This document shows, piece by piece, positions 1 to 64,000 of a stretch of 64,000 nt of DNA. The DNA is from Roseiarcus fermentans (GTDB lineage: Bacteria > Pseudomonadota > Alphaproteobacteria > Rhizobiales > Beijerinckiaceae). Below the pieces are notes generated by a model, which searched no databases, was not told where the DNA came from, and was given only the letters and a program-made list of their open reading frames with translations. The DNA lies in the NCBI RefSeq assembly GCF_003315135.1, contig NZ_QNRK01000016.1, positions 1 through 64,000 of the forward strand, given 5' to 3'. Made by a program: the position numbers and the translations under genes. Within the stretch, counting starts at the first letter, position 1; the number at the start of each line of letters is the position of its first letter.

Positions 1-153
1 ATGAAAATCTCGGGCTCGTTCCGAACCCTCGCCGGCGCTCAAATCTTCGCCAGCCTCAGATCCGTCGTCTCGACCGCGAGAAAGCACGGCTGCAACATCC
101 TCCAGATCCTAACCGCCACCCCAGCTCAGATCGTCCAAGCCTTCGCCGCGTAA
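1..153 (+). CDS. C-terminal end of a probable IS66-family transposase, cut by the window edge
   Basis: An open frame runs from the first base to a TAA at 151-153 (50 codons). The peptide, with SGSFRT, a Phe-Ala-Ser-Leu-Arg stretch and a TARKHGCNIL motif, resembles the tail of IS66-type transposases (TnpC). That is pattern recognition, not a search. The ATG at base 1 is probably internal, since the window starts there, so the gene may be intact upstream. No terminal inverted repeat could be recognised in the next 260 bases, which hold no convincing gene before the repeat array begins. It marks a mobile element at the left edge of the photosynthesis genes. Confidence 0.45.
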   Translation: MKISGSFRTLAGAQIFASLRSVVSTARKHGCNILQILTATPAQIVQAFAA

Positions 154-417
154 AAGGCGGCTTGGGAGTTACGGGCGACCCACCCAAGCCCGGGGCTGGC
201 GGAGCGCCGTCGTGGAAAGCGCAAGGCGAAGCCATCCATGCGCGGGGCGATGGCTTCGGCCCCCGGGCTCTTCGACGGTTGCGCCTCGCAGGGGCGGGGC
301 TGGCGGTGACGAGGAAGTCATGCGTGGGCTTCGATCGATCTTTCGACAAGGTTACCATGAATTCTGAAAAATGGAAATGAAATGCCGTTCCTGCCGATTT
401 CAGCCATGGCGGCAGGT

Positions 418-1735
418 GTCCCGCTCCCTTCTCCGCGAAGCGGGGAAGGTGGCCGAAGGCCGGATGGGGTGTGGAAAGCAGCGCGCTTCTCGTCGAAAGG
501 TCGCGGCGCCGGATGCGCAATCCGCCCATCCGTCGCCTTCGGCTTCCCCGCTTCGCGGAGAAGGAGGGCGCGCACCATGAAGCGCGCGGTGATCGAGGCG
601 AAGCGCAAGCTCGTGGCCGTAAACGAACGGAGACAATCCCTCCTCCACCAGGTCGCGCAAAGCGCGCTCGCCCCTTCTCCGCGAAGCGGGGAAGGCGGCC
701 GAAGGGCCGGGTGGGCGGTCCGCCGGCGCGACGCTGGTTGCACGACCGCCGCCGTTTACCCGCCGCCGTCGGCGTCCTGCTTTCCGCACCCCATCCGGCC
801 CTTCGGGCCACCTTCCCCGGCCGAGCCGGGGAAGGGGCGCGCGCTCACGATGAGCGAGGCGCCGGACGCTCTGCACCCCCCTTCTCCGCGAAGCGGGGAA
901 GGTGGCCGAAGGCCGGATGGGGTGTGGAAAGCAGCACGCCTCTGGGTGAAGGGTCGCGGCGTCGGATGTGCAATCCGCCCAGCGTCGCCTCCGACGACAC
1001 CTTCCCCACTTCGCGGAGAAGGGGGGGCGCGCGCCATGAAGCGCGCGGTGATCGAGGCGAAGCGCAAGCTCGTGGCCTCAAACGAACTGAGACAAACCCT
1101 CTTCCACCAGGTCGCGCGAAGCGCGCTCGCCCCTTCTCCGCGAAGCGGCCAAGGCGGCCGAAGGCCGGATGGGCGGTCCGCCGACGCGACGCTGGTTGCA
1201 CGACCGTCGCCGTTTACCCGCCGCCGTCGGCGTCCTGCTTTCCGCACCCCATCCGGCCCTTCGGGCCACCTTCCCCGGCCGAGCCGGGGAAGGGGCGCGC
1301 GCTCACGGACGAGCGAGGCGCACTCTGCGCTCCCCTTCTCCGCGAAGCGGGGAAGGTGGCCGAAGGGCCGGATGGGCGGTCCGCCGAAGCGACGCTGGTT
1401 GCACGACCGCCGCCGTTTACCCGCCGCCGTCGGCGTCCTGCTTTCCGCACCCCATCCGGCCCTTCGGGCCACCTTCCCCGGCCGAGCCGGGGAAGGGGCG
1501 CGCGCTCACGATGAGCGAGGCGCCGGACGCTCTGCGCCCCCCTTCTCCGCGAAGCGGGGAAGGTGGCCGAAGGCCGGATGGGGTGCGGAAAGCAGCGCGC
1601 TTCCCGTCGAAAGGTCGCGGCGCCGGATGTGCAATCCGCCCAGCGTCGAGGCGGCGGCCCACACCCCATCCGTCGCCTTCGGCGACACCTTCCCCGCTTC
1701 GCGGAGAAGGGGGCGCGCGCGCCATGAACGAGGCG
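418..1735. repeat. Dense array of palindromic REP/BIME-like intergenic repeats
   Basis: A core reading CTTCTCCGCGAAGCGGGGAA followed by GG(T/C)GGCCGAAGG and a GGATGGG tail occurs at about 429, 674, 881, 1132, 1333 and 1542. Its partner, CCTTCCCCGCTTCGCGGAGA, occurs in opposite orientation at about 545, 1003 and 1690. A second self-complementary unit, CCTTCCCCGGCCGAGCCGGG, lies at about 811, 1270 and 1472. Larger blocks are duplicated: 577-880 recurs at 1036-1335 (offset 459), and 706-880 recurs again near 1369-1545. Open frames through the region exist in nearly all frames because the DNA is GC-rich and low in stops; none looks like a protein. No CRISPR-like regular spacing is seen. Confidence 0.85.
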
Positions 1736-1754
1736 GAAACCCGCGCGTCGGGCC

Positions 1755-2120
1755 TCAAGGCTCGCGCAAGGCCTCTCGGATGCGCTCGACGACGATCGGC
1801 AGTCCTCCGATGACGATGTCGTCGGAAAATCGCAGGACACGAAACCCCGTTCGCCGCAGCCAGGCGTCCCTTTCGTCATCCCTGACTTTTGCGTCCGCCG
1901 TTTCGTGTGTGCGGCCATCCGCTTCGACGATGAGCTTTCGTGCGAGGCAGACGAAATCCGCGAAATAGGGTCCGATCGGCGTCTGCCTGCGAAAGCCGAA
2001 TCCGTCGACCTGATGATTGCGCAATGCCCGCCAAAGCATGGTCTCCGCCTTCGTCATGGTCTGACGCTGCGTCCGGGCGAACTTGCGTGAGGACTGACGA
2101 AAACGCGGCGGTTCTTCCAT
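1755..2120 (-). CDS. DUF559 endonuclease-domain protein (very-short-patch-repair-like)
   Basis: The 121-residue product matches the DUF559 family in length and motifs. It has an N-terminal MTKAETMLWRALRNHQVDG helix, then FRRQTPIGPYFADFV, then LIVEADGRTH with the acidic residues of a PD-(D/E)XK-like core, then RDAWLRRTGFRVLRF and a short C-terminal helix. DUF559 proteins are related to Vsr nucleases; substrate and role are unknown. I start at the ATG at 2120 because the frame upstream of it is repeat DNA; an in-frame ATG (MTKAETM) 21 codons downstream is a possible alternative. The gene sits between two blocks of the same palindromic repeat and is transcribed away from crtB. Confidence 0.8.
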   Translation of the reverse strand: MEEPPRFRQSSRKFARTQRQTMTKAETMLWRALRNHQVDGFGFRRQTPIGPYFADFVCLARKLIVEADGRTHETADAKVRDDERDAWLRRTGFRVLRFSDDIVIGGLPIVVERIREALREP

Positions 2121-2149
2121 ATTGCAAATGTCGCATGAGCCGGCTGGTT

Positions 2150-2340
2150 GCGCAAAGCGCGCCCACCCCTTCTCCGCGAAGCGGGGAAGGCGGCAGAAGG
2201 CCGGATGGGGTGTGGAAAGCAGCGCGCCGGCCGTTTGGACGTTCGCTGCGCCGTTCATGCCAGGCGCCTCGGTCGATGCAGCGGCCCGCACCCCATCCGG
2301 CGCCTCGCGCCACCTTCCCCAGCAAGAGCTGGGGAAGGAA
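2150..2340. repeat. Further copy of the palindromic repeat, on the far side of the DUF559 gene
   Basis: The core CTTCTCCGCGAAGCGGGGAA appears at about 2169, followed by the same GGCCGGATGGGG and GTGGAAAGCAGCGCGC text seen at 460-490 and 905-940. Near 2311 a unit of the form CCTTCCCC-agcaagagct-GGGGAAGG closes the block. The sequence just upstream (GCGCAAAGCGCGC) also matches the left array near 655. The DUF559 gene is thus bracketed by the repeat family. Confidence 0.8.
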
Positions 2341-2357
2341 GAGCAAGCCAGCGCCGC

Positions 2358-2837
2358 TCACGCCGCCTGCGCCTGGCGCAGAGCGTTGATCTGTATGAAA
2401 ATCGCATCGGGATCGACGCCCGGACGCTTGTCGGGCGCGAGGTCGAGGGCCATCAGCGAAATCTTCCGCATCAATCCATCGAGCGTCGGATCGTCGGCGG
2501 CCGCCGGAATGTCGGCGCTGCTGCCGCTCCAGACCTCGGTCTCGGAATCCCAGCTCGCCGCAACGGTGAAAACGATCGGTTTGGCCATCTCCGATCCGAC
2601 GCCCTGGCGGCGCCGCGTTCGAGCCGGCTGAAACGCCGCAGCGCCCATGACGCGCCCGGTCAGGTCGGCGCGATCCGGCACGCCTTCGTCGGCTCTCAGC
2701 CCGATCGCGCGCGCCGAGCGCTCCCGCTCGAGCCGGCGCTTCTTCGCCCTCGACACGGACGCGAGCTGCCAGACGCCGAACGCCAGCAGGACGGCGAAGG
2801 GGAACAGCATCAGGACGAAAGCGATGCTCGGGTCCAT
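2358..2837 (-). CDS. Small membrane protein joined in frame to a DUF1902-like domain, after crtB
   Basis: The 159-residue frame starts 7 bases beyond the crtB stop, so it reads as the last gene of a crtI-crtB operon. Residues 1-28 form one hydrophobic segment (MDPSIAFVLMLFPFAVLLAF), followed by a basic Lys/Arg stretch. Residues 84-159 (MAKPIVFTVAASWDSETEVW, then SSADIPAAADDPTLDGLMRK) look like a DUF1902 domain, a HicB-antitoxin-like fold. An in-frame ATG at 2588 could start the second part as its own gene, so this may be two genes or a natural fusion. I do not know a function for either part. Confidence 0.6.
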   Translation of the reverse strand: MDPSIAFVLMLFPFAVLLAFGVWQLASVSRAKKRRLERERSARAIGLRADEGVPDRADLTGRVMGAAAFQPARTRRRQGVGSEMAKPIVFTVAASWDSETEVWSGSSADIPAAADDPTLDGLMRKISLMALDLAPDKRPGVDPDAIFIQINALRQAQAA

Positions 2838-2841
2838 CGCG

Positions 2842-3885
2842 TCAGGCCTGAAGGCGGTCGGCGCGGTGGAGACGCTCGAAGGTCTGCAATGTGCCGATGA
2901 ACTGGTCGCGCCAGTCGAGCACCGCCCGGGACGGCGGCTTCGGCGCCGGGCGGCCGTTGGCGACGGCGTCGAGCAGGAAGTCGCCGCAGGGGGCGGCCGG
3001 CACGGCGGGGCCGGGGGCGAGGCGGCGCGAGTCGAGAGTCGCGCGGCCGAGCAGTTCGAGCTTGCGCCGGCCCGAGACCCGCGCCCGCGCGCTCACCGAA
3101 TCGAAGCCGTTGCGCGCGACCTCGGCCCCGATCTCGGCGTAGATCAGCGCCGCGGCCAGGATCGCCGGCCGGCAGTTCGCCGGCAGGAGCGCGACGCCGC
3201 TGCGCGCCCGATCGTAGAGCCCACGCGCCTCGTCGAGCAGCCGCGCGGTCAGCGCGAGAACCCTGGGATCGGGGCGCGGGTCGGCGAGCCACGCGGCGGC
3301 GTCGACGCCGGCCTCGCGCAACCATTGCCGCGGCAGGTAGATGCGGCCCATGCGGGCGTCCTCGCCGACGTCGCGGGCGATGTTGGTCAGTTGCATCGCG
3401 ACGCCGAGGTCGTTGGCGCGCGCCAGCGCTTCCGTCGAACGCACGCCCATCAGCACCGTCATCATCACCCCGACCGCGCCCGCGACCCGGGCGGCGTAGT
3501 CGAACAGTTCGTCCAGCGTCTCGTACGTCCGGCCCTCGGCGTCCCAGGCCAGACCCTCGAGCAGCGCCTCGGGCAGCGCGGTCGGCATCCGGGTGCGGCG
3601 GAAGAGATCGGCCATCGCGCGGTCGGCGGCGAAGGGCAGGGGGCGGCCCTGGGCGGCGCGGGCGAGCCGCTCGCGCAGGCGGACGACGGCGTCCTTGGAG
3701 CCGCCGCTGAGGTCGACCGCGTCGTCGGACAGCCGGCAGAAGGCGTAGAGCGCGAAGGCGCGCTGGCGGACGTCGGCGGGCAACAGGCGCGAGGCGGCGT
3801 AGAACGACTTCGAGCCCTGACGGATCGCGTCGCGGCAGGCGCGATGGTCGCTCCGGCTCGCCAGATCAAACGAAAACTGAGGCAT
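2842..3885 (-). CDS. crtB: Phytoene synthase
   Basis: CrtB condenses two geranylgeranyl diphosphates to phytoene, the first committed carotenoid step. The 347-residue product has the family's paired Asp-rich motifs: AFCRLSDDAVD near residue 50 and LTNIARDVGEDARMGRIYLP near 165-185, both of the squalene/phytoene synthase type. The ATG at 3885 gives the usual N-terminus (MPQFSFDLASRSDHRACRDA) and overlaps the 3' end of crtI by 20 bases, which implies translational coupling. The frame is open 60 codons further upstream, but only through the inside of crtI. Gene order crtI-crtB is standard for purple bacteria. Confidence 0.96.
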   Translation of the reverse strand: MPQFSFDLASRSDHRACRDAIRQGSKSFYAASRLLPADVRQRAFALYAFCRLSDDAVDLSGGSKDAVVRLRERLARAAQGRPLPFAADRAMADLFRRTRMPTALPEALLEGLAWDAEGRTYETLDELFDYAARVAGAVGVMMTVLMGVRSTEALARANDLGVAMQLTNIARDVGEDARMGRIYLPRQWLREAGVDAAAWLADPRPDPRVLALTARLLDEARGLYDRARSGVALLPANCRPAILAAALIYAEIGAEVARNGFDSVSARARVSGRRKLELLGRATLDSRRLAPGPAVPAAPCGDFLLDAVANGRPAPKPPSRAVLDWRDQFIGTLQTFERLHRADRLQA

Positions 3886-5395
3886 GCGGAACGACCTTGT
3901 CGAGTATCTTCGCCGAGGACAGAACGCCCGGCAGCCCGGCCCCCGGATGGGTGCCGGCGCCGACCAGATAGAGATTGCGCACGTCTTCGCTTCGGTTGTG
4001 CGGGCGGAACCATGCGCTCTGGGTGAGGATCGCCTCGAGCCCGAAGCCCGCGCCGTGCAGCGCATTGAGACGGGTCTGGAAATCGAGCGGCGTCGCCATG
4101 CGCGAGGTGACGATCGCGCTCGCCAGGCCGGGCATCACGCTCGCCTCGAGCGCCTGCTCGATCCGCTTGCGATAGGGCTCGGCCTCGGCCCGCCAGTCCT
4201 GCCCGCCGAGCAGGTTGGGCACGGGGGAGAGGGCGTAGAACGTGTCGCAGCCGTCCGGCGCCAGCGAGGGGTCGACGGCAGTCGGCCGGTACAGGTAGAG
4301 GCTGAAGTCCTCGGCGAGGATCTTGCGCGCGAAGATGTCGTTGACGAGCGGGCGATAGCGCGGCCCGAGCAGGATGGTGTGAAGCGGGAGCGACTCGTAG
4401 CGCCGGTCGACGCCGAAGTACCAGACGAACAGGCCCATCGAATAGCGCTGGCGGTCGAGCTTGCGGTCGGTCCATTTGTGGCGCGCGGCGGCCGGCACCA
4501 GCTTCTTGTAGGTCCAGGCCGAATCGGCGTTGGAGACGACGATGCGGGCGGCGATCGTCTCGCCCGAGGCGAGCCGCACCCCGGTCGCGGCGCCGTTTTC
4601 GACCAGAATCTGCTCGACCTCGGCGTTGCAGCGGATCTCGCCGCCCGCGCCGTCGATCAGGTCGGCGAGGCCGCGAACCAGCGCGCCCATGCCGCCCATG
4701 GCGTAGTGCACGCCCATCCGCTCCATGAGCGACGTGATCATGCAGTAGATCGAACTCGACTTGAACGGGTTGCCGCCGATCAGCAGCGGATGGAAGCTGA
4801 ACGCCGTGCGCAGCCGCTCGTCCCGGAAGTATTTCGAGATGACGGCGTAGACGCTTCGGTAGCCTTCGAGCCGCAGCAGGTCGGGGGCGACCCGCGCCAT
4901 GTCGAGGATCGAATTGAACGGAACGTCGGCGAGGCCCTCGAAGCCGATGCGGTAGATCTCCTCGCTGCGCTTGACGAAGGCGTCGAACCCGGCGACGTCG
5001 CCGGCGCGGAACTTCGCCACCTCGGCGCGCATGGCGGCGGGGTCCTCGCATTCGCGGAACACCGAGCCGTCGGGGAAGACGATGTCGTAGAACGGCGACA
5101 CGCTTCTCAGGTCGATGTCGTCCTGCATCCGCCGGCCGACCAGCGCCCACAGCTCCTCGAACAGGAACGGCGCGGTGACGATCGTCGGGCCGGGATCGAA
5201 GGTGAAGCCGTCCTGGGTGAAGGCGGCGGCGCGGCCGCCGGGAGCGCCGAGCTTCTCCAGCACCGTGACGCGATAGCCGCGGGCGATCAGCCGGATCGCC
5301 GCGGCGAGGCCGCCGAATCCGCTGCCGATGACCACGGCGCGGGGCCCTGTCTCGGCCCCGGTCTTCGCCCGCGGAGGTTCGGTGTCTGTCAACAT
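3866..5395 (-). CDS. crtI: Phytoene desaturase (phytoene to neurosporene/lycopene)
   Basis: The 509-residue protein is a full-length CrtI. The dinucleotide-binding motif VVIGSGFGGLAAAIRLIARG lies near residues 21-40, LEKLGAPGGRAAAF follows, and the C-terminal bacterial phytoene dehydrogenase signature (NLYLVGAGTHPGAGLPGVL) is near residue 480. It desaturates phytoene at the membrane. It sits 33 bases after bchO and overlaps crtB. The ATG at 5393-5395 lies inside a perfect PpsR/CrtJ-type operator (5387-5404). Either the gene is made from a leaderless or very short transcript, or the operator acts as a roadblock on bchO readthrough. No better start lies downstream before the FAD motif. Whether three or four desaturations are made cannot be read from the sequence. 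Confidence 0.96.
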   Translation of the reverse strand: MLTDTEPPRAKTGAETGPRAVVIGSGFGGLAAAIRLIARGYRVTVLEKLGAPGGRAAAFTQDGFTFDPGPTIVTAPFLFEELWALVGRRMQDDIDLRSVSPFYDIVFPDGSVFRECEDPAAMRAEVAKFRAGDVAGFDAFVKRSEEIYRIGFEGLADVPFNSILDMARVAPDLLRLEGYRSVYAVISKYFRDERLRTAFSFHPLLIGGNPFKSSSIYCMITSLMERMGVHYAMGGMGALVRGLADLIDGAGGEIRCNAEVEQILVENGAATGVRLASGETIAARIVVSNADSAWTYKKLVPAAARHKWTDRKLDRQRYSMGLFVWYFGVDRRYESLPLHTILLGPRYRPLVNDIFARKILAEDFSLYLYRPTAVDPSLAPDGCDTFYALSPVPNLLGGQDWRAEAEPYRKRIEQALEASVMPGLASAIVTSRMATPLDFQTRLNALHGAGFGLEAILTQSAWFRPHNRSEDVRNLYLVGAGTHPGAGLPGVLSSAKILDKVVPHASVFV

Positions 5396-5404
5396 GACTT
5401 GACA
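5387..5404. promoter_or_regulatory. PpsR/CrtJ-type operator overlapping the crtI start codon
   Basis: TGTCAA-catgac-TTGACA: a perfect 6-bp inverted repeat that also fits the published TGT-N12-ACA consensus of CrtJ/PpsR. It covers the crtI ATG. Binding by one of the two PpsR proteins encoded in this window is inferred. Confidence 0.75.
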
Positions 5405-5428
5405 GCCTATGGCGTCAACCCGGCGCGA

Positions 5429-6370
5429 TCAAGGGGTCTCTCGCCTCGGCTTGCGGCGACGTTGCGTCGCAGGCTTCGGCGCCGCGATCACGCCGCAGCG
5501 GACGGCCTCGGCGAGGATCAGCTCGCAGACTTCCTCGGGCTTCTCCTCGTGCGCGAGGTGGCCGGCGTGCCGGATGGTCGCGACCTCGGCGTCGGGCATG
5601 GCGCGCGCCAGCGGCGGGGCGTCGGCGGGCGACACCGCCTTGTCGTTCTCGGCGACGACGAACAGGGTCCGCGTTCCGAGCCGCGCCAGGTCCCGGCTCA
5701 TGCGGCTCAGGTCCCAGTTCGCCATCATGCCGATCGCGCCCGCGACATGGGCGGCGTTGCCGAACAGGCGGGCGTAGAGGTCGATTCCGTGGCGGTCGAT
5801 CGCCGATCCGGTGCCGCGCAACAGGTCCTCGACCCCCTTGCGGTCGGCGGCCCAGGAAAACACCCGCGGCGCGAACGGATTGAGGAACAGGAGCTTGGCG
5901 ATCGTGGGAAACAGGAAGGCGGCCGCGCCGCCGAACGGCAGGAAGGCGCCGTTGAGGCTGACGAGCAGCGCCGGGTCGATCGCCCCGTCGAGGCAGAGGC
6001 GAACGAGGATCGCCGCGCCGGCCGAGTGGCCGACGACCACCTGCGGGCGGAATTCGAGCGTCTTCACGAGCGCCGCGAGCGCGCGCGCGATGCCCGGCAG
6101 CGACAGGTCCGGCGAGCGGGTCGAGCGGGTGAAGCCGTGGCCGGGCAGGTCGGGCGCGACCACGTCGAAGCGCTGGGCGAGGAGCGGCATGAGGCCTGCG
6201 AACGAGTGGGTCGCGGCGCCGGTGCCGTGGATCAAGAGCAGTTGCGGCCCCTCGCCCATGCGCTGCACGTGCCAGCGGTAGCCCCGGGTCTCGACGAAGG
6301 CGCTCGCCTGCCGGTTCGGCCAGTCGCGGCCGTCGCGGTCGAAATCGAGCGGCTCCGGCCCGAAGAGCAT
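5429..6370 (-). CDS. bchO: BchO, alpha/beta-hydrolase linked to Mg-chelatase genes
   Basis: The 313-residue alpha/beta hydrolase has the oxyanion region LLLIHGTGAATHSF, the nucleophile elbow VVGHSAGAA and a late acid/His pair (ENDKAVSPADAPP, then HAGHLAHEEKPEEV). BchO is conserved in the bchI-bchD-bchO group of PGCs; its exact step is still not firmly assigned. The ATG at 6370 follows the bchD stop after 4 bases, so the genes are likely co-translated. The length fits the family. Thirty-three bases separate it from crtI. Confidence 0.92.
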   Translation of the reverse strand: MLFGPEPLDFDRDGRDWPNRQASAFVETRGYRWHVQRMGEGPQLLLIHGTGAATHSFAGLMPLLAQRFDVVAPDLPGHGFTRSTRSPDLSLPGIARALAALVKTLEFRPQVVVGHSAGAAILVRLCLDGAIDPALLVSLNGAFLPFGGAAAFLFPTIAKLLFLNPFAPRVFSWAADRKGVEDLLRGTGSAIDRHGIDLYARLFGNAAHVAGAIGMMANWDLSRMSRDLARLGTRTLFVVAENDKAVSPADAPPLARAMPDAEVATIRHAGHLAHEEKPEEVCELILAEAVRCGVIAAPKPATQRRRKPRRETP

Positions 6371-6374
6371 GGCC

Positions 6375-8147
6375 CTATCCCTGGAGGCGCTGCGCGGACA
6401 GGCGCACCGCCGCGTTGACCCGCGCCGAATCGGCGATCGGCAGCTTGATGTAGTCCGCGCCCATCGCCTCGGCGATCTTGAGGGTCTGGGCCGAATCGCG
6501 CAGCCGCGACGGCGGCGAGGTGTCGATCGCGAGCGCCGCCACCCGGGCGGCGAACAGCTTCCGGCTCGCGTCGAGCGCGTCCTCGAACGCCTTCGGCCTT
6601 CCGCCCTCGCCGTCGCGGCCGACATTGGCGTTTCCGTCGGTCATCAGCACGATGAACGGCGTCTGGCCGGTGCGGCGGACCTGGGTCGCAAGCAGGGCCG
6701 CGACGTCGAGCCCGCGCGCGAGCGGCGTGCCGCCCCCGCCCGGCAGCCCCGCGAGCCGGCGCCGCGCCCGCGCCGTCGACCGGGTCGGCGGCAGGACGAC
6801 CTCCGCGTCCTTGCCGCGGAACGCGACCAGCGCCACCGAATCGCGCCGCACGTAACAGTCGGCGAGCAGGAGCTCGATCGCTCCCTTGACCTCGGCCAGC
6901 CGATGCATCGCCAGCGAGCCGGAGGCGTCGACGACGAAGATCGTGGTCGCGCCGCGCTTCTCGTGATGCAGGACGATGCGCAAATCGTCGGGCGAGACGT
7001 GGATGCGCCGCGCGTCGCCGGGGCCCGCCTCGCGCCGGCGCAGCGGCTGCCAGGGGGCGGCGGCGCGCAGCGTCGCCACCAGCGCGATCCGCCCCTCGCG
7101 CGGATGGCCGGGCCGGGTTCCGATCGGGCGGCCGCGCCGGGTCGAGATCTGGCTGTCGCCGGCCTTGCCCTGGACCGCGGCGCGCGCCCGCGCGCCGGCG
7201 CCGGCCTTGAGGCGCGCCAGCAGTTCGAGCGGGATGGCGGCCTCGGCGGCGTCGAGCACGACGTCCTCGAGCTGCTGGATTTCCTGCTCCTCGGGGGGCG
7301 GCGGATCGTCTTCCGGATTGTCTGGCGGGGGCTCGTCGTCCTCATCGTCCGCGCCGGGCAGGCGGGTGGCGCGGTGGGCGAGGCAAAGGGCGGCGGCGAG
7401 CGAAATGTGGCGCCGGCCGATCGCGTCCTCGCCTTCGAGCGCGGCGAGCGCGCGCGCGCAGCGCAGCGCATAGATCGGCGCGCGCAGCGACGCGATCCCG
7501 AGCGAGGCTGCGACGCCGACCAGCGCCTTCATCGCCGCCTCGTCCTCGGGCATGGCGTCGAAGCGGGCGCGCGCTTCCGTGCGCGCCCCGGGGTCCTGAT
7601 CGTCCGCCCCGTCGTCGGCGTCCCGGATCGCGATGGCGTCGAGGTCGACGAAATAGGCGCTGCGCTCGATCAGGATCGGCGGCGGCGCCTCCTCGTCGTC
7701 GGCGCCCTCGTCGAGCGCGACATAGCCGACGCGGGCGGGCGAGGTCATCGACATCCCGTCGCGTTCGAGAGCGATCTCGCCCTCGTCGAGCGCGGCCGCG
7801 ATCCGCGCCGCGACGCCGGCCGGCAGGCGCTCGGCCATGGCGATGACGAGCACGCCGCCGTCGGTCTCGGCGATCAGGCCCTTTTCCGCCACCGGCCGGC
7901 CGGCCTTGAGGGTCGCGGGGATGTCGAGCCCGCCGATCAGCCGGTCGTCGGCGATGGAGGCGGGAATGCGGCGGAACGGCGCTGCGCGGGGCAGGGCGGC
8001 GGCGAGGCGCCGGAGCCAGGCGTCGCGCACCGGGCCGGGGCGGCCGCGCACCACGATGCCGCAGCCGACCGGCGCGAGCGCGAAGGCCTCCGCCGCGAGA
8101 ACCGCGCGCTCCCAGGGGGAGAGCTCCGGACCGCCGCCGGGGTTCAT
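6375..8147 (-). CDS. bchD: Magnesium chelatase subunit D
   Basis: BchD forms the AAA+ platform with BchI that drives Mg insertion into protoporphyrin IX by BchH. The 590-residue product has a degenerate AAA+ N-terminal half, an acidic/proline linker (EDDEPPPDNPEDDPPPPEEQ) near residue 290, and a C-terminal von Willebrand A domain with the MIDAS motif DASGSLAMH and a later TDGNANVGRDGE stretch. The start ATG (8145-8147) overlaps the bchI TGA (8144-8146) as ATGA, a sign of coupled translation. It is followed closely by bchO. Confidence 0.97.
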   Translation of the reverse strand: MNPGGGPELSPWERAVLAAEAFALAPVGCGIVVRGRPGPVRDAWLRRLAAALPRAAPFRRIPASIADDRLIGGLDIPATLKAGRPVAEKGLIAETDGGVLVIAMAERLPAGVAARIAAALDEGEIALERDGMSMTSPARVGYVALDEGADDEEAPPPILIERSAYFVDLDAIAIRDADDGADDQDPGARTEARARFDAMPEDEAAMKALVGVAASLGIASLRAPIYALRCARALAALEGEDAIGRRHISLAAALCLAHRATRLPGADDEDDEPPPDNPEDDPPPPEEQEIQQLEDVVLDAAEAAIPLELLARLKAGAGARARAAVQGKAGDSQISTRRGRPIGTRPGHPREGRIALVATLRAAAPWQPLRRREAGPGDARRIHVSPDDLRIVLHHEKRGATTIFVVDASGSLAMHRLAEVKGAIELLLADCYVRRDSVALVAFRGKDAEVVLPPTRSTARARRRLAGLPGGGGTPLARGLDVAALLATQVRRTGQTPFIVLMTDGNANVGRDGEGGRPKAFEDALDASRKLFAARVAALAIDTSPPSRLRDSAQTLKIAEAMGADYIKLPIADSARVNAAVRLSAQRLQG

Positions 8148-9163
8148 CCCAGCACCTCCTCGACGGCGCGCTGGACCCGGGCGCTCGACCCGGTCTCGTC
8201 GAGCGGGTTGCGGCGCAGGCGGTGGCTCAGCGCCATCGGCGCGATGCGCTTGAGCTGCTGCTCGTGGATCTCGTGCTTCTTGTCGAGGCTGGCCAGCGCG
8301 CGGGCGGCGCGGATCAGCGTCAGCTCGCCGCGCAGCCCGTCCGAGCCGAGCTTGAGACAGAGGCGGGTCGCGCTCTCGACGATCGCGTCGGGCGTCGCGA
8401 CCGAGGCGAGATGGGCGCGCGCGGCGACGATGCGGGCGCACAGCTTCTTTTCCGCCGGCGCCCATTGCTCGAGGAAGGCGTCGGGATCGCGATCGTAGGC
8501 GTCGCGGCGCTTGACCACCTCGATCCGGCTCGGCACGTCCTGCGGCGTGCGCACCTCGACCGCGAGGCCGAACCGGTCGAGCAGCTGCGGCCTCAGTTCG
8601 CCTTCTTCCGGGTTGCCGCTGCCGATCAACACGAAGCGGGCCGGGTGACGCACGCTCAGGCCCTCGCGCTCGACCACGTTGATGCCGGAGGCCGCGACGT
8701 CGAGCAGGAGGTCGACCAGATGGTCCTCGAGCAGGTTGCACTCGTCGATGTAGAGGAATCCGCGGTTGGCCTGGGCGAGCAGGCCCGGCTGGAAGCTCTT
8801 CTCTCCGTGCGCCAGCGCGCGCTCGAGGTTGAGCGCGCCGACCACGCGGTCCTCCGTCGCCCCGAGCGGCAGGTCGACCACCGGTGCGGGCTTCAGGGTC
8901 GCTTTCGGCTTCTTGCCGCCCTCGTCGCCGCAGGCCCGGCAGAGCCCCGCCGTCGACGACGGCTCGCAATTGTAGGGGCAACCCTCGACCGCCTTGATCT
9001 TGGGCAAGAGCGCCGCCAGCGCGCGCACCGCGGTCGATTTGCCGGTTCCCCGGTCGCCGAACGCCAGAATTCCACCGATGCTCGGGTCGACGGCGGCGAT
9101 CAAGAAGGCCAGCTTCATCTCGTCCTGGCCGACGATCGCAGAAAACGGGTAAGGCTGTCGCAT
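8144..9163 (-). CDS. bchI: Magnesium chelatase ATPase subunit I
   Basis: BchI is the active AAA+ ATPase of Mg chelatase. The 339-residue product has Walker A GDRGTGKS at residues 36-43, a cysteine-bearing insert (CPYNCEP, then GLCRACGDEG), Walker B FLYIDECNLL and the sensor-type GSGNPEEGELRPQLLDRFGL. The ATG at 9163 gives the standard MRQPYPFSAIVGQDEMK start; 28 extra codons upstream are open but unlike the family. It is the first gene of the bchI-bchD-bchO-crtI-crtB run. A degenerate PpsR-like site (9290-9307) lies in the 247-base gap shared with the divergent SOUL gene. Confidence 0.97.
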   Translation of the reverse strand: MRQPYPFSAIVGQDEMKLAFLIAAVDPSIGGILAFGDRGTGKSTAVRALAALLPKIKAVEGCPYNCEPSSTAGLCRACGDEGGKKPKATLKPAPVVDLPLGATEDRVVGALNLERALAHGEKSFQPGLLAQANRGFLYIDECNLLEDHLVDLLLDVAASGINVVEREGLSVRHPARFVLIGSGNPEEGELRPQLLDRFGLAVEVRTPQDVPSRIEVVKRRDAYDRDPDAFLEQWAPAEKKLCARIVAARAHLASVATPDAIVESATRLCLKLGSDGLRGELTLIRAARALASLDKKHEIHEQQLKRIAPMALSHRLRRNPLDETGSSARVQRAVEEVLG

Positions 9164-9289
9164 AACGGGTCCAAAGGCATGCGGCGCGTCGGCGGCCCGC
9201 GTCCGGCCTTCGCGCCGGCAAGTCCTCGGCGCCGGCGCCCGAAACATCCGCGTTGAGTGTCGGCGCTATGGAACCCGCTGTCGTCGCCC

Positions 9290-9307
9290 TGTCAACGCAT
9301 CTTGTCA
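9290..9307. promoter_or_regulatory. Degenerate PpsR/CrtJ-type operator between bchI and the SOUL gene
   Basis: TGTCAA-cgcatc-TTGTCA differs by one base from TGTCAA-N6-TTGACA. It lies 127 bases upstream of bchI and 104 bases upstream of the divergent SOUL gene, so it could act on either promoter. The match is imperfect and binding is inferred. Confidence 0.5.
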
Positions 9308-9410
9308 TACGGGGCAAAAATGATGATCCGGCGGCGGATCCAGGAGGCGGGCTCGCGCGTAGCATTCCCGACGCAAACGAAGTGCGCGGATCGAACCGGA
9401 AGGACATTCC

Positions 9411-10016
9411 ATGCGACGTTTTGCCTCGATCGCCATCGCCGCCCTCGCGATCGGCGCAGCCGCCGTCGGCGCCTCGGTCAAGGCCGCCGATGAGCCGCCC
9501 TATACAGTCGTGCTCAGCGACGGCGATTTCCAGATTCGCGACTATCCGGCGCTGACGATCGCCGAGGTGACGGTGCGCGCCCCGCGCAACGAGGCGGGCA
9601 ACGCGGGTTTTCGCAAGCTCGCAGGCTACATTTTCGGCGGCAACGCCGAGAAGCGGAAGATCGCAATGACGGCGCCGGTGATCGAGGCCAGCGCCGGCGG
9701 CGCCGACGACAAGGGCCGGGCGCGCGAGGCGTGGACGATCCGGTTCGTGATGCCGCAGGGCCTGACGCTCGACCGGCTGCCGAAGGCGGACGATCCGGAC
9801 ATCCGGATGCACGAGACGCCGGCGACCCGCTACGCGGCGCTGCGCTATTCCGGGCTCGCGGGCGACGACACGGTCGCGGCCAGGACGCGCGACCTGCAGG
9901 CGATCCTCAAGGCCCGCAATCTCGAGCCGACCGGCGCGCCGCTGCTCGCCTTCTACGACCCGCCGTGGACGCCGTGGTTCATGCGCCGCAACGAGATCCT
10001 GATCCCGATCCGGTGA
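9411..10016 (+). CDS. SOUL-family heme/tetrapyrrole-binding protein, exported
   Basis: The 201-residue product starts with a clear signal peptide (Arg-Arg, then a hydrophobic run, cleavage likely after SVKA near residue 25). The mature part is a SOUL/HBP domain: [20 protein letters not shown], then [24 protein letters not shown] and a C-terminal [20 protein letters not shown], all hallmarks of the family. A good ribosome site (AAGGA) precedes the ATG. It is divergent from bchI. A role in handling free tetrapyrroles in the periplasm is plausible from family and position, but is inference. The 3' end abuts a transketolase remnant on the other strand. Confidence 0.9.
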
Positions 10017-10167
10017 GGGGCGCGCCGTGGGTCGCCTCCGTCCCCTGCTTCAAGGGCGCGCCGAAGCCGATCACGGTGCGGCAGGCGATCAGCGTCGGCC
10101 GGTCGCTGTCCTTGGCTTGCGCGAGCGCCGCCGGGTCGTGGCCGTCGACCGCGAGCGTCCGCCAGCC
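10015..10167 (-). pseudogene. Transketolase (tkt/cbbT) remnant
   Basis: About 50 codons on the minus strand read [16 protein letters not shown], then [20 protein letters not shown] and [10 protein letters not shown]. This is the internal stretch of transketolase between the thiamine-binding half and the HGxPLG motif (roughly residues 190-245 of about 660). Nothing before or after it matches: its 5' side meets the end of cbbF after 13 bases, and its 3' side runs into the opposing SOUL gene. The whole N- and C-terminal parts are gone and the helix after DGHDP is shortened. It is a decayed scrap of a Calvin-cycle operon that once followed cbbF. Confidence 0.75.
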
Positions 10168-10180
10168 GGCCCCTCCCGTG

Positions 10181-11215
10181 CTATCGGCGCAGCAGGCCAC
10201 GCTTGCCGAACAGGGGCGCTCTCAGCGCAAAGGCTTCTTCGCGGTAGTAGCGCGCGATGCGCTCGACCTTTTCGCGCGCGCCGAACACGAGCGGCGTCCG
10301 GACATGGATCGATCGCGGCTCGACGTCGAGGAGCCTCTGGTAGCCGTCGATCGCCGCGCCGCCGGCCTGCTCGACCAGAAAGGCGACGGGGTTCGCCTGG
10401 GTGAGCAGACCGAGGCGCCCCCGCTCGTAACCCTCGCGAGCGTCGGCCGGGTAGAGATAGACGCCGCCACGGATCAGGATCCGGTAGGCCTCGGCGACCA
10501 TCGCGCCGACCCAGCGCAGGGTGAAATCCTCTCCGCGCGGACCGTCCTCGCCTTCGAGGAGATCCGCGACATAGGCCTGGACCGGGTCCGGCCAGTGCCG
10601 GGTATTGGCGCAATTGATGGCGAATTCGCTCGATTCCGCCGGGATGGCCAGGCGGGACGCGACGATCCGCCAGGTCTCGGTTTCCGGATCGAGCGCCGCG
10701 ACCGCAACGCCGCGGCCGACCGTGAAGGCGAAGGCGACGTGGAGGCCGTAGACGACGATCCCGGCCGCGCGCTGGGCCGTCCCGGGCTGAAGGAAATGCG
10801 CCGCGTCGAACGGTCCCGGCGGCGCGTCCAGCACGGAAAAGACGGTTCCGACCGTGACGTTGGCGTCGATGTTGGACGAGCCGTCGAGCGGGTCGAGCGC
10901 GACCAGCAGCGTCCCGTCGGCGTCGACGGCGACCGGCTCCTGGCGTTCCTCGGACACGACGCCGCGAACGCCGGCGCCGCGCAATCCCGCGACGAACGCC
11001 TCGTGGGCGAAGGCGTCGAGCGCCTTTGCGGCGACACTGTCCCCGCAGGACCCGGCGTCGCCGTGCAGCCCGCCGTCGAACGCGCCGCGGCGGATGCGCC
11101 GCGCCGCCACGATCGAGGCCGCCGCCAGGGCCGCGAGCGCGCGCGCCACGTCCGGGCTCGCGTTCCGGTCCAGGAACGCGGTCAGGTCGTCGCCGGCTGC
11201 GGGCAAATCGTTCAC
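10181..11215 (-). CDS. cbbF: Fructose-1,6-bisphosphatase class I, Calvin-cycle type
   Basis: The 344-residue product has the class I FBPase metal and substrate motifs [20 protein letters not shown] near residue 115, [19 protein letters not shown] near 255 and a C-terminal [14 protein letters not shown]. It removes the 1-phosphate from fructose 1,6-bisphosphate (and in CbbF often sedoheptulose 1,7-bisphosphate). I choose the GTG at 11215 because AGGAGG lies just before it and [11 protein letters not shown] is a sensible N-terminus; the frame is open further up without a ribosome site. Directly downstream lies a transketolase scrap, so this is probably the surviving first gene of a cbb operon placed beside the photosynthesis genes. 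Confidence 0.93.
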
Positions 11216-11564
11216 GAGCGCCTCCTGGCGTCGCCCGACGCCGACCGATCGGCGTTGCGCGCGAGCGCCATACGGGGTTGTGCGCCGCAAGAGAAACTGA
11301 TTTATTTTTCGGGTGGTCTTCAGAGGGTCTGAATGCCCGGCGGATCGCCGGCCCGTTCGCTGGCCTGGCGGCGCGCGACCCGCGACGGGGCGGTCGCAGA
11401 GCCGTCGTGCTGTGACGAAGGGTCGCACGGGGCGCGGACGAAGGCGGCTGCGCGCCTCGCCCGCGACAGAAGGTCGCTTGACTTCCGTGTCATCGGATCT
11501 TTACGCTCGATCTCGTCAAGCAGGCGGACAACGACGCCTTTGCGTGAGAAGCCGACGGCTGACG
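11216..11564. other. Gene-free divergent region between cbbF and bchJ
   Basis: I see no protein-coding pattern here. A TTGACT at 11478-11483 followed 16-17 bases later by TTTACG could be a weak promoter for bchJ-idi. A TGT-N12-ACG sequence at 11488-11505 overlaps it but lacks the inner symmetry of the other PpsR-type sites. Confidence 0.5.
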
Positions 11565-12209
11565 ATGTCGCTCGCGCCTTCCCCATCCGACAGCCGCGCG
11601 ACGGGGCGAGCGCACGCGGCGACGGCCGTCGTCGGGCCGAACGCGGCGATCCAGCTGATCGGCGTGCTACGGGCCCGGACCGACCCGGAGACCCTCCGGC
11701 GCATTCTGGCGGCGGCGGGCGTTCCCGAATGGGAGGCGAGGCCGCCCGATCGGATGGTCGACGAGCGGCCGGTGGCGGCGCTGCATCGCGCGACCCGCGC
11801 TGGCCTCGATGCCGAGCCGGGCAAGGCGATCCTGACCGAGGCCGGTTCGCGCACCGGCGACTACATTCTGGCGAACCGGATTCCCGCTGCGGCCCGCGCG
11901 GTCCTGAAGCCGCTGCCGTCGTGGCTGTCCTCGCGCCTGCTCGCCCGCGCCATCGCGACTCACGCCTGGACCTTCGTCGGGTCGGGTCGGTTCCGGTGCG
12001 ACCGCGGCGACGGCCTGGCGTTCGAGATTGCGATGAACCCGTTCTGCGCCGGGGAATCGTCGGCCGATCCGGTCTGCGTCTGGCATGCCGCGGTGTTCCG
12101 GCGCCTTTTCGACGCCCTGGTGTCCCGGAACACGCGTGTGGTCGAAACCCACTGCTGCGCGCGGGGAGACCCGTGTTGCCGCTTCGCGTTGAGTGGAATC
12201 GGCAAATGA
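11565..12209 (+). CDS. bchJ: BchJ, V4R-domain protein of (8-vinyl) protochlorophyllide reduction
   Basis: The 214-residue product matches BchJ: RTGDYILANRIPAAARAVLK in the middle, AIATHAWTFVGSG, and a C-terminal V4R-type cysteine cluster (ETHCCARGDPCCRF) that probably binds zinc. BchJ was first called the 8-vinyl reductase; later work on BciA/BciB makes it more likely a helper or carrier in that step. The ATG at 11565 gives a normal N-terminus although the ribosome site is weak; the 84 upstream codons are open but without pattern. Its TGA overlaps the idi ATG (ATGA), so bchJ and idi form an operon. Confidence 0.93.
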   Translation: MSLAPSPSDSRATGRAHAATAVVGPNAAIQLIGVLRARTDPETLRRILAAAGVPEWEARPPDRMVDERPVAALHRATRAGLDAEPGKAILTEAGSRTGDYILANRIPAAARAVLKPLPSWLSSRLLARAIATHAWTFVGSGRFRCDRGDGLAFEIAMNPFCAGESSADPVCVWHAAVFRRLFDALVSRNTRVVETHCCARGDPCCRFALSGIGK

Positions 12210-12745
12210 AGTCCGACGACACAGTGATCCTGGTCGACGAAGGCGATCGCCAGATCGGCCTCGCGCCGAAGCTCGCCGCCCATCTCGACGGCGCGCGCCA
12301 CCGGGCGATCTCGGTCTGCATCGTCGACAGCGGGGGCCGGATGCTGTTGCAGCGCCGCGCGCCGGAAAAATATCACTCCGGCGGCCTGTGGACAAATGCC
12401 TGCTGCACCCATCCGCGCCCGGGCGAGCGCACCGACCAGAGCGCGCGGCGCCGGCTCAGGGAGGAACTGGGAATCGCCTGCCCCTTGCGATTCGTCGCGA
12501 GAATCCATTATCGCGCCGAGGTCGGCGGCGGCCTCGTCGAGGACGAGATCGTTCATCTCTTCGTCGGCGACTACGACGGCGAGGCCAGTCCCGACCCGCG
12601 GGAGGTGGCGGACGTCGCGTGGCGGAGCTACGAGGACCTGATCGACGATATTGCGGCGAAACCGGACGCGTACACGTATTGGTTCCGGTATTACATGACG
12701 CATTTCGGCCGCAAGCTGTTCACAGCGCCGCTTTCGGCCGCTTGA
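12206..12745 (+). CDS. idi: Isopentenyl-diphosphate delta-isomerase, type 1
   Basis: Idi interconverts IPP and DMAPP, supplying geranylgeranyl units for carotenoids and the bacteriochlorophyll tail. The 179-residue Nudix-fold product has the catalytic cysteine in TNACCTHPRPGE near residue 70, the Nudix-like RRRLREELGI and the metal Glu pair in GGLVEDEIVHLFVG; a conserved YTYWFRYYM lies near the end. It starts within the bchJ stop codon. A 157-base gap then separates it from the first ppsR. Confidence 0.96.
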   Translation: MKSDDTVILVDEGDRQIGLAPKLAAHLDGARHRAISVCIVDSGGRMLLQRRAPEKYHSGGLWTNACCTHPRPGERTDQSARRRLREELGIACPLRFVARIHYRAEVGGGLVEDEIVHLFVGDYDGEASPDPREVADVAWRSYEDLIDDIAAKPDAYTYWFRYYMTHFGRKLFTAPLSAA

Positions 12746-12902
12746 GCCAAGAAAAGCTGGACTTTCGTATGACAGTTGCGTTAACGATCGGGCGCGTTCC
12801 CGGCAAATGGCGCGCAGGCGCGGCACGAAACGGCGCAGAAGAGGCGTTTGTTCCAGGGTCGGCCCGCACGCGTTCAGGCGGGGGCAGCCCGAATGGACCC
12901 TG

Positions 12903-14225
12903 ATGAGCGAGCCCGCGCAGTTTCCCCCTGACATCACCCTCGCAGTGGATGGGGAAGGCGTCATCCGGACGGCTGTCTCCGCGGAAGCGCTCGCCGACGA
13001 ACAACTCGATCAGTGGCGGGGCATGCTGTGGACGGACACCGTTCCGCCCGAGGCGGCGGCGCAGGTGGCGAGGGCCGTCGAATCGGCCCGGCGCGAAGGG
13101 GAATCCTCCTGCTTCACCCTGAACCAGCGGTTGCCGAGCGGCAGGGAGTTGTTGCTCGAGTATACCACCGTCAAGCTGGGCGACCGGGCCGGCTTCGTCG
13201 CGATCGGCAAGAACGTCCAGGACGTGTCCGACCTCAAGGCGAGACTGGCGTCGGTCCAGAGGGATCGCGAGCACGACTATTGGAAACTGCGCGAAATCGA
13301 GACCCGGTACCGCGCCCTGCTCGACGCCTCCTCGGAAGCGGTCGCGCTGGTGCGCGTCGACACTCTGAGGGTGGTGGAGGCCAACGCCGCAGCTTCGAAG
13401 TCGCTGGGGCTGTTTCCCGGGGCGGTGTTCCTGCCCGATCTGGCCGACGGCGACCGCAAGGCGCTCCATGGCCTGCTGGCGACGGCGAGAATGAACGGGC
13501 GGGCGCCGAGCATCGTTCTTCATCTCCTCGACAGCGGCAAGTTGAGTTTGCGCGCCTCCATGCTGACCAGCGAGGCCGGGACCTTCTACCTGTTCCAGAT
13601 GGCGCCGCTCGACGAAGAGGGCGTGGCCAGCCACGCCGCGGACACGAGGTCGGCGTCGTTTTCGCTGGAGACCTTCGTCTGGCGCCTGCCGGAGGGTTTC
13701 GCCATACTCGATCGCGACGGCGTCGTTCGGTTCGCCAACCTGACGTTCCTCGACATGGTTCAGGCGGGCGTGGAGAGCGCGGTCATCGGAAAGAACGCCG
13801 GGAATTGGTTCAACAGGCCGGGAACCGGATTGCGGATGATCCTGAACCTCGTCGCGCAGCATGGCGTCGTGCGATCCTTGCGGACCACGCTGGAGAGCGA
13901 TCTCGGCCTGCGCTCGGAGGTGGAAATCTCCGCGGTCGGCGACCGCATCGATCGTCCGCGCTTCTTCGGTTTGATCGTGCGCGACGCAATGTCGCGCCCG
14001 AAGGGCCGCGAGGGCGAGTTCGTCAGCCTGGCGCCCGGGCCGGCGGGGTTCGCAACGTCGCTCGAGACCGCGGTCCGGTCCTCGGTCGAGGCGGTGGAGC
14101 GCCAGCGCCTGGTCGACGCGCTCGCGCAATGCGCGGGAAATCGCACGGCCGCTGCGAGAAGTCTCGGAATCAGCCGGCAGAGCCTGTACACGAAGCTGAA
14201 GAAGTACGGGCTGGATCAACATTAG
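12903..14225 (+). CDS. ppsR: PpsR/CrtJ-type repressor, first copy (next to the bacteriophytochrome)
   Basis: PpsR represses photosynthesis genes under oxygen by binding TGT-N12-ACA. The 440-residue protein has an N-terminal domain (1-105), a Q-linker helix (110-135), a PAS domain (about 136-235), a second PAS (about 255-362) and a Fis-type helix-turn-helix (402-436, AARSLGISRQSLYTKLKKYG). It has two cysteines: Cys70, and Cys410 just before the recognition helices, matching the redox cysteine position of CrtJ. It lies 22 bases upstream of bphP. In Bradyrhizobium ORS278 and Rhodopseudomonas palustris a ppsR in this position is the partner antagonised by the phytochrome; the same job here is inferred. 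The ATG at 12903 has no strong ribosome site. Confidence 0.94.
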   Translation: MSEPAQFPPDITLAVDGEGVIRTAVSAEALADEQLDQWRGMLWTDTVPPEAAAQVARAVESARREGESSCFTLNQRLPSGRELLLEYTTVKLGDRAGFVAIGKNVQDVSDLKARLASVQRDREHDYWKLREIETRYRALLDASSEAVALVRVDTLRVVEANAAASKSLGLFPGAVFLPDLADGDRKALHGLLATARMNGRAPSIVLHLLDSGKLSLRASMLTSEAGTFYLFQMAPLDEEGVASHAADTRSASFSLETFVWRLPEGFAILDRDGVVRFANLTFLDMVQAGVESAVIGKNAGNWFNRPGTGLRMILNLVAQHGVVRSLRTTLESDLGLRSEVEISAVGDRIDRPRFFGLIVRDAMSRPKGREGEFVSLAPGPAGFATSLETAVRSSVEAVERQRLVDALAQCAGNRTAAARSLGISRQSLYTKLKKYGLDQH

Positions 14226-14247
14226 GGCAGTCCTTCGCCGCCGGAGA

Positions 14248-16422
<2,175 letters not shown>

Positions 16423-16428
16423 AGCGAG

Positions 16429-16476
16429 CGCCGACGCAAGCCGCCTGTCACGGGCGCTGGCGGGCTTGCGTCGGCG
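16429..16476. terminator. Strong inverted repeat after bphP
   Basis: Perfect 14-base arms (CGCCGACGCAAGCC at 16429-16442 and its complement at 16463-16476) flank a 20-base loop, 7 bases after the bphP stop. There is no T-run, so a factor-independent terminator is not certain; an mRNA-end hairpin is likely. From here to 16738 I see no gene, only a further near-palindrome rich in GGCGCGCC around 16713-16739 that could end the facing aerR-like gene. Confidence 0.6.
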
Positions 16477-16738
16477 AGATGGAAGGCTTCCCGGCGCTTT
16501 CCCCGGCGCGATGCGCGGCCAGCCGCCTTCGGCGCGCACACGCTCCGAAGACCGCCCGCCGCCGCCTTCCCCAATGCGGGCGCGCGCGAGCGCGGCCCCG
16601 GTGGGGCGGAGACGCCGCCCGTCGCGCAGAGCTCCGCCGGGAAGGAATGGCGGCATGCCCCAGAGCGGCGGCCGCGTCGCCAGCGACGCTCCGACATCCG
16701 CCCGGTTTCAGAGGGACGGCGCGCCGGCGCGCCGCCCG

Positions 16739-17602
16739 TCACATCATAGCGGTCTGACGCATCAGGAGATGCGAGGCGAGGAACGGCGCTGTCGGGGCGT
16801 CGAAGCCGGCCGCCTCCGCGCCGATGCGCAGCGCGAGTTCGGGCTGCTCGACCAGGGCGCGCCCGCCGGCCATGAAGGCGACGTGGCGATTGAGGGACGC
16901 GCTGCGAATGGTCGCGACGGTTCTCGCCGCCAGCTCGACCCGCGCTTCGGCGCTGACCGTGACGCCGACGACCCCGAACCATTCCCTGGCTGCGGTTCTG
17001 GCGTTGTGCTCCGCCGGCGCCTGCTCTTCCACGGTGACGTCCCAGCCGGCCGCCTCCAACACCTTGGCGACGATGCGAATGCCGAGAAGATGCGTTTCGC
17101 CGGGAAGGGAGACCAGCAGAACCTTTCGTCGCGCGTCCGCGGCCGACAGGGGTTCAGGCGTCGCCAATCGGTCCATGAACGCCTGCAGGCGACCCACCCC
17201 GACCGTCACCTCGAAGAAATCGCAGATGTCCTGCTCCCAGAATTCGCCCAGGAGCCTGGCCGCCGGGGCCACGAAATAGGCGAGCAGGGTTGCGTAAGCG
17301 TGGTGTTGGGCGCACACTTTCTCGAAGTGAGCCGCCGTCGCCGCCTCGTCGTTCCCGATCACGAGACGCGCGAGGCGCTCGATGTCCTCGCGGGCGGGCC
17401 GGCTCTCCGGCGGCGCGACCGCAATGGACTCGTGATGGAACTGAAACAGCCTCGGACCGATGTCCGTTTCGACAATGTCCTTCAGCGCCGGCTTCGCGTC
17501 GCGCGCCCGCGAAACTGGACGGGAATGCGCCGGCGCCGTCCGGGCGAACGGCGCAAAACACACGTCCGACAGGTCCTGGAATATCCCTCCGCCAGCCGTC
17601 AT
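16739..17602 (-). CDS. AerR/PpaA-like B12-binding photosynthesis regulator, first copy
   Basis: The 287-residue product has a four-helix region (about 70-150, with LLGEFWEQDICDFFEVTVGV) followed by a cobalamin-binding Rossmann-like domain (about 158-287) with VLLVSLPGETHLLGIRIVAK. His171 stands where the B12 ligand of AerR/PpaA (E-D-H-x-x-G) lies. AerR and PpaA modulate PpsR/CrtJ; in Rhodobacter AerR is a light-dependent anti-repressor carrying B12. It is convergent with ppsR-bphP, so the region carries a ppsR, a phytochrome and an AerR-like gene together. A degenerate PpsR-like site lies 93 bases upstream, in the end of dxs. Which repressor it partners is not shown by sequence. Confidence 0.85.
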   Translation of the reverse strand: MTAGGGIFQDLSDVCFAPFARTAPAHSRPVSRARDAKPALKDIVETDIGPRLFQFHHESIAVAPPESRPAREDIERLARLVIGNDEAATAAHFEKVCAQHHAYATLLAYFVAPAARLLGEFWEQDICDFFEVTVGVGRLQAFMDRLATPEPLSAADARRKVLLVSLPGETHLLGIRIVAKVLEAAGWDVTVEEQAPAEHNARTAAREWFGVVGVTVSAEARVELAARTVATIRSASLNRHVAFMAGGRALVEQPELALRIGAEAAGFDAPTAPFLASHLLMRQTAMM

Positions 17603-17691
17603 GACAACCCTTCCTCGAGCCGTTTGAGGCTTCGTTGCTATTATTGAAGGCGAACGGGGGAGGTTTGTAAAGGCGGGTTGACGGGCAACCT

Positions 17692-19638
17692 CTATGTCAA
17701 GACAATTTGACGCACCACGCCCAACCCGCCCCGGCTGCGGCCCTCCGACATTCGCGGAAGAATCTCAAGCACTTTCGCGACGATGGCGCGAGCGTTCAAC
17801 CCGGCCGTTTCGTATTGCGCCTCCGGCTTGTCGTGGTCGAGGAACCGGTCGGGCAGCGTCATGGCGCGAACGCGCAGGCCGCGGTCGAGCGCTCCCGTCT
17901 CGGCGAGGTGGCCGAGCACCTTCGACCCGAAGCCGCCCTGCGCGCCCTCCTCGACGGTGAGAAGGAGCTCGTGCTCGTTCGCGAGGCGGTCGATCAGCGC
18001 CGTGTCGATCGGCTTGGCGAAGCGCGCGTCGGCGACCGTCGTCGACAGGCCGCGACTCGTCAGGTCGTCCGCCGCCTTGAGGCATTCCGCCAGCCGCGTG
18101 CCCAGCGACAGCAGCGCGACGCGGCCGCCCTCGCGCACGATCCGGCCGCGGCCGATGTCGAGCGGCGCGCCGCGTTCCGGCAGCGCCACGCCGACCCCTT
18201 CGCCGCGCGGGTATCGGAACGCGATCGGGCCTTCGTCGAAGGCGACCGCGGTCGCGATCATGTGCGTCAGTTCGGCTTCGTCCGCCGGCGCCATGAGAAC
18301 GATCTTGGGCAGGCAGCCGAGATAGGCGAGGTCGTAGGCGCCCGCATGCGTCGGTCCGTCGGCGCCGACCAGTCCGGCGCGATCGATCGCGAACCGGACC
18401 GGGAGCTTCTGCAGCACCACGTCGTGCATGATCTGGTCGTAGGCGCGCTGCAGGAAACTCGAATAGATCGCGCAGAACGGCTTGAGGCCTTCCGCTGCGA
18501 GGCCCGCCGAAAACGTCACCGCATGCTGTTCGGCGATGCCGACGTCGAAGGTCCGCTCCGGGAAGCTCCTGGCGAAAATGTCGAGGCCGGTCCCCGCCGG
18601 CATGGCCGCCGTGACCGCGACGATCCGGTTGTCGTCGCGCGCTTCGCGGACGAGGGTTTCCCCGAACACTTTGGTGTAGGCGGGCGCGGTCGCCTTGGGC
18701 TTGAACTGCGTTCCGCTCACAATATCGAAGGCGTTGACGCCGTGGAGCTTGTCGGGGGCGGCTTCCGCAGGGCCGTAGCCCTTGCCCTTGCGGGTGACGA
18801 CATGCACGAGAATCGGGCCCAGTTCGGAGGCCTTGACGTTCTCGAGCACCGGCAGCAGGTGGCTGAGATTGTGGCCGTCGATCGGACCGACGTAATAGAA
18901 CCCGAGCTGCTCGAACAGCGTGCCGCCGGTGAAGAAGCCGCGCGCCATCTCTTCCGCGCGCCGCGCGTGCTCGAAGATCGCCCGCGGCATCTTGCGGGCG
19001 ATCTGCTTGCCGCTCTCCCGCAAGCCGCGGTAGGTCTTGCCCGAGAGGAGCCGCGACAGATACGCGGAGAGCGCGCCGACCGGCGGCGCGATCGACATGT
19101 CGTTGTCGTTCAGCACCACGATCAGGCGCGAATCCATCGCCCCGGCGTTGTTCATGGCCTCGTAGGCCATGCCCGCCGACATTGCGCCGTCGCCGATCAC
19201 TGCGATCACGTTGTGCGCCTTCTCGGTGTAGTCGCGCGCCACCGCCATGCCGAGCGCCGCGGAAATGGAGGTCGACGAATGCCCGGCGCCGAAGGGATCG
19301 TACTCGCTCTCCTCGCGCTTGGTGAACCCGGACAGGCCGCCCTTCTGACGAAGGGTGCGGATCCGGTCGCGCCGGCCGGTGAGGATCTTGTGCGGATAGG
19401 CCTGATGGCCGACGTCCCAGATCAGCCGGTCGCGCGGCGTGTCGAAGACGTAGTGCAGCGCGACGGTCAGTTCGACCACGCCGAGCCCGGCGCCGAGATG
19501 GCCTCCGGTGACGGAGACGGCGTTGATCATCTCGTGACGCACCTCCTCCGCCAGAGACGGCAGATCGGACTTGTCCAGGCGGCGCAAGTCCTCGGTCGAG
19601 GCGATCTTATCGAGAAGCGGCGTACGGTTGTCAGACAC
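17692..19638 (-). CDS. dxs: 1-deoxy-D-xylulose-5-phosphate synthase
   Basis: Dxs joins pyruvate and glyceraldehyde 3-phosphate to start the MEP isoprenoid pathway. The 648-residue thiamine enzyme has [15 protein letters not shown], the TPP motif [29 protein letters not shown] and [17 protein letters not shown] in the expected order and is full length. The GTG at 19638 is chosen: GGAGAGG precedes it and [12 protein letters not shown] is a normal start. It overlaps the stop of the upstream small membrane gene (GTGTCTGA), so translation is likely coupled. It ends the bch2-bchP-tspO-orf-dxs group. The last codons (QIVLT) encode a PpsR-like operator for the next gene. Confidence 0.96.
17695..17712. 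promoter_or_regulatory. PpsR/CrtJ-like site overlapping the end of dxs, upstream of the first aerR-like gene
   Basis: TGTCAA-gacaat-TTGACG: one base from the full inverted repeat. It spans the last dxs codons and lies 93 bases before the first aerR-like gene on the same strand. On that strand it also supplies a TTGACA that could be a -35 box. Function is inferred. Confidence 0.45.
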
Positions 19639-19966
19639 GAGACCTCTCCGGAGACAGAGCGGAAGACGAAGAAAGGGGGCGAGCGGCGGCGCAGGAATCG
19701 GGACCGCGCCAGCGCAGCGCGACGTCGACGACATTGGCGAGGAGCGCGGCCAGCAGCCAGAGCGCGACGACGGCGAACGGCGCGTCGCCGATCGCGGCCC
19801 GCAGCGCCATCAGCAGGGCGGCGCCGGCCGCGCAGTTGGCGATCGAGGAGGCGCTCGACGGGCCGCGGCCGAACAGCCGCCGCGCCGCCACGAGCCCGAT
19901 CGCCTCGAGCGCCACCAGCGCGACGATCGCGTCGATCAGGAGACCGGCGTCCGGATATCCGCCCAT
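19631..19966 (-). CDS. Small membrane protein between tspO and dxs, unknown function
   Basis: The 111-residue product has about three hydrophobic segments: [19 protein letters not shown] near 9-27, [18 protein letters not shown] near 43-60, and [20 protein letters not shown] near 64-83. A Ser/Arg-rich tail follows. I do not recognise a family. It starts 5 bases after the tspO stop and its TGA lies inside the dxs start region, so it is very probably a real operon member. Location suggests a link to isoprenoid or pigment membranes, but that is a guess. Confidence 0.7.
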
Positions 19967-19971
19967 CGCGG

Positions 19972-20487
19972 CTACTTTCGCGGCGTCGCGGCGGCGTCGG
20001 ATCCGAAAGGCCGGTTCAACACGACGACGCGCCAGTTGAGCCAGCCCGCGTAGGTCACCCAGAGCAGATAGGGCAGGATCAGCCAGCCGGCGAGCGGCGT
20101 GATCCAGAACATCAGGATCACCAGCGGCACGATCGACAGCCAGAACGGAACCCACTCGATCAGCGCCCAGTCGGGGCGTTGCAGCGTGAAGAAGAGCGGG
20201 CTCCACAGGACGTTCAGCACGCCGTTGATGGCGAACAGCCAGATCATGGTCGTCCGGTCTTCGGCGTCGGCGGCGCCCCAGCCGATCACCGCGCTCGCGG
20301 CGATGAACACGTAGATCGTGGTCCAGCCGGGCCCGAACGCCCAGTCCGGGGGCTTCAGGCGCGGGAACTTCAGGGCCTTGTACCAGGGACCGACGTTGGT
20401 CGCGGCGGCGCCGGCGAAGGCGAGGACCGCCACACAGGCAATCACGACCGCAATGACGGGCCAGCGTTCGGCAAGGGTTTGGATCAT
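19972..20487 (-). CDS. tspO: TspO/MBR tryptophan-rich sensory protein
   Basis: The 171-residue, five-helix membrane protein has the TspO signatures: KFPRLKPPDWAFGPGWTTIY in the first loop, an INGVLNVLWSPLFF helix and LLPYLLWVTYAGWLNW near the C-terminus. In Rhodobacter, TspO lies in the outer membrane, binds or degrades tetrapyrroles and affects PpsR-controlled genes. Its ATG overlaps the bchP stop (ATGA). The position between bchP and dxs fits a role in tetrapyrrole signalling; this is known biology for the family, not shown here. Confidence 0.95.
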   Translation of the reverse strand: MIQTLAERWPVIAVVIACVAVLAFAGAAATNVGPWYKALKFPRLKPPDWAFGPGWTTIYVFIAASAVIGWGAADAEDRTTMIWLFAINGVLNVLWSPLFFTLQRPDWALIEWVPFWLSIVPLVILMFWITPLAGWLILPYLLWVTYAGWLNWRVVVLNRPFGSDAAATPRK

Positions 20488-21677
20488 GGCGGGACGAGCC
20501 TGAAGAGGTGGGCGAGGTCTTTGAAGAAGACCTTGACGTGCGCCAGCGGGTCGCGGCGCACCAGCTTCTTGTTCATGTAGGATTCCCACGTCAGGCGCTG
20601 CACATCCTTGTCGCGGCACATGCTGACGAACCGCTCCCGACGCTTGTCGTTGACGTACCAGAATCGCTGCATGAGTCCGAGAATCCAGAACACCCGGCCG
20701 TGTTCCTTCATGAACCGCTTGCGCGCGAGCCTGAGCGCGCGGGCGTCGCCGGTGGCGATCGCCTGCTCGGCCGCTTCCGCCGCGAGACGGCCGCCGAGCA
20801 TGGCGTAGTAGATGCCTTCGCCCGAGGCCGGCGCCACGACCCCGGCGGCGTCGCCGGCGAGCACCACGTCGCGGCCGTTGTCCCAGCGGGGCAGGGGCTT
20901 GAGCGGAATCGGAGCGCCTTCGCTGCGGATCGTGCGCAGGGCGTCGAGCCCGGTTTCGGCGCGCAGCGCCTGCACTGACCCCTTCAGCGAGAAGCCCTTG
21001 TGCGCGGTGCCGGAGCCGACGCTCATCGTGGAGCCGTGCGGGAAGATCCAGGCGTAGAAGTCCGGCGAGAGCGTTCCGCGGTAGTAGATCTCGCAGCGGT
21101 TGTCCGGGGCGCCGGTGGCCGCGTCGACCGGCGCCTCGACGATCTCGTGATAGGCGAACACGAATTTGCCGCGCTTGGAATTGCGGACCTCGTCGCGCGC
21201 GACCGCCGAATTGGCGCCGTCGGCGCCGATGACGATCCTGCCCTTCAGCGTCCCGGCCGCGCCGGCCGCGTCCTTGGCGGCGAAATGGACGACCGGCAGG
21301 CCGTCCGCGCCTCGGGAAAGCGTCTCGAACCGGCCGGTGAAACGCTTCGCCCCCGAGCGCTCGGCGCGATCGCGCAGCCATTCGTCGAACTCTTCCCGGT
21401 CCACCATGCCGACGAATCCGCCGTCGATCGGCATGTCGACGCTGACGCCCTTCGGCGACACCATCGTGGCGAGGGACACGCGCGCCTTGAGCAGGTGGGC
21501 GGGGATGTCGAAATCGCGGATGAGGCGGGGCGGGATCGCGCCGCCGCAGGGTTTGATGCGCCCCGCCCGGTCGAGCAGCGCCACCTTCAGTCCGCGCGTC
21601 GCCAGGTCGGTGGCCGCCGTCGCGCCGGAGGGCCCGCCGCCAACCACGATCACGTCGAAGATCTCATCGTTTGCCAT
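20484..21677 (-). CDS. bchP: Geranylgeranyl reductase of bacteriochlorophyll tail
   Basis: BchP saturates the geranylgeranyl tail of bacteriochlorophyll to phytyl. The 397-residue flavoprotein has FAD motif VIVVGGGPSGATAATDLA near residue 10, then LLDRAGRIKPCGGAIPPRLI, the GRIVIGADGANSAVARDEVR motif and VVLAGDAAGVVAPASGEGIY. It is full length. It is 16 bases downstream of bch2 and overlaps tspO. The partner gene bchG (tail attachment), usually one or two genes upstream, is absent here. Confidence 0.97.
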   Translation of the reverse strand: MANDEIFDVIVVGGGPSGATAATDLATRGLKVALLDRAGRIKPCGGAIPPRLIRDFDIPAHLLKARVSLATMVSPKGVSVDMPIDGGFVGMVDREEFDEWLRDRAERSGAKRFTGRFETLSRGADGLPVVHFAAKDAAGAAGTLKGRIVIGADGANSAVARDEVRNSKRGKFVFAYHEIVEAPVDAATGAPDNRCEIYYRGTLSPDFYAWIFPHGSTMSVGSGTAHKGFSLKGSVQALRAETGLDALRTIRSEGAPIPLKPLPRWDNGRDVVLAGDAAGVVAPASGEGIYYAMLGGRLAAEAAEQAIATGDARALRLARKRFMKEHGRVFWILGLMQRFWYVNDKRRERFVSMCRDKDVQRLTWESYMNKKLVRRDPLAHVKVFFKDLAHLFRLVPP

Positions 21678-21693
21678 GACGGCGAGGTCCCCC

Positions 21694-23034
21694 TCAGGCT
21701 TGCGCGGACAGCGCCGGCTGCGCCGAAGCCGTCGCGCTTTCGCGCGCCGCGCCCGGCGCGCTCGAGCGCGCGAGGGCGGTTGCGAACAGGAAAAGCGCCG
21801 CCTCGAGCCCGAACACGAGCGCGTAGGCTGCGAGCGGCGTCGCGCCCAGGCTCCGTCCCACGTCGACGAGGACGGTCGCGGCCACCCCGCCGGCGCCGTA
21901 GGCGATCGCCTGCGCGGCGCCCCAGAGACCCATGCGGGTCCCTTCGCGCGCCGCGGCGCCGGCGCTCGCGAGCCCCATCATGGAGCCGATCGCCGCGACC
22001 GCGTAGACGCCGTTGGACAGGCCGAGCGCGAACACCGAAGCGCGGAAGGCGTCGGGGCCGAGGCCGAGGAGACCGTTCGCGGCGATGGCCGCGAGCGAGA
22101 CGGCGGAGGCCGCGCAGCCGGCCGTCGTCCAGAGCCTGAGCGAGCCCAGGATCGGGCCGCCGATCGCCGTCGCCACGGTCGCGACGCCGAGCATCCCGAT
22201 CAGGACGCCGCCGTGCTGAAGTCCGGCGAGCTTCGTCGTCGACCCCGGAGTCATGCCGAACACGAGGCCCGCGAACGGCTCGATCAGCAGTTCCTGCGCG
22301 CCGTAGGCGAGCATCGACACGAAGATGAAGATGGTGAACCGGCGGACCGACCGCTCCCGCCAGATCTCGCCGAGCGCGACGAGGAACGACGACGGACGAT
22401 GGCTGCGGGCGGCGGCCGCCGCCGCAGGGACGCGGTCCTCGACGCCCAGCACGGCGAGCGTCGCCAGAACGAAGGCGATCGCGGCCACCGAACCGGTCAC
22501 CTCGATCAGGCGGGCGTTGGAGAACGGGTCGAGGAAATGGCCCGCGAGCGGCGCCGACACGGCGAAGCCGAGGATCATCATCATCCAGACCAACGAAGCC
22601 GCGGCGGCGCGGCGCTCCGGCGCGACGCGGGAGGCGAGCAGCGCCAGCACGGAGGTGCCGGCCGATCCCGCGCCCATGCCCACGAGCAGGAAGGCGACCG
22701 CCGCGACCGAGAGGCCGAGAACACGGGAATCCGCGGCGAGCGCTGTTCCGACCGCCGCGCCGAGCGCGCCGATGGCGAGCGTCGCCATGCCGCCGACGAT
22801 CCAGGGGGTGCGCCGGCCGCCGACGTCCGAGCCGTAGCCCCATGCGGGGCGGAAGATCTGCACCGCGTAATGGGAGGCGACCAGAAGGCCGGGAACGAGC
22901 GCGGGCAGCGCCAGTTCGACCACCATCACCCGATTGATCGTCGAGGTCATCAGGACGACGATCGCGCCGAGCGCGCTCTGCGCCAGCCCGAGCCGGACGA
23001 TGCCGGACCAGCCCAGCCCGCCGACGGCCTTCAC
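21694..23034 (-). CDS. bch2: Bch2/PucC-family (BCH2 clade) membrane transporter-like protein
   Basis: This about 446-residue, 12-helix major-facilitator-like protein is of the BCH2 (Orf428) clade of the PucC family: LGWSGIVRLGLAQSALGAIV, STINRVMVVELALPALVPG, HYAVQIFRPAWGYGSDVGGR and GMTPGSTTKLAGLQHGGVLI. Relatives help assemble antenna or pigment but its exact cargo is unknown. The GTG at 23034 has GGAG seven bases upstream; a GTG at 23061 is in frame but lacks one. Two PpsR-type operators lie 119-172 bases upstream, so it begins the bch2-bchP-tspO-orf-dxs operon. In most PGCs bchG lies between ppsR and this gene; here it does not. Confidence 0.92.
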   Translation of the reverse strand: MKAVGGLGWSGIVRLGLAQSALGAIVVLMTSTINRVMVVELALPALVPGLLVASHYAVQIFRPAWGYGSDVGGRRTPWIVGGMATLAIGALGAAVGTALAADSRVLGLSVAAVAFLLVGMGAGSAGTSVLALLASRVAPERRAAAASLVWMMMILGFAVSAPLAGHFLDPFSNARLIEVTGSVAAIAFVLATLAVLGVEDRVPAAAAAARSHRPSSFLVALGEIWRERSVRRFTIFIFVSMLAYGAQELLIEPFAGLVFGMTPGSTTKLAGLQHGGVLIGMLGVATVATAIGGPILGSLRLWTTAGCAASAVSLAAIAANGLLGLGPDAFRASVFALGLSNGVYAVAAIGSMMGLASAGAAAREGTRMGLWGAAQAIAYGAGGVAATVLVDVGRSLGATPLAAYALVFGLEAALFLFATALARSSAPGAARESATASAQPALSAQA

Positions 23035-23152
23035 GGCGCCGCTCCGGCGACGGTCCCGCACGGCGCCGGCCCGGCGACGGGCTCGGGCAGGTCCGGAACG
23101 GCTGTGGGCTGGAGACTCCGCATGGGCGAACCTAATCGCGGGCGCCTGTGCC

Positions 23153-23170
23153 TGTCAAGCTAGGTTGACA
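23153..23170. promoter_or_regulatory. Perfect PpsR/CrtJ-type operator upstream of bch2
   Basis: TGTCAA-gctagg-TTGACA: perfect 6-bp inverted arms and TGT-N12-ACA. It is one of a pair with 23189-23206 in the gap between the second ppsR and bch2, as expected for cooperative PpsR binding. Confidence 0.8.
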
Positions 23171-23188
23171 CTCACGCCCGCCGAATCG

Positions 23189-23206
23189 TGTCACGCATCA
23201 GCGACA
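23189..23206. promoter_or_regulatory. Second PpsR/CrtJ-type operator upstream of bch2
   Basis: TGT-cacgcatcagcg-ACA fits the 12-base spacing. Inner symmetry is weaker than in its neighbour 18 bases away, but the paired arrangement supports it. Confidence 0.65.
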
Positions 23207-23217
23207 CTTGGACGCAT

Positions 23218-24660
23218 TCAGCGCTCCTGGCCGTCGCCGTCGCCGCCGTCCGCCAGGCCATAGCGCCTGAGCTTGACGTAGAACGCCTGCCGGCTGAGGC
23301 CGAGCATTTCCGCAGCCGACGCGCGGTTCTCCCGGGTCAGCTCGAGGGCGGCCTCGATGCACAGGCGCTCGATCAGGTCGGTCGTCTCGCGCACGAGGTT
23401 CTTCATCGGAACGCGTCCGACCAGTTCGGTGAACTGCTCGACGGTGCGGGGAAGCTCGCGGCCCCCCAGCCGCTCGCGCCCGCCGCGCCATCCGGTGGCG
23501 CGGATCGCCAGGCCATAGATCGGCGTCGCGCCGCCGACCGCCGACGCGGCCACGATTTCCACGTCCTCGACGGTCCCGAGTTCGCCGCGCGCCACGGTCG
23601 AGAAGATGCGCACGCTCCCGTGCGCGCGGAGATTGGAGAAGAGGACGTCGATGTCGACGCCGGGGCGGCCGATCCAGCGCTCGATCGATTCGCCCCGCGC
23701 CTGGACCACGGTGGTCGCCTGGACGAGATCCAGGAACGCCGCGTTCGCGGTCATGATCCGGCCGTCCTCGGCCACCACCACGAGGGCCTCGGGGATGGCC
23801 TCGACGAGGCGCAGGATGTTGGCGTCGTCGGCGGACGCCGCGAGGGAGGCGTCGCCCAGCCGCGACAGGAGGACCACGAGATGCGCCACGCCGTCCTGCC
23901 GGTAGGACGAGCCGGTCATGAGGACGTCGCCGTGGTCGTGCCCCAGCTGGGCGTGGACCCGGTCGACGCGCGGCGCGACGCGGGTCGCGGCGAGGAACGA
24001 GCGCGTGGTCTGGCGGCTCGAATCGGCGAACAGGTCCTCGAAGTCGCGGCCGGCGAGTTTCTTCGGCTCGACGCCGAGCAGGATCGCGGCCGCCGGATTG
24101 GCCTCGACGATCCGCGCCGTGCCCGAATCGAGAATCAGCACCGCCTCGGAGGCCAGCTGATAGAGCAGCCGGTATCGCTTTTCCGCGTTGCGAATCCGGG
24201 TGTATTCGCGCTCCATTTCCTGCTGCGCCTCGACGAGGCGCTGCTGAAGCGCGGCCATTTGCCTCAGATCGCGGCCGACCGCGACGATGCGGCCGTCCTC
24301 TCCGAACCGGAGCGCCCGGTAACGGATCGGAATGTCGGCGCCGCGGGCGGAGGGATGGTTGACCTGGCGCCCGCGCGCCGACAGGCGCGGAGACGAATCG
24401 CGGATCAACTCCTCGATCTTGGCTCGGCTTTCGATCGTGACCGTGTCGACGAGCCGTTTGCCGATCCATTCCGAGCCCATCGAGCCCGCGAGATCCGCCT
24501 CAGCGATGGCGGCGTCGAGAATCGTGCCGCCGCCGTCGAGGACGAACGTCACGTCGGCGGTCGCGGCGAGCAGACTGCCCACGGCTTCGGGATCGAGACC
24601 CCGCAAGAGTTCGGGCGCCGCAAACCGCGCCGGGGACCCCGACCTTGCACCATCCACCAC
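23218..24660 (-). CDS. ppsR: PpsR/CrtJ-type repressor, second copy
   Basis: The protein is about 480 residues long from a GTG at 24660, which has GAGGGG just upstream. TTG at 24696 and GTG at 24687 are in-frame alternatives without ribosome sites. Order of parts: N-terminal PAS-like domain (ATADVTFVLDGGGTILDAAI), Q-linker helix (LQQRLVEAQQEMEREYTRIR), two PAS domains (LASEAVLILDSGTARIVEAN; IPEALVVVAEDGRIMTANAA) and a Fis-type HTH (AEMLGLSRQAFYVKLRRYGL). It has a single cysteine, just ahead of the HTH (ERLCIEAALE), like Cys420 of CrtJ, so redox control would need an intermolecular bond or oxidation of that residue. It follows aerR on the same strand. Two PpsR-type operators lie directly downstream, before bch2. 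Confidence 0.95.
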   Translation of the reverse strand: MVDGARSGSPARFAAPELLRGLDPEAVGSLLAATADVTFVLDGGGTILDAAIAEADLAGSMGSEWIGKRLVDTVTIESRAKIEELIRDSSPRLSARGRQVNHPSARGADIPIRYRALRFGEDGRIVAVGRDLRQMAALQQRLVEAQQEMEREYTRIRNAEKRYRLLYQLASEAVLILDSGTARIVEANPAAAILLGVEPKKLAGRDFEDLFADSSRQTTRSFLAATRVAPRVDRVHAQLGHDHGDVLMTGSSYRQDGVAHLVVLLSRLGDASLAASADDANILRLVEAIPEALVVVAEDGRIMTANAAFLDLVQATTVVQARGESIERWIGRPGVDIDVLFSNLRAHGSVRIFSTVARGELGTVEDVEIVAASAVGGATPIYGLAIRATGWRGGRERLGGRELPRTVEQFTELVGRVPMKNLVRETTDLIERLCIEAALELTRENRASAAEMLGLSRQAFYVKLRRYGLADGGDGDGQER

Positions 24661-24705
24661 GAGACCGCCCCTCGACTTGAGGATCACGTTTGACAAGGTA
24701 AAGCG

Positions 24706-27605
<2,900 letters not shown>

Positions 27606-27607
27606 AC

Positions 27608-29120
27608 ATGGACCTCACCCTCTGGACATACGAAGGTCCGCCGCACGTCGGGGCGATGCGCGTCGTGACGGGGATGCGCGGCGTCCACCTCGTCCTGCAC
27701 GCGCCGCAGGGCGACACCTACGCCGATCTGCTGTTCACCATGATCGAGCGGCGCGGCGAGCGCCCTCCGGTCACCTACACGACGTTCGCGGCGCGCGACC
27801 TCGGCTCCGACACCGCCGAGGTGTTCCAGGCCGCCGTCCGCGAGGCCTACGAGCGGTTCCGCCCGGAGGCGATCGTCGTCGGGGCGTCGTGCACCGCCGA
27901 ATTGCTCCAGGACGACCCCGGCGGCCTCGCCCGCGCGCTCGCCCTGCCGGTCCCGGTCATCCCGCTCGAACTCTCCGCCTATCGCCGGAAGGAGAACTGG
28001 GGCGCCGCCGAGACCTTCTACCGCATCGCGCGCGCGCTCGGCCGGCCGAAGCGGCAACGCGTCGCCTCGGCGCGCCCGCGCTGCAACCTGCTCGGTCCCA
28101 CGGCGCTCGGCTTCCGTCACCGCGACGACGTGATCGAGATCGCCCGGCTGCTGGAGGGCCTCGGCGTCGAGATCGCCACGACCGCGCCGCTCGGCGCCTC
28201 GGCCGAAGACGTTTCCCGGCTCGGCGAGGCCGACTTCAACGTCGTGCTCTATCCCGAAGTGGCGCTTCCGACCGCCCAGTGGCTGGAAAAGGCCTATGGG
28301 CAACCCTACACCCGCACGGTCCCGATCGGCGTCGGGGCGACCCGCGCCTTCGTCGCAGAAGTGGCCGGGCTCGCCGGGCTCGAACCCGACCGCGCGCAGC
28401 GCGAGGGCGGCTCGCGCCTGCCGTGGTGGTCGCGCTCGGTCGACTCCACCTATCTGACCGGCAAGCGCGTCTTCATCTTCGGCGACGCGACCCATGCGCT
28501 CGCCGCCGCGCGCGCCGCACGCGACGAGTTCGGCTTCAAGGTCGTGGGAATCGGGACCTACTCCCGCGAATTCGCGCGCGAGATCCGGGAAGCCGCCGCC
28601 GCGCTCGACGCGGAAGCGCTGATCTGCGACGACTACCTCGAGGTCGAGGCGAAGGTCGCGGCGCTGGGCCCGGAGTTGGTGCTCGGCACGCAGATGGAGC
28701 GCCACGTCGCCAAGCGGCTCGGCATTCCGTGCGCCGTGATCTCCGCGCCCGTTCATGTGCAGGATTTCCCCGCGCGCTACTCGCCGCAGATGGGCTTCGA
28801 AGGGGCGAACGTGCTGTTCGACTCGTGGGTCCATCCGCTGATGATGGGCCTCGAGGAGCATCTGCTGACGATGTTCCGCGACGATCCCGAATTCCACGAC
28901 GGCGCGCTTCCCTCTCATCTCGGCCGCAAGCCGGAGGCGCCGGCGGTCGTGGTCGCGGAGCCGCTCGCGGTCGCGGGCGCGTCGGGTCCAGCGAGCTGGA
29001 CCGCCGACGCGGAGCGCGAGCTCAAGAAGATCCCGTTCTTCGTGCGCGGACGCGCCCGGAGCAACACCGAGACGTTTGCGCGCCAGCGCGGCCTGGCGAC
29101 CATCAGCGTAAGCACCCTCT

Positions 29121-29149
<29 letters not shown>
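27608..29149 (+). CDS. bchB: Light-independent protochlorophyllide reductase subunit B
   Basis: BchB binds protochlorophyllide with BchN. The 513-residue product has Asp36 ([10 protein letters not shown]), the unusual aspartate ligand of the NB-cluster known from R. capsulatus, then [19 protein letters not shown] and [20 protein letters not shown]. The C-terminal 50 residues form the conserved small domain ([20 protein letters not shown]). It overlaps the bchH start by 29 bases, a tight coupling. Intact. Confidence 0.97.
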
Positions 29150-33717
<4,568 letters not shown>

Positions 33718-33718
<1 letters not shown>

Positions 33719-34419
33719 TGACGAGCGGGACGTACCACACCCGGCGCGACGAGCTCGAGCGCTACTTCGACCGCACCGCGGTCGAGGCGTGGACGCGTCT
33801 GACCTCCGACGCGCCGGTCAGCCGGGTCCGCGCCACGGTGCGCGCCGGGCGCGACGCGATGCGCGAAACCATCGCGTCCTGGCTGCCGCAGGACCTTTGC
33901 GGCGCGCGCGTGCTCGACGCCGGCTGCGGCACGGGCGCGCTTTCGGTCGCGCTCGCCCGCCGGGGCGCAAACGTGCTCGGCGTCGACGTCTCCCCGACGC
34001 TGGTCGGGCTCGCCAACGAGCGCGCGCCGAAGGACCTCGCGCCCGGCCAGGCGACCTTCGCGGTCGGCGACATGCTCGATCCCGCGCTCGGCCGCTTCGA
34101 CTACGTGGTCGCGATGGACAGCCTAATCCACTACGAAGGGGCGGACATCGCCCGCACCGTGTCGGCGCTCGCGGCGCGCACGGAGGCGGCGGTCGTGTTC
34201 ACGATCGCCCCGCGCACGGCGCTCCTCACCCTGATGCACGCCGCCGGGCGGTTCCTGCCGCGCGGCGACCGCGCCCCGTCGATCGCACCGATCTCCAGGC
34301 GAGCGCTGGAAAAACGCCTGGACGGCGTCTTCGCCGATCCGCGCTGGCGGATCGCGCGGGGCCGGCGGATCGTGAGCGGCTTCTACATTTCCGAGGCCCT
34401 GGAGGTCGTTCGGCCATGA
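33718..34419 (+). CDS. bchM: Magnesium protoporphyrin IX O-methyltransferase
   Basis: BchM methylates Mg-protoporphyrin IX using S-adenosylmethionine. The 233-residue class I methyltransferase has the SAM motif VLDAGCGTGALSVALARRGA near residue 66, VLGVDVSPTLVGLANER, and the BchM-typical FDYVVAMDSLIHYEGAD. It is fused at both ends to its neighbours (TGATG with bchL, ATGA with lhaA). The next enzyme, the cyclase (acsF or bchE), is not in the window. Confidence 0.96.
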
Positions 34420-35864
34420 AAGCCGTCAGCGGAGCCATCGTCCGAGGGGTGATGCAGCTCGGGCCACGCTTCCTGCCGTTCGCCGATGCGGCGACGCCGG
34501 AGCTTCCGATGGAGCGGCTCCTGAGGCTGTCGCTGTTCCAGGTGACGGTCGGCATGGCCGTGGTGCTGCTGATCGGCACGCTGAACAGGGTGATGATCGT
34601 CGAGCTGGGCGTTCCGTCGTGGATCGTCGCCTGCATGCTGGCGTTGCCGCTGCTGTTCGCGCCGATGCGCGCGCTGATCGGCTTCCGCTCGGACCATCAC
34701 CGCTCGGTGCTCGGCTGGCGGCGCGTCCCCTACATCTGGTTCGGCACGCTGCTCCAGTTCGGCGGCTTCGCGATCATGCCGTTCGCGCTGATCCTCTTGT
34801 CGGGCGACACGCACTGGCCGGCGTGGGTCGGGCAGGCGGCGGCGGGACTGGCGTTCCTGCTCGTCGGCGCGGGGCTGCACACAGTGCAGACGATCGGGCT
34901 CGCGCTCGCGACCGACCTCGCGCCGGAGCGCGCCCGTCCGCGCGTCGTGGCGCTCCTGTGCGCGATGCTGCTCGTCGGCATGGCCGTCAGCGCCGTCGTG
35001 TTCGGGCTTCTGCTGCGTCATTTCAGCGAAGTGCGGCTCATCCAGGTCGTGCAGGGCGCGGCGCTCACGACCATGGCGCTGAACTGCGTCGCGCTGTGGA
35101 AGCAGGAGCCCCGCAACCTGCTGCGCGCCCCCGCGTCGTCGCGCCCGGCGCGCTTCCGGGACGCCTGGAGCGCCTTCGCCGGAGTGGCGCGGACCCGGCG
35201 CCTGCTGGTCGCGACCGCGCTCGGCACCGCCGGATTCAGCATGCAGGACATCCTGCTCGAGCCCTACGGCGGAAAGATCCTTCATCTTCCGGTCGGGGTG
35301 ACGACGGCGTTGACGGCGATGCTCGCGCTCGGAGGCGGCGCCGGACTGGTTCTCGCCGCGCGCCGGTTGGCCCGCGGGGCGGACCCGCACCGGGTCGCAG
35401 GCTACGGCGCGCTCGCCGGCGTCGTCGCGTTCGCCTGCGTGATCCTGTCCGCGCCGCTCGAGACGGGTCCGATGTTCGCCGTCGGGGTGGCGCTCATCGG
35501 CTTCGGCGGCGGTCTCTTCGCGCACGGCACGCTCACCGCCTCGATGGCGCTCGCAAAGCCCGAGGACCGGGGCCTCGCGCTCGGCGCCTGGAGCGCCTCG
35601 CAGGCGACCGCGGCGGGTCTCGCGGTCGCTTTCAGCGGCGTCGTCAACGACGTCGGTTCGTCGCTCGCGGTCGCCGGGGCATTCGGCGACGCGGTCGCAA
35701 GCCCGGTCACCGGCTACACCATCGTCTACGGCGTCGAAATCATTCTCTTGCTTGCGACCCTTGTCGCCATCGGGCCGCTCGTTCGCCCGCGCAGCGATCT
35801 CAGCAGCGGTTTGCCTTCGCATCTCGCTCCTGCGGTCGCTGGCGGACTTCAATCTGGAGGGTAG
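34416..35864 (+). CDS. lhaA: LhaA, PucC-family light-harvesting 1 assembly factor
   Basis: LhaA is a 12-helix membrane protein that helps assemble the LH1 antenna. The 482-residue product shares the PucC family start (LGPRFLPFADAATPELPMER, then FQVTVGMAVVLLIGTLNRVM), the loop FRSDHHRSVLGWRRVPYIWF and a middle GFSMQDILLEPYGGKILHLP. Position between bchM and puhA identifies it as LhaA rather than PucC. Ribosome site GGAGG precedes the ATG. It is clearly paralogous to pucC at 41432. Confidence 0.95.
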   Translation: MKAVSGAIVRGVMQLGPRFLPFADAATPELPMERLLRLSLFQVTVGMAVVLLIGTLNRVMIVELGVPSWIVACMLALPLLFAPMRALIGFRSDHHRSVLGWRRVPYIWFGTLLQFGGFAIMPFALILLSGDTHWPAWVGQAAAGLAFLLVGAGLHTVQTIGLALATDLAPERARPRVVALLCAMLLVGMAVSAVVFGLLLRHFSEVRLIQVVQGAALTTMALNCVALWKQEPRNLLRAPASSRPARFRDAWSAFAGVARTRRLLVATALGTAGFSMQDILLEPYGGKILHLPVGVTTALTAMLALGGGAGLVLAARRLARGADPHRVAGYGALAGVVAFACVILSAPLETGPMFAVGVALIGFGGGLFAHGTLTASMALAKPEDRGLALGAWSASQATAAGLAVAFSGVVNDVGSSLAVAGAFGDAVASPVTGYTIVYGVEIILLLATLVAIGPLVRPRSDLSSGLPSHLAPAVAGGLQSGG

Positions 35865-35868
35865 GGTC

Positions 35869-36633
35869 ATGAGAGGCGAATTGACGGCTCATATGGACGT
35901 TGCGCAGGTCGTTTTCGGCGCATTCATGCTGTGGTTTGTTGGGCTGGTGTTCTGGCTGCGCCGGGAGGACCGGCGGGAAGGCTACCCGCTCGAGGCCGAG
36001 GTGAGCGGCCACTTCAAGGCCCGCAACGTCATCTGGATCCCCGAGCCCAAGACGTTTCTTCGCGCCGACGGAAGCAAGGTCCTGGCGCCGAACTACAAGG
36101 GCGACGAGCGGCCGATCAACGCGCGCAAGGCCGAGCCGTGGCCGGGCGCGCCGCTGACCCCGACCGGCGATCCGCTGTCCGCCGGCGTCGGCCCCGGCAG
36201 CTACGCCGCGCGCGCCGACGAGCCTTACAAGACCGCCGACGGCCATGATCTGCTCGCGCCGCTCCGGGTCGCCACCAACTATGCGGTGCCGGCGGAAGGC
36301 GCGAACCCGGTCGGCTACGAAGTGGTCGGCGCCGACCGCGCCCCGGTCGGCCGGATCAAGGATCTGTGGGTCGACCGCGCCGAATCGGTCCTGCGCTACT
36401 ACGAGGTGGCGCTTGCGACCGGCGCGAGCGTGCTCCTTCCGGTCCACTTCGCCGACGTCAGCGCGAGGCAGCGGCGGATCACCGTCAACGCCCTGACGGG
36501 GGCGCAGTTCGCGGGCGTGCCGACGACCCGGACTCCGGACCGGGTCACGCTCGCCGAGGAAGACAAGATCTCGGCCTATTACGGCGCCGGCACGCTCTAC
36601 GCCACGCCGGACCGGGTGGAGCCGTTCCTGTGA
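35869..36633 (+). CDS. puhA: Photosynthetic reaction centre subunit H
   Basis: PuhA caps the L/M core on the cytoplasmic side. The 254-residue product has one N-terminal membrane helix (VVFGAFMLWFVGLVFWLRRE), then the soluble domain with EGYPLEAE, DRAPVGRIKDLWVDRAESVL and DKISAYYGAGTLYATPDRVE. The ATG follows GGAGGG. pufL and pufM, the core subunits, are not present in the window. Confidence 0.97.
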   Translation: MRGELTAHMDVAQVVFGAFMLWFVGLVFWLRREDRREGYPLEAEVSGHFKARNVIWIPEPKTFLRADGSKVLAPNYKGDERPINARKAEPWPGAPLTPTGDPLSAGVGPGSYAARADEPYKTADGHDLLAPLRVATNYAVPAEGANPVGYEVVGADRAPVGRIKDLWVDRAESVLRYYEVALATGASVLLPVHFADVSARQRRITVNALTGAQFAGVPTTRTPDRVTLAEEDKISAYYGAGTLYATPDRVEPFL

Positions 36634-37289
36634 GGGCGGTCAGCCTCGAAAAGCTGCTGCCGGCCGACATTCCGGCCGGCGAGCGCATCCTGTGGCACGG
36701 CCGGCCGCGGTGGATCAGTCTGGCGCGGCGGGCCTATCGCGCGGACTTCGTCGCCGCCTACTTCGTCGCCCTGACGGTGTGGAGCGTCTGGGCGAAGGTG
36801 GACGCGGGATGGAGCGCGTCGGCGCTCGCCGGCGTCGAGACGCTCGGACTGGGCGTGGCGGCGCTCGCGATCATCGCGGCGCTCAGCTTTCTTTCGGCCC
36901 GCACCACGCTCTATGTCGTGACGTCCCGGAGGCTGGTGTTCAAGGTCGGCATCGCGCTGCCGATCTTCATCAACCTTCCCTTCAAGGACATCCACTCGGC
37001 CGCGGCGCGCGTCTACGGCGACGGCACCGGCGAGATCCCGGTGACGCTCAAGAAGGGGCGACGGGTCGGCTATTTCGTCCTGTGGCCCAGCGCCCGTCCG
37101 CTGCATCTCCTCAGCCCTCAGCCCTGCCTGCGCTGCGTCGGCGACGCGGCCGTCGTCTCGGCGACGCTCGGCGCGGCCCTGCGGGAGTTCGCCGGCCAGC
37201 CGGCGACGCCGGCGGCGGCGCCCGGCCGTGAGGCGAAGGCGGAGGCGCGCGCCGATACGCTGAGGCTCGCCGGGCGGGCGGCAGGATGA
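36630..37289 (+). CDS. puhB: PuhB, photosynthetic complex assembly protein
   Basis: The 219-residue membrane protein with bacterial PH-domain character reads ILWHGRPRWISLARRAYRAD, two to three hydrophobic segments, then RTTLYVVTSRRLVFKVGIAL and LPFKDIHSAAARVYGDGTGE. PuhB assists reaction-centre assembly. It starts at a GTG (36630) that overlaps the puhA stop (GTGA); no ATG fits. The C-terminal 40 residues are Ala-rich and probably disordered. Confidence 0.93.
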   Translation: MRAVSLEKLLPADIPAGERILWHGRPRWISLARRAYRADFVAAYFVALTVWSVWAKVDAGWSASALAGVETLGLGVAALAIIAALSFLSARTTLYVVTSRRLVFKVGIALPIFINLPFKDIHSAAARVYGDGTGEIPVTLKKGRRVGYFVLWPSARPLHLLSPQPCLRCVGDAAVVSATLGAALREFAGQPATPAAAPGREAKAEARADTLRLAGRAAG

Positions 37290-37299
37290 GGAGAATGCG

Positions 37300-37767
37300 A
37301 TGACCGACCTTGCCGCCAAGGGTCCCGCGCCGGGCATGCCGAAGATCGTGCTGATCTTCGCTGCGCTTCTGGTCGCGATCACGGTCGTCGGCGCCTGGTC
37401 GGCGCGGGTCTCCGGCGTCGGCCGCAGCGAGGCGCCGACGGCGACGGTGGTCAGGACGCTGGCGCTGCGCTTCGACGATCAGCCGGACGGCTCGGTCCTG
37501 GTGCGCCGGGCGAGCGACGGCGCGGCGATTTATCGTGCCGCGCCCGGAACCAACGGTTTCATGCGCGCGACCATGCGGGGACTCGCGCATGCGCGCCGCC
37601 AGAACGGCGTCGGCGACGAGACGCCCTTCGTTCTGACCGCCTGGAGCGACGGCCGAACGTCGCTCGAGGACGCGACGACGGGACGGCGCCTGGCGTTGGA
37701 GGCCTTCGGCGCGACCAACGCGGCCGCTTTCGCGCAGCTCTTCCAGGCCTCGGGAGCGGTTCGATGA
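37300..37767 (+). CDS. puhC: PuhC, photosynthetic complex assembly protein
   Basis: The 155-residue protein has one N-terminal membrane anchor (IVLIFAALLVAITVVGAWSA) and a soluble domain with VVRTLALRFDDQPDGSVLVR, then PGTNGFMRATMRGLAHARRQ and PFVLTAWSDGRTSLEDATTG. This is the PuhC pattern. It follows puhB by 10 bases. In most Hyphomicrobiales PGCs acsF comes next; here puhE does. Confidence 0.92.
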   Translation: MTDLAAKGPAPGMPKIVLIFAALLVAITVVGAWSARVSGVGRSEAPTATVVRTLALRFDDQPDGSVLVRRASDGAAIYRAAPGTNGFMRATMRGLAHARRQNGVGDETPFVLTAWSDGRTSLEDATTGRRLALEAFGATNAAAFAQLFQASGAVR

Positions 37768-37855
37768 GCCGTCCGTCCGGCGCCCCGAAAGATCGGATCT
37801 TCGAATCGAAGCGGGCCGGCCTCCGGCTCGCGTCCGTCTGGTGAGCGCGGCTGCG

Positions 37856-38983
37856 ATGTGCCCCTATGCAACACCGTTCCTTGTGACCGTCGCGCTCTGG
37901 TGGAGTTCGACCGGGCTGATTCTGTTGCTGGACAGCCAGGAGCGGCGCACCTACGCCGTCACCATGATCGGCGCGACCGGGCTTCTGGCGGGGGCGCTCT
38001 GGATCGTCGCCCTGACCGCCGGCGAGACGACGGGGCAGTCGGCCTATGTCGCCTTCGCCTGCGGTCTCGCGGTCTGGGGCTGGCAGCTGCTCGGGTTCTA
38101 CACCGGCTTTCTGAGCGGTTCGAACAAGTCGCCCTGCGCGCCGGGCTCGACCGCGTCCTCCCGCTTTTTCCAGGCCCTCGGGGCGAGCCTTCATCACGAA
38201 CTGGCCGCGCTTCTGGGCGCCGTGGCGCTCGGGTTTCTCACCTGGGGCCAGCCGAACACGATTGCGCTGTGGACCTACGTCATCCTGTGGGTGATGCATT
38301 CGAGCGCCAAACTCAACCTGTTCCTCGGCGTGCCCAATCTCGGCGCCGACATGCTGCCCGATCATTTGGCGTTCCTGACGAGCTTCATGGCGCGCAAGCC
38401 GATGAACGCGCTGTTTCCGGTGTCGGTGACCGGGGGAACGGCGTGCGCGGCGCTTCTGCTGGTGGAGGCGTGCCGGAGCGGCGCGAGCGCGTTCGACACG
38501 GTCGGACTGGCGATGCTCGGCTCGCTGATGGCGCTCGCGGTGGTCGAGCACTGGTTCCTGGTCGTTCCGCTGGACGGCAACGCGCTGTGGCGCGCCTTCC
38601 GGCGCAGGGCGGCCGACTGCCCGCGCGCGACCGCCAACCGGGTCGAACGCGAACTCGCAGGCGCCCATGAGCAGACCGAAGGCGCGGGCGTGGACGCCCG
38701 AATCGTCGCCTTTCGAGCGGATCCGCCGCACGTGTGCGACGCGCGCAACATCGAGCGCCTGCTCGAATCGATCGCCGCCGGCAGTTTCGGCGCGGTGGAG
38801 TGCGTGCACGGTCTCGTGCGGACCGAGGCGGACTGGCTTTGCTTCGAACTGACGGAGGGACGGGCGCGGATGGCGGCGTTCGGCCCGCGGATGCAGAAAA
38901 AGCCTTTGGTGATCGCCAGAGGGCAGGGGTTCGACCGGGCGCGGCTCAAAGCCGCGTTCGACGGTTGCGCCGCCGCCGCCTGA
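37856..38983 (+). CDS. puhE: PuhE (DUF3623) assembly protein with an added C-terminal domain
   Basis: Residues 1-250 are a normal PuhE: seven or so hydrophobic helices with ALWWSSTGLILLLDSQERRT, SLHHELAALLGAVALGF, HSSAKLNLFLGVPNLGADML and VEHWFLVVPLDGNALWRAF. It acts in reaction-centre and pigment production at the membrane. Residues 255-375 are an extra soluble segment (DARIVAFRADPPHVCDARNI, then FGAVECVHGLVRTEADWLCF) that I do not recognise. I start at the ATG at 37856; GTG at 37841 is in frame with no ribosome site. hemA follows after 21 bases. Confidence 0.9.
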   Translation: MCPYATPFLVTVALWWSSTGLILLLDSQERRTYAVTMIGATGLLAGALWIVALTAGETTGQSAYVAFACGLAVWGWQLLGFYTGFLSGSNKSPCAPGSTASSRFFQALGASLHHELAALLGAVALGFLTWGQPNTIALWTYVILWVMHSSAKLNLFLGVPNLGADMLPDHLAFLTSFMARKPMNALFPVSVTGGTACAALLLVEACRSGASAFDTVGLAMLGSLMALAVVEHWFLVVPLDGNALWRAFRRRAADCPRATANRVERELAGAHEQTEGAGVDARIVAFRADPPHVCDARNIERLLESIAAGSFGAVECVHGLVRTEADWLCFELTEGRARMAAFGPRMQKKPLVIARGQGFDRARLKAAFDGCAAAA

Positions 38984-39004
38984 GCAACTGGTACGGAGGG
39001 TGTC

Positions 39005-40315
39005 ATGCTGACTGACGACAAGAACGGGCGCAACGCACATTTCGCCAAGGCGGTGCAGCGGCTCAAGGACGAGCGTCGCTACCGCGTCTTCATCGACCTC
39101 GAGCGGGACGCCGACCGCTTCCCGACGGCGCTCTGGCGTCCCGAGGGAGGCCAGAAGCCGCGCGACGTCACCATCTGGTGCTCGAACGACTACCTCGGCA
39201 TGGGCTGCCACCCCGACGTGCGGGGCGCGGCGACGGCCTCGGCCAACCAGCATGGAGCGGGCGCCGGCGGCACGCGCAACATCTCCGGCACCCATCATCG
39301 CATCATAGAGCTCGAAGCCGAGCTCGCCGACCTTCACGGCAAGGAGGCCGGGCTCGTCTTCACCTCCGGGTGGATCTCGAACCTGGCGGGCATCTCGACC
39401 ATCGCCTCGCTGATGCCGAACTGCCTGATCCTGTCGGACGCGCTCAACCACAATTCGATGATCGAGGGCGTCCGGCGGGCAGGCTGCGAGAAGCAGGTGT
39501 GGCGGCACAACGACGTCGAGCATCTGGAAGCGTTGCTGAAGGCCGCCGACCCGGCTCGCGCGAAGCTGATCGTGTTCGAGAGCCTGTATTCGATGGACGG
39601 CGACATCGCGCCGATCGAGAAGATCGTGGAGCTCGCCGAGCGCTACAACGCGATGACCTACATCGACGAAGTCCATGCGGTGGGCATGTACGGCCCGCGC
39701 GGCGGCGGGATCTCCGAGCGCGACGGCCTGGCTCACCGCATCGACGTGATCGAGGGCACGCTCGCCAAGGGATTCGGATCGCTCGGCGGCTACATCGCCG
39801 GCGATTCGATCGTCGTCGACGCGGTGCGCAGCTACGCGCCGCAGTTCATCTTCAGCACGACCCTGCCGCCGATGGTCGTTTCCGGCGCCTGCGCGGCGGT
39901 GCGCCACCTGAAGGCCTCCGGCGTCGAGCGCGAGGGCCATCAGTACATGGCCTCCGTCACCAAGCACGCGCTCCAGGCGGCGGGCATCCCGGTCAAGGAC
40001 AACCCGTCCCACATCGTGCCGGTGATGGTCAACGACGCCGAGCGCTGCAAGGCGGCGAGCGACCTCTTGCTGCGCCGCCACGACATCTACATCCAGCCGA
40101 TCAATTTCCCGACCGTCGCCATCGGCACCGAGCGGCTCAGGATCACGCCGACGCCCCGCCACACCGAGGCGCATGTGTCCGTTCTGGTCGAGGCGCTGGT
40201 GGACGTGTGGAAGACGCTCGATCTGCCGTTCACCAGCGCGCGCATTCTGCCGCTGCGGCGGAAGGCGCCGGCGGCGGACTGCGTATACCCCGAAATGCGC
40301 AAGGCTGCGGAGTAG
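39005..40315 (+). CDS. hemA: 5-aminolevulinate synthase
   Basis: ALAS condenses glycine and succinyl-CoA, the entry to all tetrapyrroles. The 436-residue PLP enzyme has [52 protein letters not shown] and the Schiff-base Lys255 in [16 protein letters not shown]. The ATG follows GGAGGG at a good distance. Being last in the bch-puh run places precursor supply under the same control as pigment synthesis. A hairpin lies just downstream. Confidence 0.97.
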
Positions 40316-40322
40316 TTACGTG

Positions 40323-40343
40323 GGCTGATCCGAAAGATCAGCC
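40323..40343 (+). terminator. Hairpin after hemA
   Basis: GGCTGATC-cgaaa-GATCAGCC: an 8-bp perfect stem with a 5-base loop, 7 bases past the hemA stop, and no T-run. Probable transcript end of the bchF-hemA operon. Confidence 0.6.
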
Positions 40344-40555
40344 GTTCTGGAGAGCAAGGTCAGGCGAAGAGCACGCCTGGCCTAGACGAATGGATAATCC
40401 CGAGCCGCTGCGCTGTGCTGTCGATGACGGCACTTGGAGGGGCGGGGCATGTTGCGTCGAGTTTGCGGCGCGACGCGTCAAGTGTGGGCGAGCTGGTCAA
40501 TGCTGTTTCGATTCAACCCGATGTCGGAATCACTGCGACAAGACGCCGCAAAGGG

Positions 40556-40573
40556 TGTCCATTCACCTTGACA
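40556..40573. promoter_or_regulatory. PpsR/CrtJ-type operator 1 upstream of pucBA
   Basis: TGT-ccattcaccttg-ACA fits TGT-N12-ACA; its right arm TTGACA may double as a -35 box. It is paired with the site that starts 26 bases downstream. Confidence 0.75.
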
Positions 40574-40581
40574 TTACTTTG

Positions 40582-40599
40582 TGTCAATTTAGGGTGACA
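40582..40599. promoter_or_regulatory. PpsR/CrtJ-type operator 2 upstream of pucBA
   Basis: TGTCAA-tttagg-GTGACA fits TGT-N12-ACA with near-complete inner symmetry. Eight bases separate it from operator 1, a spacing like that of cooperative CrtJ site pairs. Confidence 0.8.
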
Positions 40600-40817
40600 T
40601 CGGTGCTGCAAGCCGTGAGTCCAGGAAAAGTCCTCCTGGAAGGGGTTCGGGAGGTCCGCCGCGAAAGCGTCGGGCGCTCGGCTCGGCTCGGCGAACCAGC
40701 GCTTGTGAAAACTTGGTTTCGGGAGGCGATGGCAAGAGCCATTCGCGGCCCGGGATCGGGCGAACGCAGCGCGCGATAGCTCCGCGCGCGGCGCTTTACT
40801 CAAAGGAGGAGCTCTTA

Positions 40818-40973
40818 ATGGTCGACGATCCCAACAAAGTCTGGCCGACCGGTCTGACAATCGCGGAGTCCGAAGAACTTCACAAGCATGTCATCGACGG
40901 CACGCGCGTGTTCTTCGTCATCGCGATCTTCGCGCACTTTCTCACTTTCGTCTATTCGCCCTGGCTGCACTGA
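40818..40973 (+). CDS. pucB: Light-harvesting LH2 (B800-850) beta polypeptide
   Basis: The 51-residue antenna peptide has the polar N-terminus [18 protein letters not shown], one membrane helix and [14 protein letters not shown]. His40 is the B850 bacteriochlorophyll ligand. The [14 protein letters not shown] stretch is close to the LH2 beta chain of Rhodoblastus acidophilus, which separates it from LH1 (pufB). The ribosome site AAAGGAGG is near perfect. Two PpsR-type operators lie upstream, so expression should be oxygen- and light-controlled. Confidence 0.95.
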
Positions 40974-40985
40974 AAGGGGTAGGTC

Positions 40986-41213
40986 ATGAACCAAGGTAGA
41001 ATCTGGACGGTTGTCTCTCCGTCGATCGGGCTTCCGCTCATCATCGGCGGCGCGGCGATCACCGCTCTGTTGGTCCACTTCGCGGTCCTGTCGCACACGA
41101 CCTGGTACCCTGCTTACTGGGAAGGCCACCACGCCAAGGTGTCGGAAGCGACCTCGTCGGCCGTCTCGGCCCTCGAAGCGCCTGCGTATATCTACGAGGC
41201 CACCAAGGCCTGA
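40986..41213 (+). CDS. pucA: Light-harvesting LH2 (B800-850) alpha polypeptide
   Basis: The 75-residue peptide starts [19 protein letters not shown], the B800-binding LH2 alpha start, and has B850 ligand His31 and [12 protein letters not shown]. Tyr44 and Trp45 fall at the same numbers as in Rhodoblastus acidophilus LH2 alpha, where they hydrogen-bond the B850 acetyl groups; low-light B800-820 forms lose them. An 850-nm type is therefore expected. The C-terminal tail of about 28 residues after EG is longer than in R. acidophilus. It is 12 bases after pucB. Confidence 0.95.
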
Positions 41214-41241
41214 CGAAGCCGCGTTTGCCGGCGACACGCCC

Positions 41242-41262
41242 AGAGCGCCGTAAAGGCGCTCT
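41242..41262 (+). terminator. Hairpin 1 between pucA and pucC
   Basis: AGAGCGCC-gtaaa-GGCGCTCT: 8-bp perfect stem, flanked on both sides by the same GCCGGCGACAC (41227 and 41265). With hairpin 2 it probably stabilises the pucBA message and limits readthrough into pucC. Confidence 0.6.
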
Positions 41263-41277
41263 TCGCCGGCGACACCC

Positions 41278-41317
41278 GACGTCGCTCGACCTTCGCCCGT
41301 GTTGGACGAGCGACGTC
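41278..41317 (+). terminator. Hairpin 2 between pucA and pucC
   Basis: GACGTCGCTCG at 41278-41288 pairs perfectly with CGAGCGACGTC at 41307-41317 across an 18-base loop. There is no T-run. It fits the processing/attenuation hairpins that usually follow antenna genes. Confidence 0.55.
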
Positions 41318-41431
41318 GCGCCATCGGCCGCTCCGGAAGCGACGGGCAAGGCGCGAGCGCGGAGTTGGCGACGCCCGAAGGACGGGGAGAATGTGGATTG
41401 TTCCCCATGTTGCGCGACGCGTGAGCTCCAG

Positions 41432-42874
41432 ATGAGCGGTGTTAGCCACAAAGTCGTGAACTTCTGGCTCAGCCTCGGGCCGCGCTTTCTTCCGTTCGCG
41501 GACGCGGCGAGCCCCGATCTGCCCCTTTCCAAACTCCTGCGGCTGTCGCTGTTTCAGGTCACGGTCGGCATGGCGCTGGTCCTGCTGGTCGGAACCTTGA
41601 ACAGGGTCATGATCGTCGAGTTGGAGGTGCCGGCTTCGCTGGTCGGCATCATGATCTCGCTGCCGCTGCTGTTCGCGCCGTTCCGCGCGCTGATCGGATT
41701 CCGCTCGGACATGCACCAGTCAGCGCTCGGCTGGCGGCGCGTGCCCTTCATGTACCGTGGCACGATGATCCAGTTCGGCGGCCTGGCGATGATGCCATTC
41801 GCGCTCCTGGTCCTCGCCCGGATGGGTGAGGCGGGGCATTCGCCGGTGTGGATTGGCTATGCCGGCGCCGGGATCTCGTTCCTTCTCGTCGGCGCAGGAC
41901 TTCACACCGTCCAGACCGTCGGCCTCGCGCTGGCGACGGACCTGGCGCCGGTCGAATCGCAGCCGAAGGTGGTCGGGCTGATGTATGTCATGCTGCTCGT
42001 CGGCATGATGGTCAGCGCGCTGGGATTCGGCTGGTTTCTCGCCGATTTCACCCCCGGTCGACTCGTTCAGGTGCTTCAGGCCGCCGCGGTCGCCACGATC
42101 GTTCTCAATTCGATCTCGCTGTGGAAGCAGGAGTCTCGCCATCAGGCGCGCAAGGCGCCGTCGGCGAGCCGCGCGCCGAGCTTCGCCGAAGCCTGGGCGA
42201 GCTTCACCCACGGCGATCGGGTCGTCCGGCGGCTGGTCGCCATTGGTCTGGGAACGATGGCGTTCAGCATGGAGGACGTCCTGCTCGAGCCCTATGGCGG
42301 GCAGGTGCTGCGTTTGACCGTCGGCGACACCACCAAGCTGACGGCGGCGCTGGCCTTCGGCGGACTGTTCGGGTTCTGGCTCGCCTCGCGGGTCCTCAGC
42401 CGCGGCGCCGATCCGTTCCGGATGGCGAGCTTCGGCGCCCTGGTCGGCGTGCCGGCGTTCGGCCTGGTGATCGGATCGGCGCCGGTGCTGTCGCCGTGGA
42501 TGTTCGGCCTGGGAACGGCGCTGATCGGCTTCGGCGCGGGCCTCTTCGGCCACGGGACGCTGACGGCGACCATGAACCTCGCGCCCAAGGGTCAGACCGG
42601 CCTCGCGCTCGGCGCCTGGGGCGCCGTGCAGGCCTCGGCCGCCGGGGTCGCAATCGCGCTCGGCGGCGTCATCCGCGACTCGGTCGCCGGTCTCGTGTCG
42701 GGAACGGCGTTCGGCGCAGCGGCCGGCTATGACGTCGTTTACGGAATCGAAATCGTCTTGCTTCTCGTCACGCTTGTGCTGATGTTCCCGCTCATCCGGC
42801 GGGAGAACAGGCCGGCGCGTGCATTGTCCACCGAGGGAACACGTCGAGAAGCCGCCGTCGCCGGCGAAACCTGA
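41432..42874 (+). CDS. pucC: PucC, LH2 antenna assembly membrane protein
   Basis: The 480-residue, 12-helix protein begins LGPRFLPFADAASPDLPLSK and has FQVTVGMALVLLVGTLNRVM, FRSDMHQSALGWRRVPFMYR, FSMEDVLLEPYGGQVLRLTV and GLFGHGTLTATMNLAPKGQT. PucC is needed for LH2 formation. It is closely paralogous to lhaA in this window and more distantly to bch2. The ATG at 41432 gives the family N-terminus; the open frame further upstream runs through the intergenic hairpins. It lies 218 bases after pucA, and the repeat-tailed protein follows after 10 bases. Confidence 0.94.
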   Translation: MSGVSHKVVNFWLSLGPRFLPFADAASPDLPLSKLLRLSLFQVTVGMALVLLVGTLNRVMIVELEVPASLVGIMISLPLLFAPFRALIGFRSDMHQSALGWRRVPFMYRGTMIQFGGLAMMPFALLVLARMGEAGHSPVWIGYAGAGISFLLVGAGLHTVQTVGLALATDLAPVESQPKVVGLMYVMLLVGMMVSALGFGWFLADFTPGRLVQVLQAAAVATIVLNSISLWKQESRHQARKAPSASRAPSFAEAWASFTHGDRVVRRLVAIGLGTMAFSMEDVLLEPYGGQVLRLTVGDTTKLTAALAFGGLFGFWLASRVLSRGADPFRMASFGALVGVPAFGLVIGSAPVLSPWMFGLGTALIGFGAGLFGHGTLTATMNLAPKGQTGLALGAWGAVQASAAGVAIALGGVIRDSVAGLVSGTAFGAAAGYDVVYGIEIVLLLVTLVLMFPLIRRENRPARALSTEGTRREAAVAGET

Positions 42875-42884
42875 GCAGGGCACA

Positions 42885-43640
42885 ATGGCACACGCAATCT
42901 CGCGCATCTTTGCGACCAAAGCCGACGCCGATGCGGCGATCGAGGATCTCGGCCGGAGCGGCTTTCCGCCGGAGGCGATCTTCGTCGTCGCTCCGCCGGC
43001 CGCTGCGGCCGCCGCCTCGGCGTCGGACAGCCGGGCGGTCGCGGACCAGATCGCCGACAGAATCGCGAAAGGCTTCATCCTCAGGCGCGATGCGGAGGTC
43101 TACGCGAGACATGTCGCGCAAGGGGCGGTTTTCGTGACGGTCTACGCGCCGTTCGGCGCCGGGCGCAAGGCGACGAACTGTCTCGATCGGCGCAATCCGG
43201 TCGATCCAGGCATTCCCGCCGCTCCGGTGCGGCGGCCGGCGGCGTATGACGAGGCGACGCCCTTGTCGTCCACGCTGCGGCTGCCGGTGCTGTCCTCCCA
43301 CCCGACGCCGTTCGGCGCGGTCTCGGGCCTGCCCTCGCTGCTTTCGGCCAAGCGCGCCGACAAGTCGGTGTTCGAGGGGCCGGCGCCGCTGTCGCACCTG
43401 CTGGATCTGCCGGTCATGACGGCCGGAGGAGAGACCACGTCGGCGGCCATGGGCCTGCCGCTGCTGACGGCCAAGGGGAAGCCGACCGCGCTCGGACTGC
43501 CGCTGGTGACGGCCAAAGGCTCGCCGATGTTCTGGGGGCTGCCGCTGCTGACGGCCAAGGGGAAACCGACGTCGCTGGGGCTGCCGCTGGTGACGGCCAG
43601 GGGCAGGCCGACGAGCCTCGGGCTGCCGCTGTTGTGGTGA
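42885..43640 (+). CDS. Stress-domain protein with a 14-residue GLPLLT repeat tail, after pucC
   Basis: The product has 251 residues. Residues 1-108 look like a YflT/general-stress-protein-17M-type domain: ISRIFATKADADAAIEDLGR, then RRDAEVYARHVAQGAVFVTV and a closing LDRRNPVDPG. After a Pro/Ala linker, residues 131-251 are repeats of about 14 residues of the form GLPL(L/V)TAKGKPTSL. The last four and a half are nearly identical and the first three (LRLPVLSS, VSGLPSLLSAK, LDLPVMTAGG) are diverged; the last residues are GLPLLW. It begins 10 bases after pucC, so it is likely co-transcribed with the LH2 genes. I do not recognise this architecture and give no function. Intact frame with codon use like its neighbours. 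Confidence 0.85.
   Translation: MAHAISRIFATKADADAAIEDLGRSGFPPEAIFVVAPPAAAAAASASDSRAVADQIADRIAKGFILRRDAEVYARHVAQGAVFVTVYAPFGAGRKATNCLDRRNPVDPGIPAAPVRRPAAYDEATPLSSTLRLPVLSSHPTPFGAVSGLPSLLSAKRADKSVFEGPAPLSHLLDLPVMTAGGETTSAAMGLPLLTAKGKPTALGLPLVTAKGSPMFWGLPLLTAKGKPTSLGLPLVTARGRPTSLGLPLLW
43458..43637 (+). repeat. In-gene tandem repeat encoding the GLPLLT units
   Basis: Units of 42 bases, in an 84-base higher-order pattern (GLPLLTAKGKPT then GLPLVTAKG), with DNA nearly identical between copies (for example CTGCCGCTGCTGACGGCCAA at two positions). The near-identity suggests recent expansion, so copy number may vary between strains. Confidence 0.75.
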
Positions 43641-43793
43641 TCCGGTCGCGCTCGCCGGCGGGCGCAGCCAGCGACGCCTGCGCTGGCCGGGCCGGACGCC
43701 GAGGTCGGTCGGGTTCGCTCGGGAATCCAGGCTGCGAGCGGTGTCGTGACGTGCGCTTTGCAGATCGGACGCCATTGACGCTAAACTGCGCCC

Positions 43794-44279
43794 ATGCCGT
43801 CGTTTCATGAGTCCCGCACGGTCCGGCGCGCGTCCGCGGACATGTTCGAACTGGTCGCCGACTTCGAGCGCTATCCGGAATTCGCGCCGTTCTGCGTGGC
43901 GGCGAAGATTCGCCGGCGCTGGACGGAGCCGTCCGGCGTGGAGATCGTGATCGCCGACATGGAGGTCGGCTACGGCTCGATCCGCGCCCGCTTCGCCACG
44001 CGCGACCGGCTCGATCGCGAGAAGGCCGCGATCTCGATCGTCAGCATCGACGGGCCGTTCCGGTTCTTCGAGTCGCAATGGTCGTTCCGGGACCTCGCCC
44101 AGGGCGGGTCGCGCATCGCCTTTTCGACGCGGTATCAATTCTCCAATCCGGCGTTCGACATCGTGCTCGCGCCGGTTTTCAGCCGGGTCGTCGCCGGTCT
44201 CACCCGCGCGTTCGAAAAGCGGGCGGCGCAGCTCGATGCGGTCGAGCGCGTCCCGATGGACCGCCCCGCGCCGCCGTGA
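43794..44279 (+). CDS. RatA/COQ10-type START-domain protein
   Basis: The 161-residue product matches the COQ10/RatA polyketide-cyclase-like family: MFELVADFERYPEFAPFCVA near residue 17, then DMEVGYGSIRARFATR and FSTRYQFSNPAFDIVLAPVF. In bacteria such proteins bind quinones or are annotated as ribosome-association toxins; the alphaproteobacterial forms are more likely lipid/quinone binders. It lies 153 bases beyond the repeat-tailed protein and marks the end of the photosynthesis genes. Confidence 0.88.
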   Translation: MPSFHESRTVRRASADMFELVADFERYPEFAPFCVAAKIRRRWTEPSGVEIVIADMEVGYGSIRARFATRDRLDREKAAISIVSIDGPFRFFESQWSFRDLAQGGSRIAFSTRYQFSNPAFDIVLAPVFSRVVAGLTRAFEKRAAQLDAVERVPMDRPAPP

Positions 44280-44401
44280 CGATCGAGCGCCGCGCCCGGT
44301 CCCGCGCCTGAGGCGGCTGCGGGCGAACGCGGCGCGAGACCGCCCGAGCGACCCGGGCCCGCCCGTTTCGGTAACGTCGGCAATTCGCCACGGAGACGCC
44401 C

Positions 44402-44905
44402 TTGCGACGCCTGCTCAAGTTTCTCCACACGATCGGGGCGATCGGGCTCATGGGTTCGCTCGCCTGTCTGGTCGTGCTCGGCAACCATGCGCCGGCGCCG
44501 GCGCCGGAGTCGCTCGCCGCCTATGCGATGATCCGCGGCGCGATGGCGGCGATCGCCGCATGGATCGTTCTTCCGTCGTTGGTCCTGACCCTGATTCCGG
44601 GCCTGCTCGCGATCGCTGCGACGCGCGCCTTTCACGACGCGGGCTGGGCCTGGATCAAGGCCGCGACCGGGCTCCTGATCTTCGCCGGCGGTCTGCATGC
44701 GCTCGCGCCGATCCAGGAGGAGGCGCGGCTCAGCGCCGACGCGCTCGCCGGCCGCCTCGAGCCGTCGGCGCTGGCGGGCGTGTCACCGGGCGAAGGGATG
44801 ACGTTGTGGGTGCTGCTGTTCGTGTCGAGCGCCAATGTCGCGCTCGGCGTCTGGCGCCCGAGGATCATTCGCCCGTTCCAGCGCGCGACGGGGCGACCGA
44901 CGTGA
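44402..44905 (+). CDS. Four-helix membrane protein (DUF2269-like)
   Basis: The 167-residue product has four hydrophobic segments: FLHTIGAIGLMGSLACLVVL, AAIAAWIVLPSLVLTLIPGL, WIKAATGLLIFAGGLHALAP and LWVLLFVSSANVALGVWRPR. It resembles DUF2269-type membrane proteins with a His in helix 1. The start is a TTG at 44402 with GGAG seven bases before it; no ATG fits. Function unknown. Confidence 0.7.
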   Translation: MRRLLKFLHTIGAIGLMGSLACLVVLGNHAPAPAPESLAAYAMIRGAMAAIAAWIVLPSLVLTLIPGLLAIAATRAFHDAGWAWIKAATGLLIFAGGLHALAPIQEEARLSADALAGRLEPSALAGVSPGEGMTLWVLLFVSSANVALGVWRPRIIRPFQRATGRPT

Positions 44906-44980
44906 GCTTGCGCGCGCCTCGAACCTGCGGTCGACGAAGCGCTCGTTCGCCTCGCAGCCGTCGCTGACGGGCCGGAGCGG

Positions 44981-45616
44981 CTATAACTCGGGGTGGAGCG
45001 CCACGAGCCGCTCGGCTTCGGCGACGTCTTCCGGCGCGTTGGCGTTGAAGAAGGGATCGGCCGGCGCCGTCGGCCATTCGACGATTGCGAGCGGGTAGCG
45101 CGCCGTCAAGCGATCGACCCGGCGAATGTCCTCCTCGACCAGAGCGCGGCGCAGGTCGGCGCGCAGCGCCACCGGCCAGAGCCCGACAACCGGGTGGCGG
45201 CGGCCGCCCGAGGCGGCGCAGGCGAGGAGCGCGCCGGCCGCGGCGCGTCCGCGATGCAGCCGCTCCACGAGGTCGCGCGGCAGGAAGGGCGTATCGGTCG
45301 CGACGCTCGCGACCCAGGCGACGTCCGGCCGGCGCGCCGCGGTCCAGTCGAGGACCGCGAGGACGCCGGCGAGGGGGCCGGCGAATCCCGGCACGTCGTC
45401 CGGCACGACCGGCATGGCGAAGGCGGCGAATCGCGACGGGTCGCCGTTGGCGTTGAGCGCGAGGGCGCAACATTGCGGCGCGAGCCGCTCGACGATGCGG
45501 GTCAGCATGGGCCGCGCGCCGACCGCGCGCAACGCCTTGTCGCCCCCGCCCATGCGCTGCGCGCGGCCGCCGGCGAGCAGGGCGCCGAGCGTGGCGGGCG
45601 TGTCGGTCGTCGCCAT
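44981..45616 (-). CDS. mobA: Molybdenum cofactor guanylyltransferase
   Basis: MobA adds GMP to molybdopterin. The 211-residue product has the nucleotide-binding motif [20 protein letters not shown] near residue 11, [20 protein letters not shown], and the metal Asp in [20 protein letters not shown]. The ATG at 45616 gives a normal start. A 65-base piece of this gene (45201-45265) recurs at 48721-48783. Its 300-base upstream gap (45617-45917) shows no gene. Confidence 0.93.
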
Positions 45617-45917
45617 CGCTACCGGTCCCGGGCGGGGATGTTTGCGCATGGCGCCGACGGCGCCGGTCGAACCCGCACGCGCCTCCGCCCGGGGACTGTC
45701 ATGTCGCCGCCATGCCCTCGAAACACGCGACCTCTGGTACGACCGAGCCTCGATTGCCGGACGAACGCTACGCGCGAGGCGGCCCGTTTGCAAAGCCCGA
45801 CCCGGCGTCGCGACGAGCGATCGCCGCCGACGGCCGAATGGCGGCGACAGGCGGCGGGGCCGACCTGCAGGGTCGATGCGGAAGGCGCAGGCCCGGTCCA
45901 AACCTCGGGATCCAGGC

Positions 45918-46424
45918 TCACAGCATACGCCAACGACCGTCAGCCTCTCTGAGGAGAACGGTTGTGCGCATTCCGAAAGGCTCCGGCGTCACGCCTTTGA
46001 TCCAAAGTTCCATTCTGTCAGCCGCGACGTCGACGAACACCGCGTTTTGCCGATCGGCCCGAGTCGGGAAATACTGATCGAAGTCGGGCCTCCAGCGGCT
46101 TTCAACCTCGTCCCGCCCGGCGCAAATCTTCGCGACGCCGGACAGAGCCGCGAATTGACTGCGCGTCGCGCCGTCGAAGACCAGGGTGACTCTGTCTGCA
46201 TGGCGCAATTCCACGGACTTCCTGGATCGGCCGTCGGTAACGAAGGACAGGGTCCAGTTCGTCTTTCGCGGGTGTGGAGATAGGCGACCCATCGGGCGAG
46301 CGCTGACGCTTCCGCCCTCGCCCGGTGTCGCAAGCCAGCAGAAGGGCGCGGCGGCGATCAGTGCGGCGGCGGCGTCGAGCAGCCGTTCGGCGCCAGACTC
46401 GGCGGATGCGGAGATTTCAGACAT
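45918..46424 (-). CDS. Pyridoxamine 5'-phosphate oxidase-family protein (general stress protein 26-like)
   Basis: The 168-residue split-barrel flavin-binding-type protein reads [60 protein letters not shown]. This is the pattern of the GSP26-like branch of the PNPOx fold, which often binds FMN or F420; substrate unknown. I choose the ATG at 46424 because GGAGG lies five bases upstream; a TTG four codons earlier is in frame. Confidence 0.85.
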
Positions 46425-46547
46425 CAAAGCCTCCAAAGCGGGTTCGCCGCATGAGCAAATGAATGCGGTCGTCCATCAGACGCAAGTCGCTGCGCGGCGG
46501 TCGCGGCCCGCGACCCTTCATTCGGAGTGGAGAAGGGGCGGAGAGGG

Positions 46548-47501
46548 TCAACGGGGCTGGAGCGTCGCTGCAACCTCCTTGAATCCAGTACGCCAGGAGG
46601 GATAGCGCGGGGACCATCCCCATTCACGGCCTATCTTCGCGTTGGACCCCGCCCTTGCGCGGGTCATCATGGCGACGATGTGCTCGCCGGCGACAAGACG
46701 CGCAAGCCAGGCTGGAACCGAAGGCGGCGGCTTTCCCCCGACCGCGGCGGCGGCGAGCGGTAACCATTGACGAGCCGGCGCGGGGTCGCTGTCGACCACG
46801 TTGAACACGCCGCGGCTGGTTTGTTCGACCGCCCTCGCTGTCGCCGAGGCGGCGTCGTCGACATGCACGAACGACCACCAGCCGCCGCCGTCGCCGATGA
46901 GGGGCAACATGCCTCGCCGTAGCATACGGACCATACCGGGCTCGAAGAGTCCCGTGTCCTGTCCGTAGAAAGTTCCATAGCGCAGGACAATTCCCTCCAG
47001 GTCGACGAGGCTCGAGACGGTCGCTTCGAGCTGCTTGATCGCGGCGAGCGTGCGGATTTGCCGTCGAGCCGGCCGGGTGTCCAAAGGGTCGTCCTCGGTT
47101 TTCACCGCGCCCCCTACGCGCGCATAAGGCCAACCACAGAAGCTTTGAGCGATGACCTTGCGCGCCTTCGCCAAACGCGCCGCCGCGATCAGGATCTTCA
47201 GTCCTTCGGTTCTAAGCCGGTTGCTGGCCGCGAAAGCCTCATCGAAGCGCCGCACGTCGCTTGCGCTCGCTATGCTGGTGAGCTGGTGAATCACGATTTC
47301 CGGGCGCACCGAAGCCAGCGCGCGCTGGATCGCCGGCGCATCCAGCGCATCCGCGACGATCGGCTCGGCGCCAGCTTCCTGCAGCCAGGCCGCTTTCGAG
47401 GGCGTGCGGGTCAAGCCATAGACCTCGCCTCCCTTCGCGACCAGCATGGGAACCAGCGAGCGCCCGATTGCGCCCGTGGCCCCGGCGACGAAAATGCGCA
47501 T
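46548..47501 (-). CDS. NAD-dependent epimerase/dehydratase (extended SDR)
   Basis: The 317-residue product has NAD motif MRIFVAGATGAIGRSLVPML and a later EGIVLRYGTFYG where the YxxxK-type active site of extended SDRs usually differs. AIKQLEATVSSLVDLEGIVL and WWSFVHVDDAASATARAVEQ fit the NAD-dependent epimerase Pfam. Substrate unknown. It is divergent from a TetR gene with a shared palindrome between them, so it is the probable regulated target. Confidence 0.87.
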   Translation of the reverse strand: MRIFVAGATGAIGRSLVPMLVAKGGEVYGLTRTPSKAAWLQEAGAEPIVADALDAPAIQRALASVRPEIVIHQLTSIASASDVRRFDEAFAASNRLRTEGLKILIAAARLAKARKVIAQSFCGWPYARVGGAVKTEDDPLDTRPARRQIRTLAAIKQLEATVSSLVDLEGIVLRYGTFYGQDTGLFEPGMVRMLRRGMLPLIGDGGGWWSFVHVDDAASATARAVEQTSRGVFNVVDSDPAPARQWLPLAAAAVGGKPPPSVPAWLARLVAGEHIVAMMTRARAGSNAKIGREWGWSPRYPSWRTGFKEVAATLQPR

Positions 47502-47518
47502 GATGCCCTCGGCTGGAA

Positions 47519-47538
47519 AACCTACCGTATGGTAGGTT
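47519..47538. promoter_or_regulatory. Probable TetR operator between the epimerase and tetR genes
   Basis: AACCTACC-gtat-GGTAGGTT: perfect 8-bp arms around a 4-base centre, 17 bases before the epimerase start and 23 before tetR. The form TACC-N4-GGTA is typical of TetR-family sites. Confidence 0.8.
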
Positions 47539-47561
47539 ACATCGGGACTGGCGGATCTGCA

Positions 47562-48245
47562 ATGGCAGGCAAGCGTTTGAGCTCTACGGAACGGAGGGGG
47601 CGTATTGTGTCCGCCGCGGCCAAGGTGTTTGCCGAGCGCGGCTACGCCGAAGCTGCGATGGAGCGCATTGCGCAAGCGGCGGGCGTGACCAAGCCGGTTC
47701 TCTACGATCACTTCGAATCGAAGGAGGCGCTGTTCGTCGCCGTGCTGGAAAGCATGCGCGACAGATTGCTCGCCGAGGGAAGGAAGGCGGCCAGCGCAGG
47801 AGCGACAGGCCAGGCCAGGGTTCGCGCCGCCGTGCGCGGCCTCCTCGATGTCGCCGAGGCTGCGCCCGACGCGATGCGCGTTCTCGTCTGCGCGCGATAT
47901 GGCGACCCGGTCGGCGCGAAGCTCGCCAAGGCCGTGCAATCGTCGGCGATCGACAGCATTGCCGCGATGCTCGCGCCGACGTCGGCGATCGGCGAGGCCT
48001 GGGCCCGGCTGGCGACTGCGCAGTTCGTCATGAGCGGGCTCCATGCCATCGCGCTCTGGTGGTTCGAAAATGCAGGCACGCCCAAGGACGCGCTCGCTGA
48101 GATCGCGGCGGCGATCGTGTGGCGAGGCGTCAGCGCCTGGGAAACAGACCTGACGCAGCAAATCTCAAACGAACCGCCGCCGCTCGTCGAAGGCGCCGCA
48201 GACGAAACCTCAGCCGGTACGGAATCGAAGACGGTCAGCCCATGA
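47562..48245 (+). CDS. TetR-family transcriptional repressor
   Basis: The 227-residue product has an N-terminal HTH (RIVSAAAKVFAERGYAEAAM, then IAQAAGVTKPVLYDHFESKE) followed by a helical ligand domain. A 20-base palindrome lies in the gap it shares with the epimerase gene, so it likely represses itself and that gene. Ligand unknown. Confidence 0.9.
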   Translation: MAGKRLSSTERRGRIVSAAAKVFAERGYAEAAMERIAQAAGVTKPVLYDHFESKEALFVAVLESMRDRLLAEGRKAASAGATGQARVRAAVRGLLDVAEAAPDAMRVLVCARYGDPVGAKLAKAVQSSAIDSIAAMLAPTSAIGEAWARLATAQFVMSGLHAIALWWFENAGTPKDALAEIAAAIVWRGVSAWETDLTQQISNEPPPLVEGAADETSAGTESKTVSP

Positions 48246-48945
48246 GATCGTCCCGGCGCCGATGTCCGTTGTCGGCGCAACGTCAGGGTTCAGGGAACCG
48301 TCCCTCTTGCTTCGACGCCGCCCGTTGGCGTCGTCAATCGGTTTCCTGCAGCCGCCGCCGCGAAGGCTGCTGACATTTGCAAGGGCTTCGCGTCCACCTC
48401 CGACTGCCCGTCTGGCCACGCACCAGCCGACAGCGTGCGAGACCGCTGGGGCCACGGCGCCGCAATCGCTAGGGTCGCCCGAGGGCGGTTTCACGAAGAT
48501 CAAAATGAGTTGTGTCGTGCGGGGCTTGTTCGCAACGGTCGACATCTGGGGCGATGCGATGACGGCGATCGCGCCGAAGCGCGGACGGGTCGAATTCCAT
48601 CGCAAGCCTCGCGCAAACTCTGGACGCCGACCGGAGCGAACCGGCCGGAATGCTTCATGCTCGTACAGTGAGCCTTTCGAGACATGGACCCGGACGGCTC
48701 AACCGCCGAAGACGTGGCGCCGGCCGCCGGAGGCGGCGCACGAGGAGCGCGCCGGCCACGGCGCGTCCGCGATGCAGCCGCTCGGCAAGGCCGGCCCTCG
48801 ACTTCGATCCGAAGGCCGAGAGTCCGCCTGAAGCCACCCTTCCGCTCCTCGACCGCCGCCCATTGCGCCGACGACCTCCCGGCCCAGCGCCGACACGCGC
48901 CGCCGCGCTGGCGCAGGGGGCGTTCGAACCGTCTGCGCCGTCCGC
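48246..48945. other. Gene-free stretch of 700 bases with a mobA scrap
   Basis: Apart from the mobA-like piece near 48711-48789 I see no supported gene. Open frames exist on both strands (for example a 131-codon minus frame from 48605 to 48210) but show no family pattern. Confidence 0.5.
48711..48789 (-). pseudogene. Frameshifted fragment of mobA
   Basis: Minus-strand reading gives [16 protein letters not shown] in one frame and CAASGGRRH in the next. Compare [20 protein letters not shown] and SGGRRHP in the intact mobA 3.5 kb to the left. At DNA level 48721-48783 matches 45201-45265 with two substitutions and a 2-base deletion. No other part of mobA is recognisable around it. Confidence 0.7.
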
Positions 48946-50748
48946 TCACCCCCCATGGGTGAAGCGGCCGTTCATCATCGTCATGTCGACCGGGACCGAG
49001 GCGATGTCGTGCGGCGAGACGTCGAACAGATCTCTCGCCAGCACGATCAGATCCGCGCGCTTTCCCGGCTCGAGGGAGCCGACCCTGTCTTCGAGGCGCA
49101 ATTGGCGGGCCCCCGCCAGCGTGCCGGCGTGAATCGCTTGCGCGAGATCCAGACGCTCGGCCGCGGGCGACAGGACGGGCGCGTCGGGCCTGCCGATCAG
49201 CTGGCGCGTCACGGCGACCTGGATGGCGTCGAGCGGCTTGTAGGTGGAAAAGTAGCCGGCGGCCGGCCAGTCCGTCCCGAAGGTCACGGCGCCGCCGGCC
49301 GCCAGAATCGACTTCGGCCGATAGAGCCGGCTCTGGCGCGCCGGGCCGTAGCGCTCGGTCAGGATCTCGACCGTGTCCGGGTCCGCCGACATCCAGTTGG
49401 CGGAGAACTGCGCGATGACGCCGAGTCTTCCGAAGCGGGCGATGTCGGCGTCGTCGGTCAGGACGTTGTGCGCGATCGTGTGACGCCGGTCGCGCGGCGG
49501 GTTGGCCGCGATCGCCGCCTCGAAGGCGTCGAGCGCGACGTGGGCCGTGCGTTCGCCGCAGGCGTGGACGTGGACGTCGAGCCCGGCGCGGTCCGCCTCG
49601 AGGATCATGCTTGTCCACTGGGCCTCGCTGAAGGGCGAACTCCCGATCGAATCCGGCTTGTCGGCGTAAGGCTCGAGCAGCCAGGCGGTGTAGCCCTCCG
49701 GCGTGCCGTCGCCGATGATCTTCAGGATGCGCGCCTGGACGAGGTCCGTGTCGATGCGCCGGATCAGATCCTGCGTCGACGCGGTCGCCGCGTCGACCGG
49801 CGGCGCCTTGAGCAAATACGAAGCGACCACGCGGAACGGCAGCCTGTCCTGCTTCTCCAACTCGGTATAGACGGACAGAATCGCGCCCTGATCCGCGCCG
49901 ATCGGCGGAACCCCGGCATCGTAGACGGAGGTGATTCCCGCGGCCGAGGCCTTGGGCAGCCAGTCGACCAGCAGCTTGGTCATCGTGTCGAGCGAGATCG
50001 GATCGACGGCGTCGACGACCTCGAGAACGGCCGAGGTCTCGAGAACATAGCCGGTCGGGTTGCCGGACTTGTCGCGCACGTAGACGCTGAAGCCGGGGAC
50101 CGGGTCGGGCGTGTGCGCATCGATCCCGGCGATCTCGAGCGCCTTGCTGTTGACCCACAGGCTGTGCCCGTCGATCGCGAAGAAGAACCCGGGCCGGTCC
50201 GGGAGCACAGCGTCGAGCATCGCGCGCGTCGGTCCTTCCGGCGGGAACATGTCGACGCGCCAGCCGAAGCCGCGAACCGGGCCGGTCGGATGCGCCGTCG
50301 CGTAAGCCGCGATCGCAGCGACCGCCTCCGTCCCGGTCGCAAGCTGAAGATCGACCCCCGAGGTCATGAACCCGCCGACGAAGGGGTGAATGTGGCTCTC
50401 GACGAAGCCGGGCATCAGCATCCGCCCGGCGAGGTCGACCGCCCTGGTGTCCGGCCCGGCGAGCGCGAGGACCTCCGCGTTCGAGCCGACGGCGACGATT
50501 CTGTCGCCGGCGACCGCGACGGCCTGCGCCCAGGGCTTGCCGGGGTCGAGCGTATAGACCCTGCCGTTGTGGAAGATCACCGAGGCGCGATCTGTCGCGG
50601 CCGGCGCGGCCAGGGCGGCGCCCGACAGCGACGCGACGCCCGCGCAGGCGAGCGAAGCCTGCAGGAAGCGCCGCCGGTCGACCCCTCCCCGGAGCCCTTG
50701 CGTCATGAACGCTCCGAGGGCGCCCGCGAAACCACAATTGATGCACAT
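48946..50748 (-). CDS. YtcJ-like metal-dependent amidohydrolase with Tat signal
   Basis: The 600-residue amidohydrolase_3 protein has a twin-arginine signal (DRRRFLQASLACAGVASLSG near 24-43) predicting export. The catalytic domain follows: MLMPGFVESHIHPFVGGF (metal His-x-His), HACGERTAHVALDAFEAA, HNVLTDDADIARFGRLGV and FGTDWPAAGYFSTYKPLDAI, closing with GSLEPGKRADLIVL. Substrate cannot be told. It is the last of a leftward group with a porin, SMR pump, amidase and DUF4239 protein, suggesting uptake and hydrolysis of an amide compound (inference). Confidence 0.9.
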   Translation of the reverse strand: MCINCGFAGALGAFMTQGLRGGVDRRRFLQASLACAGVASLSGAALAAPAATDRASVIFHNGRVYTLDPGKPWAQAVAVAGDRIVAVGSNAEVLALAGPDTRAVDLAGRMLMPGFVESHIHPFVGGFMTSGVDLQLATGTEAVAAIAAYATAHPTGPVRGFGWRVDMFPPEGPTRAMLDAVLPDRPGFFFAIDGHSLWVNSKALEIAGIDAHTPDPVPGFSVYVRDKSGNPTGYVLETSAVLEVVDAVDPISLDTMTKLLVDWLPKASAAGITSVYDAGVPPIGADQGAILSVYTELEKQDRLPFRVVASYLLKAPPVDAATASTQDLIRRIDTDLVQARILKIIGDGTPEGYTAWLLEPYADKPDSIGSSPFSEAQWTSMILEADRAGLDVHVHACGERTAHVALDAFEAAIAANPPRDRRHTIAHNVLTDDADIARFGRLGVIAQFSANWMSADPDTVEILTERYGPARQSRLYRPKSILAAGGAVTFGTDWPAAGYFSTYKPLDAIQVAVTRQLIGRPDAPVLSPAAERLDLAQAIHAGTLAGARQLRLEDRVGSLEPGKRADLIVLARDLFDVSPHDIASVPVDMTMMNGRFTHGG

Positions 50749-50850
50749 GGCGATCGTCCTTTCCGTCGAGCCCGCCCGGCGGCGGGATTCGCGCCAATCA
50801 GCGACACGAGCGTCGGGCTCATCGCTTTCCTCATGGCCTTCTGCGGGCCG

Positions 50851-52059
50851 TCAAAACGCGACGCGCCCCCTCACCCCCAGAAACAGGGCGGTCGATGCGG
50901 CCGGGGTCCCGGGCCAGACAACCTGCGCGTCCGGCCCGAGCCGGATATGCGGCGCGACCGCCGCGTCGTAATAGGCCTCCAGCACGCGCTCGTCGTTCAG
51001 GCCGCCGCCGAAGGCGACGAGGCCGTTGCGGAGCCGGCCGCTCCACAGGTAATCGCACCACGCCACGCCCCAGCGGTCGTCGGGGCGGCCGGGGGTCGCG
51101 CCGCCGACGCCGACGATGACCGTGTTCCCGATCGGATTGGGGTTGGCGTCCGAAGCGGAGATCTGGGCGAAGATTCCCCAGCCCTTGCCCGGATTGTCGG
51201 GGTCGGCCCACAGGAACTGCTGCACCGCGTACGAGCCGAACAGGTAGCCCTGCTTCGTGAGCTTGGCGGCGCTGCCTGAGGGCAGGAGGAGCTGCGGCGC
51301 TTCGTCGAAGTCGAACCCTGCGGCGGTGCTGACGACGCCCCGAAAGGTCTGGTAGCCCGTCAGGCCGAAGAAAGCCGTTTGGACCTTCGCAGACAGGCTC
51401 GTCGTCGTCCCTTGCGCGAAGGGATGGGCGATCACGTCGGAATCCTGGGCGTTGCGCGGATCGTAGACCATGAGCGTGAACGACGCCGGAGCGGTGTTCA
51501 GCGTCGCGATCCCGCCTACGATGTAGGGCGGCGTCACGCCGCTCACCGGCGCGGCGAGGCCGATGTTCCAGAACGTCGTCTCGCCGCCGCCGCCGATCAG
51601 CGGCGTCCGGCCGATGACGTCGAGCATGTTGAACTTGCCGAGCGACACCGAGACGACCTCGCCGAATTTTTGCGTGACGATCACCGACAGGTCGGTCGTC
51701 GTCCCGCCGAGCGTCGGGAAGGCGAGGGCGGTGTCGACCGGCAGGATCGCGCCCGCGCCCTGCTCGTTGGCGCTCTGGCCGAACGTCTGCTCGAAGTGGG
51801 CGGAGGCGCCGAAGCCTTGCCAGAGACCGAGCTTGCCGCCGTCGAGGCCGAGCAGGACGTCGGCCTTGCCGCCGAACGGGACGCCGTACCTCCCGTCGCC
51901 GCCGGCCAAGCCCTGACCGAAGCCGGTCACGCCGCCGCCGAGGCCGATCCCGACCGCGGCGAGGGACTGCTGGAGGTCGACCACGGGCTGCGCCCAGTCG
52001 TCAGCGAAAGCGGGCGCGGCGAGGGCGAGCGCCACGAGAGCCGTGGCCGACCGCAGCAT
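50851..52059 (-). CDS. OprB-type carbohydrate-selective porin
   Basis: The 402-residue outer-membrane protein has a signal peptide (LRSATALVALALAAPAFADD) and ends in Phe (FLGVRGRVAF) as beta-barrels do. WQGFGASAHFEQTFG, LPVDTALAFPTLGGTTTDLS and VGGIATLNTAPASFTLMVYD match the OprB family. I choose the ATG at 52059; a TTG at 52080 is in frame but would overlap the SMR gene. Substrate unknown. Confidence 0.82.
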   Translation of the reverse strand: MLRSATALVALALAAPAFADDWAQPVVDLQQSLAAVGIGLGGGVTGFGQGLAGGDGRYGVPFGGKADVLLGLDGGKLGLWQGFGASAHFEQTFGQSANEQGAGAILPVDTALAFPTLGGTTTDLSVIVTQKFGEVVSVSLGKFNMLDVIGRTPLIGGGGETTFWNIGLAAPVSGVTPPYIVGGIATLNTAPASFTLMVYDPRNAQDSDVIAHPFAQGTTTSLSAKVQTAFFGLTGYQTFRGVVSTAAGFDFDEAPQLLLPSGSAAKLTKQGYLFGSYAVQQFLWADPDNPGKGWGIFAQISASDANPNPIGNTVIVGVGGATPGRPDDRWGVAWCDYLWSGRLRNGLVAFGGGLNDERVLEAYYDAAVAPHIRLGPDAQVVWPGTPAASTALFLGVRGRVAF

Positions 52060-52069
52060 CGGCGCCGGC

Positions 52070-52411
52070 TCAGTGAACAACGGATTTCGAGAGGTTGGCG
52101 ACGACGACGCCGGCCACGATCAGGCCGACGCCGATCAGCGCCGGCGTATCGAGCGCCTGTCGAAACTTCACGTATCCGATCGCCGTGATCAGGACGATCC
52201 CGAGCCCGCTCCAGATCGCGTAGGTGATTCCGATCGGGATCGTCCGCAGGGCGAGCGACATGAAATAGAGACTGCCGATGTAGCAGACCCCCATCACCAG
52301 ACTGGGCGCGAGCTTGGTGAACTGCTGCGACAGCTGGAGCGCCGTCGTGCCGGTGACTTCGAGCACGATCGCGATTCCAAGCGCCGCGCTGCTGCCGATG
52401 GCCAGATTCAT
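52070..52411 (-). CDS. Small multidrug resistance (SMR) family transporter
   Basis: The 113-residue, four-helix protein has the essential membrane Glu in GIAIVLEVTGTTALQLSQQF, then SLVMGVCYIGSLYFMSLAL and GITYAIWSGLGIVLITAIGY. It is close to EmrE/QacE-type exporters. The stop lies 11 bases before the porin start. Confidence 0.93.
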   Translation of the reverse strand: MNLAIGSSAALGIAIVLEVTGTTALQLSQQFTKLAPSLVMGVCYIGSLYFMSLALRTIPIGITYAIWSGLGIVLITAIGYVKFRQALDTPALIGVGLIVAGVVVANLSKSVVH

Positions 52412-52537
52412 CGCAGATCCTCGATCATGGTCGCCACCGCAGGGCGCAGGCGATCGCCTGTTGCGGCGCGGAGCGGGACGACGGTTCTCCTGAGAAACGT
52501 TGCGCCATTCCGCGCGGCTCGCTCGCGCTCGATCCCC

Positions 52538-54034
52538 TCACGCGAACGTCGGGAAGCGGCCGTCGGCGAACAGCGGCGGCTGCAGGCGCGACCAGGCGCC
52601 GGCGAACTGGAACGCATCGAGATCGGTGAAGGTCTGGCTGATCGCCTGCATGCCCGAGGGCATCCGGTCCTCGACCACCCCGAGCGGGACGTCCACGACC
52701 GGATAGCGGTTGAGGAGGTTCCAGGGCCAGGTCAGCGCGAACCCGAATCCGGTGCCCGTCCACACGTCCACCTTGTCCGCCTCGCTCTTGAACATGTCGG
52801 CGCGGACGAGAGGCGTCGCCATGGTCGGCATCAGCAGGATCCGATAGCCCTTCCCGAACACGCGCTCCTGGACCTGGCGGTGAAGCTGTTGCAGCAGCGT
52901 TTCGGCCTCCTCGGCCTGGCGCGGTCCGACGGGTCCAACGAGGTCGAGCACCTCGGCCATGTAAGGCGAGAGCCGATCGCGATTGGCCTTGGCGATGTCG
53001 AGCAGCGTGCCGATCGAGGTGGCGAACAGCCCGCGCATGAAGACGAACTTCTGCTCCTTGGAGAAGCCGCAGTCGACCTCGTCCACGACGCAGCCGGCTC
53101 CGCGCAGCGTCTCGATCCCCGTCTGCATCGCCGCCTTCACCGACGGAATGACGGCGGCGACGGCCGCGCCCCAATCGACGGCGATGCGCCAGCCCGAAAG
53201 GTCCGGGTACTGCATCGGATAGTCGAGCCGGGGCCGGATCGCGGCCATGACCTTGTCGGAGGGGCCGACGATCGCGTTCTGCAAATGGACGAGATCGTCG
53301 AAGCGTCGCGCCATTGGCCCGGACGTCGAATAGGGGACTTCTCCGCCCGCGACCCGCCCGAACGGCGGCCGGAAGCCATAGAGCCCGTTCTGCGAGGCGG
53401 GAATGCGGATCGAGCCGCCCATGTCCGATCCCATGGCGAGGGTCGCGAAGCCCGCGGCCAGCGCCGCCCCGGATCCGGCCGACGAGCCGCCGGGCGAGAA
53501 CGCCAGGTTCCACGGATTGCGGGTCGTCCCCCAGGCGCGGGTCGAGGCGCCGAGGAAGAGATAGAATTCCGGCACCGTCGTCTGGAACGGCATGACGGCC
53601 CCGGCCGCCTCGAGCGAATCGATGACGGCGGCGTTTTCCGTCGTGGGCGGGGAGTCCTTGAAGACGAGCGACCCCTGCGTGACGCGCCAGCCCGGCCGGG
53701 CGAATTCGTCCTTGATGGCGACCGTGATCCCTTCGAGCGGCCTCGCGTCGCCACGCCGATAGCGGTCCTCGGAGTCCTGGGCCTCCTTCAGCGCCTGATC
53801 GAAGTGGGTGTCGGTGATGCAGTTGACCTTGGGGTTGAGCGCCTCGATCCGCTCGATCTGCGCCTTCAAGACATCGACCGGCGAAACCTTGCCGGCCTTG
53901 AACAGCGCCACGAGATCGGCGACGGACGCGTAGCTGAGCGGATCGTCGCCCTCCGCGCGCGCCGCCGGGGAATCGAGCGCCGACGCGACGACCGCCGCCC
54001 CGGCGCCCTGGATGAGCGTTCTTCGATCGATCAT
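52538..54034 (-). CDS. Amidase (amidase signature family) with Tat-like signal
   Basis: The 498-residue protein starts MIDRRTLIQGAGAAVVASAL, a twin-arginine-like signal. The amidase signature follows: catalytic Lys in ITVAIKDEFARPG, then FSPGGSSAGSGAALAAGFAT and MGSDMGGSIRIPASQNGLYG with the cis-Ser and nucleophile Ser. It hydrolyses an unknown amide in the periplasm. 126 bases separate it from the SMR gene. Confidence 0.92.
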   Translation of the reverse strand: MIDRRTLIQGAGAAVVASALDSPAARAEGDDPLSYASVADLVALFKAGKVSPVDVLKAQIERIEALNPKVNCITDTHFDQALKEAQDSEDRYRRGDARPLEGITVAIKDEFARPGWRVTQGSLVFKDSPPTTENAAVIDSLEAAGAVMPFQTTVPEFYLFLGASTRAWGTTRNPWNLAFSPGGSSAGSGAALAAGFATLAMGSDMGGSIRIPASQNGLYGFRPPFGRVAGGEVPYSTSGPMARRFDDLVHLQNAIVGPSDKVMAAIRPRLDYPMQYPDLSGWRIAVDWGAAVAAVIPSVKAAMQTGIETLRGAGCVVDEVDCGFSKEQKFVFMRGLFATSIGTLLDIAKANRDRLSPYMAEVLDLVGPVGPRQAEEAETLLQQLHRQVQERVFGKGYRILLMPTMATPLVRADMFKSEADKVDVWTGTGFGFALTWPWNLLNRYPVVDVPLGVVEDRMPSGMQAISQTFTDLDAFQFAGAWSRLQPPLFADGRFPTFA

Positions 54035-54059
54035 TGTGCGCCTCCGCGCCGTGAGGGAA

Positions 54060-54854
54060 TCAGTTCGAGCCCTCGGACAGGACCGGCACGTCTCCCAGCG
54101 CCTCGATCGTCTGCTGGACGGGCGCCGCGGAGAGCCTGAACGTGCCGGAAAACGGGTCGCTGAGCTCGACGATCACAAACAGCGCGCTGCCGATCGTGAG
54201 CGCGCCGAAGCCGAGCGCCGCGATCACCGTCCCGTTGATCGGCGAGACCAGACCGTAGCCGCAGAACATCAGCAACGACCAGCAGACGATGATGTCGAGC
54301 ATCGCCCACGGCACGCCGCCGGAAATCTGAAGCGCCATCAAGAGCCGGTTCCGGTTGATGTCGGAGACGGCGCCGTTTGCGCTGAAGAACGCCTGCCGCT
54401 GCGTGTCGGTCTTCGGCGAAAGCGAGAGCACGTACTGATCCAGACCCTTGACGCTGGCGAAGATGCCCGTCACCGCGAGTTCCGACCGCGCGGCGCCGCC
54501 GGACCCGCCCCAGATGTCGTCGTATGTCTGGCGGACCGCCTTGCGCAGGGCCTCGCGCGCCGGCCGCGTCTCCGGACCATAGACCTCGAGCGCGGAATCG
54601 AGCTGCATCAGCCTCGCGCCGAGCGTCTCGAGCTCGGCCTTCTGAGTCGAGTAGAGCCCGTAGGCGGACCCCGCGAACGTGCCCAGCACCAGCGCCAGCA
54701 GCAGGCTCAGGAGGCCCGTCATCGCGCCGATCATGCCGGCCGATCTGTCCGGCGAGTGCTTTTCCGGCAGCCGGGCGCGCAGCGTCAGGCCGACGAGACC
54801 CGCGACGAATACGAGGACGGCCACACCGATTGCAAACGATAACGAACTCATCAC
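54060..54854 (-). CDS. DUF4239 membrane protein
   Basis: The 264-residue protein has hydrophobic segments at about 6-26 and 41-62, then a soluble stretch (ETLGARLMQLDSALEVYGPE, RKAVRQTYDDIW) and two more membrane segments (WAMLDIIVCWSLLMFCGYGL, VIAALGFGALTIGSALFVIV). This is the DUF4239 layout; function unknown. A possible 44-codon gene ends 7 bases upstream. Confidence 0.85.
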   Translation of the reverse strand: MMSSLSFAIGVAVLVFVAGLVGLTLRARLPEKHSPDRSAGMIGAMTGLLSLLLALVLGTFAGSAYGLYSTQKAELETLGARLMQLDSALEVYGPETRPAREALRKAVRQTYDDIWGGSGGAARSELAVTGIFASVKGLDQYVLSLSPKTDTQRQAFFSANGAVSDINRNRLLMALQISGGVPWAMLDIIVCWSLLMFCGYGLVSPINGTVIAALGFGALTIGSALFVIVELSDPFSGTFRLSAAPVQQTIEALGDVPVLSEGSN

Positions 54855-54861
54855 CTCGACC

Positions 54862-54996
54862 TCATTCGGCTCCCGACACCGATTCGAAAACGCGCGTCAG
54901 CGCGGCGCCCGACCGCTGGAGCGCGTCGACGTACGGCTTCACGTCGTCGTCATAGGCGCCGACCGCAACGCTGACGTCTCTGTCCCCTTCGGTCAT
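54862..54996 (-). CDS. Possible 44-residue protein just upstream of the DUF4239 gene
   Basis: ATG at 54996 opens a frame (MTEGDRDVSVAVGAYDDDVK, then ALTRVFESVSGAE) ending 7 bases before the DUF4239 start on the same strand. The acidic composition differs from random GC-rich frames and a GAAGG-like ribosome site is absent. Function unknown; it may be chance or the end of an older gene. Confidence 0.35.
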   Translation of the reverse strand: MTEGDRDVSVAVGAYDDDVKPYVDALQRSGAALTRVFESVSGAE

Positions 54997-55575
54997 GACT
55001 GTGTCCCATTTTATTCCGGCCGCATACGGCGAACAGCTGCGGCATTGTCACGGAGCGCCGCCGAGCGGCGCTCGGCCGGCGAAGCGTGGCCCGGCGGTTC
55101 TGTTTCCTTAGCCGCTCGCCGCGGGGGCGGACCTTCCGCTCCGGGACGGGCTTCACCGCCATCGCCTCGGGGTGCGACAGCACGATGACGATGTGTTCGT
55201 CAAGAGGTTCGCGCCGGCGAACATTGCCGAGCGCCCATGATCCCCTTTGCGCAAGCGCCGGGGGCGTGACGGCCCGGGGCTCGCCGACCGCGCGCGCTCC
55301 GGGACGGCGTCCGCGGTCGACCTGCCGGAGGCCGCGATCGATCCGTCGCAGCGCGCGCCTCGCGTGCCTTCGCCCCGGGGCCGCGGCTTCTCGACGGCCG
55401 GAACGGCGCATTCGGCGAACCGCCGGCGGACAATCCGATGTCGGGGCGCCGGCGCCGAGGGAGCAGAAGATCATTGTCCCAGACGGCGATCGACCCCCGC
55501 CGCATAGCCATGAACCGCAGCCGACGCCGTCCGTCCATCAAGCCAATGCCTGCCGCCCGGTATGGAGCGAACCCT
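54997..55575. other. Gene-free stretch between the DUF4239 group and livM
   Basis: No supported gene in 579 bases. A hairpin GAGCGCCGC-cga-GCGGCGCTC (55053-55073) could be a terminator. The rest is GC-rich DNA with overlapping meaningless frames. Confidence 0.5.
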
Positions 55576-56595
55576 TCAGCTCGAATCGCGCGCGCCGCCG
55601 AACCATGTCATCTCATTGTCCCCCACGAGGCCCTGCGGGCGAAAGGTGAGGATCAGGAGAAGGATAACGGCCAGCGCGATCTCCTGCGCGCCGCTCGGCA
55701 AGGAGATGCTGACACCGCCGAGGTCCACACCGCGCTCGAGCGCCAGCAACGTCTGCCTCAGACCCGTCACCGCGAAAGCGCCCACGACCGCGCCGGTCAA
55801 ACTCCGCATTCCCCCTACGACGACCATCGCCAAGGTTACGAACGTCATATCGAGCCAGAAAACGTTGACCGCCAGGGTCCCCAGATAGTGGCCGTACAAG
55901 ACCCCGCCGGCGCCCGTGACGAATGCGCTGATGACGAAGGCGATCAGCCGCTGGCGCCAAATGTTGACGCCGCTCGCGCGGGCGGCCGCTTCGTCCTCGC
56001 GCGTGGCGCGGAGGAGCAGCCCGAAGGAGGACGCGTTGTACACTTGTGCGATCACGATCGCGGCCGATGCGAAGCCGAACGCCGTCCACATGTCGACGTA
56101 AAGCGGAAGCCCCACCAGAGAGCTTTGGCCGGCAGTCACGCTATCCCAATTTTCGTAGATGGTCTTGACGATGAACAACAGGGACAGAAGAGCGATGGAG
56201 GCCGCTGCGCCGGTCAGGCGCATGATCGCCGCGCCGCTGACCAGCGCGACAACGCTGGCCAGGAGCGACGCAACCAGCGCGGCCAACAGGACCGGCGTTT
56301 TCGAGTCGAGCAGGAACTGGGGAAGCCCGGGCATGAAGACGCCCCGCATGCCTGCGCAGCAAGTCTGCCAGGCCGACGCGTAAGCGCCGACCAGCGCGAA
56401 AGTGACATGGCCGAACGAGACGATTCCGGAATTGGCCATGAAGATCGAAATGCCGACCGCCATCACCGTGTAGATCATGGCTTCGGTCGCAATATCCGTG
56501 AGATAGGGGCCACCGAGAACGGCGATCAGGCAAAGCAGAGCCATGCACCCGATCAGTCCTAGCGCTGGAAAAAGACGCGGAAGGAAGTCCAGCAT
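55576..56595 (-). CDS. livM: Branched-chain amino-acid-type ABC transporter permease LivM
   Basis: The 339-residue membrane protein has the LivM pattern: EAMIYTVMAVGISIFMANSG, GIVSFGHVTFALVGAYAS, LRATREDEAAARASGVNIW and TFVTLAMVVVGGMRSLTGAV, ending ILTFRPQGLVGDNEM. Its ATG overlaps the livH stop. It is last in the livK-G-F-H-M order. The substrate of Liv-type systems ranges from branched-chain amino acids to amides, urea and aromatics, so the name is only by family. Confidence 0.92.
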   Translation of the reverse strand: MLDFLPRLFPALGLIGCMALLCLIAVLGGPYLTDIATEAMIYTVMAVGISIFMANSGIVSFGHVTFALVGAYASAWQTCCAGMRGVFMPGLPQFLLDSKTPVLLAALVASLLASVVALVSGAAIMRLTGAAASIALLSLLFIVKTIYENWDSVTAGQSSLVGLPLYVDMWTAFGFASAAIVIAQVYNASSFGLLLRATREDEAAARASGVNIWRQRLIAFVISAFVTGAGGVLYGHYLGTLAVNVFWLDMTFVTLAMVVVGGMRSLTGAVVGAFAVTGLRQTLLALERGVDLGGVSISLPSGAQEIALAVILLLILTFRPQGLVGDNEMTWFGGARDSS

Positions 56596-57512
56596 CAGAT
56601 GCGTTCCCCCGCATTGCCCGTCACAAACAACCCCTGCGGCCTGAACAACAGGACGACGATCACCAGGCCATAGACGAATGCGTCTCGCGCCGGCCGCAAC
56701 TCGGCGGGCAGGAGCGCCTGCAACAACATCGACGCGGCGCCGAGAGAGAAGCCGCCGAGGACCGCGCCCGGCAAACTGCCCATGCCTCCGATGACCGTGC
56801 CGACAAAACCGGCGATCGCCAGGGGCACGCCCATCCGGAAGTCCAGAACGCCCGTCTTGGCGACATAGAGAAGCGAAACGGCCGCCGCCAAAATCCCGGA
56901 AAGACCAAACGCCAGCGCGATGGCGCGGTCCGCCCTCACGCCCAGCATGCGCGCCATCGTGAAGTCCTCGGCCGCCGCCCGAATTTCGATGCCCGCTCGA
57001 CTTCGGCGAAGATAGAGCGACAAGCCGAGGAGCAGAAGGATGGTCACAATGATGGTGACGATATCGACCAGACCAACGCGGACGCCGTGAATGGTCACTT
57101 GCTGCGTCAAGGCGCCGAAGATGCTCACGGACTTGGGCCGGCCGGTGTGGATGAACAGAACGAGGCTCTGGATCAGGTAGCTGACTGCGAACGAGGAAAT
57201 CAGCAGCGTGGATCCATCGGCGCCGCGCTTGCGGAGAGCGCGAAAGGCAAATCGCTCCGTTGCGAGGGCGACGAGGGTGACGACGCAGAGGATTCCTGCA
57301 ATCAGAAGAGGAAACGGCCATGCGCCAATCAACGGCGCGGCGAGATCGGCAGCGGTCGGCACGACCAACGCATAGGCGCCGATCATGATCAGGTCGCCAT
57401 GGGCGAAATTGATCATGCGCATGACGCCGAAAACCAGGCCGATGCCGAGGGCGACGAGCGCGTATTGGCTGCCGAGGCTGGCGGCGTCGACGAGAAGCTG
57501 AACGATGTTCAT
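56595..57512 (-). CDS. livH: Branched-chain amino-acid-type ABC transporter permease LivH
   Basis: The 305-residue membrane protein starts MNIVQLLVDAASLGSQYALV and has GVMRMINFAHGDLIMIGAYA and IRAAAEDFTMARMLGVRADR, ending VVLLFRPQGLF. Full-length LivH. It overlaps livF (ATGA) on one side and livM on the other. Confidence 0.93.
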   Translation of the reverse strand: MNIVQLLVDAASLGSQYALVALGIGLVFGVMRMINFAHGDLIMIGAYALVVPTAADLAAPLIGAWPFPLLIAGILCVVTLVALATERFAFRALRKRGADGSTLLISSFAVSYLIQSLVLFIHTGRPKSVSIFGALTQQVTIHGVRVGLVDIVTIIVTILLLLGLSLYLRRSRAGIEIRAAAEDFTMARMLGVRADRAIALAFGLSGILAAAVSLLYVAKTGVLDFRMGVPLAIAGFVGTVIGGMGSLPGAVLGGFSLGAASMLLQALLPAELRPARDAFVYGLVIVVLLFRPQGLFVTGNAGERI

Positions 57513-58228
57513 GGCCGCCGCGCTCCTCCGAAGTATGCGTGTTCGAACTCTGGGTCGGCGGCGAGAACGTTGCTGGGACCATCGAGAATCAAGCGACCTG
57601 ACCTAAGAAGATAGGTGCGGTCGGCTAAGGCGAGGGCGCGCCGAGCGCTCTGTTCGACGACGAGAAGCGTTGTTCCATCCTCCCGCAAGCTTCTGAGAGT
57701 CTGGAACACGCGGTCGGCGAACAATGGAGCCAGCCCCAGGGATGGTTCGTCCACCAGCAACAGTTTTGGCTTGCAAATGAGGGCGCGAGCGATCGCAAGT
57801 TGCTGTTGCTCGCCGCCGGAGAGTTGCCCAGCATAGCCATTGTAGCGTTCTTGCAGCACTGGGAAGAGCGCGAGCACGCGATCGAACTGAGCCTTGGCCT
57901 GTCCCACGCCGCCTTGCGCGCCGCTGGCCACCACCAGGTTCTCGCGGACCGTCAGTCGGCCGAAGATCCGCCGACCTTCCGGAACGAGACTGATCCCCGC
58001 GCGCGCAATCGTCTCCGGCGGAAGCCCGCGAATGGATCGCCCTTCGAATTGAATGTCGCCATGCGCGGGTTCGACGACGCCGGCGATCGCGAGCATGCAG
58101 GTCGATTTGCCGGCGCCGTTCGGTCCGACGAGACACACGATCTCCCCGGCGGATACGCAAAGGGACAATTCATGGATGGCGGGCGCCTTGCCATATCGAA
58201 CCTGCAGGGAGTCTACGCTGAGCAACAT
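57509..58228 (-). CDS. livF: ABC transporter ATP-binding protein LivF
   Basis: The 239-residue ATPase has Walker A LVGPNGAGKST, signature LSGGEQQQLAIARAL and Walker B LLLVDEPSLGL, with the LivF-typical FEGRSIRGLPPETIARAGIS. It pairs with LivG. It starts right beside the livG stop. Confidence 0.94.
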   Translation of the reverse strand: MLLSVDSLQVRYGKAPAIHELSLCVSAGEIVCLVGPNGAGKSTCMLAIAGVVEPAHGDIQFEGRSIRGLPPETIARAGISLVPEGRRIFGRLTVRENLVVASGAQGGVGQAKAQFDRVLALFPVLQERYNGYAGQLSGGEQQQLAIARALICKPKLLLVDEPSLGLAPLFADRVFQTLRSLREDGTTLLVVEQSARRALALADRTYLLRSGRLILDGPSNVLAADPEFEHAYFGGARRP

Positions 58229-58229
58229 C

Positions 58230-58946
58230 TCAAGCGCCTCCCAAATACGCAGCGATCACGTCCGGATTGTTGCGCACGGTCTCAACGGGACCGTCGGCGA
58301 GGGTGCGGCCGCCATTCAGCACATGAAGCCGATTGCAGACCTCCATGACGAGGCCGATGTTGTGCTCGATCAGCAAAACCGCGCAGCCGAAACTTTGCGG
58401 GAGCTGACGAACGATCTCCACCAGGTCGCGGCACTCGGAATCGGTCATGCCAGCCGCAGGTTCATCGAGGAGGAGAAAGCGGGGTCTCAGCGCAAGGGCG
58501 CGCGCAATGCCGACGCGCCGCTCGTCGGCGTAGGGCAGTTCGCCCGCAAGGCGGCGCGCCACCGGGCCCAGGCCAACAAACTCGAGCGCGCGGCGTGCGG
58601 TCGATCGCGCCTCGTTTCGGCTCTTCGCATGGCAGAGCGCGGAAATTTCGACATTCTCCAGGACGCTCAATCTGCGGAAGAGGCGCACCGACTGAAACGT
58701 TCGCGCGACCCCACAGCGCGCAAGCGCATCGGGAGTGAGGCCGCCGACCGACTTTCCATCCACGCGCACCGTTCCCTCAGTGGGGCGTTGAAAACCGCTG
58801 ATAACGTTGACCAGGGTTGTCTTGCCCGCGCCGTTCGGCCCAAGGAGACCGAGAATCTCGCCCTCCTTGAGGGAGAGATCGACCGAATCGAGCGCGCGCA
58901 GACCCTGAAACTGAACGGAGATCGCTTCTGTGTTCAATTCGGACAT
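58230..58946 (-). CDS. livG: ABC transporter ATP-binding protein LivG
   Basis: The 238-residue ATPase has Walker A LLGPNGAGKTTLVNVISGF, a signature region changed from LSGG to LPYADERRVGIARAL (usual for LivG) and Walker B FLLLDEPAAGM, closing VRNNPDVIAAYLGGA. A strong hairpin lies between it and the binding-protein gene. Confidence 0.94.
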   Translation of the reverse strand: MSELNTEAISVQFQGLRALDSVDLSLKEGEILGLLGPNGAGKTTLVNVISGFQRPTEGTVRVDGKSVGGLTPDALARCGVARTFQSVRLFRRLSVLENVEISALCHAKSRNEARSTARRALEFVGLGPVARRLAGELPYADERRVGIARALALRPRFLLLDEPAAGMTDSECRDLVEIVRQLPQSFGCAVLLIEHNIGLVMEVCNRLHVLNGGRTLADGPVETVRNNPDVIAAYLGGA

Positions 58947-58972
58947 AGGGGACTCGAAGGAGGGTGGTGAAA

Positions 58973-59000
58973 GGCCCGGCGTCGGGGCCGACGCCGGGCC
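58973..59000 (-). terminator. Hairpin between livK and livG
   Basis: GGCCCGGCGTC-ggggcc-GACGCCGGGCC: 11-bp perfect stem, 8 bases past the livK stop and before livG. It probably lets more binding protein than transporter be made. Confidence 0.7.
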
Positions 59001-59008
59001 GGGGCTGC

Positions 59009-60199
59009 TCACCACCAGGTGACGAAGTCGCCCTTGCGGATGTCGTAATATCCGAGCGGCACAGGCTTTGAATCCATGACCGAAATGATGAGCATCGGCC
59101 GGTTCACGTTGGTGTGGAGTTTGGGCGTGAATGTCGTCAAGCCCGCAAGCAGAGGCTCGTCGGTAAATTTCTCCATCTCGCCCCGCACCTTGTCCGTATC
59201 GAAGCTGCCCGCCCGTTCCACGGCTTTCGCCCAGGCCTGGACCACGCTGTAACCGGTGATCCCCTGGCCGGAACCGGGTCGTTCGTTGTATTTCTTTTCG
59301 TAGGCTTTGAAGAACGCTTCGGCGTCGGGGCGCGGTTCGGTGACGCCGGCGTCGGCCGAATAGTTCAGATAGTAGAAGTTGCTCAATCCCGGAACGGCGG
59401 AATGCCATGCGCTGCCGTCGCCGCCGGTGCCCTCGAGAATGGGAATCTCGACTCCTGCCGAGCGAAACTGACGGATCGCGCTCGCCAGCCCCGGCGGAAC
59501 GCTGCAGATGATCATCGCGTCCGCCGGCTTGCCGAGGTCCTTGTAGCGCGAGATTTGCGACGCCACCGACACGTCGGCGTTCTTGAAGCTGTCCTCGAGC
59601 ACGATGGATTGGTCGCCATTGAGCTCCTTCCAACGAGAGAGGAAGCCACGGCAGAGTGACTTGTCGTATTCGATGAACGTGTCGGTGAGAACGTAGGCCG
59701 TCTTCCAGCCCTTTTTCTTGGCGCCCCAATCCGCGATCGTCCGGCCGGTCGCTTCCGCGTCGGTCGCCATGGTGAACACGTCGTTGCCGATCGTCATATT
59801 GCCGTATTTCATGTCGGCGCCGCACGAACTGATCGCAATGACCGACGCGGCCTGCGCGACCAGCGCGGCCGGCGCGCCGCTGTCGAAGTCGCATGCGGTC
59901 ATGATCATCTTGGCGCCCTGTCTGACCAGCGCCTGCGCGGCTTTCGACGTTTCCGCCGGATCGGTCTTCGTGTCGATATGAACCAGTCGGACCTTCTTGC
60001 CGAGCAGCCCTCCCTTGGCGTTGATATCGTCGACTGCGATCTCCGCCGCGCGCGTCGGCGAGGTATCGAATGCGGCCATCCAACCACTGAAGGACGTCGG
60101 GGCTCCGATCAGAACCTCGTCGTCTGCGGCGAGAGTCGGACTCGCCAGCACGATGCCGGCGATGCCCAATAACATCGAATGCAAATTCAAAGATCGCAT
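59009..60199 (-). CDS. Liv-type periplasmic substrate-binding protein
   Basis: The 396-residue protein has a signal peptide (LLGIAGIVLASPTLAADD), then VLIGAPTSFSGWMAAFDTSP, AVDDINAKGGLLGKKVRLVH and AYEKKYNERPGSGQGITGYS, the type I periplasmic-binding fold. GAGGAGAG precedes the ATG at 60199. First gene of the livKGFHM operon, divergent from hyuAB. The neighbours suggest the ligand may be a cyclic amide or a breakdown product rather than leucine (inference). Confidence 0.92.
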   Translation of the reverse strand: MRSLNLHSMLLGIAGIVLASPTLAADDEVLIGAPTSFSGWMAAFDTSPTRAAEIAVDDINAKGGLLGKKVRLVHIDTKTDPAETSKAAQALVRQGAKMIMTACDFDSGAPAALVAQAASVIAISSCGADMKYGNMTIGNDVFTMATDAEATGRTIADWGAKKKGWKTAYVLTDTFIEYDKSLCRGFLSRWKELNGDQSIVLEDSFKNADVSVASQISRYKDLGKPADAMIICSVPPGLASAIRQFRSAGVEIPILEGTGGDGSAWHSAVPGLSNFYYLNYSADAGVTEPRPDAEAFFKAYEKKYNERPGSGQGITGYSVVQAWAKAVERAGSFDTDKVRGEMEKFTDEPLLAGLTTFTPKLHTNVNRPMLIISVMDSKPVPLGYYDIRKGDFVTWW

Positions 60200-60853
60200 G
60201 GCCACTCTCTCCTCATGATTAGCACGCGTTTGTTGATTGGCCTTCAACCGGTCAGCGCAAACAAAGACGCGCTCGCCGTGTTGTTAAGAGCTTCATTCGA
60301 CTCGATCTCATAACCCCGTGACGCTCATCCCGGCGCGATCTGTTGTCAGAAGTCGATTCGATTGCGTCGCTACTGCCGCGCTCCCACCTGCATCGGGTTT
60401 CGTTGAGTTGGTATCGCCGCGGGAGCGGTCGCGCGCCGCAATCGCCGATTTTTTTCCAGCATTCTCTGACATTCGTGTTACGATCTGCGGTCTGCGATCG
60501 CACTTTTGCATGGACGGGTTCCGTTGGCAAGTGGGCCGCAGACGCTTTCGGATGACCGGGGCGAGGCGATCCGCCGACGCGGCCTCTCGCCTCCGCGAGC
60601 CGACACGGCTGGCGCCGCCGGTCAAAAAACGGGCGGGCGGCGTGCCGGGCCGACTCGAGACAGGTCCTCGAGGGGATGGCGCCTGACGGGCTGACGATAT
60701 CGGGCGACTCCAGGCAGAGGGGCGGGCTTCAGGGAAAAGCGCGATCGCAGATCGCGAATTTTATTGACACCGCGACGGAAAGGGCTAGCCTGCCGTCACG
60801 ACCCTGAGGACCGCCGGGCTTTGTCGGTGGGCGCTATTCGGCAAGGAACTTCG
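60200..60853. promoter_or_regulatory. Divergent control region of the liv and hyu operons, no gene
   Basis: No supported coding frame in 654 bases. A palindrome CGCGATC-gca-GATCGCG (60740-60756) sits 7 bases upstream of a promoter-like TTGACA (60764-60769) and TAGCCT (60786-60791, 16-base spacer) pointing at hyuA. The middle (60300-60700) shows no pattern I can name. Confidence 0.5.
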
Positions 60854-62965
60854 ATGCGTTTCGCGACGGACACCGGCGGCACCTTCACCGACCTCATCAT
60901 CGAGGACGACGGGAGTCTGCATTTGTTCAAATCGCCCACCGTGCCGAGCAATCCGGTCGAGGGCGTGCTCGGCGCCTTCTCGGTTGCGGCGAAAGCGTTC
61001 GGCATGGACCGGGCGACGCTGCTGGCGTCGGGCAGCCAGTTCATCCACGGCACGACGCACGCCATCAACGCCATCGTGACGAAGCGCGTCGCCAAGACGG
61101 CGCTGCTGGTCACCCAGGGACATCCCGACATCCTGCTGCTGCGCGAAGGCGGGCGCGAGCAGCCTTTCAATCACGCGGTGCGCTATCCGCGCGCCTTCAT
61201 ACCGCGCGCGCTGACGTTCGAAGTGCCGGGTCGCATCGTTGCGTCGGGCCGGGAGCACGAGGCGCTGGACGAGGCAGCTCTGCTCGACATCATCGAGCAA
61301 CTGAAAGACGCGAGAATCGAGGCCGTCGCCGTTTGTCTGCTGTGGTCGGTGACCAACCCGGCCCATGAGGAGCGCGTCGGAGAGCTTCTGGCTCAGCATT
61401 TGCCGAACGTGGCGGTGACGCTCTCCCACCGACTGAATCCGTCGTTGCGCGAATACCGCCGCGCCATCGCCTCTTCGATCGACGCCTCGCTGAAGCCGTT
61501 GATGGAGCGCTACATCGGCGGCCTGACCACCTCGATGCGCGAGGCCGGCTTCAAGGGTCAGGTCCTGGTGCTGACATCGCAAGGCAGCATGGTCGACGCC
61601 GAAGAGATCCGCCGTTCGCCGATCCTGGCGCTGAATTCTGGGCCTTCCATGGCGCCGATCGCCGGGGCCTACATCTCCGGCGCGGAGTCCGAGCTCAAGG
61701 ACTCGATCATCTTCGACACCGGCGGCACCACCTTCGACGTCTCGCTCGTGCGCGAGGGCCGTATCCCGTTCACGCATGAAACCTGGCTCGGCCGGCCCTA
61801 CCAGAGCGACTTGACCGGCTTCCCCTCGATCGACGTGAAGAGCATCGGCGCCGGCGGCGGCAGCGTCGCCTGGGTCGATGACGGGGGCGTGCTCCATATC
61901 GGTCCGCAGAGCGCCGGGTCGGTTCCGGGCCCCGCTTGCTATGGCGCCGGCGGCGCAGAGGCGACGGTGACCGACGCCGCTCTGGCCCTGGGCTACATCG
62001 ACGCCGGTTTCTTCCTCGGCGGCCGCATCAAGCTCGACGTCGCGCGCGCGCGGCAGGTGGTCAAGGACAAGGTGGCCGATCCGCTGAACCTGTCTGTCGA
62101 GGCCGCGGCGGTCGCCATGATCGACGTCTGGACGGAAAATATGGTGCAGGCGATCGCCGACATCACGGTCAATCAGGGCATCGATCCGAAGGCTGCGAGC
62201 ATTGTCGGCGGGGGCGGCGCCGCCGGCCTCAATGCGGTGGCGATCGCCACCCGCATGGGCTGCCCGACGCTGATCGTGCCGGAGGTCGGCGCCGGACTGT
62301 CGGCGGCGGGCGCGGTCATTTCGGATGTCGGGCGCAGCTTCCGGCGCCTGTTCGTCACCAATACCCGCGCGTTCGACAGGTCCGGGGTTGCGGCGAAACT
62401 CGTCGATTTGCGCAGAGAGGCTGACCGGTTCGCGGAAGCCGCCGGCGCGGATGCTTCCCAGAGCCGGATCGATTTTTTCGTCGAGGCCCGCTACGCGCAT
62501 CAGGTCTGGGAGATCGACGTCGCAATCGAACCGGAAGCGTTGTCCGGGGCGGACGCGTCAGAAAATCTGCGCCAGGCCTTCCACCGCGAGCACGAGCGCA
62601 TCTTCGCCTTCCACGATCCCGCCTCGATGGTCGAGGCCATCGCCTGGCGCGCCCAGGTCAGCTGCGGCGTCGCCAAGACCGCCAAACTGCGGCTCGCCGA
62701 AACCGACGACGCCGACGCCGCGTCGACGAAACGCCAGGTCTATTTTGCCTCGACGGGTTGGTCGGACGTACCCATTCACGGGTTTTCGGCCCTGCCGATC
62801 GGCAAGGCGTTGCGCGGTCCGGCCATCGTCGAATCCCAATTCACGTCGATCGTGATCAATCCGGGCGCCGCCTTTTCTCGCAGCGCGGAAGGCAACCTCG
62901 TCGTCACGCCGCGCGTCGAGGGAACCAAAGAGACCCAATCCGTTGGAGGATCGTACAATGTCTGA
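60854..62965 (+). CDS. hyuA: Hydantoinase/oxoprolinase family protein, subunit A
   Basis: The 703-residue ASKHA-fold protein has MRFATDTGGTFTDLIIEDDG at the start, HGTTHAINAIVTKR, DSIIFDTGGTTFDVSLVREG in the middle and ASIVGGGGAAGLNAVAIATR later. These are hallmarks of the HyuA/OplA/acetone-carboxylase beta family that uses ATP to open hydantoin- or oxoproline-type rings or activate ketones. AAGGAA precedes the ATG at 60854. It overlaps hyuB by 8 bases. Confidence 0.93.
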   Translation: MRFATDTGGTFTDLIIEDDGSLHLFKSPTVPSNPVEGVLGAFSVAAKAFGMDRATLLASGSQFIHGTTHAINAIVTKRVAKTALLVTQGHPDILLLREGGREQPFNHAVRYPRAFIPRALTFEVPGRIVASGREHEALDEAALLDIIEQLKDARIEAVAVCLLWSVTNPAHEERVGELLAQHLPNVAVTLSHRLNPSLREYRRAIASSIDASLKPLMERYIGGLTTSMREAGFKGQVLVLTSQGSMVDAEEIRRSPILALNSGPSMAPIAGAYISGAESELKDSIIFDTGGTTFDVSLVREGRIPFTHETWLGRPYQSDLTGFPSIDVKSIGAGGGSVAWVDDGGVLHIGPQSAGSVPGPACYGAGGAEATVTDAALALGYIDAGFFLGGRIKLDVARARQVVKDKVADPLNLSVEAAAVAMIDVWTENMVQAIADITVNQGIDPKAASIVGGGGAAGLNAVAIATRMGCPTLIVPEVGAGLSAAGAVISDVGRSFRRLFVTNTRAFDRSGVAAKLVDLRREADRFAEAAGADASQSRIDFFVEARYAHQVWEIDVAIEPEALSGADASENLRQAFHREHERIFAFHDPASMVEAIAWRAQVSCGVAKTAKLRLAETDDADAASTKRQVYFASTGWSDVPIHGFSALPIGKALRGPAIVESQFTSIVINPGAAFSRSAEGNLVVTPRVEGTKETQSVGGSYNV

Positions 62966-64000
62966 ACCGACGCTCAACGGCGCAGAGATGGCGATCCTCA
63001 TCAATCGGTTCGAGGGGATTGCGCGCAAGATGACCAACACCCTCTACCGCACCGGCCGGTCGGGCGTTCTCAACCGCGCCCGCGATTTTTCGTGCTGTAT
63101 CGTCACCGCCGGCTGCGAACTGCTGGCCACGGCCGATAGCCTTCCGATCCATGTTCTCGTCGGCCCCGACATGATGGCGCGCACGATGATGGACTTTCAT
63201 CCCGTCCTGAAGCGCGGCGACGCCTTCCTGCACAATTCGCCCTACCACGGCAGCTCTCATGCCGCCGATCACGTCATCCTCATCCCCGTCGTCGATGACC
63301 TCGGCGTGCATCGGTATACCGTGTTGACCAAAGCGCACCAGGCGGACTGCGGCAACGCCATGCCGACCACCTATATGGGCAGCGCGCGCGACGTATACGC
63401 CGAGGGCGCGCTGATCTTTCCAGCCGTCAGAGTGCAAGAGAATTACGCTACCAATCAGGATATTGTGCGCATGTGCGAGATGCGCATTCGTGTGCCGGAG
63501 CAATGGAAAGGCGACTTTCTGGCCATGATCGGCTCGGCCCGCATCGGCGAGCGTGAAGTGCTGAGCCTGGGAGCGGAAATCGGCTGGGACCGGCTGGAGG
63601 CGTTCTGCGGCCAATGGTTCGACTACAGCGAGAAACGGATGGCCGCGCGCCTGGCCATGGTCCCCGGCGGCACGGCCTCCGCGTCGAGCACACATGATCC
63701 GATCCCGGGAACGCCGCCGGAGGGCGTGCCTGTCGTTGCGACGGTCACGGCGCGGCCGCGCGAAGGACGCATCGAGATCGATCTTCGTGACAACATCGAC
63801 GCCTTGCCTTGTGGCCTGAACCTCAGCGAAGCCTGCACCCGCTCGGCGGCTCTGATCGCCGTCTTCAACGGCATCGGCGGCGATATTCCCCGCAACGCCG
63901 GCAGTTTTCGCCGCGTCGATATCCTGCTGCGGGAAGGGGCGATCGCCGGAATTCCGCGTCATCCCACCAGCTGCTCGGTCTCGACCACGAACGTGGCGGA
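62958..64000 (+). CDS. hyuB: Hydantoinase B/oxoprolinase family protein (5' part; runs off the window)
   Basis: The frame is open for 347 codons to the right edge without a stop. It reads MSEPTLNGAEMAILINRFEG, TNTLYRTGRSGVLNRARDFS, HILVGPDMMA-like text near residue 65, LHNSPYHGSSHAADHVILIP and IEIDLRDNIDALPCGLNLSE, the HyuB family pattern (metal-binding His/Asp in the SPYHGSSHAADH loop). GGAGGATCG precedes the ATG. It partners HyuA; the substrate is not known from sequence. Confidence 0.92.
   Translation, partial: MSEPTLNGAEMAILINRFEGIARKMTNTLYRTGRSGVLNRARDFSCCIVTAGCELLATADSLPIHVLVGPDMMARTMMDFHPVLKRGDAFLHNSPYHGSSHAADHVILIPVVDDLGVHRYTVLTKAHQADCGNAMPTTYMGSARDVYAEGALIFPAVRVQENYATNQDIVRMCEMRIRVPEQWKGDFLAMIGSARIGEREVLSLGAEIGWDRLEAFCGQWFDYSEKRMAARLAMVPGGTASASSTHDPIPGTPPEGVPVVATVTARPREGRIEIDLRDNIDALPCGLNLSEACTRSAALIAVFNGIGGDIPRNAGSFRRVDILLREGAIAGIPRHPTSCSVSTTNVA

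Follow-up and report, generated by a model that had tools for sequence, protein, structure and literature searches.

A repeat-tailed protein encoded next to pucC in Roseiarcus fermentans and its probable kinship with the LH2-gamma ribbon

The gene directly 3′ of pucC in Roseiarcus fermentans probably encodes a partner protein of the antenna complex LH2, from the same family that gave rise to the LH2-gamma ribbon of Rhodopseudomonas. This reading is based on the position of the gene beside the LH2 genes, the 16-residue period of the family, and the Rhodopseudomonas tails that mix unit types and are encoded upstream of gamma. LH2 is the textbook two-polypeptide antenna. Gamma has been reported as confined to Rhodopseudomonas, and its tail is now tied to a family found in the puc loci of 58 sampled genomes; the sequence comparison suggests that genes for ribbons of this kind are present in many photosynthetic bacteria, and not in one genus alone. 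If this is true, LH2 commonly has a third partner, which could escape notice in purification or under symmetry averaging; the role of this partner is testable by deletion of one gene. The features lie in the window, a stretch of 64,000 nucleotides (contig NZ_QNRK01000016.1, positions 1 to 64,000), and are listed in Table 1.

Table 1. Features of the LH2 locus and of the repeat-tailed protein (window positions)
Feature	Position	Strand	Remarks
pucB, LH2 beta	40818..40973	+	Pfam LHC 36.2 bits, cut-off 23
pucA, LH2 alpha	40986..41213	+	Pfam LHC 44.8 bits
pucC, LH2 assembly transporter-like protein	41432..42874	+	Pfam PUCC 498 bits, above cut-off
Gene of the repeat-tailed LH2-operon protein	42885..43640	+	251 aa; ATG 42885 to stop 43640; homologues
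N-terminal alpha/beta domain, about residues 1-105	42885..43199	+	AlphaFold2 prediction
Repeat tail, eight units	43257..43637	+	Pro anchors at residues 134, 150, 176, 192, 206, 220, 234, 248

The stop codon of pucC occupies 42872-42874, and thus 10 bases separate it from the 251-aa reading frame. The original prediction took this short distance as a sign that the gene probably belongs to the LH2 operon, and this is supported: the genes share a strand, and pucB, pucA and pucC all pass their Pfam cut-offs. The best NCBIfam model of pucB is one named LH1 beta, and the score of pucA against the NCBIfam LH1 alpha model is below the cut-off. The window pucA is the sole LH2 alpha match in its own genome at E ≤ 1e-5, and its product has the PAYW motif of LH2 alpha chains. 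An aminotransferase-family gene, read as hemA, and a DUF3623 gene lie 5′ of pucB. The 251-aa frame is a real gene, as its codon-position GC (0.68/0.58/0.87) and the conservation of its protein in many genera show. A promoter and terminator scan found no sigma-70 site, against an expectation of 0.3; its two terminator-like sites, against an expectation of 2.5, both lie outside the interval from pucC to the gene. Two further PucC-like genes occur in the window at 34416-35855 and 21694-23061, one with a strong PUCC match and one with a 30% tblastn match; by eye, their neighbours resemble a photosynthesis gene cluster.

The protein comprises a predicted folded N-terminal domain and a repeat tail. 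In an AlphaFold2 model from a nine-sequence alignment, the block-mean pLDDT is 65-91 over residues 1-110, and 30-47 for the tail in isolation. The label 'YflT/GSP17M-like', given to the N-domain by the original prediction, finds little backing: the score of PF11181 is 14.2 bits where the cut-off is 26.2, and E ≤ 0.1 is reached in three of 45 family members, the window's included. Foldseek returns weak matches only, such as NDP kinases (best E 0.035), and neither the whole protein nor profile A1 finds a PDB sequence at better than E 0.7.

The Pro anchor codons of the tail are at nt 43284, 43332, 43410, 43458, 43500, 43542, 43584 and 43626, and the unit spacings are 16, 26, 16, 14, 14, 14 and 14. 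A tail of 14-residue repeats ending in Trp had been predicted; the tail, the final Trp, and the 14-residue steps of the last five anchors stand, but the period of the family is 16. Spacings of 16 or a multiple account for 220 of 322 in 59 family proteins, the window included and kinship uncorrected. In the same-genus relative L069 the last six anchors are 16 residues apart and the tail has the final Trp of the window protein; the 14-residue unit therefore looks like a local contraction of the 16-residue period. Unit spacing is irregular in the tails of genus g33. Unit counts range from 1 to 11 in the family, so that unit number does not simply equal ring size. The unit threshold is the 99.5th percentile of shuffled tails, at which single units may be false, and the same value is used for the serine counts below. 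The repeat counts leave out L028, L160, L161 and L162, which have the N-domain only, and L033, L034 and L075-L079, which are paralogues away from puc. L002 was rejected as a separate member, being the antisense strand of the same gene.

The full architecture goes together with LH2, exactly so in a sample of 397 genomes of the window's family. A first scan of genome contigs with the window protein as query gave no match, and a first search of the family found matches at E ≤ 0.001 in 14 of 149 genomes. A 12-row profile over the 397 genomes finds 110 at E ≤ 1e-5. In 22 of them the match reaches E ≤ 5e-23 and extends into the tail; among the matches listed, the weaker ones outside these 22 stop before model position 121 and represent the N-domain only. 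PUCC is present in 134 of the same 397 genomes, with three or more matches in 24, which are the 22 full-architecture genomes plus G241 and G297. In these last two the third match is a split gene, and the window LH2 alpha has no match. The full-architecture gene adjoins pucBA in all 22, with pucC on the same stretch in 21; in G143, where the locus is at a contig edge, the best PUCC hit falls on a different contig. In genus g33, LH2 alpha is matched in five of 11 genomes, the same five that carry the repeat-tailed protein.

The linkage extends beyond the family. At the order level, 20 of 397 genomes match at E ≤ 1e-14, and at the class level 14 of 376 at E ≤ 1e-10, the window included in both. 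The expectation that homologues lie beside puc genes, and not in non-phototrophs, holds for the full architecture (22/22 in the family; 19/19 others in the order, beside pucB, pucA and pucC; 10/13 others in the class, beside pucBA) but not for some paralogues. The class-level exceptions, L160-L162, share only the N-domain. Taking named and unnamed sets as non-overlapping, the family occurs in puc loci of 58 sampled genomes (22 + 19 + 10 + 7). Seven of these are Rhodopseudomonas, and the other 51, with that of the window among them, fall into 19 labelled families of the class. The locus is arranged in different ways: the gene follows pucC, sits between pucA and pucC, diverges from pucB or, in L151, stands tail to tail with pucA.

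Some loci contain several pucBA pairs. L029 (7121-9909) has a tandem array of five and L030 (33-1553) has three at a contig edge, each with a divergent repeat-tailed gene, and in L155 (6567-8142) and L157 (6501-7973) the gene lies between two pairs, with pucC after the second. The L029 alpha chains have up to 94% identity to a PDB B800/850 alpha chain, presumably that of Rhodoblastus, and in the g33 genomes the identity to the PDB alpha chain used does not exceed 94%. No gamma is known from the LH2 structures of Rhodoblastus acidophilus.

Paralogues away from puc also occur. The R. fermentans genome has three, with units such as TPLSDFFGWSVL: two (L075, 9712-10551 and 11032-11601, contig C10) are near two Hsp20 genes, and one (L034, 9699-10250, contig C6) is near a bacterial globin and a sigma-54 activator. 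L033, L076, L077, L078 and L079 are short paralogues with few units and no puc gene in the fetched stretch; every genome that holds them also has a puc-linked member.

LH2-gamma of Rhodopseudomonas palustris (RPA1495; UniProt Q6N9P5; PDB 7ZCU, 7ZDI, 7ZE3 and 7ZE8) is described from cryo-EM as a polypeptide of six approximate repeats. It undulates as a ribbon through the plane of the membrane, close to the cytoplasmic face, and encloses six of the nine alpha/beta pairs (PMC9618040). It binds six extra bacteriochlorophylls via serines, on average 27.6 Å apart; the authors call the reason for the partial ring coverage unclear, and their BLASTp found gamma solely in Rhodopseudomonas (PMC9618040). 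The same 10.8-kDa protein was found with low-light LH2 (PMC9897067). As far as these papers are cited here, the protein reported in the complex is the tail-only gamma, and not the N-domain protein.

Nine gamma loci were fetched. Seven include upstream sequence, and all of them read pucB, pucA, pucC, family member, gamma; the other two begin inside gamma at a contig end. The family members of the seven loci match the profile at E 9e-35 to 5e-41 and have a homologous N-domain. In their tails, four to five units of gamma type and two of window type share one 16-residue register, and the identity to gamma is 52-64%. From this upstream member, with its family N-domain and a mixed-unit tail so similar to gamma, we conclude that gamma is probably a branch of the wider repeat-tailed family that consists of the tail alone.

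The direct match to gamma, made without the Rhodopseudomonas intermediates, is weaker. Profile-profile comparison of family tails with gamma gives a probability of 88% and an E of 3e-6 across 85 columns without gaps, and gamma ranks second of 177,635 PDB sequences at a non-significant E of 1.5, behind an unrelated protein at E 0.2. When gamma is scored with the family unit matrix, 122 of 20,000 column permutations do as well, a modest result; the first window-type unit of the Rhodopseudomonas tail in L125 scores low with this matrix (3.3).

Longer gamma-type proteins of 145 aa are encoded in L128 (6165-6599, Rhodopseudomonas sp. Cfx3-05 MAG) and L129 (225-659, R. pseudopalustris). Read by eye, they have nine anchors at 16-residue steps, compared with six units in the solved gamma; the family matrix calls six and five of the nine, respectively, the last being window-type. 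By our reading, a nine-unit gamma is long enough for a whole nonameric ring. A viral-contig scan with gamma gave no match, and neither did a gamma search of 15 genomes in the family of G619, run without a positive control. One gamma match in the order (249 genomes, E 1.2e-4), with no puc gene near, was judged to come from an unrelated tandem repeat read in antisense, and was rejected.

By homology and gene order, the tail would follow the rim of the LH2 ring on its cytoplasmic side, with about one unit per alpha/beta pair, and the N-terminal domain would remain in the cytoplasm. A 14-residue stretch could still span the 27.6 Å pitch. The protein may brace, size or help to assemble the ring, a role rated more probable than holding extra bacteriochlorophyll. 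The original prediction of a tail lying on a membrane or binding several copies of one partner agrees with the related gamma ribbon, which binds several alpha/beta pairs in the membrane plane. Its remark that no accessory factor of this architecture is described is correct in part: no paper was found in the open-access literature on the repeat-tailed family or on RPA1494, which by the gene order of relatives is probably the gene upstream of RPA1495, but the tail has a described relative in LH2-gamma. Points against the LH2-partner reading are the scarcity of the ligand serine three residues before the anchor Pro (P-3), the modest gamma scoring, the range of unit counts, the irregular spacing in g33, the report of gamma and not of the N-domain protein in the complex, the lack of a known gamma in Rhodoblastus acidophilus LH2, and the family-type paralogues away from puc. 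A broader proposal is put forward tentatively. Alphaproteobacterial LH2 rings with the gene in their operon might carry a ribbon at the cytoplasmic rim, or be built on one, and a folded handle would be part of this ribbon. The number and chemistry of the 16-residue units would set the coverage of the ring and decide on extra bacteriochlorophyll, the handle would let the cell attach, size or regulate the antenna, and gamma would be one pigment-binding, handle-less offshoot.

It is doubtful that the window tail binds extra B800-type bacteriochlorophylls as gamma does, via a Ser or Thr shifted to P-6 to P-4. Ser or Thr occurs within P-6 to P-3 in 310 of 329 family units, with Ser at P-6 in 253, and the homologous gamma binds six bacteriochlorophylls (PMC9618040). 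Against this, the homologous ligand position P-3 is Ser in only five of the 329 units, all counted outside Rhodopseudomonas, and Ser beside Pro is frequent in plain turns too. Leu (39%) and Phe (32%) are the usual residues at P-3, and therefore pigment binding by the window tail is questionable. The presence of P-3 Ser in all 58 gamma units is by construction, the units having been picked by motif, and is not used.

A transient role in assembly appears less likely. Here the protein would work with PucC, the tail gathering alpha/beta pairs and the N-domain docking to PucC or the membrane, and would leave the finished ring, gamma being a later permanent derivative. LH2 assembly is directed by PucC (PMC4949548), and family members retain the N-domain that the structural gamma is without. 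The pucC-to-gene gap is -4 to 81 nt in 20 of 32 usable cases but 574-744 nt in 10 (35 gaps in all; L109, L112 and L125 are frame artefacts, and seven pucA gaps are not computable). Several genomes place the gene between pucA and pucC or have it diverge from pucB, which ties it to LH2 in general. Gamma, for its part, is a component of mature LH2 (PMC9618040). A generic stress protein with a low-complexity tail, co-transcribed with puc by chance, is very improbable: N-domain relatives occur in many genomes without PUCC and two own-genome paralogues adjoin Hsp20 genes, but the full architecture follows LH2 exactly in the 397 genomes and occupies puc loci across order and class, and its tail is probably homologous to gamma.

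Among known systems, PucE and PucD of Rhodobacter are encoded 3′ of pucC in the LH2 operon, and PucE is called a gamma chain; the likeness is one of position. The YflT/GSP17M-like stress domain (PF11181) resembles the window protein in a weak match at residues 8-36 and in the predicted small alpha/beta domain, and differs in that the score is below the cut-off and the repeat tail is outside the match. LH2-gamma of the RPA1495 type has about 97 aa and no N-domain, whereas the window protein has 251 aa and a predicted folded N-domain. Gamma has Ser at P-3 in each of its six units, and the window protein in one of eight (VSGLP, anchor residue 150); the window protein is therefore not filed as a gamma. 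The two have in common 16-residue units in the same register, though the window itself mixes 16, 26 and 14, and a GxP-hydrophobic core. Both are encoded in puc loci, gamma in seven relatives and the window gene 10 bases after pucC.
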